Below are positions 1 to 64,000 of a stretch of 64,000 nucleotides of DNA, piece by piece. The translations under genes and the position numbers were made by a program. The DNA comes from Actinomycetota bacterium (GTDB lineage: Bacteria > Actinomycetota > Actinomycetes > Propionibacteriales > Propionibacteriaceae), in NCBI GenBank assembly GCA_020161795.1, contig JAIUOR010000046.1, positions 1 to 64,000 on the forward strand, written 5' to 3'. Each line of letters begins with the position of its first letter. Within the stretch, counting starts at the first letter, position 1. Below the pieces are notes generated by a model. It made no database searches. It saw nothing but the letters and a program-made list of their open reading frames with translations, and was not told the origin of the DNA.

Positions 1-134
1 CCACCGAAGCGCTGAACGGCCGACTCGAACACCTCCGCGGCAGCGCCCTCGGCTTCCGCAACCTCACCCACTACATCGCCAGATCACTACTCGAAACCGG
101 CGGATTCAGACCCCGACTACACCGTGGATTGTGA
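1..134 (+). CDS. ISL3-family transposase, C-terminal fragment
   Basis: Only the last 43 or so codons of a transposase lie in the window; the reading frame is open from base 3 and stops with TGA at 132-134. The visible residues include the NGRLE and ALGFRNLTHY blocks that end DDE transposases of the ISL3 (IS204/IS1001/IS1165) family in actinobacteria. The catalytic part lies off the left edge, so whether the element is intact cannot be judged. The stop codon sits inside the terminal inverted repeat, which is common in this family. Family assignment is by recognition of the C-terminal motif. Confidence 0.75.
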   Translation, partial: TEALNGRLEHLRGSALGFRNLTHYIARSLLETGGFRPRLHRGL

Positions 135-140
135 AGAGCC
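1..140 (+). mobile_element. Right end of an ISL3-type insertion sequence
   Basis: The transposase stop is immediately followed by AAGAGCC, and the sequence TGTGAAGAGCC ending at 140 matches the usual ISL3-type tip (GGCTCTTCACA on the other strand). The element therefore probably ends at 140. The 8 bases 141-148 (GCATTTGT) would be the target duplication, but the left copy lies outside the window. The IS sits directly upstream of the TPR gene, in the place where tyrS/lprJ occur in mycobacteria. Confidence 0.6.
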
Positions 141-302
141 GCATTTGTGTTTCGGGCCGCCTGGTTCGAGGCGAAGCATCGCATGCCGGGCGGCGCGGCT
201 TGTTCGTGCCCCCGGGCCAGGGCGGCGGAGAGCTGCCCGGCGGCAGGAGGCGGCGCAGGTGCGGTAAGTTTGGGTGGTTGACCACGGCGAGAGGACGAAC
301 GA

Positions 303-2069
303 GTGAGCCAGGCAGGTTCCGGGGACGGGCGGCCGAACCGCCGAACCGGAGGATCGGGCAAGCCCAGGTCGACCGGTCAGGGGTCGCGCTCCGGTGGCGG
401 GTCGGCGCAGCGCGGTTCGGGCGATTTCGCGCGCGGCGCTGGCCGGCAGGGTGGTCGTGGTGGATCCGAGACCTACAAGCCGCGCAGTAGTGCGGGACGT
501 CCCTCGAAGGGCGGCGGCGGAGGCAGGCCGAACAACTGGAGCGAGGATGGCCGCCGGGACGCCGCGAGCGGAGGGCGGCGGACGGCCGGTGCCGACTCGC
601 GGCGGGGCAGGCCCACAACCGGTGGTGAGGATCGTCGTCCGCGCGCTGCGGGGGGATCCCGGCCGACGAGTACGGGACGCGGCAGGCCGGCGGAATCCGG
701 TGAGGATCGTCGTCCACGCGCTATGGGGGGATCCCGGCCGGGCAGCACGGGACGCGGCAGGCCAGCGGAATCCGGTGAGGATCGTCGTCCACGCGCTATG
801 GGGGGATCCCGACCGACGAGCACCGGACGCGGCAGGCCGACGGAATCCGGGGACGGGCGCAAACCCCGCTCTGCCGACGGCTCGCGGGCCGGTACGGGGA
901 GTGGTCGTGGCTCCTATGGAGGTGATCGCGGTCCCCGCGCCGCCGGCGGCAACCCTCGCTCCGAGGGTGCCTCGCGTTACGCAGGCTCAGGTTCGGAGCG
1001 GAGTCGGGGGGCGGAGGATCGCACGCGTGGGTCGGGAAGGCCGGGTGCCCCCGCTGGCGGTCGCGGCAGAACGGGCGACGATCGTCGCCGCACCGGGGAT
1101 CGTCCGGAGTACGGCACTCGCGGAAAGCCCACGGGGGGCCGCCCCGGATCGAGCGAGTACCGTGGCCGGCCGGCCGGACCGGGACGCGCTGCCGGTGGCG
1201 CCGCCCTGGCCGCCGGTGCCCATGCGGCACGACGTCCGGAGCGCCCGGGCCGAGGGGACCGCGCGGATACGCGGCCGCCGCGACGTGACGAGGAGCGCGA
1301 GCCGCTGCATCCGGGGCTGGCTCCCAAGCCGAACGAGCCGGCCACCCCGACTGATCTGGATCTACGGGCATTGCCGCGAGCGGTGCGTGCCGAGCTGCGC
1401 AGCCTGACCTCGGAGCATGCCGAGGTGGTGGGCGCGCACCTGCTGATGGCCGGACAGCTGATCGATACCGATCCGGAACTGGCCTATGCGCACGCCGAGG
1501 CGGCTCGGCGGCGGGCCGCGAGGCTGCCGGTCACCCGCGAGGCGGCCGGCGAGACCGCCTACGCGGCCGGCCATTACGACGTGGCTCTAAACGAGTTCCG
1601 CGCCCTGCGCCGCATGAGCGGCACCGTCGACTACCTGCCCGCGATGGCCGATTGCGAACGCGCCCTGGGCCGCCCGCAGGCCGCGCTTCGGCTGGTGAAG
1701 GAGGGCTTGGCGGCCGATCCGGGTGTCGCGCAGGCCGTCGAATTGCGGCTGGTCGAGGCGGGGGTCCGGGTGGATACCGGGCACTCCGACGAGGCGCTGC
1801 GGCTGCTCCGGGCCGAACTGGAACGGATCGGTGCCCGTGGGCCGAAGCTGGCTCGCGCACGGCTCCGATTCGCCTACGCCCACCTGCTGGAGGCGACCGG
1901 CGAACTCGAGCTGGCCGAGCGCTGGTTCTCCTCGGCGGCCGCCCTCGACGTCGAGCAGGCCACGGACGCCGCGGAGCGCGCGGCCGCGCTGCAGGGCGTC
2001 ACGATCATCTTCGACGACAGCGAGGACGAGGCCGAGGAGGAAGCGGCCACGGAGGAATCCGATGACTGA
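303..2069 (+). CDS. Arg/Gly-rich TPR-repeat protein (Rv1691-like position)
   Basis: A 588-residue protein in two parts. Residues 1 to about 330 are low-complexity and rich in Arg, Gly, Ser and Pro, with exact 25-residue tandem repeats at 108-182. Residues about 340-560 form helical TPR-like repeats (the AYAAGHYDVALNEFRALRR stretch and two following hairpins), and the protein ends in an acidic tail rich in Asp and Glu. The GTG start is preceded by GAGAGGA. It overlaps the phosphatase gene by 8 bases, as Rv1691 precedes Rv1692. TPR parts usually bind proteins; the very basic leader could bind nucleic acid or polyanions, which is inference. The long RG-rich extension is unusual for this position. 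No enzymatic domain is visible. Confidence 0.75.
   Translation: MSQAGSGDGRPNRRTGGSGKPRSTGQGSRSGGGSAQRGSGDFARGAGRQGGRGGSETYKPRSSAGRPSKGGGGGRPNNWSEDGRRDAASGGRRTAGADSRRGRPTTGGEDRRPRAAGGSRPTSTGRGRPAESGEDRRPRAMGGSRPGSTGRGRPAESGEDRRPRAMGGSRPTSTGRGRPTESGDGRKPRSADGSRAGTGSGRGSYGGDRGPRAAGGNPRSEGASRYAGSGSERSRGAEDRTRGSGRPGAPAGGRGRTGDDRRRTGDRPEYGTRGKPTGGRPGSSEYRGRPAGPGRAAGGAALAAGAHAARRPERPGRGDRADTRPPRRDEEREPLHPGLAPKPNEPATPTDLDLRALPRAVRAELRSLTSEHAEVVGAHLLMAGQLIDTDPELAYAHAEAARRRAARLPVTREAAGETAYAAGHYDVALNEFRALRRMSGTVDYLPAMADCERALGRPQAALRLVKEGLAADPGVAQAVELRLVEAGVRVDTGHSDEALRLLRAELERIGARGPKLARARLRFAYAHLLEATGELELAERWFSSAAALDVEQATDAAERAAALQGVTIIFDDSEDEAEEEAATEESDD
624..848 (+). repeat. Three 75-bp in-frame tandem repeats
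   Basis: Three near-identical 75-bp units begin at 624, 699 and 774, each starting GGTGAGGATCGTCGTCC and encoding 25 residues that begin GEDRRPRA. A degenerate fourth unit follows from 849. Units differ at only a few bases, so the array is recent or kept uniform by recombination. It lies inside the disordered part of the TPR protein. Confidence 0.9.
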
Positions 2070-3069
2070 CGCTGCCGACGCCCGCCTGATGGACGCCTAC
2101 GACGCAGCCCTGTTCGACCTGGACGGGGTGATCTACCTCGGACCGGTGGCCGTGCCTGGCGCCGTCGAGGTGGTAGCGGAACTGGGCGCGACGGGCAAGG
2201 GTGTGATGTTTGTCAGCAACAATGCCGCGCCCAGCCCGGACACGGTGGTCACCAAGCTGCAGCGGCTCGGGTTCGCGGCCGAGCGCGGCAATGTCCTGAC
2301 CAGCGCTCAGGTGGCCGCCGACGCGCTGGCCGAGGTGCTGCCGGCCGGCTCCAAGGTGCTGGTGGCCGGCAGCGCGAGCCTGGCCGGGCTGATCGCGGAA
2401 GCGGGGCTCACCCCGGTGGCCAGCGCGGACGACGAGCCGGTGGCCGTGCTGCAGGGCTACGATCCGGTGCTGGCGTGGCCCCTGCTCGACGAGGTCTGCC
2501 TGGCGATCGCGCGTGGCGCGATCTGGTACGCCACCAATGACGACGCCTCGCGCCCTACCGACCGTGGCCTGGTGCCCGGTGCCGGCGGAATGATCGCCGC
2601 CGTGGGGAGTGTCATTCCGGGCACGCCGACCACCTTCGGCAAGCCGCACCGCCCGATGATGGCCGAGGCCGTACGGCGCACCGGGGCGGAGCGCCCGCTG
2701 TTCGTCGGCGACCGGATCGACACCGACATCGTCGGCGCCAACAACGCAGGCATGGATTCACTGATGGTGTTCAGTGGCGCTCATGGCAAGCACGATCTGA
2801 TCGCGACCGGGCCGGGCGAGCGTCCCAGCTACATCGGTGCCGATATCGGCGCCCTGCTGCAGCCGCCCCGGCGGGCGAACCTGACCGGCCAGATCGCCAG
2901 CTGCGACAGCCAGCAGGCAGTCGCCGAGGAGAGCCGCATCGTCCTCACCACCACGCCGGATTCGGTGACCACCCAGCTCGACGCCCTGTGGGCGATCGCG
3001 GTGCTGGCCTGGTCGGCACCCTACCTCGATGCCACCGGCGCCCTGGAACTGCTCGATCTGCTTCCCTAG
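2062..3069 (+). CDS. HAD-superfamily phosphatase, NagD/glycerol-3-phosphate phosphatase type
   Basis: A 335-residue HAD-IIA hydrolase. It carries the nucleophile motif DLDGVIYLG (Asp19 and Asp21), a SerAsnAsn motif II near residue 53, and the GDRIDTDI metal motif with Asp217. By position it corresponds to Rv1692 of M. tuberculosis, which is known as a D-glycerol-3-phosphate phosphatase in phospholipid recycling; the same substrate here is inference. The ATG at 2062 has GGAGGA just upstream and overlaps the end of the TPR gene by 8 bases, so the two are co-translated. About 75 residues follow the HAD fold, as in the mycobacterial protein. It is the last gene before the opposing biotin operon. 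Confidence 0.85.
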   Translation: MTDAADARLMDAYDAALFDLDGVIYLGPVAVPGAVEVVAELGATGKGVMFVSNNAAPSPDTVVTKLQRLGFAAERGNVLTSAQVAADALAEVLPAGSKVLVAGSASLAGLIAEAGLTPVASADDEPVAVLQGYDPVLAWPLLDEVCLAIARGAIWYATNDDASRPTDRGLVPGAGGMIAAVGSVIPGTPTTFGKPHRPMMAEAVRRTGAERPLFVGDRIDTDIVGANNAGMDSLMVFSGAHGKHDLIATGPGERPSYIGADIGALLQPPRRANLTGQIASCDSQQAVAEESRIVLTTTPDSVTTQLDALWAIAVLAWSAPYLDATGALELLDLLP

Positions 3070-3677
3070 TCGTCCGCTTCGCCCAGGCCGCGGGCGGCCA
3101 GGGCGGCTCCGGTGGCCTGGGCGTGCCCGACGGCGCGGATCACGACCGGGGTGACCAGGGCGAACCAGTTGTGCTCGCGTCCGCGCGCCATGGCGGCCTG
3201 GCGTACCTGCCCGAAGGTGTCGAGCAGCACCGGGATGGAGCGCAGCATCACCGCGATCGCCAGACCGGTTCGCTCCGGGGAGACGCCGAAGATCCGCAGC
3301 GGCCGCATCCCGGCGATCAGAGCGTCCACCAGCGCCCCGCCGGGGGTCGTGCTGGTCAGCAGCCGGCTGAGGTAGATGGCGGTCAGGAAGACCGCTGCGG
3401 CGCTGACGCCGCGACCGGGTGTCTCCGCCAGCAGGTGGTAGCCGAGCAGCATCGTCACGACAATCCAGACCAGGGCCGGCAGCCGCCAGGCGCGAGCCAG
3501 CCCGATTCGGCAGGCCGTCAGCAACCCCAGCGCGATCGCCAGGCAGGCCAGCGCCAGCCGCCAGTCGCGCAGTATCGCGGCGGGCAGGGTCAGTACGAGC
3601 AGGATCAGGTATTTCGGGCCGGCTCCGAGCCGGTGGAAGACCGAGTCGCCCGGGACGTACAGGCCGAACAGGTTCAT
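3066..3677 (-). CDS. bioN: BioN, transmembrane T component of the biotin ECF transporter
   Basis: A 203-residue EcfT protein. It is hydrophobic, with several membrane segments in residues 20-115 and a cytoplasmic coupling region carrying two Ala-Arg-Gly motifs (MARGRE and LAARGLGE) that dock on the ATPase. It is the third gene of a leftward bioY-bioM-bioN operon and overlaps bioM by 4 bases (ATGA). Its role is to couple ATP hydrolysis by BioM to biotin uptake through BioY. Its end overlaps the convergent HAD phosphatase gene by 4 bases, so no terminator fits between them. Short T proteins of about 200 residues are typical of the dedicated biotin systems. Confidence 0.9.
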   Translation of the reverse strand: MNLFGLYVPGDSVFHRLGAGPKYLILLVLTLPAAILRDWRLALACLAIALGLLTACRIGLARAWRLPALVWIVVTMLLGYHLLAETPGRGVSAAAVFLTAIYLSRLLTSTTPGGALVDALIAGMRPLRIFGVSPERTGLAIAVMLRSIPVLLDTFGQVRQAAMARGREHNWFALVTPVVIRAVGHAQATGAALAARGLGEADD

Positions 3678-4372
3678 GCCATCAGCTCCCGGTAGGCCTG
3701 GATCGCCACGGCGGGCTCGCCGTCGGCCACCACCGCGCCGCCGTCGACGACGATCACCCGGTCGGCTTCGGCCGCCATGCCCAGGTCGTGGGTGGCGACC
3801 AGCACCTGCTGTTCCAGCCCGGCCAGCGCCAGCCGCACCTGATTGCGGTTGCGCAGGTCGAGCAGGGTGGTGGGTTCGTCGGCCACCACGATGGCGGGAG
3901 CGCAGGCGAGCACCGAGGTCAGCGCGACGAGTTGCCGCTCGCCGCCGGAAAGGTCGTAGACGCTCTGATCCGCGAGGTGATCCAGGCCGCGTCGGGTGAG
4001 CAGCCCGCGGGCAGCCGCACGACGCTCGGAGCGATCCGGGACGGAGGCGCGCAGGCTCAGCTCCACGTCGTCGGCCGGGGTGGCCATCACCAGCTGGGCC
4101 AGCGGATCGGTGAAGACGAAGCCGACCTGCCGCCGGATCCGGCGTCCGTCCCGCCTGGTGTCCAGGTCGCCGACCAGCACCCGCCCGGAATCGGGCAGGA
4201 CCAGGCCGTTCAGCAGCCGCAGCAGGGTCGACTTGCCAGAGCCGTTCGCCCCGACGAAGGCGATCCGGCGTTCGGTGAGTTCCAGGCTCACCGGCCCGAG
4301 GATCCGGCGCCGTGCCTTTGGCCCGGTCGCGAGGTCGGGGACGTCGACGGTGACCGCTTCGAGCCGGATCAC
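3674..4372 (-). CDS. bioM: BioM, ATPase A component of the biotin ECF transporter
   Basis: A 232-residue ABC ATPase with Walker A GANGSGKST at residues 41-49, signature LSGGERQ, Walker B IVVADEPTT and the switch histidine in VATHDLG. The GTG start at 4372 is chosen because it overlaps the bioY stop (GTGA) and leaves a normal-length ABC domain; the frame is open further upstream but only as read-through of the bioY region. It powers biotin import together with BioN and BioY. Operon order and coupling (4-base overlaps on both sides) support a single transcript from the bioY promoter. Confidence 0.9.
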   Translation of the reverse strand: MIRLEAVTVDVPDLATGPKARRRILGPVSLELTERRIAFVGANGSGKSTLLRLLNGLVLPDSGRVLVGDLDTRRDGRRIRRQVGFVFTDPLAQLVMATPADDVELSLRASVPDRSERRAAARGLLTRRGLDHLADQSVYDLSGGERQLVALTSVLACAPAIVVADEPTTLLDLRNRNQVRLALAGLEQQVLVATHDLGMAAEADRVIVVDGGAVVADGEPAVAIQAYRELMA

Positions 4373-4959
4373 TGCGATGCGACCGCGGCCCGGGTCTCCA
4401 GGATCGCCGGGAACGCCTTGTGGACGGCCAGCGCGATACCCGCGGCGACGAACATCTTCACGATGTCCAGCGGCACGAAGCTCAGCGCCGCCACGGTGGC
4501 GGCCGGCAGCGTCATCCCCGCGTTGAGCACCAGGCCGGCGATGCCCATCGGCGTCGTGACCAGCACGGCCCCGGCCACGGCGGCTCCCGCCAGCCACAGG
4601 AAGTGGAACCGCCGGGACCGCCGAAGCCCGTAACCGGCGATGGCGCCGGTCAGCGCCGCGGCCAGCGGGAAGCTCAGGAGGTAGCCGGCGGTGTATCCGG
4701 CGAGCACCCCGATGCCTGCGCCACCGCCGGCGAGCACCGGGAGCCCGGCCAGCCCGACCACCACGTACAGCAAGGTGGCGAGGAACCCGCGCCAGGCACC
4801 CAGCACGAGGCCGGTGAGAGCCACCGCGAGGGTCTGGAGGGTGATCGGGACGCCGATCACAGCGGCGGGGATCGGCGTCAGCGAGAATACGGCGATCAGT
4901 GCTGCGAAGACGGCGATGAGTGCGATGTCGGCACCGGTGGACGGGCGGGGACGGGCCAT
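4369..4959 (-). CDS. bioY: BioY, biotin-binding S component
   Basis: A 196-residue, almost entirely hydrophobic protein with about six membrane segments. It contains the BioY-type block of PITLQTLAVALTGLVLG around residues 38-54 and GLPVLAGG just after, which form the biotin-binding S subunit. The ATG at 4959 has GGAGGAG at the right distance. It is the first gene of the leftward biotin uptake operon and faces bioQ across a 72-base intergenic region with two operators. Known biology: BioY captures biotin, and BioMN energise release into the cell. No biotin biosynthesis gene is visible nearby. Confidence 0.93.
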   Translation of the reverse strand: MARPRPSTGADIALIAVFAALIAVFSLTPIPAAVIGVPITLQTLAVALTGLVLGAWRGFLATLLYVVVGLAGLPVLAGGGAGIGVLAGYTAGYLLSFPLAAALTGAIAGYGLRRSRRFHFLWLAGAAVAGAVLVTTPMGIAGLVLNAGMTLPAATVAALSFVPLDIVKMFVAAGIALAVHKAFPAILETRAAVASQ

Positions 4960-4981
4960 GGAAGGGCTCCTCCAGAAGAAC

Positions 4982-5025
4982 TGAATAGTGTTCAGGTGAA
5001 CAGTGTTCAGGTTAACCCATAGACT
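4982..5025. promoter_or_regulatory. Double BioQ operator and bioQ promoter
   Basis: Two 13-bp sites of the form TGAA(C/T)-AGT-GTTCA lie at 4982-4994 and 4997-5009, with centres 15 bp apart. They match the BioQ box known from corynebacteria and mycobacteria (TGAAC-N3-GTTAC type). A -10 box TAGACT at 5020-5025 lies 6 nt before the bioQ ATG, and its -35 position (TGAACA, 4997-5002) falls inside the second operator. Binding would shut off bioQ and probably bioYMN, which start in the opposite direction. Confidence 0.75.
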
Positions 5026-5031
5026 GCGGGT

Positions 5032-5541
5032 ATGGGTAACAGCCGGCAGGATGTGGTCACCGCGGCCCTGCGCCTCCTGGATGCCTGGGGGCTGGATTCG
5101 TTCTCCATGCGCCGCCTGGCCGCCGAACTCGACGTGCAGCCCAGCGCGCTCTACCACCATGTCGAGAACAAGCAGGAACTGCTCGGTCACCTGGCTGCCC
5201 GGATCGTCGGCGGGGTACGGGTCGACGACGACATCGTGGCAACCAGCCACCGGCTGCGTCAGGCCATGCTCCGGATCCGGGACGGCGCCGAGGTGGTGGC
5301 CACCGCGACCGCCTTCCGGCTCGGGGTGTCGGAGTTCGAGGCTGAACTGGCTGACCGCACCTCGCCGGATGTCGCCCGAACCCTGCTCATCTATGTGGTT
5401 GGGCATACCCAGGCGACCCAGCTTCATCGGCAGGCCAGCGAGCTCGGCGCCATCCCGGCCGACCCCGATCTGGAGGCATCCTTCGATCGCGGCCTGGCGA
5501 TCATCCTGGCCGGGTCGTCGAGCCCGGCGCCGGTAGGATGA
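5032..5541 (+). CDS. bioQ: BioQ-type TetR repressor of biotin genes
   Basis: A 169-residue TetR-family protein. The N-terminal helix-turn-helix spans residues 10-50 and includes FSMRRLAAELDVQPSALYHHVENKQELL-type residues; the C-terminal ligand domain is short. Identification as BioQ rests on three things: divergence from bioYMN, two operators of the known BioQ form in the shared region, and size. In corynebacteria BioQ represses biotin uptake and synthesis genes. The start lies 6 nt after TAGACT, so the mRNA is probably leaderless and the protein autoregulated. It separates the HAD phosphatase from the tlyA group, which are adjacent in mycobacteria. Confidence 0.85.
   Translation: MGNSRQDVVTAALRLLDAWGLDSFSMRRLAAELDVQPSALYHHVENKQELLGHLAARIVGGVRVDDDIVATSHRLRQAMLRIRDGAEVVATATAFRLGVSEFEAELADRTSPDVARTLLIYVVGHTQATQLHRQASELGAIPADPDLEASFDRGLAIILAGSSSPAPVG
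5534..5539 (+). promoter_or_regulatory. -10 box for a leaderless transcript of the small gene and tlyA
   Basis: TAGGAT lies 6 nt before the GTG at 5546, inside the last codons of bioQ. The spacing is that of actinobacterial leaderless promoters. It would start a transcript covering the small gene and tlyA. Confidence 0.5.
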
Positions 5542-5545
5542 CCAG

Positions 5546-5713
5546 GTGACCACGCCCGAACCGTCCGAATCGCCGGTCACCGGCGTCCCAGAGATCGATG
5601 CCGCCCTGGCCGGTCTCGATCTCGGTGAGGACGTCACCAGGCATCCGGCCGCGCTCGCGGCCGCCCTCGACGTACTGCAGCTCGCGCTCAATCCGCCGTC
5701 CGACGCGTCGTGA
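5546..5713 (+). CDS. Small conserved-position protein (Rv1693-like)
   Basis: A 55-residue open frame from GTG 5546 to TGA 5713 overlaps the tlyA start by 4 bases (GTGA). The predicted protein starts with a Pro/Ser/Glu-rich segment, has a GEDVTRHP motif, and ends in a helix (AALDVLQLALNPP). Rv1693, a protein of similar size, occupies the same place between the phosphatase and tlyA in M. tuberculosis. A leaderless -10 box (TAGGAT) and perfect coupling to tlyA support it as a real gene. No function is known to me; it may set translation of tlyA. Confidence 0.7.
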   Translation: MTTPEPSESPVTGVPEIDAALAGLDLGEDVTRHPAALAAALDVLQLALNPPSDAS

Positions 5714-6453
5714 CCCGGCTGGACGTCGCACTCGTCGCGCGCGGCCTGGCCCGTTCCCGCACGGCTGCGCAGGCCGCCATCGCTGCCGGCACCGTCACCA
5801 TCAACCAGGTGCGGGCCACCAGAGCCGCTCAGCCGGTCACCGCCGCCGACGTGCTGTCTGCGCAGCCCGATCCCTGGGTCTCCCGCGCCGCCCACAAGCT
5901 GCTGGGCGCACTGGACGACTCCGGCACCGCCGTCGGGGGCTGCGTGCTGGACGCCGGCGCCTCGACCGGAGGCTTCACCCAGGTCTGCCTGCACCGCGGC
6001 GCGGAACGGGTGTACGCGATCGACGTGGGCCATGGCCAGCTCGTCCCGGAGTTGCGCGACGACCCCCGGGTGGTGGTCTGGGAACGGACCAACCTGCGCG
6101 ATCTCAGCCTCGACCACGTCGAAGGCCGGCCGGTGGAGCTGGTGGTGGCCGATGTGTCCTTCATCTCGCTGGAACTCCTGCTGCCCGGCTTGCTCGCCGT
6201 CCTGGCGGCGGAGGGTTGCGCGCTGTTGCTGGTCAAGCCCCAGTTCGAGGTCGGACGGGGCGGCCTGGACGACCGCGGGGTGGTGCGCGATCCGGCCCGC
6301 CGGGCCGAGGCGGTGCGCCGGATAGGCGAGGCTGCCGCCGGTCACGGCCGCCCGGCGGTGTGGACCGGCCCCAGCCGGCTCCCGGGCGAGAACGGCAATC
6401 AGGAGTTCTTCGTGAAGCTAGGACCGCTCCGCTCCGTCAGTCACGGGCATTAG
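5710..6453 (+). CDS. tlyA: TlyA, 16S/23S rRNA 2'-O-methyltransferase (hemolysin-A family)
   Basis: A 247-residue protein with an S4 RNA-binding domain at residues 1-60 (RLDVALVARGLARSR) followed by an FtsJ-like Rossmann methyltransferase. The SAM motif is LDAGASTGGFTQ at residues 80-91, with DVSFISLE and a KPQFEVG motif further on. In mycobacteria TlyA methylates C1409 of 16S and C1920 of 23S rRNA, which makes ribosomes sensitive to capreomycin. The GTG start overlaps the small upstream gene. nadK and recN follow, as in most actinobacteria. Confidence 0.93.
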   Translation: MTRLDVALVARGLARSRTAAQAAIAAGTVTINQVRATRAAQPVTAADVLSAQPDPWVSRAAHKLLGALDDSGTAVGGCVLDAGASTGGFTQVCLHRGAERVYAIDVGHGQLVPELRDDPRVVVWERTNLRDLSLDHVEGRPVELVVADVSFISLELLLPGLLAVLAAEGCALLLVKPQFEVGRGGLDDRGVVRDPARRAEAVRRIGEAAAGHGRPAVWTGPSRLPGENGNQEFFVKLGPLRSVSHGH

Positions 6454-6456
6454 GGT
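6451..6456 (+). promoter_or_regulatory. -10 box upstream of nadK
   Basis: TAGGGT, overlapping the tlyA stop codon, lies 7 nt before the GTG at 6464. No Shine-Dalgarno sequence is seen before that GTG, so a leaderless nadK transcript is likely; this supports 6464 rather than the GTG at 6455 as the start. Confidence 0.45.
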
Positions 6457-6463
6457 GTGCAGC

Positions 6464-7387
6464 GTGAGCAAGCGCCGAGTCACCGTCACCGTCCATCCGG
6501 GTCGCCCGGCGGCGCTGGCGGCCGCCGGCCAGTTCATCGGCGGGATGCACGCCCACGGCGTGGAGTGCCTGGTCGCCGCCAGCGACATCGACCTGGTGGC
6601 CGAACACGTGCCCGAAGGCAGCGTCATCTCCCTGCCGGAGACCCCGGACGCGGCGGGCAGCGAGCTGGTCGTGGTCTTCGGAGGCGACGGCAACATCCTG
6701 CGGGCGGCCGAGTGGGCGCTGCCGCGCGATGTGCCGGTGCTGGGGGTCAACCTGGGCCACGTCGGCTTCCTGGCGGAGCTGGAATCCTCCGAGGTCGAGG
6801 ATCTTGTGCGACGGGTCATCGAACGCGACTACGAGGTCGAGGAGCGGATGACCATCGACCTCACGGTGCGCGATCCGTCCGGCCAGGTGGTGTGGGAGTC
6901 GTTCGCGATCAACGAGTGCTCGGTGGAGAAGCTGGCCCGGGAGCGGATGCTGGAGGTGCTCGTCCGGATCGACCAGCGGCCGTTGTCCCGCTGGGCGACC
7001 GACGGCGTGCTGGTGGCCACCCCGACCGGTTCGACCGCCTACGCGTTCTCCGCGCACGGCCCGGTGATCTGGCCCGATCTCTCGGCGCTGCTGCTGGTGC
7101 CGCTCTCGGCGCACGCGCTGTTCAACCGGCCGCTGGTGCTCAGCGACCGATCGATCGTCGGGATCGAGGTGCTGCCGGCGACGCCCAGCGGCGTGATCTG
7201 GTGCGACGGCCGGCGCAGCTGCGAGGTGACCGCCGGCTCGACGATCGAAGTGCGCGCCGGATCGTACCGGCTGCGCCTTGCGCGCACCTCCGAGCAGCCC
7301 TTCGTCCATCGCCTGGTGCGCAAATTCGGGCTGCCGGTGGACGGGTGGCGAGGCGCTGCCGAACGCGACCAGGCCCATGCTCGCTGA
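6464..7387 (+). CDS. nadK: NAD kinase
   Basis: A 307-residue ATP-NAD kinase that makes NADP+. Motifs are all present: GGDGN with catalytic Asp75, NLGHVGFLAEL, the NE motif (FAINECSVEK) and TPTGSTAYAFSAHGP. The chosen GTG at 6464 follows a TAGGGT box by 7 nt; the in-frame GTG at 6455 would add three residues (Met-Cys-Ser). The gene overlaps recN by 11 bases, and the tlyA-nadK-recN order is conserved in actinobacteria. Confidence 0.95.
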   Translation: MSKRRVTVTVHPGRPAALAAAGQFIGGMHAHGVECLVAASDIDLVAEHVPEGSVISLPETPDAAGSELVVVFGGDGNILRAAEWALPRDVPVLGVNLGHVGFLAELESSEVEDLVRRVIERDYEVEERMTIDLTVRDPSGQVVWESFAINECSVEKLARERMLEVLVRIDQRPLSRWATDGVLVATPTGSTAYAFSAHGPVIWPDLSALLLVPLSAHALFNRPLVLSDRSIVGIEVLPATPSGVIWCDGRRSCEVTAGSTIEVRAGSYRLRLARTSEQPFVHRLVRKFGLPVDGWRGAAERDQAHAR

Positions 7388-9062
7388 ACTGCGGATCGTC
7401 GATCTTGGAGTGATCGGCGAAGCGAGCCTGGAACCGAGCCCGGGCTTCACCGCGGTGACCGGCGAGACCGGTGCGGGCAAGACCATGATCGTCACCGGCC
7501 TGGCGCTGCTGGCCGGCGCCAAGGCCGAGCCGCGGCTGGTCCGATCGGGCGCGAGCCGCGCCCTGGTCGAGGGCCGCTGGCAGATCGACCCGGCCAGCGC
7601 GGAGGCGGTCGCGGATTTCGGGGGCGAAGTGGAGCCGGACGGCGTCCTGGTGGCGCGGCAGCTCTCGGCCAACCGGTCGCGGATGACCGTGGGCGGCGCC
7701 CAGATTCCGGCGGGAGCCGGTCAGGAGCTGGTGGGGGAGTGGGTGACCGTCCACGGCCAGTCCGAACAGCTGCGGCTGGGGACGCCGGAACGTCAGCGCG
7801 AGGTGCTGGACGCCCACGCCGGCCCGGAACTGGTCGCCGAACTGGAGCCCTACCGGGAACGCTACGAGCATCGCCGCCGGCTCGCCGCCGAGCTGGACGA
7901 GCTGACCGGCCTGGCCCAAGCGCGGCTGCGGGAACTCGACCTGCTGCGGTTCGGGCTGGAGGAGATCGCCACGGTCGACCCCCAGCCCGGCGAGGATGTC
8001 GCGCTGGCCGCCGAATCCCGGCTGCTGCAGTCGGTGGACGACGTGCGGCTGGCCGTCCATACGGCGGGGGTGGCGCTGGCCGGGGACGAGGACTTCACGG
8101 ACCTCCCGGATGCCCTGGGGCTGCTCGCAGCGGCCCGGAAGGCGCTGGCCGGCGCGGTGGCTGCCGACGACTCGCTGAACGAGCTGGCGACGGAACTCGA
8201 AGGAGCGGCGGCCCAACTGGCCGACGCGGCCTCCCGGCTGGCCGGCTACGAGGCCGGCCTGGACGCGGACCCGCTACGGCTGGAGTGGATCGCCGGGCGC
8301 CGCGCCGAGTTGCAGGGACTGACCCGCAAGTACGGGCAGACCATCGACGACGTGCTGGCCTACGCCGCCGAGTCCGCCGCACGAGTGGCGGTGCTGGATT
8401 CGGCCGACGACCGGATCGCGGAGCTCGCCGCCGAACTGACCGAGCTGGAGGCGGACCTGGCCGCCCGGTCCGCCCGGATCACCGCCCTCCGCCGCGCTGC
8501 AGCCGGTGAGCTGGCCACGGCCGTGCAGGCCGAGCTGGCGGCGCTGGCCATGCCGCGGGCCAGGCTGGTCTTCGAGGTGAGCGATCTGCCGGAGCTCGGC
8601 CCGCACGGCGGCGACCAGGTGAGCCTGCTGTTCTCGGCCAATCCCGGATCGGCGCCGGCGCCGCTGGCCAAGGTGGCCTCGGGCGGAGAGCTCTCCCGGG
8701 TCCGGCTCGGCCTCGAGGTGGTGCTGGCCAGCGCCACCGGCGGCCAGACCTTCGTCTTCGACGAGGTGTATGCCGGCATCGGCGGGGCGGTCGCCCTGGA
8801 GATCGGACGCCGGCTGGCCCGGTTGGCCGAGCACTCCCAGGTGATCGTGGTCACCCATCTGGCTCAGGTGGCGGCCTTCGCCGATCGGCACTACGTCGTC
8901 TCCAAGGCCGACGACGGCCAGGTGACCACCAGCGGCGTGCGGCTGGTCACCGACGACGACCGGCTCGCCGTGCTGGCCACCATGATGGGCGGGCTGGAAT
9001 CCAGCGAATCGGCGCTGGCCCACGCCCGGGAGTTGCTCCAGGCCCGCGGCCCCGCCCGGTAG
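7377..9062 (+). CDS. recN: DNA repair protein RecN
   Basis: A 561-residue SMC-like ATPase for double-strand-break repair. Walker A is GETGAGKT at residues 29-36; a coiled-coil middle runs from about 150 to 390; the signature is ASGGELSRVRL and Walker B is FVFDEV with Glu463. The ATG at 7377 lies inside the end of nadK, giving an N-terminus that begins directly with the head domain, as in other RecN. One oddity: the usual DEVD(A/S/T)G sequence reads DEVYAG here (Tyr465), which changes a normally acidic D-loop position. The frame is intact, so the gene is presumably functional. Confidence 0.95.
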   Translation: MLAELRIVDLGVIGEASLEPSPGFTAVTGETGAGKTMIVTGLALLAGAKAEPRLVRSGASRALVEGRWQIDPASAEAVADFGGEVEPDGVLVARQLSANRSRMTVGGAQIPAGAGQELVGEWVTVHGQSEQLRLGTPERQREVLDAHAGPELVAELEPYRERYEHRRRLAAELDELTGLAQARLRELDLLRFGLEEIATVDPQPGEDVALAAESRLLQSVDDVRLAVHTAGVALAGDEDFTDLPDALGLLAAARKALAGAVAADDSLNELATELEGAAAQLADAASRLAGYEAGLDADPLRLEWIAGRRAELQGLTRKYGQTIDDVLAYAAESAARVAVLDSADDRIAELAAELTELEADLAARSARITALRRAAAGELATAVQAELAALAMPRARLVFEVSDLPELGPHGGDQVSLLFSANPGSAPAPLAKVASGGELSRVRLGLEVVLASATGGQTFVFDEVYAGIGGAVALEIGRRLARLAEHSQVIVVTHLAQVAAFADRHYVVSKADDGQVTTSGVRLVTDDDRLAVLATMMGGLESSESALAHARELLQARGPAR

Positions 9063-9172
9063 CGGCTTCGCGGCCGGCCTGACATCGTCCTGGTGAACCC
9101 GGATCCCAAACCGTACGTGGGCAGTCTTGCTGAGCGTGAGCCGAAGCGGATCTGACCACCGGCGCGCGTTGA

Positions 9173-11589
<2,417 letters not shown>

Positions 11590-11606
<17 letters not shown>

Positions 11607-12519
11607 GCGGCTGGTCCGGGCCTACACCGACCACCTCAGCGTCGAGCGGGGGGCCTCGCCGCACACGCTGGCGGGCTACCGGCGCGATCTGAACCGTTAC
11701 GTCTCCTACCTGGCCGACCGCGGGATCACCGAGCCCGCAGCGGTCGCCGAAACCGACATCACTGCCTTCGCCGCCGCTCTGCGCGGTGCCGAGGGCGGCA
11801 CACCGCTGGCGCCGGCCAGTGTCGCCCGCGCCCTGGTGGCGATCCGCGGCCTGCACCGGTTCGGCGCTGCAGAGGGGCTGGGGGAGAACCCGGCCGCGGC
11901 CATCAGCCCGCCCAAGCAGGCCAAGCGGCTGCCCAAGGCGCTCGATCAGGCGGAGGTCCAGCGGCTGCTGGACGCCCCCGACACCACCACGGTTACCGGG
12001 CTGCGGGACGCGGCGCTATTGGAGTTGCTCTACGGAACCGGCGCCCGGATCTCGGAGGTGCTCGACCTCGATGTCGACGATCTGATGCCGGCGCTGGCCG
12101 ATCCCGAACTGGGGCTGCGGCTCTTCGGCAAGGGCCGCAAGGAACGGCTGGTGCCGCTGGGCAGCTACGCCCGCGCCGCGGTGGAGGCATGGCTGGTGCG
12201 CGGCCGTCCGAGTTGGGCGGCCAATGCGAGTCGGGCGACCCCGGCGCTGTTGCTGAACTCCCGGGGCCGACGGCTGAGCCGGCAGAGCGCCTGGGCGGTG
12301 ATCCGACGTCACGCCGAGGCGGCCGGGATCACCGCCGAGGTCAGCCCCCACACCCTGCGGCACTCCTACGCCACCCACCTGCTGGATGGTGGCGCCGACG
12401 TGCGCGTGGTGCAGGAACTGCTGGGCCACGCGTCGGTCACGACCACCCAGCTCTACACCCTGGTGACCGTCGAGCACCTGCGGGAGGTCTTCCTGAGCAG
12501 TCACCCGCGCGCCCGATAG
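11590..12519 (+). CDS. xerD: Tyrosine recombinase XerD
   Basis: A 309-residue site-specific recombinase that resolves chromosome dimers at dif with XerC. The N-terminal SAM-like core-binding domain spans residues 1-95. The catalytic set is visible: Arg in GTGARISEV, Lys in [35 protein letters not shown] and the nucleophile Tyr in QLYT. The last position in the pyrG-NUDIX-xerD operon matches Rv1701 (XerD). Normal length. A strong hairpin follows. Confidence 0.93.
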
Positions 12520-12539
12520 CCGCCCGGCCGCCGACAGGC

Positions 12540-12578
12540 TTCGGCCCGCCCCGGAGATCCGATTGGGGGCGGGCCGAA
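12540..12578. terminator. Bidirectional terminator hairpin between xerD and cysK
   Basis: A perfect 13-bp inverted repeat (TTCGGCCCGCCCC at 12540-12552, its complement at 12566-12578) with a 13-nt loop sits between the convergent ends of xerD and cysK. There is no U-run, as is usual for high-GC actinobacteria. Confidence 0.8.
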
Positions 12579-12597
12579 GGTATGGGGGTGCGACGCG

Positions 12598-13530
12598 TCA
12601 GTCGAGCAGGTCGGCGTACAGCGGGGTGGTGAGGTAGCGCTCGCCCCAGTCGGGGGTCACGACCACGATGGTCTTGCCGGCGTTGGCCGGGTCGGCGGCC
12701 AGATCGGCGGCGGCCCGCAGCGCGGCGCCGGAGGAGATGCCCAGCAGCAGGCCTTCCTCCTTGGCCACCCGGCGGGCCCACTCCAGGGCGTCGTCCGAGG
12801 TCACCTTGATGATGCCGTCGATCACGCCGCGATCGAGGATGTTGGGGATGAAGCCGGCGCTGATGCCCTGGATCTTGTGCGGGCCCTTGGGCTCGCCCGA
12901 CAGCACCGCCGACTCCGCGGACTCGACCGCGTAGATCTGGACGCTCGGCTTGCGCTCCTTGAGCACCTGGCCGACGCCGGTGATGGTGCCGCCGGTGCCG
13001 ACGCCCGACACCACGATGTCGACCGCGCCTTCGGTGTCGTTCCAGATCTCCTCCGCGGTCGTCTTGCGGTGGATCTCGACGTTGGCCTGGTTGTCGAACT
13101 GGCGGGCCAGGATCGCACCCGGGGTGTTCGCGGCGATCTCGTCGGCCTTGGCCCGGGCCCCCGGGATGCCGTCGGCGCCAGGGGTGAGCACCAGTTCGGC
13201 ACCTAGTGCCCGCAGCACCGCGCGACGCTCCTTGGAGAAGGTGTCGGGCATGGTGATGATCACCTTGTAGCCGCGGGCCGCGCCTACCCAGCTGAGCGCG
13301 ATGCCGGTGTTGCCGGAGGTCGCCTCGACGATGGTGCCGCCGGGCTGCAGCGAGCCGTCGGCCTCGGCGGCGTCGACGATGGCGACGCCGATCCGGTCCT
13401 TCACCGAGTTGGCCGGGTTGTAGTACTCCAGCTTGGCCAGGACGGTGGCCTGGGAGTCGCCGTAGAGGCGGTTGATCTTGACCAGCGGGGTGCGGCCGAT
13501 CAGTTCGGTTGCGTTTTCGAAGTAGCTCAT
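12598..13530 (-). CDS. cysK: Cysteine synthase A (O-acetylserine sulfhydrylase)
   Basis: A 310-residue PLP enzyme that makes cysteine from O-acetylserine and sulfide. The PLP lysine is in NSVKDRIG, the phosphate/substrate loop is EATSGNTG, and the glycine-rich [10 protein letters not shown] and PDWGERY near the C-terminus complete the family signature. The ATG at 13530 has AAGGAA upstream; a longer open frame exists but lacks family similarity. It lies 26 bases downstream of metY and probably shares its transcript and the cysteine-responsive leader upstream. Confidence 0.96.
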
Positions 13531-13556
13531 TGTCGTGTTCCTTATCGTGGTGCTGG

Positions 13557-14846
13557 TCAGTTGGAAACGGCCGCCAGGGCCCGCTCGAGATCGGCGATCA
13601 GGTCGGCCGGATCCTCGATGCCGATCGAGAGCCGGACCATCTCCGGGGCGACGCCCGCCGCGACGAGTTCGTCGTCGGTGAGCTGGGAGTGGGTGGTGGA
13701 GGCGCTGTGGACGACCAGCGACTTGGCGTCGCCGATGTTGACCAGATGGCTGAACAGGTTCAGCGCCTCGACGAGACGGCTGCCGGCCTCGCGCCCGGCC
13801 TTCAGGCCGAAGGAGAGCAGGCCCCCGTAGCCGCGTCCGCTGAGCACCCGGTCGGCGATCTCCTTGTAGGGGGAGGATTCCAGGCCCGGGTAGTTCACCC
13901 ACTCGACGGCGTCGTGCTGCTCCAGGTAACGGGCCACCGCCAGGGCATTGGACGAGTGCCGCTCCATCCGCAGGTGCAGGGTCTCGACGCCCTGCAGGAT
14001 CTGCCAGGCGTTGAACGGCGAGATCGCGGCGCCGGTGTTGCGCAGCAGCACGGTGCGGGCGCGGATGATGTACGCGGCCGGGCCTGCGGCGTCGGTCCAC
14101 ACCACGCCGTGGTAGGCGCCGTCCGGGCCGGTCAGCGACTGGAAGCGGTCGGCGTGCGCCGTCCAGTCGAACTTGCCGGAATCGACGATCACGCCGCCGA
14201 GCGAGGTGCCGTGGCCGCCGAGGTACTTGGTGGCGGCATGGACGGCGATGTCGACTCCGTGGTCGAAGACCCGTGACAGCAGCGGGGTGGCCACGGTGTT
14301 GTCGACCACGAAGGGCAGCCCCTGCGCGTGGGCGGCAGCCGACCAGGCGTCCAGGTCGATCACGTTGATCGCCGGGTTGCCGATGGTCTCGCCGAAGACC
14401 AGCTTGGTGCGGCCGTCCACGTACTGGGCCAGTTCCTCAGGCTTGCTCGGATCGACGAAGCGGGTCTCGATGCCGAACTGCGGCAGGGTGTGGGCGAACA
14501 GTGCGTAGGTGCCGCCGTAGAGGGTGGACAGCGCCACGATGTTGTCGCCGGCTCCCGCCAGGGTGAGCACCGCGTAGGTCACGGCGGAGGAGCCGGACGC
14601 GGTCGCCAGCGCGCCGATCCCGCCCTCCAGGGCGTTCACCCGGGTCTCCAGGACGTTCTGGGTCGGATTCATGATCCGGGTGTAGATGTTGCCCGGCTTG
14701 GCCAGCGCGAACAGGTCGGCGGCGTGCTGGGTGTCGTCGAAGACGTAGGACGTCGTCTGGTAGATCGGGACGGCGCGGGAGTTGGTCGCCGGATCGGCTT
14801 CCTCCTGGCCGGCGTGGACGGCGAGAGTGTCGGGGCTGAGGGTCAT
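13557..14846 (-). CDS. metY: O-acetylhomoserine sulfhydrylase (MetY)
   Basis: A 429-residue Cys/Met-metabolism PLP enzyme. It forms homocysteine (or cysteine) from O-acetylated homoserine (or serine) and sulfide. The PLP lysine motif is [16 protein letters not shown], and the N-terminus has the family pattern TLAVHAGQ...YQTTSYVF. The length of about 430 residues favours MetY over the 380-residue cystathionine synthases. The ATG at 14846 has AGGAG upstream. Gene order with cysK and the cysteine-codon leader ORF at 14962-15033 suggest control by cysteine supply. Confidence 0.93.
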
Positions 14847-14902
14847 CGGATCTCCTGTATTGCGGATGGTGCTTGGGCTTGGGCCGGAGCTCACCAGACG
14901 CG

Positions 14903-14933
14903 AAAACCGCACCCAGTTACTTCCGGGCGTCGG
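14903..14933 (-). terminator. Terminator-like hairpin in the metY leader
   Basis: On the minus strand an imperfect stem (CCGACGCCC pairing with GGGTGCGG, 10-nt loop, 14907-14933) is followed by four T residues (14906-14903). It lies between the cysteine-rich leader ORF and metY. It could act as an attenuator whose formation depends on ribosome position, or sequester sequence near the metY start. Functional role is inference. Confidence 0.45.
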
Positions 14934-14961
14934 ATGGAGAGAATGTCGGGCGGAAAGGACT

Positions 14962-15033
14962 TCAGTTCGCGCGACAGCGGTCCATCGACGGCACGCGACA
15001 GCAACACATCAGTGCGGCGTGCGTCGAGAACAT
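14962..15033 (-). CDS. Leaderless upstream ORF with a Cys-Cys-Cys run (cysteine attenuator peptide)
   Basis: A 23-codon open frame begins with ATG at 15033 and ends with TGA at 14962. Residues 10-12 are consecutive cysteines (MCCCR) and residue 20 is a fourth, a very unusual composition. A promoter of TTGACC-N18-TACCGT ends 7 nt before the ATG, so the message would be leaderless. It sits 115 nt upstream of metY-cysK. Polycysteine leaderless small ORFs are known in mycobacteria to control cysteine-assimilation operons by attenuation; this looks like the same principle in another actinobacterium. An internal ATG at codon 9 is an alternative start. Confidence 0.7.
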   Translation of the reverse strand: MFSTHAALMCCCRVPSMDRCRAN

Positions 15034-15040
15034 GGCCGGA

Positions 15041-15070
15041 ACGGTAGCCGCATTCTCATCGTCCGGTCAA
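15041..15070 (-). promoter_or_regulatory. Promoter of the leader ORF-metY-cysK operon
   Basis: On the minus strand TTGACC (15070-15065) and TACCGT (15046-15041) are separated by 18 bases, and the ATG of the leader ORF follows after 7 nt. Both boxes are close to the vegetative consensus of actinobacteria. Confidence 0.65.
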
Positions 15071-15166
15071 CCCGTCCGTCCAGCAAGACGCGGGACTGAG
15101 GCAGGGAGGGTCGCCCGCGATGGTCCGGCACAGGCGCAGGTTGCCGCCGAACCCGTGGGGGACGGC

Positions 15167-15236
15167 GAGGGCCAGCCTTGGGCATCGAAGGCCATTCTTC
15201 AGTGCCGGCCCTCGGGTGTTAGGGCTGGCCCTCGGG
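15167..15236. repeat. Inverted and direct repeats in the metY / YdeI-like intergenic region
   Basis: The divergent region 15071-15304 holds no convincing gene. It contains an 11-bp perfect inverted repeat (GAGGGCCAGCC at 15167-15177, complement at 15223-15233) and a direct repeat GGCCCTCGGG at 15207-15216 and 15227-15236. These may be a structured 5' region or a regulator site for the downstream YdeI-like gene. Confidence 0.4.
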
Positions 15237-15304
15237 GAGGGGCGGGCGGGCTGTGCGGGGCGAGAGTCCTTGCGCGATGGGTCGGGAAACGTCACGATCG
15301 GCTG

Positions 15305-15748
15305 ATGACGTTGCGTATCGATACCGTTCTGGAAGCATCCGGCCCCGCTGCGGCGATCGTGCTCAGCGATGAACAGGTCGAGGAACTCGGCGGGGGCAAG
15401 CGAGCAGCGGTCAAGCTGACCATCGGCGACCGAACGGCCCGGCTGCGGCTGGGCGTGATGGGCGGACGCAACCTGCTGGGGCTCTCCAAGGCCGCCCGGG
15501 CCGAGCTGGGCGTCGAGATCGGCGAGGCGGTGCACGCCATCATCGAGCTGGACACCGACGAGCGGACGGTCGAACTGCCCGACGACTTCGCCGCCGCACT
15601 CGCTGCCCGGCCGGGTGCCCGCGCGGCCTTCGACGCGCTGCCGCCCAGCCATCGCCGCGAGCACGTCCGGGCGATCGACGAGGCCAAGCGGCCGGAGACT
15701 CGCCTGCGTCGCATCGAGGCCGCCGTCGCGAAGCTCGGGGAACCCTGA
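15305..15748 (+). CDS. YdeI/OmpD-associated (DUF1905-type) protein
   Basis: A 147-residue protein. The first 95 residues look like the DUF1905 beta-barrel-like domain (IVLSDEQVEELGGGKRAAVKLTIGDR type pattern, then MGGRNLLGLSK), and the last 45 residues form the helical YdeI/OmpD-associated tail (AFDALPPSHRREHVRAIDEAKRPETRLRRIEAAV). Proteins of this type are widespread small cytosolic proteins of unclear function; a bacteriocin-resistance label has been used for relatives. The ATG at 15305 was chosen by domain start; a weak CACGAT box ends 6 nt earlier. It stands alone between metY and guaA. Confidence 0.75.
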   Translation: MTLRIDTVLEASGPAAAIVLSDEQVEELGGGKRAAVKLTIGDRTARLRLGVMGGRNLLGLSKAARAELGVEIGEAVHAIIELDTDERTVELPDDFAAALAARPGARAAFDALPPSHRREHVRAIDEAKRPETRLRRIEAAVAKLGEP

Positions 15749-15807
15749 CGGCGAAGTCGTCGGCGGCCGGTACAGCGGGCGTGGCGAAGCCGGCCGGGCG
15801 GGGCCAA

Positions 15808-15813
15808 TAGACT
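15808..15813 (+). promoter_or_regulatory. -10 box of guaA
   Basis: TAGACT lies 7 nt before the guaA ATG at 15821 and no Shine-Dalgarno sequence is visible between them, so guaA is probably leaderless. Confidence 0.55.
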
Positions 15814-15820
15814 GCCGCTC

Positions 15821-17386
15821 ATGACCCGTGAGCACGATCTGGTGCTGGTCGTCGACTACGGCGCCCAGTATGCCCAGCTGATCGCACGGCGCGTCCGGGA
15901 GGCGAAGGTCTACTCCGAGATCGTGCCGCACACCGCCAGCGTCGCCGACATCCTGGCGCGCCGGCCGTCCGCCGTGATTCTCTCCGGCGGGCCCAGCTCG
16001 GTGTACGAGCCGGGAGCCCCGCAGCTGGACGCCGACCTACTGGCCCACGAGCTGCCGGTGTTCGGCATCTGCTACGGCTTCATGGCGATGGCGCAGGCGC
16101 TGGGCGGAACCGTGGCCCAGACCGGGCAGCGGGAGTACGGACGCACCCAGGTCTCGGTGCTGGAGCCGGGAACCCTGCTGCGGGGCCTGCCGCCCGCCCT
16201 CACCTCCTGGATGTCGCATGGCGACGAGGTGACCGTCGCCCCCGAGGGGTTCCTGGTGACCGCCCGCTCGCCGCGGGCCACCGTGGCCGCCTTCGAGGCG
16301 GTCGAGCGGCGGCTGGCCGGCGTCCAGTGGCACCCCGAGGTGCTGCATTCCGAGCATGGCCAGCGGGTGTTGGAGCACTTCCTCTACGACATCGCGGGCT
16401 GCCGTCCCACCTGGACCAGCGCGAACATCGTGGACGAGCAGGTGGCGCGGATCCGCGCCCAGGTGGGCTCCGACCGGGTGATCTGCGCGCTCTCCGGCGG
16501 GGTGGATTCCGCGGTCGCGGCAGCCCTCGTCCAGCGGGCGGTGGGCGACCAGCTGACCTGCGTGTTCGTCGACCACGGCCTGCTGCGGGCGGGGGAGCGC
16601 GAGCAGGTCGAGCTGGATTTCGTCGGCGCCACCGGTGCCACGTTGAAGACGGTCGACGCCACCGACCAGTTCCTCGGCCACCTGGCCGGGGTCACCGATC
16701 CCGAGGCGAAGCGCAAGATCATCGGCCGGGAGTTCATCCGGGTCTTCGAGGCCGCCGAGCGCGAGTTGATCGCGTCCGCTCCGGAAGGCGCACCGGTCCG
16801 CTTCCTGGTGCAGGGAACCCTGTACCCGGACGTGGTGGAATCGGGCGGCGGCGAGGGCGCGGCGAACATCAAGAGCCACCACAACGTGGGTGGCCTGCCG
16901 GAGGATCTGGAGTTCGAGCTCGTCGAGCCGCTGCGTGAGCTGTTCAAGGACGAGGTACGTGAGGTGGGCCGCCAGCTGGGCCTGCCCGAGAAGATCGTCG
17001 GACGCCATCCCTTCCCGGGGCCTGGGCTGGGGATCCGGATCGTGGGTGCGGTGGACGCCGAGCGGCTGCGCATCCTGCGGGCCGCCGACGCGATCGTCCG
17101 TGCCGAGACCACCGCTGCCGGGCTGGACGGCGAGATCTGGCAGTTCCCGGTGGTGCTGCTGGCGGACGTCCGTTCGGTGGGGGTGCAGGGCGACGGACGC
17201 ACCTACGGGCACCCGATCGTGCTGCGTCCGGTGACCAGCGAGGACGCCATGACCGCGGACTGGGGCCGGCTGCCCTACGACGTCCTGGAGCGCATCTCGA
17301 CCCGCATCACCAATGAGGTGCCCGAGGTGAACCGGGTGGTGCTGGATGTGACCAGCAAGCCACCCGGCACCATCGAGTGGGAGTGA
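15821..17386 (+). CDS. guaA: GMP synthase (glutamine-hydrolysing)
   Basis: A 521-residue enzyme converting XMP to GMP. The N-terminal class I amidotransferase domain has Cys84 in GICYGFM and the HPEV histidine; the ATP-pyrophosphatase P-loop [10 protein letters not shown] follows near residue 226; the C-terminal dimerisation domain ends KPPGTIEWE. One oddity: residue 88, usually Gln in GICYG(F/M)Q, is Met here. That position helps shape the glutamine site, so ammonia production could be altered. All other motifs are intact. It converges with the pspC gene with a 3-base gap. Confidence 0.97.
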
Positions 17387-17389
17387 GGG

Positions 17390-17677
17390 TCAGCGCAGGT
17401 CGTCGCCGTTGGGGATGTTCGGATCGGACGGCGGGGTGCTGTTGTTGTTCGAGGTGAACAGCCGCTTGGCCTCGTCGATGCCGGTCGGGCCGCCGGCCTC
17501 CAGCGGGAGGATCGCCCACAGCACAAGGTAGGCGACCCACCCGACCTGGGTGAAGATCGCCAGCAGCACGACGATGATGCGGACCAGGCCGGAGTCCATG
17601 CCGAGCGAGCGGGCCAGACCGCCGCAGACACCTCCGATGAACTTGTCCGAGCGGGAACGGGTGAGAGGTGTGTTCAT
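17390..17677 (-). CDS. PspC-domain membrane protein
   Basis: A 95-residue protein with a single PspC domain: KFIGGVCGGLARSLGMDSGLVRIIVVLLA near the N-terminus, then a membrane segment and LVLWAILP, followed by a polar tail rich in Asn and Pro. PspC proteins sit in the cytoplasmic membrane and take part in envelope-stress signalling. The ATG at 17677 has GGAAAGG upstream. Two more PspC proteins occur in the window (17871-19013 and the kinase at 25624), which suggests a shared envelope-stress circuit. Confidence 0.88.
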   Translation of the reverse strand: MNTPLTRSRSDKFIGGVCGGLARSLGMDSGLVRIIVVLLAIFTQVGWVAYLVLWAILPLEAGGPTGIDEAKRLFTSNNNSTPPSDPNIPNGDDLR

Positions 17678-17697
17678 TTTCTTTCCTTTCCTGAGGT

Positions 17698-17874
17698 TCA
17701 GTGGGTTCGGATCCGGGACAGGACGAGCATCGCTATCCCGACGACAACCAGTGCGATCGGCGCTGCCCGGCTGACCCAGGCCCAGTCGACCGCCATGCTG
17801 GAGGCCCACAGGGCCAGCCCGCCGACCATGACGGCGACCGCGCCCAGACCGAATGCGGCGATATCGAGTTTCAT
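17698..17874 (-). CDS. Small two-segment membrane protein
   Basis: A 58-residue protein with two hydrophobic segments (about residues 4-24 and 37-53) joined by a short loop with Trp residues. It ends in a basic tail (SRIRTH). Its ATG overlaps the stop of the larger PspC gene by 4 bases (ATGA), so it is translationally coupled to it and lies just before the small pspC. The family is not recognised, but the coupling supports a real gene, probably an accessory of the PspC proteins. Confidence 0.65.
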   Translation of the reverse strand: MKLDIAAFGLGAVAVMVGGLALWASSMAVDWAWVSRAAPIALVVVGIAMLVLSRIRTH

Positions 17875-19013
17875 GACGTCACCCCCAGACTGCCGGCGCG
17901 TAGCGTGACCGCGATCGTGAGCGTGGGAGCGTCGGCGGCCACCGTGTTCTCCATCGTTCCGGTCAGGCTGGTGCCGGCGTGATCCTCGCCGGTCGGCAGG
18001 CTGACCGCGCCCACGCTCACGTCCCAGGTGACCACGGCGTTCACCGTGTCGGGGAGCCGCACGGCGATGTCGCCGGCACCCAGGCCGACCTCGATCGTGG
18101 TGTCCTGGGTGAGCGTGAGCTCGGAGAAGTCGAGATCCAGCTCGCCGACCGTGGCGGTGAGCGTGCTGGGCAGTTCGGTGGCGGAGGCGAAGGGCCGGGT
18201 CTCGGCCGCGATCCGGAAATCCGGGGAGGTGGATTGGGCGCCCCAGGTGATCAGCGTGGCGATCATCACCAGCACGGTCGCCAGGCCCATCAGCCGCGGC
18301 CGGCCGCGCCAGGTCGCGATCAGCAGGGTGATGCCCAGGCTGATGAGGATCACGGCCAGGTAGTCCAGCCCGGCGAGGTAGTAGCCGCCGAGCATGGGGG
18401 TGGCGCCGACCACGGTGCAGCCGATCGCCATCAGCGCCAGGGCCAGCCACCACAGCCGGTTCCGGGGACGCCGCCGGACGAGTTCGGCCGGTGCGTCGAT
18501 GGCGGGCGCGGGGCTCGGCAGGGGCGCTGGTGAGAACGTGGACAGGGCTGCGCCAGAGTTGGCCTGATGCTCGATCAGCCGGATGCGCCAGGCCTCGGCG
18601 GCGCGCTCGAACGGCGTGGGGTCGGGGGAGATGGCCGGCCGGCCCGCCTGTCGGCGGCTGGCGGCGTACCAGATGCCCAGGGCGACCAGCACCGGCAGGA
18701 CGCCGATCCCCGACCAGCCGCCCAGCAGTCCGAAGGCCAGGAAGCCGACCGCGGTGAGGGTGATGACCAGGGCGGGCATCGGCCAATCCCGGGTGAACGG
18801 AAGCGCGCGACGAACCGGCGACGGCGTGGTGTCATCAGCGGGCAGAACCAGGTAGCCCACGCCGTACAGCACCAGCCCCAGCCCGGAGGCGAAGGACAGG
18901 ATGATCAGCGCGATCCGCAGCAGATTCGCATCGACTCCCCATCGGCGCGCCAGGCCCGCGCAGACGCCGGTGAGCACGGCGTTCTCGCGGGTCCGTCGGA
19001 CGGGGAGGTTCAT
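17871..19013 (-). CDS. PspC-domain protein with multi-pass membrane region and C-terminal beta domain
   Basis: A 380-residue protein. Residues 1-55 are a PspC domain (ENAVLTGVCAGLARRWGVDANLLRIALIILS). Several membrane segments follow, at about 68-108 and 180-250. The last 110 residues are Thr/Ser/Val-rich with a repetitive beta pattern (TATVGELDLDFSELTLTQDTTIEVGLGAGDIAVRLP-like), resembling the beta-helical adhesin-like or LiaF-like domains that sense envelope stress; this is inference. The ATG at 19013 is preferred over one at 19022 because GGGAAAG is better spaced. First gene of the three-gene leftward PspC set. Confidence 0.8.
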   Translation of the reverse strand: MNLPVRRTRENAVLTGVCAGLARRWGVDANLLRIALIILSFASGLGLVLYGVGYLVLPADDTTPSPVRRALPFTRDWPMPALVITLTAVGFLAFGLLGGWSGIGVLPVLVALGIWYAASRRQAGRPAISPDPTPFERAAEAWRIRLIEHQANSGAALSTFSPAPLPSPAPAIDAPAELVRRRPRNRLWWLALALMAIGCTVVGATPMLGGYYLAGLDYLAVILISLGITLLIATWRGRPRLMGLATVLVMIATLITWGAQSTSPDFRIAAETRPFASATELPSTLTATVGELDLDFSELTLTQDTTIEVGLGAGDIAVRLPDTVNAVVTWDVSVGAVSLPTGEDHAGTSLTGTMENTVAADAPTLTIAVTLRAGSLGVTS

Positions 19014-19089
19014 GACGTCCATCTTTCCCGGCGCTCCGGCGTCCCACCATGGGGGACAACCCTGAACGCCCCCGCGACCACCCCCGCGG

Positions 19090-19563
19090 TCAGGAGAGGG
19101 GATCCTCCGCCAACTCCTTCTCAAGGTACTCGGCGGTCTCGGTGGCGCTCTGCCGGGTGCCGGAATCGTCGACGTAGGAATAGGTGTAGGTCTCGGTACG
19201 CCCGGTGGGCCGATAGCCGAGGCGAAGGTAGAGGCGCTTGGCGCCCGGGTTGTCGGAGCCGACTCCGATCGCGATCCGTCCGTGCCCGCGGGCTGCTTCC
19301 TCGGCGGCCCGGTTGAGGGCGGCACCGATCCCTCTGCCGCGGCAGGCCGGGATGACCTGCAGGTTCTTCAGTTCCGGGACCGGCACCCATTCGAGTTCAC
19401 CCGAGCCGACCGGTTCGTCGTCCAGCCAGGCGACCAGGTACAGGCAGCGTCCGGCCTGTTGCCGGTCGAAGGTGGTGCGGGCGTAGTCGCGTCCTTCGGG
19501 CTCGCGGGCGGCGATGACGTCGACGTCGGAGGCTTCGCACGGTCGTACGACGGCGTCCTCCAC
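19090..19563 (-). CDS. GNAT-family N-acetyltransferase
   Basis: A 157-residue acetyltransferase. The acetyl-CoA loop is ACRGRGIGAALNRAAEE at about residues 73-89, preceded by the beta-strand NLQVIP. A later strand (RIAIGVGSDNPGAKRLYLRLGYRPTG) is typical of GNAT proteins acting on small molecules or protein termini. The GTG start at 19563 has AAGGAG at good distance. The substrate is unknown. It stands alone between the PspC set and the divergent sugar operon. Confidence 0.85.
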   Translation of the reverse strand: MEDAVVRPCEASDVDVIAAREPEGRDYARTTFDRQQAGRCLYLVAWLDDEPVGSGELEWVPVPELKNLQVIPACRGRGIGAALNRAAEEAARGHGRIAIGVGSDNPGAKRLYLRLGYRPTGRTETYTYSYVDDSGTRQSATETAEYLEKELAEDPLS

Positions 19564-19660
19564 GAACGACTCCTTGCTCGGTTGCAGGGGCTGAGAGTAT
19601 CCGACGGGGTGCCTGGGCCTCGTCCAGCGAGTCCGTTATCGAACTGAAATACGCAACCCC

Positions 19661-19703
19661 TTGACGATGAGAGCGCTTTCATCATGTAATGGAAGCGCTC
19701 TCA
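19661..19703 (+). promoter_or_regulatory. Promoter with two LacI-type operators (CebR-like)
   Basis: TTGACG (19661-19666) and TGTAAT (19685-19690) are 18 bases apart. Two 14-bp operators flank the -10 box: TGAGAGCGCTTTCA (19668-19681) and TGGAAGCGCTCTCA (19690-19703). They are near-perfect mirror images with the AGCGCT core, close to the Streptomyces CebR site TGGGAGCGCTCCCA. The LacI regulator at 24577-25596 is the likely ligand. Confidence 0.8.
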
Positions 19704-19752
19704 GTGGTTCGCCACCGAGCCAGCGCGGTATCCCACAGACGAAGGAGTCCAG

Positions 19753-21069
19753 ATGCGCTCACCCATCCTGCTGCGAAGTGCGGCTGCTGCCGCGTTCGCG
19801 GCGATCCTGTTCGCGGGTTGCTCTCAAGCCCCCGCCCCGGCCCCGACCGACACCGGTGCGGCGCCGACCGATTCCGCTGCTCCCGCTGAAGAGATCACGC
19901 TCACCGTCGCGACGTTCAACGAGTTCGGCTACAACGATCTGCTGGCCGAGTACACCAAGCTCAATCCGAACGTGAAGGTGGAGGAAGTCAAGGCGGCGAC
20001 CTCCGACGAGGCGCGTGCGAACTTCATGACCAAGTTGGCTGCGGGCTCCGGCCTGTCCGACGTCGAGGGCGTCGAGGTCGACTGGCTGCCCGAGATCATG
20101 CAGAGCGCCGACAAGCTCGCCGACCTCACCGATCCGGCACTCGACGGCCGCTGGCTGGACTGGAAGGCCGCTCAGGCCACCACCGCCGACGGCAAGCTGG
20201 TCGGCTACGGCACCGACATCGGCCCGGAGGGCGTCTGCTACCGCGCCGACCTGTTCGAGAAGGCCGGCCTGCCGACCGATCGCGAAGAGGTGGCGAAGGC
20301 ACTCGGCTCCACCTGGGACGACTACTTCAACCTCGGCAAGCAGTTCGTCGCCAAGTCGGACGCCGCCTGGTTCGACTCCGCCGATGCCATCTTCCAGGGC
20401 ATGGTGAACCAGGTTGCGAACCCGTTCTCCTCGACCGAACCCGAAGAGACGCTGATCCCGCTCGACCAGAACACCCAGATCAAGGCGATCTACGACCAGA
20501 TCGTCAAGGCGGCGGTCGACGACAAGCTTTCCGCCAACCTGCAGCAGTGGCAGCCGGACTGGCAGAACGCCTTCCAGAACAACGGCTTCGCCACGATGCT
20601 CTGCCCGGGTTGGATGCTCGGTGTCATCGAGGGCAACGCTGCGGGTGTCGAGGGCTGGGACATCGCCAATGCCTTCCCCGGTGGTGGCGGCAACTGGGGC
20701 GGCTCGTTCCTGACCGTCCCGGCACAGGGCGCCCACGTCGAGGAGGCCAAGAAGCTGGCCGCCTGGCTGACCGCTCCCGAGCAGCAGATCAAGGCCTTCA
20801 AGCTGAAGGGCACCTTCCCCAGCCAGGTCGAGGCTCTGACCAGCCAGGATCTGCTGAGCGTCACGAATCCCTTCTTCAATGACGCGCCGACCGGTCAGAT
20901 CCTCGCCGATCGCGCCAAGGCCGTGACCGTGGTTCCGTTCAAGGGCCCGAACTACTTCGGGTACCGGGCCGCCATCTCCAACGCGATCAACCGGGTTGAC
21001 GTCGACAAGACCCACAACGCCGCTGACTCCTGGGCCACGGCGGTCTCCGACGTCGCCGCCCTCGGCTGA
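19753..21069 (+). CDS. Sugar ABC transporter substrate-binding lipoprotein (cellobiose-like)
   Basis: A 438-residue extracellular solute-binding protein (family 1). It has a lipoprotein signal with lipobox LFAGC (Cys23) followed by a Pro/Thr/Ala linker. The mature part has a normal family 1 length and features such as the WGGSFLTVPAQG region. GGAG at 19743-19746 precedes the ATG. It captures a sugar outside the membrane and passes it to the permeases downstream. With the GH1 glucosidase and CebR-like operators the likely ligand is cellobiose or another beta-glucoside; this is inference. Confidence 0.88.
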   Translation: MRSPILLRSAAAAAFAAILFAGCSQAPAPAPTDTGAAPTDSAAPAEEITLTVATFNEFGYNDLLAEYTKLNPNVKVEEVKAATSDEARANFMTKLAAGSGLSDVEGVEVDWLPEIMQSADKLADLTDPALDGRWLDWKAAQATTADGKLVGYGTDIGPEGVCYRADLFEKAGLPTDREEVAKALGSTWDDYFNLGKQFVAKSDAAWFDSADAIFQGMVNQVANPFSSTEPEETLIPLDQNTQIKAIYDQIVKAAVDDKLSANLQQWQPDWQNAFQNNGFATMLCPGWMLGVIEGNAAGVEGWDIANAFPGGGGNWGGSFLTVPAQGAHVEEAKKLAAWLTAPEQQIKAFKLKGTFPSQVEALTSQDLLSVTNPFFNDAPTGQILADRAKAVTVVPFKGPNYFGYRAAISNAINRVDVDKTHNAADSWATAVSDVAALG

Positions 21070-21080
21070 CCAGTGACGAG

Positions 21081-21110
21081 GTCCGGCCGGCTCCACAGGG
21101 CCGGCCGGAC
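21081..21110 (+). terminator. Intra-operon hairpin after the binding-protein gene
   Basis: A perfect 10-bp stem (GTCCGGCCGG at 21081-21090, complement at 21101-21110) with a 10-nt loop begins 11 bases after the binding-protein stop. It probably stabilises the upstream message or partly terminates, giving more binding protein than permease. The rest of 21070-21243 holds no gene; GAGGAGG lies before the next start. Confidence 0.65.
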
Positions 21111-21243
21111 CCGAAAATCCTGACCTGGGCCGCGCTGAGCGGGTCGGGCGACAGATAATCCTGTTGCCGGTGGTCGGGGCCGGATCGCTCCGGCTCCGAC
21201 TGCACCGGCCGCAGAGTTGCACAAAAACGCCGAGGAGGTAGCC

Positions 21244-22266
21244 GTGCCCGCACAACCCGACGTGGCCGCACCCCCGTCGTCGGCCTCGAGGCCGGCTTTC
21301 GACTGGCGCTCCTTCCGAAGCCGGCTGGACGTCAAGAGCGCCCCGTACCTCTACATCGCGCCGTTCTTCCTGCTGTTTGCCCTGGTGGGCCTCTTCCCGC
21401 TGCTGTACACGGCGTTCGTCTCGGTGCACAAGTGGGGACTGGTCACCGGAAACCAGGGATTCATCGGCCTTGACAACTATCAGGCCGTGCTCGACCAGCC
21501 GCGGTTCTGGCAGGGGATGGGCAACACCTTCAGCATCTTCCTGCTCTCCTCGGTGCCGCAGATCATCCTGGCGATCTTCATCGCCGCCGTGCTGGACGCC
21601 AACCTGCGCGCCAAGACCTTCTGGCGGATGGGCGTCCTGGTTCCCTATGTGGTGGCACCGGTGGCGGTCGGCCTGATCTTCAACCAGATGTTCGCCGACC
21701 AGTCCGGCTTCGTGAACGCGATCTTCGCCAACATCGGGCTGCCGGCGGTCGGCTGGCACGCCGACGCCTTCGCCTCGCACGTCGCGATCGCGACCATGGT
21801 GAACTTCCGCTGGACCGGCTACAACGCCCTGATCGTCCTGGCCGCGATGCAGGCCATCCCGCGCGACATCATCGAGGCCGCGGTGGTGGACGGCGCCTCC
21901 CGGCTACGGACCTTCTTCTCCATCACGATCCCGATGCTGCGGCCCACCCTGATCTTCGTGATCATCACCTCGACCATCGGCGGCCTGCAGATCTTCGACG
22001 AGCCCCGGATGTTCGACCAGATCGGCCTGGGCGGCAACGACCGGCAGTGGATGACCATCACGATGTTCATGTACGAGGTCGGCTGGGGCAACCAGCGCAA
22101 CTTCGGCCGGGCCGCGGCGGTGGCCTGGATCCTGTTCGTGGTGATCGTCGTGATCGCCCTGCTCAACTACTGGCTGACCAGCCGGATCGCCAGTTCCGGC
22201 GCGGCCACTGCGAAGCTGCACGGCGCCTCGCGCCTGCTCGGCACCACCAAGGGAGACCGGCGATGA
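21244..22266 (+). CDS. Sugar ABC transporter permease (MalF/CebF type)
   Basis: A 340-residue inner-membrane permease with six predicted membrane segments after a 45-residue polar leader. The EAA loop that contacts the ATPase is IPRDIIEAAVVDGASRLRTF. GAGGAGG precedes the GTG at 21244; an in-frame GTG upstream would add 9 residues without a ribosome site. It pairs with the next gene, which it overlaps by 4 bases (ATGA). No ATPase gene is present, so a shared MsiK-like ATPase encoded elsewhere is expected. Confidence 0.9.
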   Translation: MPAQPDVAAPPSSASRPAFDWRSFRSRLDVKSAPYLYIAPFFLLFALVGLFPLLYTAFVSVHKWGLVTGNQGFIGLDNYQAVLDQPRFWQGMGNTFSIFLLSSVPQIILAIFIAAVLDANLRAKTFWRMGVLVPYVVAPVAVGLIFNQMFADQSGFVNAIFANIGLPAVGWHADAFASHVAIATMVNFRWTGYNALIVLAAMQAIPRDIIEAAVVDGASRLRTFFSITIPMLRPTLIFVIITSTIGGLQIFDEPRMFDQIGLGGNDRQWMTITMFMYEVGWGNQRNFGRAAAVAWILFVVIVVIALLNYWLTSRIASSGAATAKLHGASRLLGTTKGDRR

Positions 22267-23180
22267 GCGCCCCGCAGATGCCGGTCGGCATGATCGAACA
22301 GGTTGCCGGCAAGGGTGCGGCCCGCGCCGCCCGCCGCCGGCGCGGCATGGATCAGGGGATCCGCCGGCCGGGTTGGCTGACCTACCTGATGCTGGCGGTC
22401 ATCCTGGTGATCTGTGCCTTCCCGCTCTACTACGCCTTCCTGCTGGCCTCCACCAACGCCACCTACATCGCGCAGAACCCGATTCCCTCGCTGATCCCAC
22501 AGGGTCAGTTCCTGGAGAACGTCGTCCGCGTCCTCTCCGCCGACATCAAGTTCTGGCAGGCGGTCATCAACTCGGTGATCGTCGCGGTGACCACCTCGAT
22601 CTCGGTGGTGTTCTTCGCCACCCTGGCCGGCTTCTCCTTCGCCAAGCTGCGGTTCCGCGGCCGCAACGGGCTGCTCGCCTTCGTGATCGGGACGATGGCC
22701 GTCCCCACCCAGCTGGGCATCATCCCGCTGTTCATCGTGATGGCGCAGCTGGGCTGGGTCGGGAATCTGCTGTCGGTGATCGTGCCCGCCATGGTCACCG
22801 CCTTCGGGGTGTTCTGGATGACCCAGTACCTCTCCGAGGCGCTGCCGTACGAGCTGATCGAGGCAGCGCGGGTGGACGGCTGCTCGATGATCCGCACCTT
22901 CTGGCACGTGGCGCTGCCCGCGGCGCGTCCCGCCGCGGCCATGCTGGCGCTGTTCACCTTCGTCGCCTCCTGGACCAACTTCTTCTGGCCGTTCGTGGTA
23001 CTCGGCTCCAGCAATCCGACGCTGCCGGTCGCGCTGCAGCTGCTGCAGGGCACCTACTTCAAGGACATGGCTCTGATCATGGCGGGCGTGGTGCTGGCCA
23101 CCATCCCGCTACTGGTGTTGTTCGTCGTCGCCGGTCGCCATCTGGTCTCCGGCATCATGGCTGGCGCAGTGAAGGGATGA
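22263..23180 (+). CDS. Sugar ABC transporter permease (MalG/CebG type)
   Basis: A 305-residue permease, partner of the preceding gene. It has six membrane segments from about residue 40 onward and an EAA loop LPYELIEAARVDGCSMIRTF. The ATG at 22263 overlaps the upstream stop, and its own stop overlaps the glucosidase start (ATGA at 23177-23180), so all three are coupled. The protein forms the transport channel with the other permease. Confidence 0.92.
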   Translation: MSAPQMPVGMIEQVAGKGAARAARRRRGMDQGIRRPGWLTYLMLAVILVICAFPLYYAFLLASTNATYIAQNPIPSLIPQGQFLENVVRVLSADIKFWQAVINSVIVAVTTSISVVFFATLAGFSFAKLRFRGRNGLLAFVIGTMAVPTQLGIIPLFIVMAQLGWVGNLLSVIVPAMVTAFGVFWMTQYLSEALPYELIEAARVDGCSMIRTFWHVALPAARPAAAMLALFTFVASWTNFFWPFVVLGSSNPTLPVALQLLQGTYFKDMALIMAGVVLATIPLLVLFVVAGRHLVSGIMAGAVKG

Positions 23181-24562
23181 CCACGATGCAGTTCCCACCC
23201 GGGTTCCTGTGGGGGACCGCCACCTCGGCTTTCCAGGTCGAGGGTGCCCATGACATCGACGGCCGGCAGCCGTCGATCTGGGACGAGTTCTGCGATGTGC
23301 CGGGTGCGATCGAGGGTGGTGAGGACGGTCGGCAGGGCGTCGACCACTATCACCGTTACCGCGAGGACGTCGCCCTGATGGCCGGGCTGGGCCTGAACAG
23401 CTACCGGTTCAGCGTCAGCTGGCCGCGGGTGATGCACGGGGACCGGGTCAACCCGGCCGGGATGGACTTCTACTCCCGGTTGGTCGACGAACTGCTGGGT
23501 GCCGGGATCGAGCCGTGGCTGACCCTGTATCACTGGGACCTGCCTGCCTCCCTGCCCGGCGGCTGGACGAATCGCGACACCGCCTACCGATTCGCCGACT
23601 ACACCGCGGCGCTCCACGACCGGCTGGGCGACCGGGTGCCGACCTGGACGACGCTGAACGAGCCGTGGTGCTCCTCCTTCCTCAGCTACGCCGGTGGCGA
23701 GCACGCTCCCGGCCACACCGATCCGGTCGAGGCGGTGCGGGCCATGCACCATTTGCTGCTCGGTCACGGCCTGGCCTTGCAGGCCCTGCGGGCGGGCGGT
23801 GCCGAGCGAGCGGGCATCACCCTCAACTTCAGCCCGGTCCTGCCGGCCAGCGACGACCCCGCGGATGTCGATGTCACGCGCCGGGTCGACGGCACCTCCA
23901 ATCGGGTCTTCGTCCACCCGATCTTCACCGGCGAGTATCCGCCTGACGTCCGCGCCGATCTGGACCGGTGGTGGGACGCCGATCTGGTAGCCGAGGGCGA
24001 TCTGGCAACCATCTCTGCGCCGATCGACGTGCTCGGCCTCAACTACTACGCGACCGCCATGGTGCGCGCCGGCGAGCCGGTGGAGCCATGGCAGGTGCGG
24101 GGTCGCGACCGCTGGACCCCGCACATCGCGGCGCCGGACGCCGAATACGTGTCGCGCGACCTGCCACGCACCGCGATGGACTGGGAGGTGGAGGGGGACG
24201 GGCTGCGACGCCTGCTGCTGTGGCTGCACCGGGAGTACGCCGGGCCGGCCGGGGTTCCGCTGGTCGTCACCGAGAACGGCGCCGCCTACCCCGATGCTGA
24301 GGTCGGCCCGGACGGCGTGGTGCGCGATCTGGACCGGATCGGGTATCTGCGGGAGCACCTCGCCGCCGTCCACGCCGCGATCGCGGAGGGCGCGGACGTC
24401 CGTGGCTACCTGGAATGGTCGCTGCTGGACAACTTCGAGTGGGCGTGGGGATACGACAAGAAGTTCGGAATCGTCGCGGTGGACGCTGCGCTGAATCGGA
24501 TACCGAAGGCCAGCGCCGCCTGGTACGGTGCGGTCGCACGGCGAGGCGGCGTGGAGCACTGA
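23177..24562 (+). CDS. GH1 beta-glucosidase
   Basis: A 461-residue glycoside hydrolase family 1 enzyme. The acid/base glutamate is in TLNEPW and the nucleophile in VTENGAAY; the N-terminal FPPGFLWGTATSAFQVEGA signature and YRFSVSWPRV are intact. It has no signal peptide, so it hydrolyses imported cellobiose or other beta-glucosides in the cytoplasm. The start overlaps the permease stop by 4 bases; a second Met three codons in is possible. Normal length for the family. Confidence 0.95.
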   Translation: MTTMQFPPGFLWGTATSAFQVEGAHDIDGRQPSIWDEFCDVPGAIEGGEDGRQGVDHYHRYREDVALMAGLGLNSYRFSVSWPRVMHGDRVNPAGMDFYSRLVDELLGAGIEPWLTLYHWDLPASLPGGWTNRDTAYRFADYTAALHDRLGDRVPTWTTLNEPWCSSFLSYAGGEHAPGHTDPVEAVRAMHHLLLGHGLALQALRAGGAERAGITLNFSPVLPASDDPADVDVTRRVDGTSNRVFVHPIFTGEYPPDVRADLDRWWDADLVAEGDLATISAPIDVLGLNYYATAMVRAGEPVEPWQVRGRDRWTPHIAAPDAEYVSRDLPRTAMDWEVEGDGLRRLLLWLHREYAGPAGVPLVVTENGAAYPDAEVGPDGVVRDLDRIGYLREHLAAVHAAIAEGADVRGYLEWSLLDNFEWAWGYDKKFGIVAVDAALNRIPKASAAWYGAVARRGGVEH

Positions 24563-24576
24563 CGGAGGTCGCTGCG

Positions 24577-25596
24577 ATGACGCACCAGGTTTCCAACGGT
24601 GAGTGGAATCTTCCCACCCTCGACGATGTGGCGCGGGCATCCGGGGTCTCCCGGGCCACGGTCTCACGCGTCGTCAACGGGGGCCGGCTGGTGTCGCAAC
24701 AGACCTGCGATGCGGTCAATGCCGCGATCGCCGAACTCGGCTATCGCCCGAACCGGGCCGCCCGTGCCCTGGTCACCCGGCGAGCCGGAGCGGTGGCGGT
24801 CGTGGTGCCGGAAACCGATGACCGGGTGTTCACCGATCCGTTCTTCCCGCAGGCCTACCACGGGGCGCTGGCCGCCTTCGCCGGCGTGGACGTCCAGGTG
24901 CTGCTGGCGATGGCGCCGCCGGGCGAGGGGGCCGCTCGGATGGCCCGCTACCTCGCCAGCGGCCACGTCGACGGCGCCGTCGTGATCTCGCACCACGGCC
25001 CGGAACTGGCCCGCCGGCTGCTCAACAGCGCTCACCCGGTGGTCTTCGTCGGGGATCCCGAGGTGCCTGGCATTCCGTACGTCGAACTCGATCAGAGGAC
25101 GGCAGCGATCACCGCCACCCGCCACCTCATCGAGCGGGGCGCCACCCGGATCGGAACCGTCACCGGACCGATGGACATGAATGCCGGCACCGCCCGGTTG
25201 CGCGGCTTCGAAGTGGCGATGGACGAGGCGGGGCTGGCGCCGGCCGGTGTGGCGGAGGGTGACTTCAGCGTCCACGGCGGCGAACTGGCCACCCGGCGGC
25301 TGCTCGACCAGAACCCGGAACTGGACGGGTTGTTCGTCGCCTCCGACCTGATGGCGCTGGGTACGCTGCGGGCGCTGCGGCGCGCGGGCCGGCGCGTCCC
25401 GGAGGACATCAGGGTGGTCGGGTTCGACGATTCCAGCGCCGCACTGCAGGCCAGCCCGCAGTTGACCACGATGACCAACCCGCCCACCGAGCTGGCCCGG
25501 ATCGCCGGCGAGATGCTGCTGGGCATGCTCTCCGGCGTCGCGCCCACCTTCCCGGTGATCCTCTCCAGCGAACTGATCGTCCGTAACTCGGCCTGA
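24577..25596 (+). CDS. LacI-family regulator of the beta-glucoside operon (CebR-like)
   Basis: A 339-residue LacI/GalR protein. The helix-turn-helix is TLDDVARASGVSRATVSRVVNG at about residues 12-33, and the hinge includes YRPNRAARALVTRR. A periplasmic-binding-like sensor domain fills the rest. GGAGG lies 9 bases before the ATG. As the last gene of the cellobiose-type operon it probably binds the two AGCGCT-core operators at 19668-19703 and releases them when the imported sugar binds. In Streptomyces CebR works in this way. Confidence 0.9.
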   Translation: MTHQVSNGEWNLPTLDDVARASGVSRATVSRVVNGGRLVSQQTCDAVNAAIAELGYRPNRAARALVTRRAGAVAVVVPETDDRVFTDPFFPQAYHGALAAFAGVDVQVLLAMAPPGEGAARMARYLASGHVDGAVVISHHGPELARRLLNSAHPVVFVGDPEVPGIPYVELDQRTAAITATRHLIERGATRIGTVTGPMDMNAGTARLRGFEVAMDEAGLAPAGVAEGDFSVHGGELATRRLLDQNPELDGLFVASDLMALGTLRALRRAGRRVPEDIRVVGFDDSSAALQASPQLTTMTNPPTELARIAGEMLLGMLSGVAPTFPVILSSELIVRNSA

Positions 25597-25623
25597 ACCG
25601 CCGTCGTGCAGCACACTGGTGGG

Positions 25624-26856
25624 GTGACCGATGTCGTCCCTCGCTCCAGCCGGCCGCTGCACGCGGCCTGGCTCGGCGGAGTGTGCGCGGGGCTCGCCGA
25701 TCATCTGCGCTGGTCGCCGTTGGTGCTGCGGGTGCTCTTCGTCGCGCTGGCTGCGACCCGGCTGGTCGGGGTGGTGCTCTACCTGGTGCTGTGGCTGGTG
25801 ATGCCGCGCGCGGCCGAGCGTCCCACGGCGCCGGGGATCGAGGCAGCCACCCGCACCGGGATGCGCTCGGCCGCCACCGAACTGCGTCCGGTCGATTACG
25901 GAGTGGCCGGTGCGCTGGGCTTGCTGGGCGTCGGGTTGCTGTGGATCGTCCAGACCAGCCCGTGGGCGCTGGATCCGCTGCTGTTGGCCGCCGGGCTGCT
26001 GGCCACGGGCGGGCTGGCCCTGATCTGGTGGCAGGCCGACCAGTCATCGACCCGCGAGGTGCGCCGGGCCGGGCTGCGCTGGTGGCTGGCGCCACTGGTC
26101 GCCCATCGCTCGACGATCGCCGCGATCGCCGTGGGGCTGACCGCCCTCGCGGCCGCGATCGGGCTGGTGGTGGTGCAGCAGACCCGGCTGGGCGAGGTCG
26201 GACGACTGCTGCTGGTGCTCGGGCTGGCGGTGGCCGGGATCGTCCTGGCCGGGTTGCCGTGGGTGCTGCGGGGACGCCAGGCGCTGGCCCAGGCGCGCGA
26301 CGACAAGCTGTTGTCGGATGCGAGAGCAGACATGGCCGCCCACCTGCACGACTCGGTGCTGCAGACCCTGGCGCTGATCCAGCGCCAGGCGAAGGATCCG
26401 CGGGCGGTCGTCCGGCTGGCCCGGCGCCAGGAGCGGGATCTGCGGCAGTGGCTGTACGGCGAGACCACCGACGAATCCAGCCTGAGCCGCGCCCTGACCG
26501 TGGTGGCTGAGGACGTGGAGGCCGATCACGGCATCGACATCGATCTGGTGACGGTGGGGGACTGCGAGTTGAGCAGCGAGGTCACCGCGCTGGTCCGCGC
26601 GGCCCGCGAGGCGATGGTGAACGCCGCCCGCCACGCGGGGGTCGAGCGGGTGGATGTCTACGCCGAGGTCGATCCCGACCAGGTGAGCGTCTACATCCGC
26701 GATCGCGGTGCCGGGTTCGACCCGGCCGCCATCGACGCCGACCGGATGGGTGTGCGCGGCTCGATCATCGAGCGGGTGGATCGAGCCGGTGGACAGGCGA
26801 TAATACGATCCAGCCCTGGCGAAGGAACCGAAGTGAGACTGGAGTTGCCCAGATGA
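25624..26856 (+). CDS. PspC-domain sensor histidine kinase
   Basis: A 410-residue kinase. An N-terminal PspC domain (LHAAWLGGVCAGLADHLRWSPLVLRVLF) is followed by membrane segments at about 80-125 and 155-215. The dimerisation/phosphorylation motif is MAAHLHDSVLQTL with His242, and a HATPase_c domain follows (EAMVNAARHAG, DRGAGFDP, SSPGEGTEVRLELP). It phosphorylates the LuxR-type regulator encoded next, which it overlaps by 4 bases. The GTG at 25624 is chosen; another in-frame GTG lies 18 bases upstream. Such PspC kinases are thought to sense envelope stress. Confidence 0.9.
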   Translation: MTDVVPRSSRPLHAAWLGGVCAGLADHLRWSPLVLRVLFVALAATRLVGVVLYLVLWLVMPRAAERPTAPGIEAATRTGMRSAATELRPVDYGVAGALGLLGVGLLWIVQTSPWALDPLLLAAGLLATGGLALIWWQADQSSTREVRRAGLRWWLAPLVAHRSTIAAIAVGLTALAAAIGLVVVQQTRLGEVGRLLLVLGLAVAGIVLAGLPWVLRGRQALAQARDDKLLSDARADMAAHLHDSVLQTLALIQRQAKDPRAVVRLARRQERDLRQWLYGETTDESSLSRALTVVAEDVEADHGIDIDLVTVGDCELSSEVTALVRAAREAMVNAARHAGVERVDVYAEVDPDQVSVYIRDRGAGFDPAAIDADRMGVRGSIIERVDRAGGQAIIRSSPGEGTEVRLELPR

Positions 26857-27539
26857 CCGACCAGCCTGAAGAGACCACCCAGCCGACCCCGCATCCCACG
26901 GCCGCCCGGCGGGTGGTGGTGGTCGATGACCACGCGATGTTCCGCAGCGGCGTCCGGCACGACATCGGCGCGCGGGTGCAGATAGTCGGCGAGGGGGAGG
27001 ACGTGCCCACCGCGGTCGCGGCCATCCTGGCGGCGCTGCCGGATGTGGTGCTGCTGGACGTCCATCTGCCTGGCGGCGGCGGGGCGGAGGTTCTCAAGCA
27101 GGTGCTCGCGGTGGAGCCCGAGATCCGGTTCCTCGCGCTGAGCGTCTCGGACGCCGCCGAGGACGTCATCGGCGTGATCCGGGCGGGCGCCCGCGGCTAC
27201 GTCACCAAGTCGATCTCGGCCGACGAACTGGTCGAGGCCATCGGACGGGTGGCCGAAGGGGACGCGGTGTTCTCGCCTCGGCTGGCCGGGTTCGTGCTGG
27301 ACGCATTCTCCGGCAGTATCGACGTGGCCAGCATCGACGAGGATCTCGACCGGCTCTCGCAGCGGGAACGCGAGGTGCTGCGGTTGATCGCCCGCGGCTA
27401 CGCCTACAAGGAGATCGCCCGGGAGCTGTTCATCTCGATCAAGACCGTCGAGACCCACGTCTCCAGCGTGCTGCGCAAGCTGCAGCTGTCGAACCGTCAC
27501 CAGCTCACCCGCTGGGCAACCGACCGCAAGCTGGTGTGA
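26853..27539 (+). CDS. NarL/LuxR-type response regulator
   Basis: A 228-residue response regulator. The receiver domain has the acidic pair Asp25-Asp26 and phospho-acceptor Asp69 in VVLLDVHLP; the DNA-binding domain (LSQREREVLRLIARGYAYKEIARELFISIKTVETHVSSVLRKL) spans about residues 160-215. A Pro/Thr-rich leader of 18 residues precedes the receiver. It is coupled to the PspC kinase, and the two form a two-component system that may control the PspC proteins at 17390-19013. Confidence 0.93.
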   Translation: MTDQPEETTQPTPHPTAARRVVVVDDHAMFRSGVRHDIGARVQIVGEGEDVPTAVAAILAALPDVVLLDVHLPGGGGAEVLKQVLAVEPEIRFLALSVSDAAEDVIGVIRAGARGYVTKSISADELVEAIGRVAEGDAVFSPRLAGFVLDAFSGSIDVASIDEDLDRLSQREREVLRLIARGYAYKEIARELFISIKTVETHVSSVLRKLQLSNRHQLTRWATDRKLV

Positions 27540-27543
27540 CCCT

Positions 27544-27616
27544 GGGACAGGGTACGGTTCCCCGTCCCGGGCAAGGGCAGCGGGCCCGGCCGGGGGAAAG
27601 GAAGCCGAGCCCGCTG
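27544..27616. terminator. Two hairpins between the convergent response regulator and glsB-like gene
   Basis: A first imperfect hairpin (GGGACAGGG with CCCCGTCCC) spans 27544-27568. A second, stronger one pairs 27578-27590 with 27604-27616 (CAGCGGGC at the base, one mismatch). They fill most of the gap after the response-regulator stop and before the glsB-like stop, so they probably end transcription from both sides. Confidence 0.7.
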
Positions 27617-27641
27617 GTCCTGGGAAGTCAGTCTGGGAGGG

Positions 27642-27896
27642 TCAGGCCTTCTTCTTCGTGATCACCGTGTAGAGCCAGAGCACCAGCACCGAGCCGCCGA
27701 TCGCCAGCAGCCAGGACCACAGCGAGAAGAACCCGGTGACGCCGTGGTCGAAGAGCGCCGAACCGATCCAGCCGCCGACAACGCCGCCCACGACACCGAC
27801 GAGCAGGGTGGAGACCCACCCGCCGTCCTGCTTCAAAATCGACTTGGCGATCGCTCCGGCGATCAGGCCCATGATGATCCATGCGATGAAACCCAT
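27642..27896 (-). CDS. GlsB/YeaQ/YmgE-family stress membrane protein
   Basis: An 84-residue membrane protein with three hydrophobic segments and the family pattern of GLIAGAIAKSI and VGVVGGVVGGWIG (transglycosylase-associated protein family). It ends in a lysine-rich tail. Such proteins are common general-stress proteins of unknown biochemical role. Promoter boxes TTGTCA-N16-TACGAT end 6 nt before the ATG at 27896, so the message is probably leaderless. Confidence 0.9.
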   Translation of the reverse strand: MGFIAWIIMGLIAGAIAKSILKQDGGWVSTLLVGVVGGVVGGWIGSALFDHGVTGFFSLWSWLLAIGGSVLVLWLYTVITKKKA

Positions 27897-27902
27897 GCTT
27901 CA

Positions 27903-27930
27903 ATCGTAGGCAGTGGGTCGTCAATGACAA
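27903..27930 (-). promoter_or_regulatory. Leaderless promoter of the glsB-like gene
   Basis: On the minus strand TTGTCA (27930-27925) and TACGAT (27908-27903) are 16 bases apart and 6 nt precede the ATG. Confidence 0.55.
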
Positions 27931-27973
27931 CGAGGAATACCCTGAGAGATCCCTGAACGCCACAGCGGCAGGG

Positions 27974-30715
27974 TCACCACTCGGTGAGGGTCCAGACCTC
28001 GGGCCGCGCCCGGGAACCGTCCACCTCGGCGAAGCTTGCGGCCGACATCTTGAGTTCGGCGAGCGCCTCGTCCTCACGGCCGGCGGCGTGCAGCAGATCC
28101 GCCAGGTGGGAGTGCAGCGCGGCCAGCCGGTGCCGGTCTCCCTGGCGTTCGGCCAGAGCCAGCGCCCGCTGGGCGGCATCGAGCGCGGCGGGGGCGTCCG
28201 AGGCTCGTTGGTGACTGCGGGAGAGGTTGTTGAGCGCTGCGATCTGCAGGTCGAGATCGCCCAGCCGCCGCGCCTGTTCGGCTGCCTCGACGAGATGGTG
28301 ACGGGCCCGCTCGTGGTCGCCGGCCGCCTCGGCGAGCAGGCCCAGCACATTGCCGACGCGGGCGAGGGCGGCCCGACCCGGGTCGAGGTGGGCCGCCTGC
28401 TCGGCGGCGCGAGCGGCGGCCAGGGCTTCGGCTTCGTGTCCCTGCCGGTGGTGCACCAGCGCGAGATCGGCCAGCACGCCGGCCAGGCGGCCGGGATCGT
28501 GGTCGGCGAGCAGGTCGCGGGCGGCAGCCAGGTGGGCTTCGGCCAGCGGCCAGTCGCCCAGCCGGTCGTGGATCCCGGCGGTGGTGTGCTCGATGGCTGC
28601 CAGCCGCGGCGGGTCGGTCTCGGCCAGCGCCGCCGCCTGGTCGAGCGCGACCAGCGCCTCGTCGTAGCGCCCCAGCCGCACCAGGGTCTGGCCGATCGCC
28701 TCGTGCAGGTCAAGCGGCCGATGCCCCAGGCCGAGCGCGGCCCGCAACTGGGCCAGGGCCTCGGCGTGGGCGAACAGCCGGGTGGACTCCGCTGCCGCGG
28801 CGGCGAACCACTGCCCGGCCTCGGCATCCCGTCCGGCCTGCGCCAGGTGGCCGGCCACGGCTCCGGCGGGAGTGGCCAGCGGATCGACCGCGTGCCGGCG
28901 CATCAGCGCCTCGACCACCCTGCCGTGCAGCAGACGGACGCGGGCAAGGCTGGTGCGGGCCAAGGCGGCGTCCCGGACCAGGTCGTGCGGCAGGTCGTAG
29001 CCGGCGGGGTCGTTCCGCTCCACCAGCAGACCGCGGGCTATGGCGTCCTCGATGGCGTCCACCGTCTCGGCCTCGTCGCGGCCACAGGCGAAGCGCAGCA
29101 GGTCCGGATCGGCCACGACGCCGATCACCGCCGCCGCGGCCACCAGCTGCCGGGTGGTGGCGGGTGCGGCGTCCAGCCGGGCCGCGACCAGGTCGCGGAC
29201 GCCGGCCGGCCCGGCCAGATCGGCCTCCGGCGAGCCGGCGGCGACATACTCGCGCACCAGCAGTGGGACGCCGCGGGTGCGGCGCAGCACCTCGGCCGGG
29301 TCGAGATCCAGGCCCTCGACCAGGGTGGCGATGGCCGTCAGCCCCAGTGGCGGGACGGTTGCCACCGGGCCGGCCTGCCGGATCGCCTCGGGCAGCGGTG
29401 CGCCCCCGGCGCCCGCGGGCCAGGCGGCCAGCAGCAGCATCCCGGCCGGCGGGCGGCGTGCCAGGTAGCACAGCAGCGAGGCCGAGGGCGCGTCGAGCAG
29501 GTGGGCGTCGTCCACCACCAGCAGCAGGGGACGGACCGGATCGGCCAGCACCCCGATCGCCAGCAGCACCGCCTCGTGCAGCCGGCGCAGGTCGCCCGGG
29601 GTCTGGATGCCGGCGCCCTCCGTCCGGCCGGTCAGTACCGCGAGGGCTTCACCGGCGGCGCCCAGCTCCTCGGCCAGCCGGGGTCGCACCGCGAGGATCG
29701 TCCGGACCAACTCGTTCGCTCCCGCGAAGGCGAGGGGCTGCTCGGCAGCGCGCCCGGCCAGGTGCAGGACGGTCGCCGCGGACTCCCGGCAGCGCTGCGC
29801 GAACTCCAGCACCAGGGCGGTCTTGCCGATCCCCGGCTCCCCGGTGACCCCGAGGCAGCCGCCCGCTCCGGCCGCGGCCTGCCAGGCGACGGCCACCTGA
29901 TCGAGCTCCGGTTCTCGTCCGACCAGGGCGGGCAGGGCAGGGGAGCGGGTTGCGGCCGGCGTTGGCTCGGGAGGCGGCTGGACGCGGGCGGCCGGTGGTT
30001 CCAGCTCGCCGGCGCGGATCAGGTCGTGGAGGGCGAGGGTCTGCGGCAGTGGTGGGACGCCGAGCTCGCGGTCGAGCAGCCGCACCAGCGCGCGATAGGC
30101 CCGCAGCGCACCCGGGCGATCGCCGCTCCACGCGGTGACCCGGATCAGATCGGCGTGCGCGGGTTCGGAGAGCGGATCGATCTCGGTGCGGCGGCGGGCA
30201 TGGCCCATCGCCGCTGCGAAACCGCCTTCGGCGACCTCGGCCGCCACCAGCCGGCCGAGGGTCTGCGAGAGCTGATCGCGCAGCGCGTCGGCGGTGGCCA
30301 GCTGCCAGTCCTCGAAGGCCGGGCTGTCCCGTACCGAGAAGCCGGCCAGGAAGCCGTCGCCGGCCAGCTCCGCCGCGTGTGCCCAGTCCTTCGGGTCGTC
30401 GCTGCCGGCGAGCTGCCGGAACCGCAGCACGTCGCACTCCACCAGGGCCGGGTCGAGCGCGATGCCGTCCCGGGCGATCAGCAGCGCCGGCCCGGCGGCA
30501 CCCGCCACCGACAGGGTGCGGCGCAGGGTGGCGCGGGCGCGGCCGCGCTCCAGCCCTGGCCACAGCCACGCCGCCAGCGCCTCCCGGCTGTGTTCGCGTC
30601 CGGTGACGGCGAGCAGCGCGAGCAGGGCGGTCGCCTTGCGGGTGTCGAAGCCGACCGGCCGGCCCGACCTGATCACCCGCGGCGGACCGAACAGGGTGAG
30701 CTGCAGCCGGTCCAT
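27974..30715 (-). CDS. BTAD/AAA/TPR transcriptional regulator (SARP-LAL type)
   Basis: A 913-residue protein. Residues 1-90 are a winged-helix OmpR-like DNA-binding domain (LTLFGPPRVIRSGRPVGF, KATALLALLAV); 95-240 form the bacterial transcriptional activation domain; an AAA/NACHT-like ATPase follows with Walker A GEPGIGKT near residue 295 and PLLLVVDDAHLLD as Walker B; the last 300 residues are TPR-like repeats (AEALAAARAAEQAA and similar). Proteins of this design are signal-integrating regulators of metabolism, differentiation or antibiotic clusters. No LuxR domain is seen at the C-terminus. GAGGAGG precedes the ATG. It diverges from the rsbU-type operon across 141 bases; its target is unknown. 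Confidence 0.88.
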   Translation of the reverse strand: MDRLQLTLFGPPRVIRSGRPVGFDTRKATALLALLAVTGREHSREALAAWLWPGLERGRARATLRRTLSVAGAAGPALLIARDGIALDPALVECDVLRFRQLAGSDDPKDWAHAAELAGDGFLAGFSVRDSPAFEDWQLATADALRDQLSQTLGRLVAAEVAEGGFAAAMGHARRRTEIDPLSEPAHADLIRVTAWSGDRPGALRAYRALVRLLDRELGVPPLPQTLALHDLIRAGELEPPAARVQPPPEPTPAATRSPALPALVGREPELDQVAVAWQAAAGAGGCLGVTGEPGIGKTALVLEFAQRCRESAATVLHLAGRAAEQPLAFAGANELVRTILAVRPRLAEELGAAGEALAVLTGRTEGAGIQTPGDLRRLHEAVLLAIGVLADPVRPLLLVVDDAHLLDAPSASLLCYLARRPPAGMLLLAAWPAGAGGAPLPEAIRQAGPVATVPPLGLTAIATLVEGLDLDPAEVLRRTRGVPLLVREYVAAGSPEADLAGPAGVRDLVAARLDAAPATTRQLVAAAAVIGVVADPDLLRFACGRDEAETVDAIEDAIARGLLVERNDPAGYDLPHDLVRDAALARTSLARVRLLHGRVVEALMRRHAVDPLATPAGAVAGHLAQAGRDAEAGQWFAAAAAESTRLFAHAEALAQLRAALGLGHRPLDLHEAIGQTLVRLGRYDEALVALDQAAALAETDPPRLAAIEHTTAGIHDRLGDWPLAEAHLAAARDLLADHDPGRLAGVLADLALVHHRQGHEAEALAAARAAEQAAHLDPGRAALARVGNVLGLLAEAAGDHERARHHLVEAAEQARRLGDLDLQIAALNNLSRSHQRASDAPAALDAAQRALALAERQGDRHRLAALHSHLADLLHAAGREDEALAELKMSAASFAEVDGSRARPEVWTLTEW

Positions 30716-30726
30716 CCGTCCTCCTC

Positions 30727-30759
30727 GTGGGCGTACAAGAACGTAGGTCGCACGCCCAC
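30727..30759. promoter_or_regulatory. Inverted repeat in the BTAD regulator / RsbU divergent region
   Basis: An 8-bp perfect inverted repeat (GTGGGCGT at 30727-30734, ACGCCCAC at 30752-30759) lies just upstream of the BTAD gene. AACGTA occurs at 30740-30745 and again at 30771-30776. This is a plausible operator, perhaps for autoregulation; no convincing -35/-10 pair was found for either direction. Confidence 0.4.
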
Positions 30760-30856
30760 CACCCGACCGTAACGTAGTTGCGTGAGATCAGGCGTTCCGA
30801 ATCCGGAGTGCAGCAATTCTTCGTAACGCTTCCGGAATGGGTGGAGGTGAAGGCTG

Positions 30857-32602
30857 ATGCCAGACGCCGGTAGCAGGTGGCGCGGCGTCACCGGAGAAGG
30901 AGGAGATGTGACCGGAACGGTGGGCCTGGGTTCCGAGTTCGTCCTCGACTCCGACGAGACCCGGGACGAGCCCACGCCCGCCGCAGCCGTCGCGGGACGG
31001 ACGCCGGCCACTGTCGCCGGTTCGACGCCCGGCCGCGGTCGCCGCTACCGCGGGCGCGGGGCCGAACCCGAGCCGGAGGCGGCCGGCGCGACCGTCATCG
31101 ACGTCCGGATCGATCCCGGCGACCCGCTGCTGGTCTTCCTGCAGACCGCGCCCGGCCCGCTGGAGGTCGGTGCGCTGCCGGCCTATTCCCCGGCGGTGCG
31201 CCGGATGAAGGAGCAGGGCGTCGCGATCGTGGTGCCGCTGGTGACCTCGGGCGAAGTCGTCGGCCTGCTCGCCCTCGGCGCGCGGCGCAGCGAACGGGGC
31301 TACTCCCGCGACGACCGCCGGCTGCTCGACAACCTGGCCCGCTACGCCGCCCCCGCGCTGCGGCTGGGCCAGCTGATGCGCCAGCAGGCCAAACAGGCCC
31401 GGGAACGGGAGCGCATCGAGCAGGAACTCCAGGTCGCCCAGCTGATCCAGCAGCAGTTCCTGCCCAGCCAGCTGCCTGAGCTCGGCGGGTGGCATGTCGC
31501 GGCCTGCTACCGTCCGGCCCGGACCGTCGGCGGCGACTTCTACGATCTGATCGAACTCGCCGACGGACGGGTGATGGTGGTGGCCGGCGACGTCACAGAC
31601 AAGGGCGTCCCGGCGGCGCTGGTGATGGCCAGCACCCACGCCCTGTTGCGGTCCACCGCGCTGTCGGTGACCGCGCCCGGCGAGGTGCTGCGACTGGTCA
31701 ACGACCTGCTGGTCCCGCAGATCCCGCTGCACATGTTCGTCACCTGCCTGGTGCTGGTGATCGATCCGGCCACCGGACGCACCCAGTTCGCCAATGCCGG
31801 CCACAACCTGCCCTACCTGCGAGGACGGGCCGGCGTCACCCAACTGGCGGCCCGCGGGATGCCGTTGGGGCTGATGCCGGGCAGCCGCTATGACGAGCAC
31901 GAGACCGTGATCGAGCCCGGCGACCTGGTGCTGCTGTACTCCGACGGCATCACCGAGCAGCACGACGCGAGCGGCGAGATGTTCGGGTTCGGGCGTACCG
32001 AGGCGCTGGTGGCGGCCTCGGCGAACGGCGACGACCTGGTCGATCGCTGCATGGCCGGCCTGGCGGAGTTCGCCGGCGAGGTCGAGCAGGAGGACGACAT
32101 CACCCTGGTGGCGCTGCACCGCGGGATGGGCGAGGCCCGGCACGACACGTTCACCGTGGCCAGCGTGGCAGGGAACGAGCGCGAGGTGATGGACCGGGTC
32201 GCCGTCCTGGTCGCCCCGGATCTCCCCGCCGATCGGCTGGAGGCCCTGAAGACCGCGGTCTCGGAGACCGCGATGAATGCCATCGAGCACGGCAACCGGG
32301 GCCGTTCCGACCTGCCGGTCGAGGTGGCGGTGCGCCGCACCGCGGAGGCGATCACCGTGGAGGTGAGCGACTTCGGACGCGGCCTGCAGCGCGAAGCCGA
32401 CGTGCCCGACCTGGATCTCAAGCTGGCCGGGCTGCAGACGGCGCGGGGCTGGGGGCTGTTCCTGGTGGAGCGGCTGGTCGACCGGGTCGAGGACGCGATC
32501 GACGGCGACCGGCACATCGTCCGGCTGACCATGCACACCGCGCCCGCTGCGGACGACCAGCCGGACGAGCCAGGCCCGCCGACGGAAGGGAAACGACCAT
32601 GA
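30857..32602 (+). CDS. RsbU-type PP2C phosphatase fused to an RsbW-like kinase domain
   Basis: A 581-residue protein. After a disordered leader (residues 1-75), a GAF-like half domain (VPLVTSGEVVGLLALG) and a coiled-coil linker come the SpoIIE/PP2C phosphatase (VGGDFYDLIE, GDVTDKG, SDGITEQ, QEDDITL) and a C-terminal HATPase domain (SETAMNAIEHGN, VSDFGRGL, RGWGLFLVERL). The first would dephosphorylate STAS antagonists and the second phosphorylate them or bind a sigma factor. Both activities in one chain, with two STAS genes directly downstream, define a partner-switching module. An in-frame GTG at 30908 with GGAGGAG is an alternative start. No sigma factor is encoded in the window. Confidence 0.88.
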   Translation: MPDAGSRWRGVTGEGGDVTGTVGLGSEFVLDSDETRDEPTPAAAVAGRTPATVAGSTPGRGRRYRGRGAEPEPEAAGATVIDVRIDPGDPLLVFLQTAPGPLEVGALPAYSPAVRRMKEQGVAIVVPLVTSGEVVGLLALGARRSERGYSRDDRRLLDNLARYAAPALRLGQLMRQQAKQARERERIEQELQVAQLIQQQFLPSQLPELGGWHVAACYRPARTVGGDFYDLIELADGRVMVVAGDVTDKGVPAALVMASTHALLRSTALSVTAPGEVLRLVNDLLVPQIPLHMFVTCLVLVIDPATGRTQFANAGHNLPYLRGRAGVTQLAARGMPLGLMPGSRYDEHETVIEPGDLVLLYSDGITEQHDASGEMFGFGRTEALVAASANGDDLVDRCMAGLAEFAGEVEQEDDITLVALHRGMGEARHDTFTVASVAGNEREVMDRVAVLVAPDLPADRLEALKTAVSETAMNAIEHGNRGRSDLPVEVAVRRTAEAITVEVSDFGRGLQREADVPDLDLKLAGLQTARGWGLFLVERLVDRVEDAIDGDRHIVRLTMHTAPAADDQPDEPGPPTEGKRP

Positions 32603-32916
32603 GCCTGTCCTACGAACTCGACCAGCGCGGCCCGACCGCCATCCTGCGGCTGCGCGGGCAGATCGACCGGGACGCCGTGGGAGTGCTGGACGACGCCTAT
32701 GCGGCCGCCGCCCGGACCGCGGCGACGGTCGTCGAGTTGGACTTCAACGCGGTGGAGTACATCAACTCCACCGGCATCGCCCTCATCGTGGGGTTGCTCG
32801 GCAAGGCTCGCTCGCACGGCCGGGCGGTCCGGGCCAGGGGCCTCACCGATCACTACCAGCACATTTTCGAGATCACCCGGCTGAGCGACTTCATCGAAAT
32901 CGTCCAGCCCGTGTAG
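32599..32916 (+). CDS. STAS-domain anti-sigma factor antagonist
   Basis: A 105-residue single STAS domain. The loop that carries the phosphorylation site reads YINSTGIALI, with Thr58 at the position of the conserved phospho-serine of SpoIIAA. It overlaps the phosphatase/kinase gene by 4 bases. It would bind the kinase domain when unphosphorylated and release a sigma factor or other partner. The C-terminal helix contains the HYQHIFEITRL motif that also occurs in the next STAS protein. Confidence 0.9.
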   Translation: MSLSYELDQRGPTAILRLRGQIDRDAVGVLDDAYAAAARTAATVVELDFNAVEYINSTGIALIVGLLGKARSHGRAVRARGLTDHYQHIFEITRLSDFIEIVQPV

Positions 32917-32936
32917 CCCACCAAGGGGGGAAGACC

Positions 32937-33281
32937 ATGACAGCGACCATGACCGTCACCCGGCTCGCGCCCGGCGTCCTCGCCATCGCGATCGCGGGCG
33001 ACCTGACCGCCGCCAGCGAACAGGAACTGATGGCTGCCCATGAACACGCTACCGACGACGGCGCCCAGCTGGTCGTGCTGGATTTCACCGGTCTGGAGTA
33101 CATGAACTCCGGCGGAATCGGCATGCTGGTCACCCTGCTGGTGCGCTCCCAACGCCGCCAGCAACGGCTGGTGGCCGTCGGGCTCTCCGACCACTATCGC
33201 CAGATCTTCGAGCTCACCCGGCTCGACGAGGCGATCGGACTCCATACCGATACGGCAGCGGCGCTCGCGTCGCTGCCGTGA
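32937..33281 (+). CDS. Second STAS-domain protein with an altered phosphorylation site
   Basis: A 114-residue STAS protein. The loop reads YMNSGGIGMLV: Ser58 is present, but the residue aligned with the SpoIIAA phospho-serine is Gly59. The shared DHYRQIFELTRLDEAI helix shows it is a paralogue of the preceding protein. If the usual site is lost, this protein may stay permanently in the binding-competent form or use Ser58 instead. AGGGGGGAAG precedes the ATG. It lies 20 bases after the first STAS gene, in the same operon. Confidence 0.88.
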   Translation: MTATMTVTRLAPGVLAIAIAGDLTAASEQELMAAHEHATDDGAQLVVLDFTGLEYMNSGGIGMLVTLLVRSQRRQQRLVAVGLSDHYRQIFELTRLDEAIGLHTDTAAALASLP

Positions 33282-33299
33282 GCACCCTCAGGAGGCATG

Positions 33300-34013
33300 A
33301 TGACTACCGACGGGCAGGCGGCGAAGGGCCCGCGCGACGCCGCCAACTGGGCGGCCAACCGGGAACGTCTCGAGGTGAACTCCGACGCGCGCGAGTACGG
33401 CTACAACGTCGACGGGATGCGGGTGGCCGGCCCTCAGCAGGGCTTCGGCAGGCTGTGGCAGCGCACCTTCTGGGTCGATCTCGGTCCGGCCGTCACACCG
33501 CAGGCGCTGATCGCCGATTGGCGAGCCCACTTCGGCGACTTCTGGCCCCGGATGGGACGCTTCCACGGCGCCGTGTCGGGGATAGCGCCCGGAGACGTCG
33601 CGGCCCTCGAGGTCGGCCTGCCGACCGGCACCGGGCCGGCCCTGGCGACCGGGGTGCTGGTGCTGTACGCCGACGACACCTCGTTCAGCTTCATGACCCC
33701 GGAGGGTCACATGTTCGCCGCGATGATCACCTTCTCGGGAGAGTCCGTCACCACCGGCACCCGTGCCCAGATCCGCATGCTGATCCGCACCTCGGACCCG
33801 TTGTTCGAACTGGGCTGGCCCTTCATCAAGCGCGGCGAGGCGGACTTCTGGAAGGGCACCCTGGCCAATCTGGCCGCCAGCCACGGTGTCGCCGGCGCGA
33901 CGGTGGAAGAGGAGACCGAGTGCCTCGACCCCGCCCGGCTGTGGAAGAACTGGCGCAACATCCGCCACAACTCCGGCATCCGCTCGGCCTGGCACATCGT
34001 CACCTCGCGATGA
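33300..34013 (+). CDS. Conserved protein of unknown function, possible START/SRPBCC-like fold
   Basis: A 237-residue soluble protein with no signal peptide or membrane segment. It is rich in Trp (WQRTFWVDLG, WRAHFGDFWPRMGRFHG) and ends KNWRNIRHNSGIRSAWHIVTSR. The pattern of alternating strands with a long C-terminal helix might suit a lipid- or ligand-binding fold, but I do not recognise the family. AGGAGG at 33290-33295 is too close to the ATG at 33297, so the second ATG at 33300 is preferred. It sits between the STAS genes and the membrane-protein pair in one operon. Confidence 0.7.
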   Translation: MTTDGQAAKGPRDAANWAANRERLEVNSDAREYGYNVDGMRVAGPQQGFGRLWQRTFWVDLGPAVTPQALIADWRAHFGDFWPRMGRFHGAVSGIAPGDVAALEVGLPTGTGPALATGVLVLYADDTSFSFMTPEGHMFAAMITFSGESVTTGTRAQIRMLIRTSDPLFELGWPFIKRGEADFWKGTLANLAASHGVAGATVEEETECLDPARLWKNWRNIRHNSGIRSAWHIVTSR

Positions 34014-34084
34014 ACCCGCTGGCCGTGGAGCACACCTTGCAGCCCTCCGCGGCCGGTCTCTGGACGGCCGGAGGCGACCGATGA
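34010..34084 (+). pseudogene. Tail of a lost third copy of the 7TM protein family
   Basis: A 24-codon open frame starts with ATG overlapping the upstream stop and ends TGA overlapping the next ATG. Its product contains VEHTLQPSAAGLW, which matches the C-termini of the two following proteins (VEQTLQPTSVGLW and VQRTLQPSRIGMW); 12 bases, ACCTTGCAGCCC, are identical to the next gene's tail. The simplest reading is a third tandem paralogue deleted down to its last codons. A tiny coupled peptide is the alternative. Confidence 0.65.
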
Positions 34085-35205
34085 ACCGGCGAGAAGGGCT
34101 GCGTCGCGGGCTGATCTGGGCGACGGTGGTGGGCTTCGTCGCGGTAGGCGTGTTCTCCCTGAGCCGGGGCAATTCCGACTGGGTGAGCTTCGCCGGCTTC
34201 CCGGTGGTGGGGGCGATCATCCTCACCTCCCGGCCGGGTCACGGGGTGGGTCGCTTCCTGGTGGTCGTAGGCCTCTACTGGACGCTGACCGGCTGGGTGA
34301 ACCCCGACCTGGCGGCGCTTCCGGCCCACCTGGAGGCGGTCAGCCTGACGCTGCCCTGGCCGGGCTGGATGGCGCTGCCACTGATCGGCCTGCTGTTTCC
34401 CACCGGGCGGATCGAGACCCGGCTGGGCCGGATCCTGGTCCGGTCGCTGGTGCCCTTCGCGGCGCTGTGCACGGTGATCGCTTTGGTCGATCCCCGGCCA
34501 CTGCCATCGGGTCGGCCCAACCCGTTCGGTCTGTCGGTCGCGCAGACCGCCGGAGAACTGCTGCTGGGCCCGGTCTTCTTCGTGCCCTTCCTGGTGGTGA
34601 TCCTGGGCGTACTGGTCGACCTGCTGGTGCGGCTGAAGGCCAGTTCCGGTCCCCGCCGGCTGCAGTACCGGTGGCTCTTCTTCGGCCTGGCCACCGCGAT
34701 CGCGACGGTCGCCATCGCCGGTGCGGTCAACGCCTATCTGCCCGGGACGATGCTCGCCTGGGCAGTCACCGCGCTGAGCGCGGTCGGGATCAACCTGATT
34801 CCGGTGTCGATCGCGATCGCGATCACCCGGCATGGGCTCTACGAGATCGGGCGGGTGATCTCCCGCACGGTCTCCTACGCGGTGGTGACGGCAGCGGCGA
34901 TCGGCAGCTACGCGGTGGTGGTGACCGCGATCTCGCAACTCTTCGGCGGACAGTCGTCGTTCGCGGTGGCGGCCGCCACGCTGGCCGCGGCGGCCGTGCT
35001 GCTGCCGGCGCTGCGCCTCGCGCAGCGCGTGGTGGATCGCCGCTTCGACCGGGAGCGCTACGACGCCGCGCAGGTGGTGGACGCCTTCGGGACGAAGCTA
35101 CGCGCGACAGTGGAACCTGATCGCACCTCGGATGACCTGGTGGAGGCCGTCGAACAGACCTTGCAGCCCACCAGCGTCGGACTCTGGCTGGGAGAGCGAC
35201 CATGA
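34081..35205 (+). CDS. Multi-pass membrane protein, kinase-less sensor-like (paralogue A)
   Basis: A 374-residue protein with about eight hydrophobic segments in residues 10-310. A cytoplasmic C-terminal helix follows, of the form LAQRVVDRRFDRERYDAAQVVDAFGTKLRATV, ending TLQPTSVGLWL. This resembles the input region of actinobacterial sensor kinases but stops before any kinase domain. The ATG at 34081 overlaps the relic tail. It overlaps its paralogue by 4 bases. It may sense membrane state and act on the RsbU/STAS proteins encoded upstream; that link is inference from operon structure. Confidence 0.78.
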   Translation: MNRREGLRRGLIWATVVGFVAVGVFSLSRGNSDWVSFAGFPVVGAIILTSRPGHGVGRFLVVVGLYWTLTGWVNPDLAALPAHLEAVSLTLPWPGWMALPLIGLLFPTGRIETRLGRILVRSLVPFAALCTVIALVDPRPLPSGRPNPFGLSVAQTAGELLLGPVFFVPFLVVILGVLVDLLVRLKASSGPRRLQYRWLFFGLATAIATVAIAGAVNAYLPGTMLAWAVTALSAVGINLIPVSIAIAITRHGLYEIGRVISRTVSYAVVTAAAIGSYAVVVTAISQLFGGQSSFAVAAATLAAAAVLLPALRLAQRVVDRRFDRERYDAAQVVDAFGTKLRATVEPDRTSDDLVEAVEQTLQPTSVGLWLGERP

Positions 35206-36341
35206 GGTGGCTGGCACATCTGTTCGCGGCGCTCAATGTCGGCTGCGTGGTGCTCTACCTCACGGTGCACCGGCCCACTGCCGGCGCCGGTTGGGCCGAT
35301 TGGCAGTTCGTGTTCATGCTGATGGTCACCTCGGGGGTCGGTTGGCTGCTGGCTTCCAAGCTGCCGCGCAATCCGCTGGGCTGGATCCTGCTGGGTTGCG
35401 CCGGGGCGTTCGTCATCGGGGTTCCGATGAGCGTCGCGGCCGGCGCCCTGATCGGGACCGTGCCCCAGGTGGCGGCCTGGCTGCTGTGGTACGGCGGTGA
35501 CCGGGAGGACTCCTGGGCTTGGCTGCCGCCCCTGACGCTGCTGTTCATTCACTTGCCGCTGCGCTTCCCGGACGGCCGGCTGCCCTCGGCTCGCTGGCGC
35601 TGGTTCCACTGGACTGTGATCGCGCTCACCGGGCTGGCCACCGCGGTGTTCTCGACGATCTCGGTCGAGGTGTACCCCGGTTTGCCCAACCCGGTGCACT
35701 GGCCCTGGCTGGCGGCCAACCCCTGGGTCGTGCTGGTGTTCGGGCTACCGCTGGTGGTTGCCGGCATGGCCGCCATGGGGTCGCTGGTGCAGCGGTATCG
35801 CGGTGCGGGTGGCCTGCAACGCACCCAGATCCGCTGGGTCGCCTGGGCCGGTTGCCTGGTGCTGACGCTCTACGTGGTGACACTCGCTGCGCCGGAATCG
35901 CTTGAGATGCAGGCCTGGACATCGGCGGCGTACGGCCTGATACCGGCGTCGATCGGCATCGCCGTGCTGCGGTTCCGGCTCTACGAGATCGACCGGGTGA
36001 TCTCCCGGACTGTCTCCTACGCCCTGGTGACGGGCGTCGTGATCGGTGTGTACGCGCTCACGGTGACCGCCATCTCGCAGCTCCTTCCGGGCCAGTCGTC
36101 GCTGGCTGTCGCGGCGGCCACGCTCGCTGCCGCCATGCTGTTCCTGCCGGTGCTGCGCCGCATCCAGCGGGTCGTGGACCGGCGGTTCGACCGGGAGCAC
36201 TTCGACGCCGAGCGGACGGTGGACGCCTTCGGCGAGCAGTTGCGCACCGGGCTCGATCCGACGCAGGCCTCGCAGGAACTGGTGGCGGCTGTGCAACGGA
36301 CGCTTCAGCCGTCCAGAATTGGGATGTGGGTGCGCGAGTGA
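35202..36341 (+). CDS. Multi-pass membrane protein, kinase-less sensor-like (paralogue B)
   Basis: A 379-residue paralogue of the preceding protein. The block from LYEIDRVISRTVSYALVTG to the end is nearly the same in both (LYEIGRVISRTVSYAVVTA in the other), including QSSLAVAAATLAAA and the VVDRRFDREHFDAERTVDAFG helix, and it ends TLQPSRIGMWV. The N-terminal half differs, so input signals may differ. The start overlaps paralogue A by 4 bases, and the stop overlaps the FAD oxidoreductase start. No enzymatic domain is visible. Confidence 0.78.
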   Translation: MRWLAHLFAALNVGCVVLYLTVHRPTAGAGWADWQFVFMLMVTSGVGWLLASKLPRNPLGWILLGCAGAFVIGVPMSVAAGALIGTVPQVAAWLLWYGGDREDSWAWLPPLTLLFIHLPLRFPDGRLPSARWRWFHWTVIALTGLATAVFSTISVEVYPGLPNPVHWPWLAANPWVVLVFGLPLVVAGMAAMGSLVQRYRGAGGLQRTQIRWVAWAGCLVLTLYVVTLAAPESLEMQAWTSAAYGLIPASIGIAVLRFRLYEIDRVISRTVSYALVTGVVIGVYALTVTAISQLLPGQSSLAVAAATLAAAMLFLPVLRRIQRVVDRRFDREHFDAERTVDAFGEQLRTGLDPTQASQELVAAVQRTLQPSRIGMWVRE

Positions 36342-37756
36342 CGGACGTGGACGCGGTCGTCGTCGGCTCGGGACCGAATGGGCTGGTGGCCGCGGTGACG
36401 CTGGCGCAGGCCGGCTGGAAGGTGGTCGTCTTCGAGGCCGCCGATCGTCCCGGCGGCGGTACCCGCACCGAGGAACTCACCCTTCCCGGCTTCCGGCACG
36501 ACGTGTGCTCGGCGGTACACCCGATGGCGCTGGCGTCGCCCGCCTTCCGCGAACTGGGCCTGGAGCGGGAGGGGCTGGCACTGGCCCAGCCGCCGATCCC
36601 GCTCGCGCACCCGCTGGCGCCCGGATACTCGGCCTACCTGCGCCGGGATGTCACAGCGACCGCTGCCGGCCTGGGACGGGACCGTCGCTACTGGGAGACC
36701 GTGGTGGGTGGGCTGTCATCGCGCTGGGAGTCGATGGTCTCGGGTGTGCTGGACCCGACCGCGCTGCCACCGAACGCACCGCTGGCCACCCTCGGTTTCG
36801 GCGCGGCCGGCGTCTGGCCCACCACGCTGGTCACCCGGGCGCTGCGCGACCAGCCGGCCAAGGCGCTGCTGGCCGGGCTCGCCGCGCACACCTTCCTCGA
36901 TCTCGGCGAACCGATGACCACCGGGATGGGACTGCTGCTCGGGGTGCTGGGGCACGCCGTCGGCTGGCCGGTGGCGGTGGGCGGTTCGCAGTCGATCGCC
37001 GATGCCCTGGTGCGTCGGCTCACCGCCCTGGGCGGCGAGGTGATCACCGGTCATCGGGTGACCTCCGTCGACGACCTGCCCACCGCGCGGGCCGTCGTCC
37101 TGGATCTCACCCCACGCCAGGTGCTCGCCGTCGCCGGGCACCGGCTGCCCGCGAAGTACACCGGCCGGCTGGCGCGCTGGAAGTACGGCCCCGGGGTGTT
37201 CAAGGTCGACTGGGCGCTGGACGGCCCGGTGCCGTGGACGGACGTCGAACTCGCCGGCGCGGGCACCGTCCATCTCGCGGGGCCGGCCGTGAAGGTGATC
37301 GAGGCCGAACGGACGGTCGCCCGGGGCGGCATCCCCGAGGAGCCGTTCGTGCTGTTCTCCCAGCCCTGCGTGGCCGATCCCTCCCGGGCTCCGGCCGGCA
37401 AGCACACCGCCTGGGCCTACTGCCACGTCCCGAACGGCAGCGATGCCGACATGACCGCCGCCATCGAGGCCCAGGTGGAGAAGTTCGCCCCCGGGTTCCG
37501 GGACCGGGTGCTGGCCCGGCACGTGATGGGAACCGCCGCGATGGAGGCGCACAACCCCAACAACGTCGGCGGCTCGGTGGACGGTGGCTCGTCCACCTGG
37601 CGGCAGCTGGCCGCCCGCCCCACTCTCAGCCGGACACCCTGGGCCACCCCGGACCCGACGCTCTTCCTGTGTTCGTCCTCGACCCTGCCCGGTGGCGGCG
37701 TCCACGGCATGGGCGGACGCCAGGCGGCCCGGACGGTGCTCGCCCGGCTCGCCTGA
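36338..37756 (+). CDS. FAD-dependent phytoene-desaturase-like oxidoreductase
   Basis: A 472-residue flavoprotein of the phytoene dehydrogenase/amine-oxidase superfamily. The Rossmann motif VVVGSGPNGLVAAVTLAQAG lies at residues 6-25 and is followed by the acidic residue in VVFEAADRPGGGTRT; the C-terminal FAD block is LPGGGVHGMGGRQAART. The GTG at 36338 overlaps the upstream stop (GTGA). The substrate is unknown: no phytoene synthase or other carotenoid gene lies nearby, so a role in carotenoid synthesis cannot be assumed. It is the last gene of the rsbU-type operon. Confidence 0.83.
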   Translation: MTDVDAVVVGSGPNGLVAAVTLAQAGWKVVVFEAADRPGGGTRTEELTLPGFRHDVCSAVHPMALASPAFRELGLEREGLALAQPPIPLAHPLAPGYSAYLRRDVTATAAGLGRDRRYWETVVGGLSSRWESMVSGVLDPTALPPNAPLATLGFGAAGVWPTTLVTRALRDQPAKALLAGLAAHTFLDLGEPMTTGMGLLLGVLGHAVGWPVAVGGSQSIADALVRRLTALGGEVITGHRVTSVDDLPTARAVVLDLTPRQVLAVAGHRLPAKYTGRLARWKYGPGVFKVDWALDGPVPWTDVELAGAGTVHLAGPAVKVIEAERTVARGGIPEEPFVLFSQPCVADPSRAPAGKHTAWAYCHVPNGSDADMTAAIEAQVEKFAPGFRDRVLARHVMGTAAMEAHNPNNVGGSVDGGSSTWRQLAARPTLSRTPWATPDPTLFLCSSSTLPGGGVHGMGGRQAARTVLARLA

Positions 37757-37790
37757 AGCGTCCGACCACGCGACCGTCGGTGGGCTGTCG

Positions 37791-37796
37791 TAGTCT
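37791..37796 (+). promoter_or_regulatory. -10 box of pcrA
   Basis: TAGTCT ends 9 nt before the pcrA ATG at 37806, in a 49-base gap with no clear ribosome site. The message is probably leaderless or has a very short leader. Confidence 0.45.
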
Positions 37797-37805
37797 TGGA
37801 CGGCC

Positions 37806-40190
37806 ATGACTGAAGCCCTGTTACCCGACCTCTACACCGACGCCCCGGCGGAGCCGGCGCGGCGCCGGCGGATCACCGAGGAGGAGCTGCTCGCCGACCT
37901 CAACCCGCCGCAGCGCGAGGCCGTGGTGCACGTGGGCGGGCCGGTGCTGGTGGTGGCCGGGGCGGGTTCGGGCAAGACCCGGGTACTGACCCGGCGGATC
38001 GCGCATCTGGTGAGCCAGCGGGACGTCCATCCCGGCTCCATCCTGGCGATCACCTTCACCAACAAGGCGGCCGCCGAGATGCGGCATCGGGTGGTGGAAC
38101 TGGTCGGCAACCGGGCCAAGCTGATGTGGGTCTCCACCTTCCATTCCGCCTGCGTGCGGATCCTGCGCTCCGACATCAACCGGTTCGGCTGGTCGCGCAC
38201 CTTCTCCATCTACGACGACACCGACTCCAAGCGGCTGATGCAGCTGGTGCTGCGGGACGCCGACCTCGACCCCAAGCGGTACCCGGTCCGGGCGGTGCTG
38301 AACTGGGTGTCGAACTGCAAGAACGAGCTGGTCGACCACGAGACCGCGCGCAGCCGGGCGGCAGCCGGCAACGAAGAGGTCTACGCCGATGCCTACGCCG
38401 AGTACCAGCGCCGGTTGCAGGCGGCGAACGCGCTGGATTTCGACGACATCATCATGACCGCCGTGCACCTGCTGCAGTCGTTCCCCGACCTGCGGGAACA
38501 GTACCGGCGTCGGTTCCGGCACGTGCTGGTGGACGAGTACCAGGACACCAACCACGCCCAGTACGCGTTGGTACGGGAGCTGTGCGGCGTCCATCCCGTT
38601 CCGGAGGGAATGCCGGTGGTCGACCCGCCAGAGTTGATGGTGGTGGGTGATTCCGACCAGTCGATCTACGCCTTCCGGGGCGCGACGATCCGCAACATCC
38701 TCGACTTCGAGAGTGACTTCCCCGGAGCCACCACGATCGTCCTCGATCAGAACTACCGCTCCACCCAGAACATCCTGAACGCCGCCAACGCGGTGATCAC
38801 CCGCAACCCGGGGCGTCCGGAGAAGAAGCTGTGGTCGGCCGAGGGGGACGGCGAGCTGCTGGTCGGCTATGTCGCCGACACCGAGCACGACGAGGCGCGC
38901 TACATCGCCGAGGAGATCGACCGGCTGACCGACGCCGGTGAGGTCAAGCCCTCGGGGGTGGCGGTGTTCTACCGGACGAACGCCCAATCCCGTGCCTTCG
39001 AGGATGTGTTCATCCGGGTCGGGCTGCCGTACCGGGTGGTCGGTGGCGTCCGGTTCTACGAGCGCAAGGAGATCCGGGACGCGATCGCCTACCTGCGCGG
39101 GATCGCCAACCCCGACGACGATGTATCGATCCGGAGGGTGCTGAACGTGCCCAAGCGGGGGATCGGGGACCGCGCCGAGGCGGTGGTCGAGGCCTTCGCC
39201 TCGGCCAACCGCATCCCGTTCTATGAGGGATTGCGGCGGGCGACCGAGGTGCCCGGCCTGGCCACGCGCTCGCTCAACCAGATTCAGGTGTTCGTGGGCC
39301 TGATCGAGACCCAGCGCGCCCAGGTCGAACAGGGCGCACCGGCAGACCAGATCCTGGCCGGCATCCTGAAGGAATCCGGCTACCTCGCCGAGTTGCAGGC
39401 CTCGAACGACCCGCAGGACGAGACCCGGCTGGAGAACCTGATCGAGTTCGTCAGCGTGGCGCAGGAGTTCGTCGCGGCCGCCCACGCCGTGGACCTGACG
39501 CCGGACGGCGGTGAGGTGGCCGAACTGGCCGGTGAGCTGGCCGAGGCCGCCCCGGAGCCGGACGACTCACTTCCGGCCTTCCTGGAGCGGATCGCGCTGG
39601 TGGCCGATTCCGATCAGCTGCCGGACGCCGACGGCGAGGACGACGGCGTGGTGACCCTGATGACCCTGCACACCGCCAAGGGTCTGGAGTTCGACACGGT
39701 CTTCCTGACCGGCTTCGAGGATGCGATCTTCCCCCATCAGCGGGCGATGACCGATCCGGCCGAGCTGCAGGAGGAGCGGCGACTGGCGTACGTGGGCATC
39801 ACCCGCGCCCGCAAGCGGCTCTACCTGACCCGGGCGACCGTCCGCACCATGTGGGGAGCACCGCAGTACAACCCGGCCAGCCGGTTCACCGACGAGATTC
39901 CCGCCCACCTGCTCGACTGGCGGCGGCTCGGGGTGGCCCGTACGGGCTGGTCGTCGTCGGCCACCGCGCGTACGACGACCGCGCGCCAGCAGGTGAGCTT
40001 CGGCAGCCGCGCGCCGATCAAGACCGTGGCCTCGGTGGAGGTGGGGGATAGGGTGCTGCACACCAGCTTCGGGATGGGAACCGTGCTGGCCACCTCGGGC
40101 GCGGGCGACAATGCCAAGGCCGATGTCGATTTCGGATCCGTCGGCGTCAAGCGGCTCTCGCTACGTCACGCTCCGATGGAGAAGCTGTAG
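37806..40190 (+). CDS. pcrA: ATP-dependent DNA helicase PcrA/UvrD1
   Basis: A 794-residue superfamily 1A helicase for repair and removal of stalled complexes. Motifs in order: Walker A AGAGSGKT near residue 52, TFTNKAA, VDEYQDTN, GDSDQSIYAFRGA, LDQNYRS, LHTAKGLEFD and YVGITRARK. The C-terminal beta domain (DRVLHTSFGMGTVLA...) binds RNA polymerase in relatives. Starts the block pcrA - M23 peptidase - sucC - sucD that matches Rv0949-Rv0952. Confidence 0.96.
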   Translation: MTEALLPDLYTDAPAEPARRRRITEEELLADLNPPQREAVVHVGGPVLVVAGAGSGKTRVLTRRIAHLVSQRDVHPGSILAITFTNKAAAEMRHRVVELVGNRAKLMWVSTFHSACVRILRSDINRFGWSRTFSIYDDTDSKRLMQLVLRDADLDPKRYPVRAVLNWVSNCKNELVDHETARSRAAAGNEEVYADAYAEYQRRLQAANALDFDDIIMTAVHLLQSFPDLREQYRRRFRHVLVDEYQDTNHAQYALVRELCGVHPVPEGMPVVDPPELMVVGDSDQSIYAFRGATIRNILDFESDFPGATTIVLDQNYRSTQNILNAANAVITRNPGRPEKKLWSAEGDGELLVGYVADTEHDEARYIAEEIDRLTDAGEVKPSGVAVFYRTNAQSRAFEDVFIRVGLPYRVVGGVRFYERKEIRDAIAYLRGIANPDDDVSIRRVLNVPKRGIGDRAEAVVEAFASANRIPFYEGLRRATEVPGLATRSLNQIQVFVGLIETQRAQVEQGAPADQILAGILKESGYLAELQASNDPQDETRLENLIEFVSVAQEFVAAAHAVDLTPDGGEVAELAGELAEAAPEPDDSLPAFLERIALVADSDQLPDADGEDDGVVTLMTLHTAKGLEFDTVFLTGFEDAIFPHQRAMTDPAELQEERRLAYVGITRARKRLYLTRATVRTMWGAPQYNPASRFTDEIPAHLLDWRRLGVARTGWSSSATARTTTARQQVSFGSRAPIKTVASVEVGDRVLHTSFGMGTVLATSGAGDNAKADVDFGSVGVKRLSLRHAPMEKL

Positions 40191-40208
40191 CGGACAGTCG
40201 AGCGGGGC

Positions 40209-41150
40209 TCAGGTCGGGAGTTCGCCGGCCTGAGCGTCGACATCGCCGAGTTCGCGGTCGGCGGAGTTCTCGTCCTCTTTGGCGTCGGAGTCGGTGTCGG
40301 CGTCGGACTTCTTCACGTACTCCAGCGGGTCGCTGTTGACACCGTCCTTGTACAGCGAGAGGTGCAGGTGGCAGGCGGTCGACAGGCCGGTGCTTCCCAC
40401 GGTGCCGAGCAGGTCGCCCTTGGCCACCTGCTGGCCCTCGGAGACCTCGACGTCGGTCATGTGCAGGTAGGCGGTCTCGACGTGGATGCCGTTGATGTCG
40501 CCGTGGTCGATCCGGACATTGTTGCCCGAGCCACCGTTGTAGCCGCCGGTCGCGGCCTTGGTGACCTTGCCCGACTGGGCGGCGTAGATCGGCTGGCCGC
40601 ACCGGCCGCCGATGTCGGCGCCGCCGTGCAGCCGGTAGTAGTGCAGGATCGGATGCAGCCGCTGACCCCAGGGAGAGCCGACCCCGCCCTTGGTGGGCCA
40701 CAGGAAGATGGCAAGGTTGCGTAGCCGGTCGGCTTCCTCCTCGACCGCGTCGGCGGTGTCCTCCAGCAGGCTGTTCCGCGAGGCGACGGCATCCTGGTCG
40801 CGCTTGGCCTCGATCTGCTCGCCGGTGAGCGCGATCTGCTCGCTGCGCTGCTTGACCAGGTCTTCCAGGGTCGGACGCTCGTCCGTCCGGCTGGGGACAT
40901 CCTGGCGGGCCTCGTCGATGCCGGCCGGGGCTCCGGCCTGGTTGGCGAAGGCGAATCCGGCGGTCGGGCCGTTGCTCAGGCCGAAGATGCCGATGGTGGT
41001 GATCCCGATCGCGGCCGCGGCGCCCAGGGCCAGGCCACGGCGCCACTGCTTGGCGGATACGGCGTTGGTGGGACGGGAATCCTTCTGGGGTGCCTCAGCG
41101 CTGGGGAGCGCGCGGCGCGGCCCCGCTGCGCGGTCGTACTCGGCTACCAC
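40209..41150 (-). CDS. M23-family metallopeptidase, membrane-anchored
   Basis: A 313-residue peptidase of the lysostaphin/LytM type. A basic cytoplasmic leader is followed by a membrane segment at about residues 41-62, a helical coiled region (residues 90-150), then the M23 domain with HGGADIG and the HLHLSLY zinc motif. An acidic Asp/Ser-rich tail ends the protein. It would cut peptidoglycan stem or cross-bridge peptides outside the membrane, or act as a scaffold if inactive; the zinc ligands are present. The GTG start is at 41150. It corresponds to Rv0950c by position. Confidence 0.9.
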   Translation of the reverse strand: MVAEYDRAAGPRRALPSAEAPQKDSRPTNAVSAKQWRRGLALGAAAAIGITTIGIFGLSNGPTAGFAFANQAGAPAGIDEARQDVPSRTDERPTLEDLVKQRSEQIALTGEQIEAKRDQDAVASRNSLLEDTADAVEEEADRLRNLAIFLWPTKGGVGSPWGQRLHPILHYYRLHGGADIGGRCGQPIYAAQSGKVTKAATGGYNGGSGNNVRIDHGDINGIHVETAYLHMTDVEVSEGQQVAKGDLLGTVGSTGLSTACHLHLSLYKDGVNSDPLEYVKKSDADTDSDAKEDENSADRELGDVDAQAGELPT

Positions 41151-41367
41151 AGATCCCCTGTCGATTCGATGGAAAATGAGGTAACCCTGCGACGATCACC
41201 CGATTCCGAAAGGGAGCTTAGCATTTCTCAGGAAGTTTCTCAGCATTCTGATCGGATCGTTTCAAACCGCCTGGTGGCAGGGGGATGCGGTGGCGAGCGG
41301 ATGACGATTAGGCTGCGCTGGTCGGACATGTCAGCCGACCATCACGATCTGAGAGGACGTAGTCGCC
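41151..41367. promoter_or_regulatory. Divergent region with direct repeats and the sucC leader
   Basis: An AT-richer patch holds the direct repeat TTTCTCAG at 41224-41231 and 41236-41243 (12-bp spacing), a possible regulator site for the M23 gene. Towards sucC, TAGGCT at 41309-41314 is a candidate -10 box; the leader then has a small hairpin (TGGTCGG at 41319-41325, CCGACCA at 41335-41341). I looked for a c-di-AMP riboswitch, which precedes some wall-hydrolase genes, and did not see one. Confidence 0.4.
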
Positions 41368-42543
41368 GTGGACCTCTTCGAGTACCAGGCCCGGGAGCTC
41401 TTCGAGGCCCATCAGGTGCCCGTCTTGCGCGGGATCGTCGCCACCACGCCCCAGCGGGCCCGGGAAGCGGCGGAGGCGCTCGGCACGCCGGTGGTGGTCG
41501 TCAAGGCGCAGGTCAAGACCGGTGGCCGGGGCAAGGCCGGCGGCGTCAAGCTGGCCCGTTCGCCGCAGGAGGCCGAGGAGCGTGCCTCCGAGATCCTGGG
41601 CATGGACATCAAGGGGCACCGGGTCGAGGCGGTCATGATCGCCGAGGGCGCCGACATCGCCGAGGAGTACTACTTCTCCCTGTTGCTGGATCGGGCGAAC
41701 CGCAGCTACCTGGCGATGTGCAGCGTCGAGGGTGGCATGGACATCGAGACGCTGGCGGTCGAACGTCCTGACGCCCTGGCCCGGATCGAGGTCGATCCGT
41801 TGGTCGGAATCGACCAGGCCAAGGCTGACGAGATCGTCGCCGCGGCGGGCTTCGCCGCCGCCGACCGCGCCGAGGTCGCCCGTGTGCTGATGCTGCTGGG
41901 CAACGTCTACCGGGAGGTGGATGCCACCCTGGTCGAGGTCAACCCGCTGGTGAAGACCGGCGACGGACGGATCGTGGCGCTCGACGGCAAGGTGACCCTG
42001 GACGGCAACGCCGAGATCCGGCACCCGGAATGGTCGGCCTACACCGACGAGACCAGCGACGATCCGCTCGAGGTGCGCGCCCGGGAGAAGGGCCTGAACT
42101 ACGTGAAGCTGGACGGCTCGGTCGGTGTCATCGGGAACGGGGCCGGATTGGTCATGAGCACCCTCGACGTGGTCGCCAAGGCCGGTGCCGACCTGCCGGG
42201 CAGCCCCAGCCCGGCGAACTTCCTCGACATCGGCGGCGGCGCCTCGGCCGAGGTGATGGCCAACGGGCTGGAGATCATCCTCTCCGACGCCCAGGTGAGG
42301 TCGGTCTTCGTCAACGTCTTCGGCGGTATCACCGCCTGCAGCGAGGTGGCCCGCGGCATCATCGACGCGCTGGCGATCCTCGGCGACAAGGCGACCAAGC
42401 CGATCGTGGTGCGGCTGGACGGCAACGCCGTCGAGATCGGACGCCACATGCTGACCGAGGCGGCGCACCCGCTGATCACGCTCGAGGAAACCATGGACGC
42501 CGCGGCCCGCCGGGCCGCCGAACTGGCCGCCGCGGCCGAGTAG
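41368..42543 (+). CDS. sucC: Succinyl-CoA synthetase (ADP-forming) beta subunit
   Basis: A 391-residue ATP-grasp enzyme of the TCA cycle. The N-terminal ATP-grasp part begins [21 protein letters not shown] with [16 protein letters not shown], and the C-terminal CoA-ligase domain includes [20 protein letters not shown] and [18 protein letters not shown]. The GTG at 41368 has GAGAGGA upstream. It works as a heterotetramer with sucD, which starts 13 bases downstream. Confidence 0.96.
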
Positions 42544-42556
42544 GAGAGCACGCGCA

Positions 42557-43441
42557 ATGTCGATCTGGCTGGATCAGAACTCCAAGGTGATCGTCCAGGG
42601 AATGACCGGTTCCGAGGGACGCAAGCACACCGCCCGCATGGTCGCCTACGGCACCCGCATCGTCGGTGGTGTCACCCCGGGCAAGGGCGGCGAGTCGGTC
42701 ACCTTCGAGGAGCAGCCGGTGCCGGTGTTCAACTCGGTGGCCGAGGCCAAGGCGGCGACCGGCGCGAACACCTCGGTGGTGTTCGTCCCGGGCCGGTTCA
42801 CCAAGGCCGCGGTGATCGAGGCGGTGGACGCGGGGCTCGACCTGGTCGTCGTCATCACCGAAGGGGTGCCGGTCAAGGACACCGCCGAGTTCTTCGCCTA
42901 CGCCCGCGAGAAGGGCACCACCCGCGTGATCGGCCCGAACTGCCCCGGCCTGATCAGCCCCGGGAAGTCCAACGTCGGCATCATCCCGCCCAACATCTCC
43001 GGCCCCGGGAAGATCGGGCTGGTGTCGAAGTCCGGCACGCTCACCTACCAGATGATGTTCGAGTTGCGCGACATCGGCTTCTCGACAGCGGTGGGCATCG
43101 GGGGCGATCCGATCATCGGCACCACCCACATCGATGCGCTGGAGGCCTTCGAGGCCGATCCGGAGACCGTCGCGGTGGTGCTGATCGGCGAGATCGGCGG
43201 CGACGCCGAGGAGCGTGCCGCCGACTACATCAAGGCGCACATGACCAAGCCCGTCGTCGGCTACGTCGCGGGCTTCACCGCCCCCGAGGGCAAGACGATG
43301 GGTCATGCCGGCGCGATCGTGACCGGTTCGGCCGGTACCGCGCAGGCCAAGAAGGAGGCGCTGGAGGCCGCCGGCGTCCAGGTCGGAACCACGCCGAGTG
43401 AGACCGCGCGGTTGATGCGGGAGATCGTCCGGGGGCTGTAG
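42557..43441 (+). CDS. sucD: Succinyl-CoA synthetase (ADP-forming) alpha subunit
   Basis: A 294-residue subunit that binds CoA and carries the phosphohistidine. The CoA-binding fold starts [18 protein letters not shown]; the phospho-histidine lies in [22 protein letters not shown] near the C-terminus; [19 protein letters not shown] is also characteristic. It is co-transcribed with sucC. Its 3' end meets the convergent sensor-like gene after 3 bases, so there is no room for a terminator. Confidence 0.96.
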
Positions 43442-43444
43442 CGG

Positions 43445-45160
43445 CTACGGCAGTTGCGTGACCCGCTCGCCGGTGCGGGTCAGGATGGCCTTCCATTGGG
43501 CCTTGCTGAAGTCGAAGTCGGCCGACGGGTTGGCCAGCAGGTAGGACACGCGGTCGGCGATCCGGAGGACGCCGACCCGGTAGGTGGCCGTACCGCCGCT
43601 GACGGTCTGCTGGGTGATCAGGTAGGACTCGCCCGAGAAGCTGATCCCGCCCTGGCCCTCGCCCTTGACCGACGGGCCCTTCTCCACGGTGGCGGTGGGC
43701 ACCCGGCTGGTGCAGTCGGCCAGATCGTCCCCGAGTTGATCGGCGAAGCTCTTGGCGGCCTTCGGGGTGGCGAAGGTGTAGACGACCTGGTCGACGCCGA
43801 AGACGGTGGGCGCCTGCGGATCGTCGGCCAGCATCAGGGTGCGCTGCGCGGCGGCGGTGACATCCGGCACCTTCTTCAGCACGACGGTCTCGCACTGGCT
43901 GCCGACGATGGTGAGGCTGGACGACGGTGCGTTCGCGCCCCATCGACCCGCGCCGGGGGTGACCAGCGGCAGATCCGCCTCGACCAGCCACCCGGGCAGC
44001 TGGCCGGCGGCAGGAATGGTCTCGGTCGCCGTCGGCAGGGTCGGGCAGGTTCCCTCCCCGCCGCTGCACAACCTGGCCAGCGGTTGGGTGGCCACCTGCA
44101 CCGCGTCGTCCACCGAGGTGGGGTCGGCGGTGGTGATGTCGATCATGCTCAGGTTGCGGCCGGTGCGGCTCACCACCAGGACGTGGGGTTCGGTGGTCTC
44201 CTCCTGCACGTCGATCCGGGTGGAGAAGGCGCTGTCGGCCAGCCCGTCGACGGTGTAGGCGGCCACGATCAGCGCCTCGGTGTCCGCGCAGCTGCCGGCC
44301 TGCAGCAGCCGGGCCTGGTAGGCGCGCGTGGCGGCGGCCTCGTCGGGGTAGGTGTCGACCACGTGGGTCACGAAATCCGTGCCGGTCGCGTTCGGCGTGA
44401 GGACGCGCCGGGCGGTCCGGTCCGGAGTCGGCATCTCCTCGACCTCGGCGGGCAGGCAGATCGGGTTTCCGTCGCCGGCGGGCGGCGGGGTGACGGCGGT
44501 GATCCAGGCCGTCGCACCGAGCCGTCCCAGATCCGCGGGGGTCAGCAGCGGATCGAGGCTGGCGGGGGAGGTGGTCTGGGTGGGTTTGGGTGTCGCGGTG
44601 AGCGTCGGCCCGAGCCACCACACGCCACCGAGCACCAACCCGACGACGGCGGCGATCCCGGCCAGGACGGCGATCGCCCGGCGACCAGAGCGGCGGGGCT
44701 CGGCTGCCTTGGGCGCGGGTTCGGGGGCGGCCGGAGAGGCCGGGCTGGCCGGCGCGGGGTCGCCGCCGGCCGGGCGGAAGTAGACCTCTGGGGGGCTGGA
44801 GACGCTGGTCGCCGAGCGGCGGGGGACGTACTCGAACTCCCGCGGGGAGGCACTGGCGGAGAATCGACGTCCTGCCGAGGCGGGGGCGGCCGAGGACGTA
44901 GGCAGCACCGGACGGGGCGGTGGCACCGGGGTGGCTGCCCAGGCCCGTCCAGCGGTGTCCGCCGGGCTGGCCGGGCTCGCCGGGGTGACCGGGCTGTCCG
45001 ACATGATCACCCGGCGCAGCACCTGGGTCTCGGCATCGGCCGGCTCCCAGTCCGGATCGAACGGCAGCGCGCGTAGCCCACGCCGACCGAGGGGGGCTTC
45101 GGCGTCGTCGGGCAACGGACCGAGCGCGCGGCGGGGGCGCGCGATTCCGTCGTCGGTCAC
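43445..45160 (-). CDS. Single-pass membrane protein with PknH-like extracellular sensor repeats
   Basis: A 571-residue protein. Residues 1-165 are disordered and rich in Pro, Ala and Ser with SPASPA-type repeats; a membrane segment (RAIAVLAGIAAVVGLVLGGVWW) lies at about 167-188. The remaining 380 residues outside the membrane form two similar halves, each with a pattern like LPTADLxxLG / YxTFATPKAAKSFADQL and paired cysteines. This resembles the extracellular domain of mycobacterial PknH or lipoprotein sensors; that match is tentative. There is no kinase domain. It faces the PerM-like gene divergently. The GTG at 45160 is the longest start; an internal Met near residue 53 is possible. Confidence 0.6.
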   Translation of the reverse strand: MTDDGIARPRRALGPLPDDAEAPLGRRGLRALPFDPDWEPADAETQVLRRVIMSDSPVTPASPASPADTAGRAWAATPVPPPRPVLPTSSAAPASAGRRFSASASPREFEYVPRRSATSVSSPPEVYFRPAGGDPAPASPASPAAPEPAPKAAEPRRSGRRAIAVLAGIAAVVGLVLGGVWWLGPTLTATPKPTQTTSPASLDPLLTPADLGRLGATAWITAVTPPPAGDGNPICLPAEVEEMPTPDRTARRVLTPNATGTDFVTHVVDTYPDEAAATRAYQARLLQAGSCADTEALIVAAYTVDGLADSAFSTRIDVQEETTEPHVLVVSRTGRNLSMIDITTADPTSVDDAVQVATQPLARLCSGGEGTCPTLPTATETIPAAGQLPGWLVEADLPLVTPGAGRWGANAPSSSLTIVGSQCETVVLKKVPDVTAAAQRTLMLADDPQAPTVFGVDQVVYTFATPKAAKSFADQLGDDLADCTSRVPTATVEKGPSVKGEGQGGISFSGESYLITQQTVSGGTATYRVGVLRIADRVSYLLANPSADFDFSKAQWKAILTRTGERVTQLP

Positions 45161-45308
45161 ATTCGATCCTCAGGTGTCTGGGGTTGTCCGGATCAGTCTA
45201 GTCCGGATCGTACGGGCTCCGAACTGGGTGGCCGGCGGCACCGAGATCGGCTCCGCCCGCGTGTCAGTCCCGCCGGTCAACGGCGACGTGAGCGAGCATG
45301 GAGGCCAC

Positions 45309-46583
45309 ATGCCACGCACGGTGAGACGCAGCCCGGACACGATCCAGCTCCGGGTGACCTCCCCGCCGTCCGCCTCGGAGCGGACGGCGCAGTTGGCGAC
45401 CGTCCCGCTGCTGCCCTGGCCGCTGGCCGCCGGCGTCGGCGGGGCCGGTGCCGCGCTGCTGGGATGGTTGCTCGTCGTGGGAGTGGTCGGCGTCGGCTGG
45501 TTCACCGCCAGCGCGATTCCGCTGCCCGACGTCCTGGCCTTCTGCTCCGGCATCTGGCTGCTCGCCCACGGCGGCAGCGCGGAGATCGGTGGATTGCCGG
45601 TCACGCTCGCCCCGCTGGGGCTGACCCTGGTGGGCGCCGGGCTGGCTGCCGCGATCGGCCGGTTCGCGGCCGGCCAGGCCAGGCTCGCCCGGCCCGGCGC
45701 GCAGCGGCTGACCGACCGGCTGGCGCTGGCGCTCCAGGTCTGCGGCCTGCTGGGAGCCGGCTACGCAGCCGTGACGGCGGCGATGGCCGCGACGCTGGAC
45801 CTCGAGAATCTGGTGGCCCCCACCCTCGGCGCGCTCGCGGTCGCCGTCGTGGCCGGCTTCATCGGTGCCCTGCGTGGTCTCGAGGTGAAGCTGGTCGAAC
45901 TGCTGCCGTCCTGGCTGCGCGCGATCGCCTACGGTGGCGCCGCCGGCGGCCTCGCGCTGCTGGCGTTGGGCGCGGTGCTCGTGGGGCTCGCGATGCTGGC
46001 GGGCGCCGAACAGGTGGCCGTCATCGAGACGGGGCTGGGCCTGGATCCGGCCGGGCAGTTCATCTGGGCGGTGATCGCGCTGGCCTATCTGCCGACGGTG
46101 GCCACCTGGGCGCTGTCCTGGGCGCTGGGCGGCGGGTTCGTGGTCGGCACCGGCTCGCTGGTGACGGTCTCGGGCACCAAACTCGGCATGCTGCCGGCGA
46201 TCCCGCTGCTCGGTGGGCTGCCGCCGGTCGGCGTGGCTCCGGAGACCACCGTCGCCTGGCTGGCCTCCGGTGCCGTGATCGGCCTGCTCGCCGGCGCCGT
46301 GGCGGCCGGGCGGATCCGACGGGCGTCGTCCAGCGCCGTCGCGGCCGGCCAGGCGGTGGCCGTCGGCCTGGGGGCGGGTCTTCTGACGGTCGCCGCCCTG
46401 CTCGGCATGGCCGCTCTCGGCACCGGCGCGCTGGGCGCGCTGCGGCTGGCCGAACTGGGACCGAGGCTGCCCGAGCTGGCGCTGATCGCGGGCCCGATGA
46501 TCGCCGGCTCGGCATTGCTCGGCGGGTTGCTGCGGTGGCTGGTGGGCATGGTGCGGAACCGCCGGCCGGCCTCGGTAGGCTGA
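45309..46583 (+). CDS. PerM-like (DUF6350-type) polytopic membrane protein
   Basis: A 424-residue protein with about ten hydrophobic segments from residue 35 to 410 and a basic C-terminus. By position (after sucCD, before purN) it matches Rv0955 (PerM), a membrane protein needed for cell division and persistence in M. tuberculosis. The ATG at 45309 has GGAGG 4 bases upstream; an in-frame GTG at 45288 would add 7 residues. Function is inferred from synteny and topology only. Confidence 0.75.
   Translation: MPRTVRRSPDTIQLRVTSPPSASERTAQLATVPLLPWPLAAGVGGAGAALLGWLLVVGVVGVGWFTASAIPLPDVLAFCSGIWLLAHGGSAEIGGLPVTLAPLGLTLVGAGLAAAIGRFAAGQARLARPGAQRLTDRLALALQVCGLLGAGYAAVTAAMAATLDLENLVAPTLGALAVAVVAGFIGALRGLEVKLVELLPSWLRAIAYGGAAGGLALLALGAVLVGLAMLAGAEQVAVIETGLGLDPAGQFIWAVIALAYLPTVATWALSWALGGGFVVGTGSLVTVSGTKLGMLPAIPLLGGLPPVGVAPETTVAWLASGAVIGLLAGAVAAGRIRRASSSAVAAGQAVAVGLGAGLLTVAALLGMAALGTGALGALRLAELGPRLPELALIAGPMIAGSALLGGLLRWLVGMVRNRRPASVG
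46576..46581 (+). promoter_or_regulatory. -10 box of purN
   Basis: TAGGCT, overlapping the end of the PerM-like gene, lies 6 nt before the purN ATG at 46588 with no ribosome site between, indicating a leaderless purN message. Confidence 0.5.
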
Positions 46584-46587
46584 ACCC

Positions 46588-47157
46588 ATGCCGTTGCGCC
46601 TGGTCGTCCTGGTCTCCGGCTCGGGCACCCTGCTCCAGGCCCTGCTGGACGCCCAGGCCGCGGGAACGCTGGCCGGCGAGGTGGTGGCGGTCGGATCCGA
46701 TCGCGCCGACGCCCAAGGCCTGCAGCGCGCCGAACGGGCCGGCATCCCCACCTTCGTCCACCCGCTGGCCAGGGGCGCCGATCGCGCGGCCTGGGATGCC
46801 GGGCTGGTCGAGGCCGTCGCGCGGTTCGCGCCCGATCTGGTGGTGAGCGCCGGGTTCATGAAGCTGGTCGGGCCGGCCTTCCTCAGCCGGTTCGCGATGG
46901 TGAACACCCATCCTGCGCTGCTCCCGGCCTTCCCCGGCATGCACGGCGTGGCCGACGCCCTGGCCCACGGGGTGAAGGTGACCGGTGCCACCCTGTTCGC
47001 CGTCGACGAGGGCGTCGACACCGGACGGATCCTCGCCCAGGAGGCTGTCACGGTGCTGCCGCAGGACACGGTCGAGACCCTCCACGAACGGATCAAGGTG
47101 GTCGAGCGCCGGATCCTGGTCCACTTCGTCAACGACTACGCCGCCCACAAGGAATGA
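46588..47157 (+). CDS. purN: Phosphoribosylglycinamide formyltransferase
   Basis: A 189-residue GAR transformylase of purine synthesis. It has the N-terminal [28 protein letters not shown], and the catalytic block [34 protein letters not shown] with the NTH...H...D triad. It is immediately followed by purH, as in Rv0956-Rv0957. Normal length. Confidence 0.96.
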
Positions 47158-47158
47158 C

Positions 47159-48718
<1,560 letters not shown>

Positions 48719-48727
48719 GGGTTCGCG

Positions 48728-49576
48728 ATGACTGCGCAGATACTGGACGGACGAGCGGCCGCGGCCGCGATCAAGGACGAGCTCACCGCCCGGGTGGCCG
48801 CGCTGGCCGCGCGGGGGGTGACGCCGGGGCTGGGCACCGTCCTGGTCGGCGAGGATCCGGGCAGCCAGTCGTACGTCCGGATGAAGCACCGCGACTGCGC
48901 CGAGATCGGCATCGAGTCGCTCCGGGTGGAGCTGCCCTCCGACGCCACCGCCGAGACCGTCACCGCGGCCATCGTCGAACTGAACGCCGACCCGGCCTGC
49001 ACCGGCTACATCGTGCAGTTGCCACTGCCTCGCCAGCTGGACGAGAACGCGATCCTGGAGCTGGTCGATCCCGCCAAGGACGCCGACGGGCTGCACCCGG
49101 TGAACCTCGGCAAGCTGGTGCTGAACGAGCCCGCCCCGCTCCCGTGCACCCCGCGCGGCATCGTGGAATTGCTGCGCCGCCATGACATCCCGCTGGCCGG
49201 CGCCGAGGTCTGCGTGGTCGGCCGCGGGATCACGGTGGGGCGCCCGCTCGGGTTGATCCTCACCCGTCGCAGCGAGAACTCGACGGTGACGTTGTGCCAC
49301 ACCGGCACCCGGGACCTGGCCGCGCACACCCGCCGGGCCGACATCGTGGTGGCGGCCGCCGGGGTGCCGGGGCTCATCACTGCCGACCTGATCGCCGAAG
49401 GCGCTGTGGTGCTCGACGTGGGCGTCAGCAGGGTGGACGGCAAGCTGGTCGGCGATGTCGCGCCGGATGTGCTGGAGAAGGCCTCCTGGGTGGCTCCGAA
49501 TCCCGGTGGGGTGGGTCCGATGACCCGGGCTATGCTGCTGCGCAATGTGGTCGAGCGCGCCGAGGCCCAGCCATGA
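48728..49576 (+). CDS. folD: Methylene-THF dehydrogenase/cyclohydrolase FolD
   Basis: A 282-residue bifunctional enzyme that makes 10-formyl-THF precursors. Motifs: [23 protein letters not shown] with the catalytic lysine, [45 protein letters not shown] and the terminal [16 protein letters not shown]. It lies 9 bases after purH, and the pairing is functional. The last codons overlap the next gene by 4 bases. Confidence 0.96.
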
Positions 49577-49878
49577 CCGAAGCACCCGATTCCCGCCCGC
49601 CGAAGAACTTCCTTCAGCAGGTGGCGGGACAGTGGCCGCTGGCGATCGTCCTGGCCGGTGTGGCGGTCGGGCTGGCCATCGTCGCGTCCAGCCACTGGCG
49701 CATGGGAACCACATTGATCGGCGCGTCGATCACGCTCGGAGGATTGCTGCGATTGCTGCCACAGCAGCGGGTGGGGCTGCTGGCCGTCCGCAACAAGGCG
49801 CTCGACACGGTGGTGCTGCTCACGGTGGGGATCGGGATCGCGATCCTGGCCTTCTGGGTGCCGGCCAGCCGCGGCTGA
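49573..49878 (+). CDS. DUF3017-type small membrane protein
   Basis: A 101-residue protein with three hydrophobic segments (about residues 22-40, 45-60, 76-96) and a short polar leader. Its ATG overlaps the folD stop. A DUF3017 protein downstream of folD is a recurrent actinobacterial arrangement; its function is unknown. Confidence 0.8.
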
Positions 49879-49887
49879 GCCGGTCGC

Positions 49888-50784
49888 TCAGCCCACCGGA
49901 GGATTGACGGTGTCGCCGTCCCAGGTGAGGTCGTCGTCGGGGCCGACCTCGTAGGCCTCGAAGGTGTCGTCGGAGAGGATGGCGTCCACCAGTTCCCGAC
50001 TGCCGCCGACCAGGGTGGAATCGAAGTCGATCTCGGTGGCCACGCACCAGGTGTGATCGTCGGGCCAGACCAGGGAGGGCATCGGCCCGCTGAAGCTGCC
50101 GTGCCAGCCGATGCCGGCGCTCCACGGCCAGGCCGGGTCGGCGAGTTCGGTCAACGTCGCGGTGAGCAGGACGTAGCCGCGGCCGGGCAGGTCCAGCAGC
50201 AACGGACCGGGCTCGCCGTCGATCCGGTCGAGCGCTCGGGCGATCGCGGGGTCGATGCTGGCAGCCTTCTCCGCTCTGTGCTGGCGCTCCAGCCGTCGCC
50301 GGGTGACCGGAAGCAGGGCGCGGTGGTACCAGCGCTGCCACCAGGGCAGCTGGTCGTCCAGCGGGAAGTAGATGAACCAGCCGCCCGAGGCATGGAGCTC
50401 GCCCCAGCCGTCCCAGATAGCCAGCGTCACCGCGTCGCCGGCGGTGTTGCTGCTCAGGTGGGCGGTCAGCCTGGCCAGCAACTCCGGCTCGAGGAACCCC
50501 TCCTGAGGTGGACGCGGGCTCCAGCCATCCGGGAACTCAAGCTCGGACGGTTCTGCGCCGAACAGCCGGCGGGATTGCACCAGGGGATGCACCACCGTGC
50601 CGGTGCGGGCGGCGACGTCGGCCCAACGCCAGCGCGCGGTCTCGGCACCGAGGTCGGCCTCGATCGGGTGCAGGATGCGCGCGTAGGCGGCGAAGCCACC
50701 GGCCGCCACCCCGCCGACCCGGCCCCAGCCCCGCAACCGCTCGCGGAGCCAGTCGCCGCGTGCCACCTCGCCAGTCCACTGCAT
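49888..50784 (-). CDS. Uncharacterised soluble protein
   Basis: A 298-residue acidic protein without signal peptide or membrane segments. It has many Trp residues (GWGRVGGVAAGGFAAYARILHP, WDGWGELHASGGWFIYFPLDD, SLVWPDDHTWCVATEIDFDSTLVGGSRELVDAIL). The last part resembles proteins of actinobacteria that are annotated only as hypothetical. The ATG at 50784 was chosen because the Met lies close to the first conserved-looking segment; a GTG at 50802 is possible. It follows the acyl-CoA synthetase on the same strand after 29 bases, so it may be co-transcribed. Confidence 0.65.
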   Translation of the reverse strand: MQWTGEVARGDWLRERLRGWGRVGGVAAGGFAAYARILHPIEADLGAETARWRWADVAARTGTVVHPLVQSRRLFGAEPSELEFPDGWSPRPPQEGFLEPELLARLTAHLSSNTAGDAVTLAIWDGWGELHASGGWFIYFPLDDQLPWWQRWYHRALLPVTRRRLERQHRAEKAASIDPAIARALDRIDGEPGPLLLDLPGRGYVLLTATLTELADPAWPWSAGIGWHGSFSGPMPSLVWPDDHTWCVATEIDFDSTLVGGSRELVDAILSDDTFEAYEVGPDDDLTWDGDTVNPPVG

Positions 50785-50813
50785 GGTGTCATCCTGCCCC
50801 ACCGGGCAGGTGG

Positions 50814-52532
50814 TCAGCGGAAGTCGGATTCCAGGTACTGGCCTTCGGCGGAGGCTTCTGCCACCCGGCTGGCCTCCTGCTCGCGCAACTCGACCCGGCG
50901 GATCTTGCCGGAGATGGTCTTGGGCAACTCCTGGACGAACTCCAGGATCCGCACCCGCTGGAAGCCGGAGAGCCGCTGCCGGGCGTGGGCGAAGATGGCT
51001 CGCGCGGCCACGTCCTGCTCGGCGGCGAAATCCTGGACCAGGCAGACGAAGGCCTTCGGGACGGCCGCCCGCAGCGGGTCGGGGCTGGGGACGATCGCCA
51101 CCTCGGTCACGTAGGGGTGCTCCAGCAGGATCGACTCCAGCTCGAACGGGGAGATCTTGTAGTCGGAGGCCTTGAAGACATCGTCGGCCCGTCCGACATA
51201 GGTCAGATAGCCCTCTTCATCTGTAGAGGCGATGTCCCCGGTGTGGTAGTAGCCGTCGCGGCAGGCCTCCGCGGTCATCTCCGGGTCGTCGTGGTACCCG
51301 GCCATCAGGCCGAGGATCGGCTGCGACAGGTCCAGGCAGATCTCGCCCTCCTCCGGGCTGCGTTCCCCGGTCACCGGGTCGAGCAGGACGACCGGGTAGC
51401 CCGGCATCGGGCGTCCCATCGACCCGTCCTTGACCACCTGGCCGGGGGGGTTGCCGACCGCGCAGGTCATCTCGGTCTGCCCGAAGCCATCGCGGATGGT
51501 GCCGCCCCAGGCCTGTCGCACCTGGGAGATGACCTCGGGGTTCAGCGGCTCACCGGCGCCGACCAGCTCCCGCGGCGGCCGCGAGAGCTGGGTGAGGTCG
51601 GCCTGGATCAGCATCCGCCAGACCGTCGGCGGCGCGCAGAAGGTGGTGACCTCGTGGGTCTCCATCACCTGCATCAGCGCGGCGGCGTCGAAGCGTTCGT
51701 AGTTGAAGACGAAGACGGTCGCCTGGGCCAGGAAGGGGGAGAAGAAGTTGCTCCAGGCGTGCTTGCCCCAGCCCGGAGAGGAGATGTTGAGATGGACGTC
51801 GCCCGGCCGCACGCCCAGCCACCACATGGTGGAGAGGTGGCCGACCGGATAGGAGACGTGGGTGTGACCCACCAGCTTGGGACGGGCGGTGGTACCGGAG
51901 GTGAAGTACAGCAGGCTGAGCGCGTCCGCCGGGGTCGGGCGGCTCGGGGTGTACTCGGCCGGAGCGTTGTAGGAGTCGGCCATCGGCGCCCAGCCGAGCG
52001 GGACGTCGCTCCCGATTCCGATCCGCACCACCGAGCGCGGCACATCGTCCAGGCGGGCGCGCAGGGAGCCGGGCGCCGCGACCGCGCGGGCCTGCCCGTG
52101 CTCGACCCGGTAGGCCAGATCGGCGGCCGAGAGCAGGGTGGAGGTGGGGATCGCGACCGCCCGGATCTTCAGCAGGGCCAGCAGCAGTTCCCACAGCTCG
52201 ATGGTGTTGTTGAGCATCACGATCACCCGGTCGCCTTCGCCGACGCCCAGCCCGCGCAGCCAGCGCGCCACCTGGTCGGAGCGCCGGGAGAGTTCGGCGT
52301 AGCTCCAGCTCTGAGCCTGCAGGTCGGACGAGACGATGGTGACCGCCGCGCGATCGGGGTGTTCGCCCGCGACCACGTCGAACCACTGCGTGGCGAAGTT
52401 GAATTCGGTGAGTTCGGGCCAGCGGAAGCCCTCGACCGCTCCGGAGTAGTCGGTGCCGTGGGCGAAGAGGAAGTCGCGGGCCTCCCGCACGGCGAGGGTG
52501 GCGGGGGTGGCTGGCCGGCCGGTGAAGGTCAT
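50814..52532 (-). CDS. AMP-forming acyl-CoA synthetase (medium-chain type)
   Basis: A 572-residue ANL-superfamily enzyme that activates a carboxylic acid with ATP and CoA. The adenylate-forming P-loop is LLYFTSGTTARPKLV, the A5 motif is DGFGQTEM, A7 is YYHTGDIAS, and the catalytic lysine is in LPKTISGKIRRVELR. The EFNFATQWFDV N-terminal region fits medium-chain or acetyl/propionyl-like synthetases rather than long-chain FadD; the exact acid is unknown. AGGAG precedes the ATG at 52532. The upstream 71-base region is crowded with palindromes, which suggests regulation by a TetR-type protein encoded elsewhere. Confidence 0.87.
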   Translation of the reverse strand: MTFTGRPATPATLAVREARDFLFAHGTDYSGAVEGFRWPELTEFNFATQWFDVVAGEHPDRAAVTIVSSDLQAQSWSYAELSRRSDQVARWLRGLGVGEGDRVIVMLNNTIELWELLLALLKIRAVAIPTSTLLSAADLAYRVEHGQARAVAAPGSLRARLDDVPRSVVRIGIGSDVPLGWAPMADSYNAPAEYTPSRPTPADALSLLYFTSGTTARPKLVGHTHVSYPVGHLSTMWWLGVRPGDVHLNISSPGWGKHAWSNFFSPFLAQATVFVFNYERFDAAALMQVMETHEVTTFCAPPTVWRMLIQADLTQLSRPPRELVGAGEPLNPEVISQVRQAWGGTIRDGFGQTEMTCAVGNPPGQVVKDGSMGRPMPGYPVVLLDPVTGERSPEEGEICLDLSQPILGLMAGYHDDPEMTAEACRDGYYHTGDIASTDEEGYLTYVGRADDVFKASDYKISPFELESILLEHPYVTEVAIVPSPDPLRAAVPKAFVCLVQDFAAEQDVAARAIFAHARQRLSGFQRVRILEFVQELPKTISGKIRRVELREQEASRVAEASAEGQYLESDFR

Positions 52533-52545
52533 CGATGCTCCTGGG

Positions 52546-52575
52546 CTACGAAACCGTAGGTTACGGCTACGTAGC
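52546..52575 (-). promoter_or_regulatory. Cluster of overlapping palindromes at the acyl-CoA synthetase promoter
   Basis: Three perfect palindromes lie together: CTACG-N4-CGTAG (52546-52559), CCGTA-GGT-TACGG (52554-52566) and GCTACGTAGC (52566-52575). A minus-strand -10 candidate TAACCT falls within them. TACG/CGTA half-sites repeat across 30 bases, as expected of an operator for a dimeric TetR-like repressor. The regulator is not encoded next door. Confidence 0.6.
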
Positions 52576-52603
52576 TTACCGTGGACGGACCCGGCCGGGG
52601 CGG

Positions 52604-53395
52604 CTATTTCAGGGCGCCCGCGGTCAGCCCGCGTTCGAAGAACTTCTGGAAGCAGAGATAGGCCGTGACGATCGGCAGGCACATCAGCACCAGCGCGGCG
52701 AAGATCTTCGGCACATCGGAGCCGTAGGTCGCCGTGAAGTAGGTGGGGATCTGGGTGATCGCCTGGAGCGACTCGTTCTGCAGGAACAGCAGCGGCAGGA
52801 GGAACTCGTTCCACGAGTTCAGGAAGCTCCACACGATGATGACCGCCACGATCGGGCGGGAGAGCGGCATGACCACGCGGATCAGGGTGCCGAAGCTGGT
52901 CGCGCCGTCGATCTTGGCCGCGTCGAGGAGCTCCTCTGGCAGTCCCTGGATGTAGTTGCGGGTGAGCAGGATGGTCATCGGCAGGATGACCGTGCACAGC
53001 GGGATGATGACGGCCAGGAAGTTGTTGAACAGGCCCGCCTGGCGCACCAGCATGTAGATCGGGACGATCAGCGCGATGACCGGCAGCATCATGCCGGCCA
53101 CGATCGCGCGGAAGAGCAGTTCCCGTCCGGCGAAGTGCAGCTTGCCGAGGGCGTAGCCCGCCAGCATGGTGCAGACGAAGACGATCGCGACGGTGCCGGC
53201 CGACATCACCAGCGAGTTGATCAGGAACTGCACGAACGGGGTCTTGGTGACGACCGCGGAGTAATTGGCGGAGGCGCCGGCGCCCTCGAAGCTGATCGCG
53301 ATGATCCAGTACAACGGCAATGCGAACGGCAGGACGGCGACGGTGGCGAGTAGCTGATGGATGACCCGGCTGCGGTGGGTTGGGCGACCGATCAT
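52604..53395 (-). CDS. Sugar ABC transporter permease (MalG type), second sugar operon
   Basis: A 263-residue permease with six membrane segments and the EAA loop LPEELLDAAKIDGATSFGTLIRVVMPL. It is the last gene of the leftward LacI operon and begins 1 base after the partner permease ends. The ATG at 53395 follows GGAGG in the end of the upstream gene. It is slightly short but complete. Confidence 0.9.
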   Translation of the reverse strand: MIGRPTHRSRVIHQLLATVAVLPFALPLYWIIAISFEGAGASANYSAVVTKTPFVQFLINSLVMSAGTVAIVFVCTMLAGYALGKLHFAGRELLFRAIVAGMMLPVIALIVPIYMLVRQAGLFNNFLAVIIPLCTVILPMTILLTRNYIQGLPEELLDAAKIDGATSFGTLIRVVMPLSRPIVAVIIVWSFLNSWNEFLLPLLFLQNESLQAITQIPTYFTATYGSDVPKIFAALVLMCLPIVTAYLCFQKFFERGLTAGALK

Positions 53396-53396
53396 G

Positions 53397-54308
53397 TCAG
53401 TCCTCCTGCTCGTAGCGGTAGACGCGCATCTGCACCAGGGTCAGTGCCAGGGCCAGGAGCAGCAGCACGACCGAGAGCGCCGCGCCGTAGCCGACGTGGA
53501 ACTGCGAGATGCTCATCTTGTAGATGTAGGTGGTGAGGAACTCGGTGCTTCGGCCGGGGCCGCCACCGGTGATCAGGAAGACGATGTCGAAGGTCTTCAG
53601 CGCGCCGATCACGCCGGTGAGAGCCAGGGTGATGTGGGTGGAGCGAAGCTGCGGCACGATGATGTGCCGGATCGTGCGCCAGGTGCCGGCGCCGTCGATC
53701 TGGGCGGCCTCCAGGTGGCTGGAGTCGATCTGCGACAGCGCGGCCTGGTAGAGGATGAAGCTGAAGCCGGTCCACTGGAAGATGTTGACCGCTGCCAGGG
53801 CGTACAGCGCCCAGGTCGGGTCGGCGATCCAGGCCTGGCTGAGGAAGCCGAGCCCGACCGCGTCCAGCACCGCGTTGACCTGGCCGTCGGGGCGGAGGAA
53901 CTGCCGGAAGGCGGTGGAGATCGCGGCCGGCGCCAGCACCACGGGGATGAAGACGATCGCCTTGTACACCGCGCGGCCGACGATCGGACCGGAGAGCACC
54001 AGGGCGAGCGCCAGCCCGATGACCATCTGGGCGACGATCGTGATGACGCCGAAGACGGCCACGTTGGTCAGAGCCGTCCAGAAGATCGGATCCTGGGAGA
54101 TCTCGACGTAGTTGCCCAGCCCGATCGAGGTGGGGTTCGGGTCGATGCCGTTCCAGTCCAGCGTCGAGGCCCAGAAGTTGTACCCGACGCCGAAGTAGGT
54201 GATCCCGACGATCAACAGGAGCGCGGGCAGGAGGTACAGGTAGGCGGTGTAGTGGCCCCGCCTCCGGCGACGCGGTCGTGCCGCGGCGACCGGCTCGGTC
54301 GTCCCCAT
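53397..54308 (-). CDS. Sugar ABC transporter permease (MalF type), second sugar operon
   Basis: A 303-residue permease with a basic leader (RPRRRRRGHYTA), six membrane segments, and the EAA loop SSHLEAAQIDGAGTWRTIRHIIVPQL. The ATG at 54308 has AAAGGAG upstream. It follows the binding-protein gene after a 56-base gap that contains a strong hairpin. Like the first sugar operon, this one has no ATPase gene. Confidence 0.92.
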   Translation of the reverse strand: MGTTEPVAAARPRRRRRGHYTAYLYLLPALLLIVGITYFGVGYNFWASTLDWNGIDPNPTSIGLGNYVEISQDPIFWTALTNVAVFGVITIVAQMVIGLALALVLSGPIVGRAVYKAIVFIPVVLAPAAISTAFRQFLRPDGQVNAVLDAVGLGFLSQAWIADPTWALYALAAVNIFQWTGFSFILYQAALSQIDSSHLEAAQIDGAGTWRTIRHIIVPQLRSTHITLALTGVIGALKTFDIVFLITGGGPGRSTEFLTTYIYKMSISQFHVGYGAALSVVLLLLALALTLVQMRVYRYEQED

Positions 54309-54325
54309 CCTGGCTCCTTTCCGGT

Positions 54326-54357
54326 GGTGTGGTGCGGGCGAGTGCCCGCACCACACC
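54326..54357 (-). terminator. Strong intra-operon hairpin after the second binding-protein gene
   Basis: A perfect 14-bp stem (GGTGTGGTGCGGGC at 54326-54339, complement at 54344-54357) with a 4-nt loop lies between the binding protein and permease genes. No U-run follows. It probably protects the upstream mRNA or gives partial termination so that binding protein exceeds permease. Confidence 0.75.
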
Positions 54358-54364
54358 GTTCGTG

Positions 54365-55717
54365 TCAGCTGGCGGCGATGGCTGCCTGAACCGCGGCTGC
54401 GGCGTCGGCGGGGGTCTGCTGCCCGGAGGCAACGGCGGACAGCGCGTCACCCAGCGCGGTACGGACGTCGGCGCTCTGGATCTCGCGCGGGCCGATCATG
54501 TCGGCCAGCGCCGGTCCCTGCGCCTCCAGGGCAGTGGCCTGCTCCGGGGTCTTCACGTCCGACAGATCCAGCGGCACCGAGGCCAGCGCGGGCTGCTGAA
54601 CCGTCTTGGCCATCATGGCCTGAGCCTCCTCGTTGGCGGTGAGCCAGGTCGCGAAGGTGATGGCGGCATCCTTGGCATCGCTGCCCGACGAGACGGCGAA
54701 GCCGACATCCGGGCCACCGAACATGGTTCCGGTCTTGCCGCCGTCGACCACCTGCGGGAAGAAGTACGGCATGAAGATGGTGTTCGGATCGAAGTCGTCA
54801 CCGTAGGTCTCGGCGTACTGCGCCATCCGGGCATTGGTGGTGTCGGAGTTCTGCCAGCTGCCGAAGATGATCAGGGCCGCCTGACCCTTCTTGAAGGCGT
54901 CGTTGGCATCCGGGTAGGCGGTCGCGCCCAGCGCACCGTCCTGGAACAGCCCGTCGTCGAAGAAGCTCTTCCAGATCTCGAAGGCCTTGACGAACTCAGG
55001 GCCGCTGAAATCGGCTTCCTTGTTCATCGCCTTGTAGAAGGCCCCCGGGGACACCTGGTTGACGATGGACTGGTAGGCGTCGATGTTCTGCCAGGCGTCC
55101 TTGGCGCCATGGACGATGCAGGCCTTGCCGGCGTCCTTGACCGCGGCGCAGAAGCTCTTGAGCTCGGCCATGGTGGTGGGCACCTTGAGGTTCAGCGAGT
55201 CGACCAGGGTCTGGTTGGCCCACATCAGGCCACCGCCGGTCACCATCCACGGCAGGCCGACCAGCTTGCCGTCGACCGAGAGCTGATCGGTCGCGGTCAG
55301 CTTCGACTTCCAGTCCGAACCCAGCGCGCTCTCCAGCGCGGGGGCGAGATCCTCGGCCAGCGGAGCGAACTGGTTCGTGAGCGCTCCGACCTGCAGGCCG
55401 AAGACGTCCGGGCCCGAACCCGACTGCAGGGCGAGCTGCACGGTGTTGACGTAGTCGGAGTACTGGATGAAGCGATGCTGCACCTTGATGCCCTCATGCG
55501 AGGCCTCGAAGGCCTCGATGTAGGGGACGGCGGTGTTCTGGTCGGGGTTCCACGACCAGAAGTCGATGGTGACCTCGCCCGCCGGTGCCTCCCCGGTCGG
55601 GGCGGCGGTGCCCGGGGCGGAGGTGGTCGGCGTGGCGCCGCCGCCACAGGCGGACAGCATGAGGGCCATCGCTGCGCCCGCGGCTGCGAGGGCGCTGAGG
55701 CGGAATGGGGATTTCAT
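54365..55717 (-). CDS. Sugar ABC transporter substrate-binding lipoprotein, second sugar operon
   Basis: A 450-residue extracellular solute-binding protein (family 1). The signal sequence ends in lipobox MLSAC (Cys24) and is followed by a Gly/Thr/Ala/Pro linker. The mature domain includes IDFWSWNP, LPWMVTGGGLMWANQTLVD and the FATWLTANEEAQAMMAK helix. AGGAAGGAA precedes the ATG at 55717. Ligand unknown; the two downstream-acting ADP-ribosylglycohydrolase-like enzymes encoded upstream in the same operon suggest a glycoside with an unusual sugar or N-glycosidic bond. Confidence 0.9.
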   Translation of the reverse strand: MKSPFRLSALAAAGAAMALMLSACGGGATPTTSAPGTAAPTGEAPAGEVTIDFWSWNPDQNTAVPYIEAFEASHEGIKVQHRFIQYSDYVNTVQLALQSGSGPDVFGLQVGALTNQFAPLAEDLAPALESALGSDWKSKLTATDQLSVDGKLVGLPWMVTGGGLMWANQTLVDSLNLKVPTTMAELKSFCAAVKDAGKACIVHGAKDAWQNIDAYQSIVNQVSPGAFYKAMNKEADFSGPEFVKAFEIWKSFFDDGLFQDGALGATAYPDANDAFKKGQAALIIFGSWQNSDTTNARMAQYAETYGDDFDPNTIFMPYFFPQVVDGGKTGTMFGGPDVGFAVSSGSDAKDAAITFATWLTANEEAQAMMAKTVQQPALASVPLDLSDVKTPEQATALEAQGPALADMIGPREIQSADVRTALGDALSAVASGQQTPADAAAAVQAAIAAS

Positions 55718-55738
55718 GGGATTCCTTCCTGGTTGTCG

Positions 55739-57250
55739 TCAGTCGACTGGAGGTTCGGAGTGGGCCCGCAGCGCGTTCGGGATCCACTGGTAGCTGGGGC
55801 GTTCGACGAGCGCTGTCACCCATTCGGCGGTGGACCGGCCGGCCGGCGGACGCTTGAAGGCGACCACCAGTTCGTGCCGATCGGTGTCAACGGTGAAGTC
55901 CAGGTACTGGCCCACCGGTGGCATGTGCGGAGCCGGGAACTGGAACTGGCTCCCTTGCGCGGCGTAGAGGGGCATGCCGTCCCACCACACCCGGTAGTGT
56001 TCGGTCGAGTTGACCATCAACCGCAGGTCGCGTCGCCCGGCACAGTCGATCTGGTACTTCACGAACAGCACGCGGTCGGCGAAGTCCTCCCGGTTCCAGC
56101 GCACCCAGGTTCCAGGCAGCCGGCCGGGAGCCCACTCCAGGCCCTGCGGCAGCGTGCCGCCCACGGGTGGCAACTCGGTGTGGTCACGGATCTCCCACTT
56201 GCCGAAGGAGGTGTTGTACCAGGCCAGCCCGACCTCGATCTCGTGCGCGGCCGGATCGAAGCCGGTGCCGAGCTGGACGGGACTGCTGCCCTCCAGCCGA
56301 TCGCGCAGATCGAGCACGAGATCGGTGAACAGCTCCAGGGTGGCCGGCGGATCGATGCCGGTGACCTCTGCGTTGAGCACCAGGTCGCGTCCGATCGGCG
56401 CGAGCCAGCGCTCGGGGATGCCGTCGGGATCGAGGATGCCCAGCAGGGCGCCGATGCTCGCCGTCGTGCTGTCGCAATCCAGGCCGCAGTTGTTGGTGAT
56501 GCAGATCCGCTCGCTGAAGTCCGCTCCGGCCAGCCAGCCCAGCACGACGAACCCGGTATTGGGCCGCACATCGGTGAAGTCGGAGTTGCCGTAGGCAGCC
56601 ACGATCCTGCGCTGCACCTCCTGCCAGTCCCCGGTTTCGGCGAGCCAGGCCCGGGTGTCCTGGACCACGCGGTGGATGGCGGAATCGGCCGGGATGCCGG
56701 CCAGCGCGGTGTCGAGCAGGGTGTCGGGATCGGATTCGACGAAGGCGAGCGACTGCAGGCGGGCGAGGAACTGGGCTGCCAGGATGCCGTCGCCGTCGTG
56801 GTCGAAACATGCGTCGGCGTGGGCATAGGCGGCGGCCAGGTCGGGATCCCCGGCGGCCAGGCATGCCCAGAGCTCGGTGCGGATCGCCGCCCCTTCGCCG
56901 CAGGTGAACCAGTTGTCGTAGGAGCCGGTGAACGGAGGGCGGATCCCCTCGGCGTAGTTGCGCTGGCCCACCCCGTACTCGTTCCACGGGAAGGCGACGT
57001 GATCGTCCCACGCCGCCGCCAGGGCGAGCGAGTCCACCCTGGGCTGCGGCATCTCGTCCATGATGCAGGCGTAGAGCACCTGCAGGTCGAGATCGTCGTT
57101 GGGCACCATCGTGGTGGGGACCGGGTAGTAGAAGTCCGCGTCCAGCGGACCCTCCAGGCCCTCGAAGGTCTGCCCGAGGGTGCCGCCGACGGCCTTGCCG
57201 AGCCAGCAGCCGATGATCCGGTCGCGCAGTGACGGCGAGCTAGGAGGCAT
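55739..57250 (-). CDS. ADP-ribosylglycohydrolase-fold hydrolase with C-terminal beta domain (paralogue 1)
   Basis: A 503-residue protein. Residues 8-345 match the ADP-ribosylglycohydrolase (DraG/ARH) fold: GCWLGKAVGGTLG at the N-terminus, the metal pair PNDDLD (Asp52, Asp53), and GLDCDST (Asp258, Asp260) near the end of the domain. Compared with DraG, the usual T-D-D is N-D-D and the G-D-A-G motif has Lys19. The last 140 residues look like a beta-sandwich with carbohydrate-domain features (WVRWNREDFADRVLFVKYQID, VNSTEHYRVWWDGMPLY). No signal peptide, so it acts on an imported substrate. It overlaps its paralogue by 11 bases. The substrate is not known; a furanoside or N-riboside is a reasonable guess. 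Confidence 0.8.
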   Translation of the reverse strand: MPPSSPSLRDRIIGCWLGKAVGGTLGQTFEGLEGPLDADFYYPVPTTMVPNDDLDLQVLYACIMDEMPQPRVDSLALAAAWDDHVAFPWNEYGVGQRNYAEGIRPPFTGSYDNWFTCGEGAAIRTELWACLAAGDPDLAAAYAHADACFDHDGDGILAAQFLARLQSLAFVESDPDTLLDTALAGIPADSAIHRVVQDTRAWLAETGDWQEVQRRIVAAYGNSDFTDVRPNTGFVVLGWLAGADFSERICITNNCGLDCDSTTASIGALLGILDPDGIPERWLAPIGRDLVLNAEVTGIDPPATLELFTDLVLDLRDRLEGSSPVQLGTGFDPAAHEIEVGLAWYNTSFGKWEIRDHTELPPVGGTLPQGLEWAPGRLPGTWVRWNREDFADRVLFVKYQIDCAGRRDLRLMVNSTEHYRVWWDGMPLYAAQGSQFQFPAPHMPPVGQYLDFTVDTDRHELVVAFKRPPAGRSTAEWVTALVERPSYQWIPNALRAHSEPPVD

Positions 57251-59222
57251 CGTTGCTCCACGGGGAGCGGCTGCGATCCAGGTCGTAGACGTGTGGGTTG
57301 AGCGGTGCCGGGCCGGAGAACCCCAGGTGGAGTTCGGCCGGCGGGTGGCTGCCGTCGTGCACGAGCTTGACCAGCACCTCGTTCCACCCCTCCCGGAGCG
57401 TGACGTAGGCGCCGATCCCGTCAGCCGCCCGCTGGTTCGGCCGGATCCGCCGGTAGTCGCGGCTCTCGCCGGTGAGCTCACCGTTCAGCCAGTACCGGAC
57501 CGGCACGCTCGGATCGACGATCAGCCAGCCGTCCTGCTCGCTGGGGCTGTGGAAGAAGGCCTGCAGGTAGACGACGCCCGGTTCGGTGAAGGCTTCGGCC
57601 ACCGGCTGGGCGTAGCCATCGCTGGACGCCTCCCGCCACCCACCCGGACGCGCATCGGCCAGGGTCGGATCGCCGGTGACGGTCTCCGGAGAATACGGAG
57701 CGTCGAGCGGATCGCCGTCCGGCACCGGGAACACCTGGCTGAGCCGGCTGGCCAGCGCTCCCAGCAGCACGACGGGGATCGCCGGGGCGGCCGGGTAGCC
57801 GATCGCGTTCAGTTCCAGCCACAGCCGGTTCGAGGGCCGCACCAGCGGCATCGGCGGCACGTCCACCGCCCAGGCGAGCGTGCGGGTCTGCCCGGGGGCG
57901 AGTTCCACCTCCTGCCCGGTGACGGCCGGCCAGCCCGACGGGGTACGGAGCGCGACCTGCACGGTCATCGGATCGGCTCGCCGGTTCGTGAGGCTGACCC
58001 GCAGGGGGTGCGAGGACGCCGGATGGCAGGCGGGTCCGTCCACGTAGTCGACCACGACATCGACGTCCAGGCCCGGGTGCGGCACCTGATTCGGGCTGGC
58101 GGTGAACATCTGCCGGGTCTCGTCGTCGGCGTAGAGATCGGCCAGCGTGACAGCGAAGCCGGTGCCCTCCTGTACCAGGCCGTGGTGCCGCAGGACCAGC
58201 TGGGACACGACCCGGATCCGGTCGACGAGCTCGTCGAGATTCGCCGGGACGGGGTTGGGCCCGTCGCTGAGATGGCGTACGCCGCCCCAGTCCTCGTTGG
58301 TGGAGATGCCGGTGCCCAGCGGGGCGACCCATCGCTCGGGCAGGGCGTCGCTGCCGTAGAGGATGCCGAGATAGCTCCCGATCGCGGCACCGGAGGAATC
58401 GGTGTCGTAGCCGCAGTTGACCGTCTTGCACATGCCGTCGCCGAAGTCGGTGCCGTACAGCAGGCCGATGACCTGGAAGCCGGTGTTGATCGGCGAGTAC
58501 TGCGCGTTGTAGTGCGGGGTCGCCGACAGGACCGCGCGCCGGGCCTGCTTCCAGTCCAGCCCGTCGCGGTGGGCATCGCGGGCCGCCTCGACCGCGCGCC
58601 GGATCATGGACGACTCGGGAACGTAGGACAGCGCGATGTCGATCAGGAGCTGGGCGTCCTGCACCACGAAGGCAGCCGACTCCAGCGCGGTGTTGAAGAG
58701 CTCGCCGAAGACACCCTCGCCGCCGGCGTGGTCGCAGATCGCGTCCTGGTAGGCGTACTTCGCCGCCACGCGGGGCGCGCCCGGCGCGAGGCAGGCCCAC
58801 AGCTCGGAGCGGATCGGCGAGCCCATGCAGTCGATGAACCAATTGTTGAAATGGCCGCTCACCGGCGGTTCCAGGCCGAGGCGCAGATTGCGCTTGGAGA
58901 GCCCGTACTCGTCGAAGTTGTAGCCGACGTGGTCGAGCCAGTAGCGCGAGAGCTCCCGCGCGGTGAGCGCCGGCCCGACCTCCTCCGCCGCCTTCAGCCA
59001 GGCGAGCTGCATCTCGAAGTCGTCGTTCGGCAGGCCGCCTTCCTGCAGTTCGGGGTACCACCAGACGTCGAACGGCTCGTCGCGCCCCCAGGCCTCCTCC
59101 AGCGGAGTGCCCAGCGTCCCGCCGGCATTCTTGCCCTGCCAGCAGCCATAGACCCGATCGCGGATCTGCGGGCCGGCGATATCGACGTCGAAGACGGTGT
59201 CAGGACTCGGCGTGCTGACCAT
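57240..59222 (-). CDS. ADP-ribosylglycohydrolase-fold hydrolase with C-terminal beta domain (paralogue 2)
   Basis: A 660-residue paralogue of the preceding protein. The hydrolase domain covers about residues 20-390: YGCWQGKNAGGTLGTP, the metal pair PNDDFE (Asp67, Asp68) and GYDTDSS (Asp273, Asp275). About 270 further residues form beta-rich domains with an NEW3-like segment (LRVSLTNRRADPMTVQVAL) and a lectin-like end (VRYWLNGELTGESRDYRRI, REGWNEVLVKLVHDG). It is cytosolic by lack of a signal. The start overlaps the lacI end by 23 bases. Two such enzymes side by side in a transporter operon suggest sequential or alternative cleavage of one family of glycosides. Confidence 0.8.
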   Translation of the reverse strand: MVSTPSPDTVFDVDIAGPQIRDRVYGCWQGKNAGGTLGTPLEEAWGRDEPFDVWWYPELQEGGLPNDDFEMQLAWLKAAEEVGPALTARELSRYWLDHVGYNFDEYGLSKRNLRLGLEPPVSGHFNNWFIDCMGSPIRSELWACLAPGAPRVAAKYAYQDAICDHAGGEGVFGELFNTALESAAFVVQDAQLLIDIALSYVPESSMIRRAVEAARDAHRDGLDWKQARRAVLSATPHYNAQYSPINTGFQVIGLLYGTDFGDGMCKTVNCGYDTDSSGAAIGSYLGILYGSDALPERWVAPLGTGISTNEDWGGVRHLSDGPNPVPANLDELVDRIRVVSQLVLRHHGLVQEGTGFAVTLADLYADDETRQMFTASPNQVPHPGLDVDVVVDYVDGPACHPASSHPLRVSLTNRRADPMTVQVALRTPSGWPAVTGQEVELAPGQTRTLAWAVDVPPMPLVRPSNRLWLELNAIGYPAAPAIPVVLLGALASRLSQVFPVPDGDPLDAPYSPETVTGDPTLADARPGGWREASSDGYAQPVAEAFTEPGVVYLQAFFHSPSEQDGWLIVDPSVPVRYWLNGELTGESRDYRRIRPNQRAADGIGAYVTLREGWNEVLVKLVHDGSHPPAELHLGFSGPAPLNPHVYDLDRSRSPWSNDAS

Positions 59223-60267
59223 GGTGTGTCCTTTCGGAAGGCGGTTGAACTGAGGGGCGGCCAGGGGACGCCGGTGGGGCGCAGGATTCCCGGATCACCA
59301 GCTCGCAGGAGAGCGTGACGGTGCGGGGGGAGTGGCCGGCGGGATCGGGTCCGAGCCGCTGCCACAGCAGCTCGAGCGCGGTCTGGCCGAGCAGGGCCAT
59401 CGGCTGGGCGACCGTGGTCAGCGGCGGGATGGCGTGGGCGGCCAGATCGACGTTGTCGCAGCCGATGACCGAGAGCTGGGTGGGCACGGCGATCCCCAGG
59501 CTGTGCGCGGCCTGCACCACGCCGAGGGCGACCGCGTCGTTGGCTGCGAAGACGGCGGTGGGCGGCCGATCCTGTGCGAACAGCCGGGTTGTCGCCTGGT
59601 GGCCGGCCTCCCGATCGAGCGAACCGAGCACGATCAGCTCCGGATCGCACGGCAGCCCATGGGCCTCCAACGTGGTGCGGTAGGCCTGGTAGCGGCCCGA
59701 GGCCATGGTCGAGCTGCCGATGTAGGCGATCCGGGTGTGGCCCAGTTCGATCAGATAGGTGACCGCCTGCTGGGCGCCGGAACGGGTGTCGACCGTGACC
59801 AGGTCGGTCACCGACGGGGTGGTGTGAAGGCCGATGCCCACGACCGGCATGGTGCGGGCCGCGGCGACCAGTGCGGCGTTGTATTCCGGGCTCTCGGGCG
59901 GCGTCACGACCAGCCCCTCCACCTCATGGCTGCGCAGCAACTCCACGGCATCGATCGCCTGGTTGGGATCCCCGCCGGAGTCGGCCAGCACGACTCCGTA
60001 GCCGCGGGCACGCGCGGCCTGACCCAGCGCCGAGGCCACCTCGGCGGTGAAGGGGTTCTTCAGCTGGGAGACGACGAAACCCAGCAGGCCGGTCCGCTTG
60101 GTCGTGAGGCTGGCGGCCGCCCGGTTCTGGATGTAGCCGAGCTCACTGATCGCGGCGGCGATGCGCTCCCGGGCGGCGGCGGAGACATAGCCGTTGCCGG
60201 TCAGGTAGCGCGACACGGTTCCCACCGACACCCCGGCCTTGGCTGCCACATCGTACGCCGTTGGCAT
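59200..60267 (-). CDS. LacI-family regulator of the second sugar operon
   Basis: A 355-residue LacI/GalR protein. The helix-turn-helix is TAYDVAAKAGVSVGTVSRYLTG at residues 3-24 with hinge IQNRAAASLTTKRTG, and the sensor domain follows. A Pro/Ser/His-rich tail of about 20 residues extends past the usual end and overlaps the next gene by 23 bases. As first gene of the operon it is likely autoregulated through the palindrome at 60284-60317. GAGGAGG precedes the ATG. Confidence 0.92.
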   Translation of the reverse strand: MPTAYDVAAKAGVSVGTVSRYLTGNGYVSAAARERIAAAISELGYIQNRAAASLTTKRTGLLGFVVSQLKNPFTAEVASALGQAARARGYGVVLADSGGDPNQAIDAVELLRSHEVEGLVVTPPESPEYNAALVAAARTMPVVGIGLHTTPSVTDLVTVDTRSGAQQAVTYLIELGHTRIAYIGSSTMASGRYQAYRTTLEAHGLPCDPELIVLGSLDREAGHQATTRLFAQDRPPTAVFAANDAVALGVVQAAHSLGIAVPTQLSVIGCDNVDLAAHAIPPLTTVAQPMALLGQTALELLWQRLGPDPAGHSPRTVTLSCELVIRESCAPPASPGRPSVQPPSERTHHGQHAES

Positions 60268-60283
60268 CGCAGCCTCCTCGCTG

Positions 60284-60317
60284 TATGTAACCGGTTCTAT
60301 ATAGAACCGGTTACATA
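60284..60317. promoter_or_regulatory. Perfect 34-bp palindrome: paired LacI operators
   Basis: TATGTAACCGGTTCTAT at 60284-60300 is followed by its exact reverse complement at 60301-60317. Each half contains an AACCGGTT core (60289-60296 and 60305-60312), itself a palindrome of LacI type, with centres 16 bp apart. It lies between the promoter and the lacI start, so bound repressor would block transcription of the whole operon. Confidence 0.9.
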
Positions 60318-60319
60318 TT

Positions 60320-60343
60320 CGTTCAGGTCGTCACCGATGTCAA
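60320..60343 (-). promoter_or_regulatory. Promoter of the second sugar operon
   Basis: On the minus strand a perfect -35 TTGACA (60343-60338) is followed 17 bases later by a weak -10 GAATAT (about 60320-60315), which runs into the palindromic operator. The -35 is clear; the -10 is tentative. Confidence 0.5.
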
Positions 60344-60357
60344 CCCCATGGGAGCGT

Positions 60358-61458
60358 TCAGTCCGGGATCGGGCGAAACCGCGGGGGAGTCCAGGCCTTG
60401 TTGGTGGGACGCATGTCCTGGCCGGTGAGGTCTTCGTGGACGCGATAGGCGGCCAGGGCGCCGGTGAGCAACTGCGCCCAGGGTTCGGGGCCGGCTGGGC
60501 TGAACTCGGAGGCGACGTAGACGCCGGGCAGCGGAGTGCACAGCCGGGGAAGGTCGAGCAGAGTGCGCCAGCTGTCCCATCGCGGCCCGACGGTCGCGGC
60601 AGCCCGCAGGCGGCGGGGCGGACGTTGACCGGTCAGCGCCGCGTACCGCCAGGGCGAGGTGGTGATCACGACCGCCCGGCAGGACAGCACGCCGTCGGCG
60701 GTGGTCACCCGGCCCGGGGCGACGCGGTGGACCTCCGTGGCCCAGCGCATGGCCACCCCGCGGTCGGCCAGACGATGATGCAGGACGTCCACCAGCCGGG
60801 CTGCGGGCTGCGGGGCGTCGGCGGCGTCGATCAGCTGCCAGCGCCCGAAGGTGCGTTCGATGCTGAGCCGGGTTCCCAGCCAGCCGGGGGCGCGGTGCGG
60901 ATCGCTGTCCCGGCGGAGGGCCAGCTCGGTGAACAGGGTTCCCAGCGGTCCCGCCTGCCGGGCCAGATCGGCCAGCGTCTCGTTCGTGCGCAGCGCGGCC
61001 CGGCTGGCACGGCTGAGCCGGGAGGCCGTGAGTTCGGCCTCCACCCCCAGCGGACGCAACGCGAGCCAGGCCGTGTCGAGCCGGTCGAGCAGGTTGCGCC
61101 AGGCGGTGGCGGCATCCTCGCCGACCGCGCCGACGAGGCTGTGCCACTGGCCCGCCCGGTCGGCGGGCAGCGTCAGCTCGCCGGCCGGCGTGAGGTAGGT
61201 CGCCGGCGGCGCGGGGACGAGCCGGAGCTGGTGCAGTCCGAGCGCTCCTTCCAGCGGGCGTCCCGACTTCTTGAAGAGGTCGCGCCAGGCGGCCGGCAGC
61301 ACGACCAGGTTCGGGTTCTCGTCCAGCGGCGAGAGCGGTGAAGCGGCGTCCGCCTCGGTGACCGGGGTGCGATCGAGCACGACCACCTCGTGGTTCACCC
61401 GGGCGAGCCGCGCTGCCGCTGCCAGCCCGGCCAGGGTCGCGCCCACGACGACGATCAT
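60358..61458 (-). CDS. FAD-dependent oxidoreductase (amine-oxidase/desaturase-like)
   Basis: A 366-residue flavoprotein-like protein. The N-terminal Rossmann segment reads IVVVGATLAGLAAAARLA; the second glycine of GxGxxG is replaced by Thr, a departure from the norm. Later parts have the insertion and FAD-contact pattern of phytoene desaturases (GQWHSLVGAVGEDAATAWRNLLDRL, VVITTSPWRYAAL, PGVYVASEFSPAGPEPWAQLLTGALAAYRV). The start overlaps the stop of the FAD/Fe-S gene by 4 bases (ATGA), so the two are coupled. The substrate is unknown. Confidence 0.7.
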   Translation of the reverse strand: MIVVVGATLAGLAAAARLARVNHEVVVLDRTPVTEADAASPLSPLDENPNLVVLPAAWRDLFKKSGRPLEGALGLHQLRLVPAPPATYLTPAGELTLPADRAGQWHSLVGAVGEDAATAWRNLLDRLDTAWLALRPLGVEAELTASRLSRASRAALRTNETLADLARQAGPLGTLFTELALRRDSDPHRAPGWLGTRLSIERTFGRWQLIDAADAPQPAARLVDVLHHRLADRGVAMRWATEVHRVAPGRVTTADGVLSCRAVVITTSPWRYAALTGQRPPRRLRAAATVGPRWDSWRTLLDLPRLCTPLPGVYVASEFSPAGPEPWAQLLTGALAAYRVHEDLTGQDMRPTNKAWTPPRFRPIPD

Positions 61459-64000
61459 GGCCGCTCCAGGTGGAGGGCGAGGAGTTCGGCCAGGGTGAGC
61501 GCCTGGCGTCCGGCCAGGTCGGCGACCTGGGTGCGGCAGGAGAAGCCGTCGGCGACCACGATCGCGTCCGGCCCGGCCCGGCGGATGGCGGGCAGGAGTT
61601 GCTGCTCGGCGATGGCGACCGAGACCTCGTAGTGGCCGCGCTCGACCCCGAAGTTGCCGGCCAGGCCGCAGCAGCCGCCCAGGGTGGTGACGCTCGCCCC
61701 GGTGCTGGCCAGCAGCGCGGCGTCGGCCTGCCAGCCGAGCACGGCGGCGTGGTGGCAGTGCGGCTGCACCACCAGTTCGTGACCGGTGAGATCGGGCGGG
61801 GTATAGCCGGGGGTTTCGGCGAGCAGTTCGGCCAGGGTGCGGGTCGCGGCGGCGACGGCCGGCAGCCGCGGGTCGTCGATCAGCTCAGCCGCATCGTCGC
61901 GCAGCACCGTCAGGCAGGAGGGCTCGACCCCCAGGATGGGCAGGCCGTGCTCGGCGTAGGGGTGCAGGGTGTCGACCGCCTGGCGCAGCCGGCGCCGGGC
62001 GGCGTCGCGCTGTCCGGTGGTGATCCAGGTCAGCCCGCAGCAGGCCGGGTCGGTGATCAGTTCGGGCGCCCAGCCCGCCGCCAGCAGCACCTTCACCAGG
62101 GCGGGCAGGTGGGTGCCCTCGAAGCAGTCGGTGAAGGAGTCGACCCAGAGTGCGACCGGACGGGGGCGGCCGGCGTGCTCCGGCGTCATCCCCCGGTAGG
62201 CGGGGATCTCCCGGCGGGCCGTCCGGGAGGCGAAGCGGGGGAGTGAGCGGCGCCGGTCGACTCCGGCCAGCCAGCGGAGCAGGTGCGTCAGGCCGGGGGT
62301 GGCAAGCGTCCAGTTCACGACCGCGGCCAGCCCCGGCGTCCGGGCGATCAGCCGGGCCCAGCCGGGAAGCCGGCCCAGGGCGTAGTGGCTGCGGGGTCGC
62401 GGGCGGCCACGGTAGGTCTCGGCCAGCACCTGCGACTTGTAGGAGGCCAGGTCGACCCCGGTCGGGCAATCCCGGGCGCAGCCCTTGCAGGAGAGGCAGA
62501 GGTCGAGCGCTTCGTGCACCTCCGGGGCGGCGAAGCCGCCGGGCAGGGTGCCGCCCAGCAGCTCGGCCAGAATGTGCGCCCGGCCGCGGGTGGAGTCCTT
62601 CTCGGCTCCGGTCGCCCGGTAGGAGGGGCACATGATGTCGGCGGATTCGCCGTGGTGGCTGACGCAGCGTCCCACCCCCGAACAGCGGTGAACCCCCGCC
62701 GCCAATCCCGGATGAGCCAGTGCCAGCGGAGAGGTGGTCAGGGCGGTGCGGAGGTCGGCATCCAGCGGCGCCGGATCGACGAGCACCCCGGGGTTGAGCA
62801 GATTCTGTGGATCGAAGATCTGCTTGACGGCGGCGAACAGTGCCAGGGCCTGCGGGGAGTACATCGCCGGGAGCAGCTCCGAACGCGCCCGGCCGTCACC
62901 GTGTTCGCCCGACATCGACCCGTCATGGCTGCCGGCCAGAGCCGCCGCGTCCAGCAGGAAGGCCCGCAGCCGAGCCGGGCCGTCGGCCGCCACCAGCGGG
63001 AAGTCGATCCGGGCGTGGACGCAGCCCTCGCCGAAATGCCCATAGGGCGCGGCCTGCAGCCCGTGCTGCGCGAGCAGGGCCTCGAAGTCGCGCAGATAGT
63101 CGCCCAGGCGGGCCGGGGGCACGGCGGCGTCCTCCCAGCCCGCGTAGGCCGGACGGGTCAGGCTGGTCTCGGCCAGGCCGGCGCCGTCGGCCCGGACCCG
63201 CCACAGCGCCGCGGCCTGCGCCGGATCGTCCACCACCCGGCCGTCCAGCGCCCCGGCATCGGCCAGCAGCCGCTCCCCGGCGGCGCGGAGCTCGTCCAGG
63301 TCGTCCCCGGCCAGTTCGGCGAACAGCCAGCCCCGGCCGGCGGGCAACTCGGGCACGGGTCGACGCCGGCGCGCGGCATCGACGATCCGGGCGTCCAGGC
63401 CCTCCAGCGCGACCGGACGATGGGCGAGCACCGCGGGCACCGCATCCGCCGCCTCGGCCATGTCCGGATAGCCCAGGGCTACCACCACCGTCTGCGCGGG
63501 CGCCTGGACGAGCCGGAGCTCGGCACCGGTGACCACGGCCAGGGTGCCCTCCGAGCCGGCCAGGAAGGCGGTGACGTCGAAGCCGTGCTCGGGCAACAGA
63601 TGCTCCAGGCTGTAGCCGGAGACCTGACGGGCGAAGCGCCCGAACTCCGTCCGGATCACCCCCAGGTTGGCCATCACCAGCTCGTGCAGCCGGCGCAGGG
63701 TGGGGGAGTCGGTTGCCCGCAGGTCGGCCCGGGTGTCGAGCCGCAGGTGCTCGCCGGTGCCGGTGATCACGTCCAGGGAGAGCAGGTTGTCCGCGGTCCG
63801 GCCGTACCCCAGCGCCCGGGGCCCGCAGGCGTTGTTGCCGATCATGCCGCCGATCGTGCAGCGGCTGTGGGTGGAGGGGTCGGGGCCGAACCTCAGCCCA
63901 TGGGGCGCCGCGGCCCGCTGCAATTGCGCCTGGACGACGCCCGGCTCGACGCGAGCGGCCCGGCCGCCGGGCTCGACCTCGGCGATCGAGGTGAGATACC
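61455..64000 (-). CDS. FAD/Fe-S glycolate or D-lactate dehydrogenase-like protein (5' end beyond window)
   Basis: The visible 848 residues run off the right edge without a start. First comes a FAD_binding_4 part (GPDPSTHSRCTIGGMIGNNACG, with YLTSIAEVEPGGRAAR before it), then the FAD-oxidase C-terminal domain (YGHFGEGCVHARIDF, SGEHGDGRARSELL). A Fe-S half follows with CSGVGRC...CPSYRAT and CLSCKGCARDCP cluster motifs, and two CCG domains (DPACCGLTW, GCCGLAGNFG) end the protein. This is a GlcD-GlcF fusion of about 950 residues, known in actinobacteria as a membrane-associated D-lactate, glycolate or 2-hydroxyglutarate dehydrogenase that feeds electrons to quinone. The substrate cannot be told from sequence. 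Confidence 0.88.
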   Translation of the reverse strand, partial: YLTSIAEVEPGGRAARVEPGVVQAQLQRAAAPHGLRFGPDPSTHSRCTIGGMIGNNACGPRALGYGRTADNLLSLDVITGTGEHLRLDTRADLRATDSPTLRRLHELVMANLGVIRTEFGRFARQVSGYSLEHLLPEHGFDVTAFLAGSEGTLAVVTGAELRLVQAPAQTVVVALGYPDMAEAADAVPAVLAHRPVALEGLDARIVDAARRRRPVPELPAGRGWLFAELAGDDLDELRAAGERLLADAGALDGRVVDDPAQAAALWRVRADGAGLAETSLTRPAYAGWEDAAVPPARLGDYLRDFEALLAQHGLQAAPYGHFGEGCVHARIDFPLVAADGPARLRAFLLDAAALAGSHDGSMSGEHGDGRARSELLPAMYSPQALALFAAVKQIFDPQNLLNPGVLVDPAPLDADLRTALTTSPLALAHPGLAAGVHRCSGVGRCVSHHGESADIMCPSYRATGAEKDSTRGRAHILAELLGGTLPGGFAAPEVHEALDLCLSCKGCARDCPTGVDLASYKSQVLAETYRGRPRPRSHYALGRLPGWARLIARTPGLAAVVNWTLATPGLTHLLRWLAGVDRRRSLPRFASRTARREIPAYRGMTPEHAGRPRPVALWVDSFTDCFEGTHLPALVKVLLAAGWAPELITDPACCGLTWITTGQRDAARRRLRQAVDTLHPYAEHGLPILGVEPSCLTVLRDDAAELIDDPRLPAVAAATRTLAELLAETPGYTPPDLTGHELVVQPHCHHAAVLGWQADAALLASTGASVTTLGGCCGLAGNFGVERGHYEVSVAIAEQQLLPAIRRAGPDAIVVADGFSCRTQVADLAGRQALTLAELLALHLERP

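Follow-up and report, generated by a model that had tools for sequence, protein, structure and literature searches.

Within the window, by which we mean the whole 64,000-nt stretch of DNA that was analysed (part of a 3.47-Mb genome in 67 contigs), we found a minus-strand operon at 52604-60343, in which a lacI-family repressor gene is followed by two hydrolase genes (A and B), a solute-binding lipoprotein gene and two sugar ABC permease genes (Table 1). Overlaps of 23 bp (lacI with A) and 11 bp (A with B) are followed by gaps of 21, 8 and 1 bp; order, strand and coordinates all agreed with the initial annotation, which had described this run of genes with overlaps or short gaps throughout. The TTGACA box starts with base 60343, which was given there as the end of the operon. 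An acyl-CoA synthetase gene lies 71 bp beyond the last permease and was left out of the operon because the next gene in a related locus (L057; related loci are numbered L) encodes an MFS protein.

Table 1 Positions of the operon genes, motifs and promoter elements in the window
Feature	Position	Strand	Evidence and remarks
lacI-family repressor, 355 aa	59200..60267	-	PF00356 + PF13377
Enzyme A, 660 aa	57240..59222	-	PF03747; ADP-ribosylhydrolase fold ~12-345, NEW3-like beta domain ~380-490, C-terminal beta region
NDD motif of A (N66-D68)	59019..59027	-	Motif alignment
DTDS motif of A (D273-S276)	58395..58406	-	Motif alignment
Enzyme B, 503 aa	55739..57250	-	PF03747; fold as in A, short C-terminal beta region
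NDD motif of B (N51-D53)	57092..57100	-	Motif alignment
DCDS motif of B (D258-S261)	56468..56479	-	Motif alignment
Solute-binding lipoprotein, 450 aa	54365..55717	-	PF13416 + PF01547 (SBP_bac_8/SBP_bac_1); lipobox LSAC read in sequence
Sugar ABC permease, MalF/UgpA side	53397..54356	-	BPD_transp_1; GTG start, alternative start 54308
Sugar ABC permease, MalG/UgpE side	52604..53395	-	BPD_transp_1
TTGACA upstream of lacI, resembling a -35 box; -10 not clear	60338..60343	-	Read in sequence
Perfect 34-bp palindrome, two LacI-type operators (60302-60315 + 60286-60299)	60284..60317	-	

The binding protein resembled the GanS and NgcE types, and the permeases the GlcT/UgpA/MalF and UgpE/GlcU/MalG types, all of them below every equivalog cut-off. 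Binding proteins of the SBP_bac_1/8 type are frequent for oligosaccharides, and sugar ABC importers of this kind use a common ATPase in Gram-positives; the operon itself has no ATPase gene, and one UgpC/MsiK-type ATPase scored above cut-off elsewhere in the genome. Reading the translations by eye, we saw no signal-peptide-like start in A or B, so their action is expected inside the cell.

The perfect palindrome before lacI, TATGTAACCGGTTCTATATAGAACCGGTTACATA, is made up of two 14-bp CG-centred sites spaced 16 bp. With up to two mismatches allowed, the 14-mer operator matched the whole genome solely at these two lacI-upstream sites, and a reversed control pattern matched by chance at three places (3 + 3 by strand), so our argument rests on the position and conservation of the operator. 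Operator-like sites also precede lacI in L024, L057, L121, L122 and L123, one site in each of L121 and L122 being flagged by script and the second recognised by eye in the sequence, and the TTGACA box recurs upstream of lacI in the relatives' stretches, as TTGACG in L122. Among 17 further upstream stretches, operator-like sites were present in 4 (two of which are the single L120 site seen from either side) and absent from 13; other CG-centred sites lie close to the L026 and L120 operons, and the 13 include L153 and L186 on the Bacillota side, whose lacI genes had no LacI-type site ahead of them. An automatic scan of 52300-60500 gave 0 promoter sites and three terminator-like sites against 2.1 expected. 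The operator pair at the lacI promoter fits a local, self-controlling repressor and backs the control of the operon by LacI that had been proposed from the gene order.

Both hydrolases matched PF03747 far above its gathering cut-off of 26.2 (A, 120.2 bits, E 1.8e-34; B, 104.5 bits, E 1e-29). They have the all-helical ARH/DraG fold and are 31% identical to each other. The DraG equivalog TIGR02662 gave 26.5 bits for A against a cut-off of 337.05 and no match for B. Motif alignment and tree divided the sampled members into three sets: a canonical set with GD, S/T-DD and DxD-T/S motifs, which includes E. coli YegU and the third member in this genome (L001); a DDD set with Arg, Lys or Gln at position 31 and Asn, Cys or Val at position 35; and an NDD set with Lys31 and Gly35. 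A and B belong to a clade of 24 rows from Actinomycetota and Bacillota with an SH-aLRT of 100, made up of 21 rows labelled NDD by regular expressions and of L186, L187 and L188, added on the strength of the tree and bringing the clade to 22 loci. A branch of 2.07 (support 100) split the NDD and DDD rows, together with L077, from the canonical YegU-type set, in a tree that was built by a quick method, had its long branches flagged and left DraG and ARH1/ARH3 outside. One of the six sequences in the seed profile behind the alignment and the tree (L001) was translated from the wrong strand, which could at most have lowered sensitivity; the tree itself used L001 read from the correct strand. B grouped with L186 and L188, which both come from L027's phylum (Bacillota), and the branch of A includes members from both phyla; this tree makes A and B old branches within the NDD clade.

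In the alignment with human ARH3, residues E42, D67, D68, D273, D275 and S276 of A correspond to E41, D77, D78, D314, D316 and T317, where 314 and 316 are numbers that we partly assume. The catalytic Glu and the DD and DxD metal residues are kept in A and B, the Thr/Ser before DD (ARH3 T76) is Asn in both, and the Asp of GD (ARH3 D34) is Gly. The initial annotation was thus right that DD and DxD(S/T) are retained and that NDD replaces TDD, and its exchange of GK for GD was mis-registered: in the DraG alignment the Lys (K31 of A) occupies a Leu/Ala position, and it is Gly35 that replaces the Asp of GD. According to PMC8319183, the substrates of ARH3 chelate metal via ribose oxygens, and D34G, E41A, T76R, D77N and D78N severely reduce its activity. 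Because the Thr of TDD has become Asn and the Asp of GD has become Gly, we consider ADP-ribosyl hydrolysis by A and B unlikely; these residues suggest that the metal chemistry has probably been kept and the set-up for ADP-ribosyl substrates has not. The loop that holds the adenosine-binding F143 and S148 of ARH3 aligned unreliably with A, where the structural model is unsure at 102-135. That model was middling overall (pLDDT 73.6, with the Glu flap at 38-65 below 50), and that of B was poor (pLDDT 59.1). The claim of C-terminal beta domains typical of glycosidases was partly borne out: A gave a NEW3/NPCBM_assoc match of 23.3 bits, slightly below the 24.4 cut-off, and low-TM Foldseek matches to GH115, GH78, GH31 and sialidase entries, and in B the model of the tail is unreliable.

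Relatives of A were sought in 41, 396, 391, 12, 343 and 348 genomes, which are overlapping sets searched with differing E-value limits, and in four named contigs. Close relatives were rare: 9 of 391 genomes of the order (the window's own not counted), 1 of 343 in the genus of L026 (Streptomyces, E 1e-50), namely L026's own, and 5 of 348 in the phylum of L027, its own among them; 26 pattern stretches in viral contigs gave 0 confirmed relatives. Defining an operon as a same-strand run with gaps of at most 250 bp that includes a sugar permease, we found a clade gene in such a run at 11 of the 22 loci (the window, L024, L057, L120, L121, L122, L123, L026, L153, L186 and L188), the loci not being independent, with several close kin among them, and binomial figures (9 or 10 of 19) ignoring this kinship. 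As a baseline, 5 of 342 non-transporter genes in 20 stretches from four A-bearing genomes shared such a run. L119 failed through a 339-bp gap, and the remaining 10 failing loci had no convincing sugar permease in the stretch, as labelled from the reference protein set only; they include L027, L155 and L183, where no more than about 2 kb separates the gene from the contig end. A permease match of 38 bits in L155 was not counted, and L118 was dropped because it is on the same contig as L024.

Compared with those of the window, the permeases scored 420-518 bits in L024, L057 and L119 and 97-134 bits in L121-L123 and L153, and from the latter scores we infer that the pairing arose or persisted with different transporters. 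A sugar permease or PfkB kinase was near none of 19 canonical controls (20 places were taken, and a member was called in all except L173), a weak control given that all but one came from other classes of the phylum, many from small genomes. Canonical-motif proteins did occur in permease operons in 8 of 46 cases, every one beside a DDD-type gene in loci taken for those.

Neighbouring genes added carbohydrate enzymes of several kinds: GH78, PL8 and GH5 in L120, the only locus with PL8 near a clade gene; a sulfatase, an aldo/keto reductase and GH5 in L058; WbsX, an alcohol dehydrogenase and an L-rhamnonate dehydratase (above cut-off) in L026; in L121, a divergent GH10 plus one gene matching GHL6/GHL10 below cut-off; GHL10/CBM9 in L184; and DUF5696 and GH5 in L188. 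The L124 gene is located between uvrC and uvrA. The absence of a GH-family enzyme, from which a glycosidase role for A and B had been argued, therefore holds for the operon in the window and not for the relatives L120, L058 and L188. As a predicted activity, the proposed catabolic glycosidase role draws support from the operators, from the repeated pairing with sugar importers in both phyla and from the glycosidases or lyases beside some relatives. Overall, the initial interpretation was supported in part and was for the most part correct in kind.

No single sugar emerged for the clade. Rhamnose fitted two loci only, through the GH78 of L120 and the L-rhamnonate dehydratase of L026, and was dropped as a general answer. 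Searching with the L026 dehydratase (E up to 1e-60), we found a match in 4 of the 17 genomes that carry A (G658, G621 and G027 at 51% identity, and G792, L026's own), in 0 of 13 genomes of the same genus without A, and not in the genome of the window (G000). In the DDD sister group (n = 45), a PfkB kinase shared the operon in 14 cases and a sugar permease in 16, and ribokinase was the best match of the four kinases tested, one of which exceeded the cut-off (308.5 vs 299.65). Ribosides are thus suggested as substrates of the DDD group because it is tied to ribokinase-type kinases. The furanosides or N-ribosides named in the initial annotation accordingly suit this sister group, whereas 0 of 21 A/B-type proteins had PfkB nearby.

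These data bear directly on the possibility that A and B hydrolyse ribosides or nucleosides, in which case imported N- or O-ribosides would yield ribose or a closely related sugar. The kinases and permeases of the DDD group speak for it, as does the like pairing in E. coli yegTUV and in L001, which has PfkB and a nucleoside hydrolase nearby, but the missing kinase near A/B-type proteins, a binding protein of the SBP_bac_1/8 type and the polysaccharide enzymes among the relatives' neighbours make this reading unlikely. We also considered a non-glycosidase role for A and B towards the imported compound, in which they would catalyse a different reaction of a metal-chelated sugar or serve in binding or regulation. 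Such a role is consistent with the altered motif, and the differing glycosidases beside relatives could then do their cutting at another point of the pathway, but the catalytic Glu and the metal-binding Asp residues are retained and the operon in the window has no other hydrolase, and we regard it as distinctly improbable. Finally, that DraG/ARH3-like ADP-ribosyl hydrolysis reverses a modification of a pathway protein or salvages ADP-ribose agrees with the shared fold and metal motif, but because residues needed by human ARH3 are lost this reading is disfavoured, and with the DraG equivalog so far from matching, no ADP-ribosyltransferase seen among the annotated operon genes, additional beta domains and a sugar-import context, we give it very little credence.

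We therefore favour the reading that A and B are cytosolic metal-dependent glycosidases acting on the imported compound, to which we assign a probability of roughly 0.6. Counting against it are the 11 loci outside permease operons, the L124 gene among the uvr genes, the kinship among loci, the lack of LacI-type sites in L153 and L186, the chance matches of the control pattern, the absence of a common sugar pathway and the limited quality of the structural models. In this model, the LacI-type repressor would silence its own operon from the two promoter operators until the imported sugar derivative is present, and the ABC importer, formed by the lipoprotein and the two permeases and probably energised by the shared MsiK/UgpC-type ATPase encoded elsewhere, would take up a glycoside or an oligosaccharide. 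Inside the cell, A and B would bind two divalent metals at E42, D67, D68, D273, D275 and S276 (A numbering), chelate the vicinal hydroxyls of the terminal, cis-diol sugar much as ARH3 does with ribose, and then cleave the glycosidic linkage, perhaps with help from the beta domains in binding the saccharide. The operon, the catalytic-domain fold, the metal motif, the operators and the repeated linkage are read from sequence, whereas metal binding, hydrolysis, a cis-diol sugar and joint action of A and B are predictions. More tentatively, and at somewhat less than even odds, the NDD/GK clade could provide the first members of a new glycoside hydrolase family of dinuclear-metal glycosidases, built from an ADP-ribosylhydrolase fold and beta domains for carbohydrate catabolism in Actinomycetota and Bacillota, in which A and B, as two old branches, would jointly cut successive bonds of one imported saccharide. 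Among the matches listed in a search of the open-licence literature by titles and abstract starts, there was no publication on the NDD clade or on a glycosidase of the ADP-ribosylhydrolase fold.

If this reading is true, a fold taken almost by default to signal ADP-ribose chemistry would supply carbohydrate-active enzymes that annotation currently mislabels, and 'ADP-ribosylglycohydrolase' genes in sugar operons, perhaps yegU too, would gain a testable role. As the operator pair is unique to this operon in the genome, its inducer, and hence the substrate, would be directly testable.

Set against known systems, A and B share with DraG, ARH1 and ARH3 the PF03747 fold, the catalytic Glu and the DD and DxD(S/T) motifs, and differ from them in having NDD in place of TDD, Gly for the Asp of GD, an altered loop ahead of the conserved Arg (NNWFIDCMGSPIR in A), C-terminal beta domains and a place in a sugar-import operon. 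E. coli yegTUV likewise combines a PF03747 protein and a transporter in one repressed operon, whereas YegU keeps the canonical motifs and lacks beta domains, and an MFS transporter, a PfkB kinase and a GntR-type repressor stand there in place of the ABC importer and LacI of the window; PMC10819704 places yegTUV under GgaR and gives the function of YegU as unproven. In layout the operon parallels LacI-controlled sugar ABC importer operons, which likewise have LacI, a binding lipoprotein, two permeases, promoter operators and no ATPase gene, but in the window two PF03747 enzymes fill the place of the cytosolic glycosidase. Judged from sequence and gene context, the hydrolases of this LacI-controlled sugar-import operon belong to a divergent clade of the ADP-ribosylhydrolase fold and most likely serve as glycosidases.

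The acyl-CoA synthetase gene following the lacI, PF03747 and sugar-permease operon is probably not part of its system, because the related locus L057 has an MFS gene at this position. The purine and folate genes encode a formyltransferase, AICARFT/IMPCHase and a THF dehydrogenase/cyclohydrolase, and the FAD-linked oxidase gene possibly continues beyond the window end.

The source genome (G000) holds a third PF03747 gene, of canonical type, whose end shares 4 bp with a PfkB kinase gene; genes for an inosine-uridine nucleoside hydrolase and an SDR-like protein (the latter assigned by eye) are close by. This is likely a riboside salvage cluster.

The 667-aa protein next to a relative of enzyme A in locus L154 had no match in Pfam, and none in NCBIfam at E 1e-20. 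It may be a carbohydrate-active enzyme that has so far escaped recognition.

Runs of the L073 type comprise a regulator, two permeases, a binding protein, two PF03747 genes, a kinase of ribokinase type and a 661-aa protein that carries a domain of the FGE-sulfatase type. In the Streptomyces-family clusters, four dissimilar PF03747 genes stand consecutively; in L085 the genes after them encode a protein of ribokinase type, a CoA-transferase III and an HpcH/HpaI aldolase. Motif comparison showed that one paralogue of these clusters is without the flap Glu and has a partly missing DxD motif.

Features flanking the window operon and in loci with PF03747 relatives
Feature	Location	Strand	Remark
Purine and folate genes downstream of a DUF6350 gene	window 45228-49576	+	
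Acyl-CoA synthetase	window 50814-52532	-	71 bp past last permease
FAD-linked oxidase fused to Fe-S and CCG domains	window 61455-63998	-	
Canonical PF03747 gene cluster	L001 524-3903		G000 contig C3, about 82312-86226
667-aa protein	L154 9765-11768	-	adjoins A-type gene
Regulator-permease-PF03747-kinase run	L073 2449-11744		kin: L068, L072, L074, L076
Four-gene PF03747 cluster	L085 5941-13989		similar: L082-L084, L086, L088-L091
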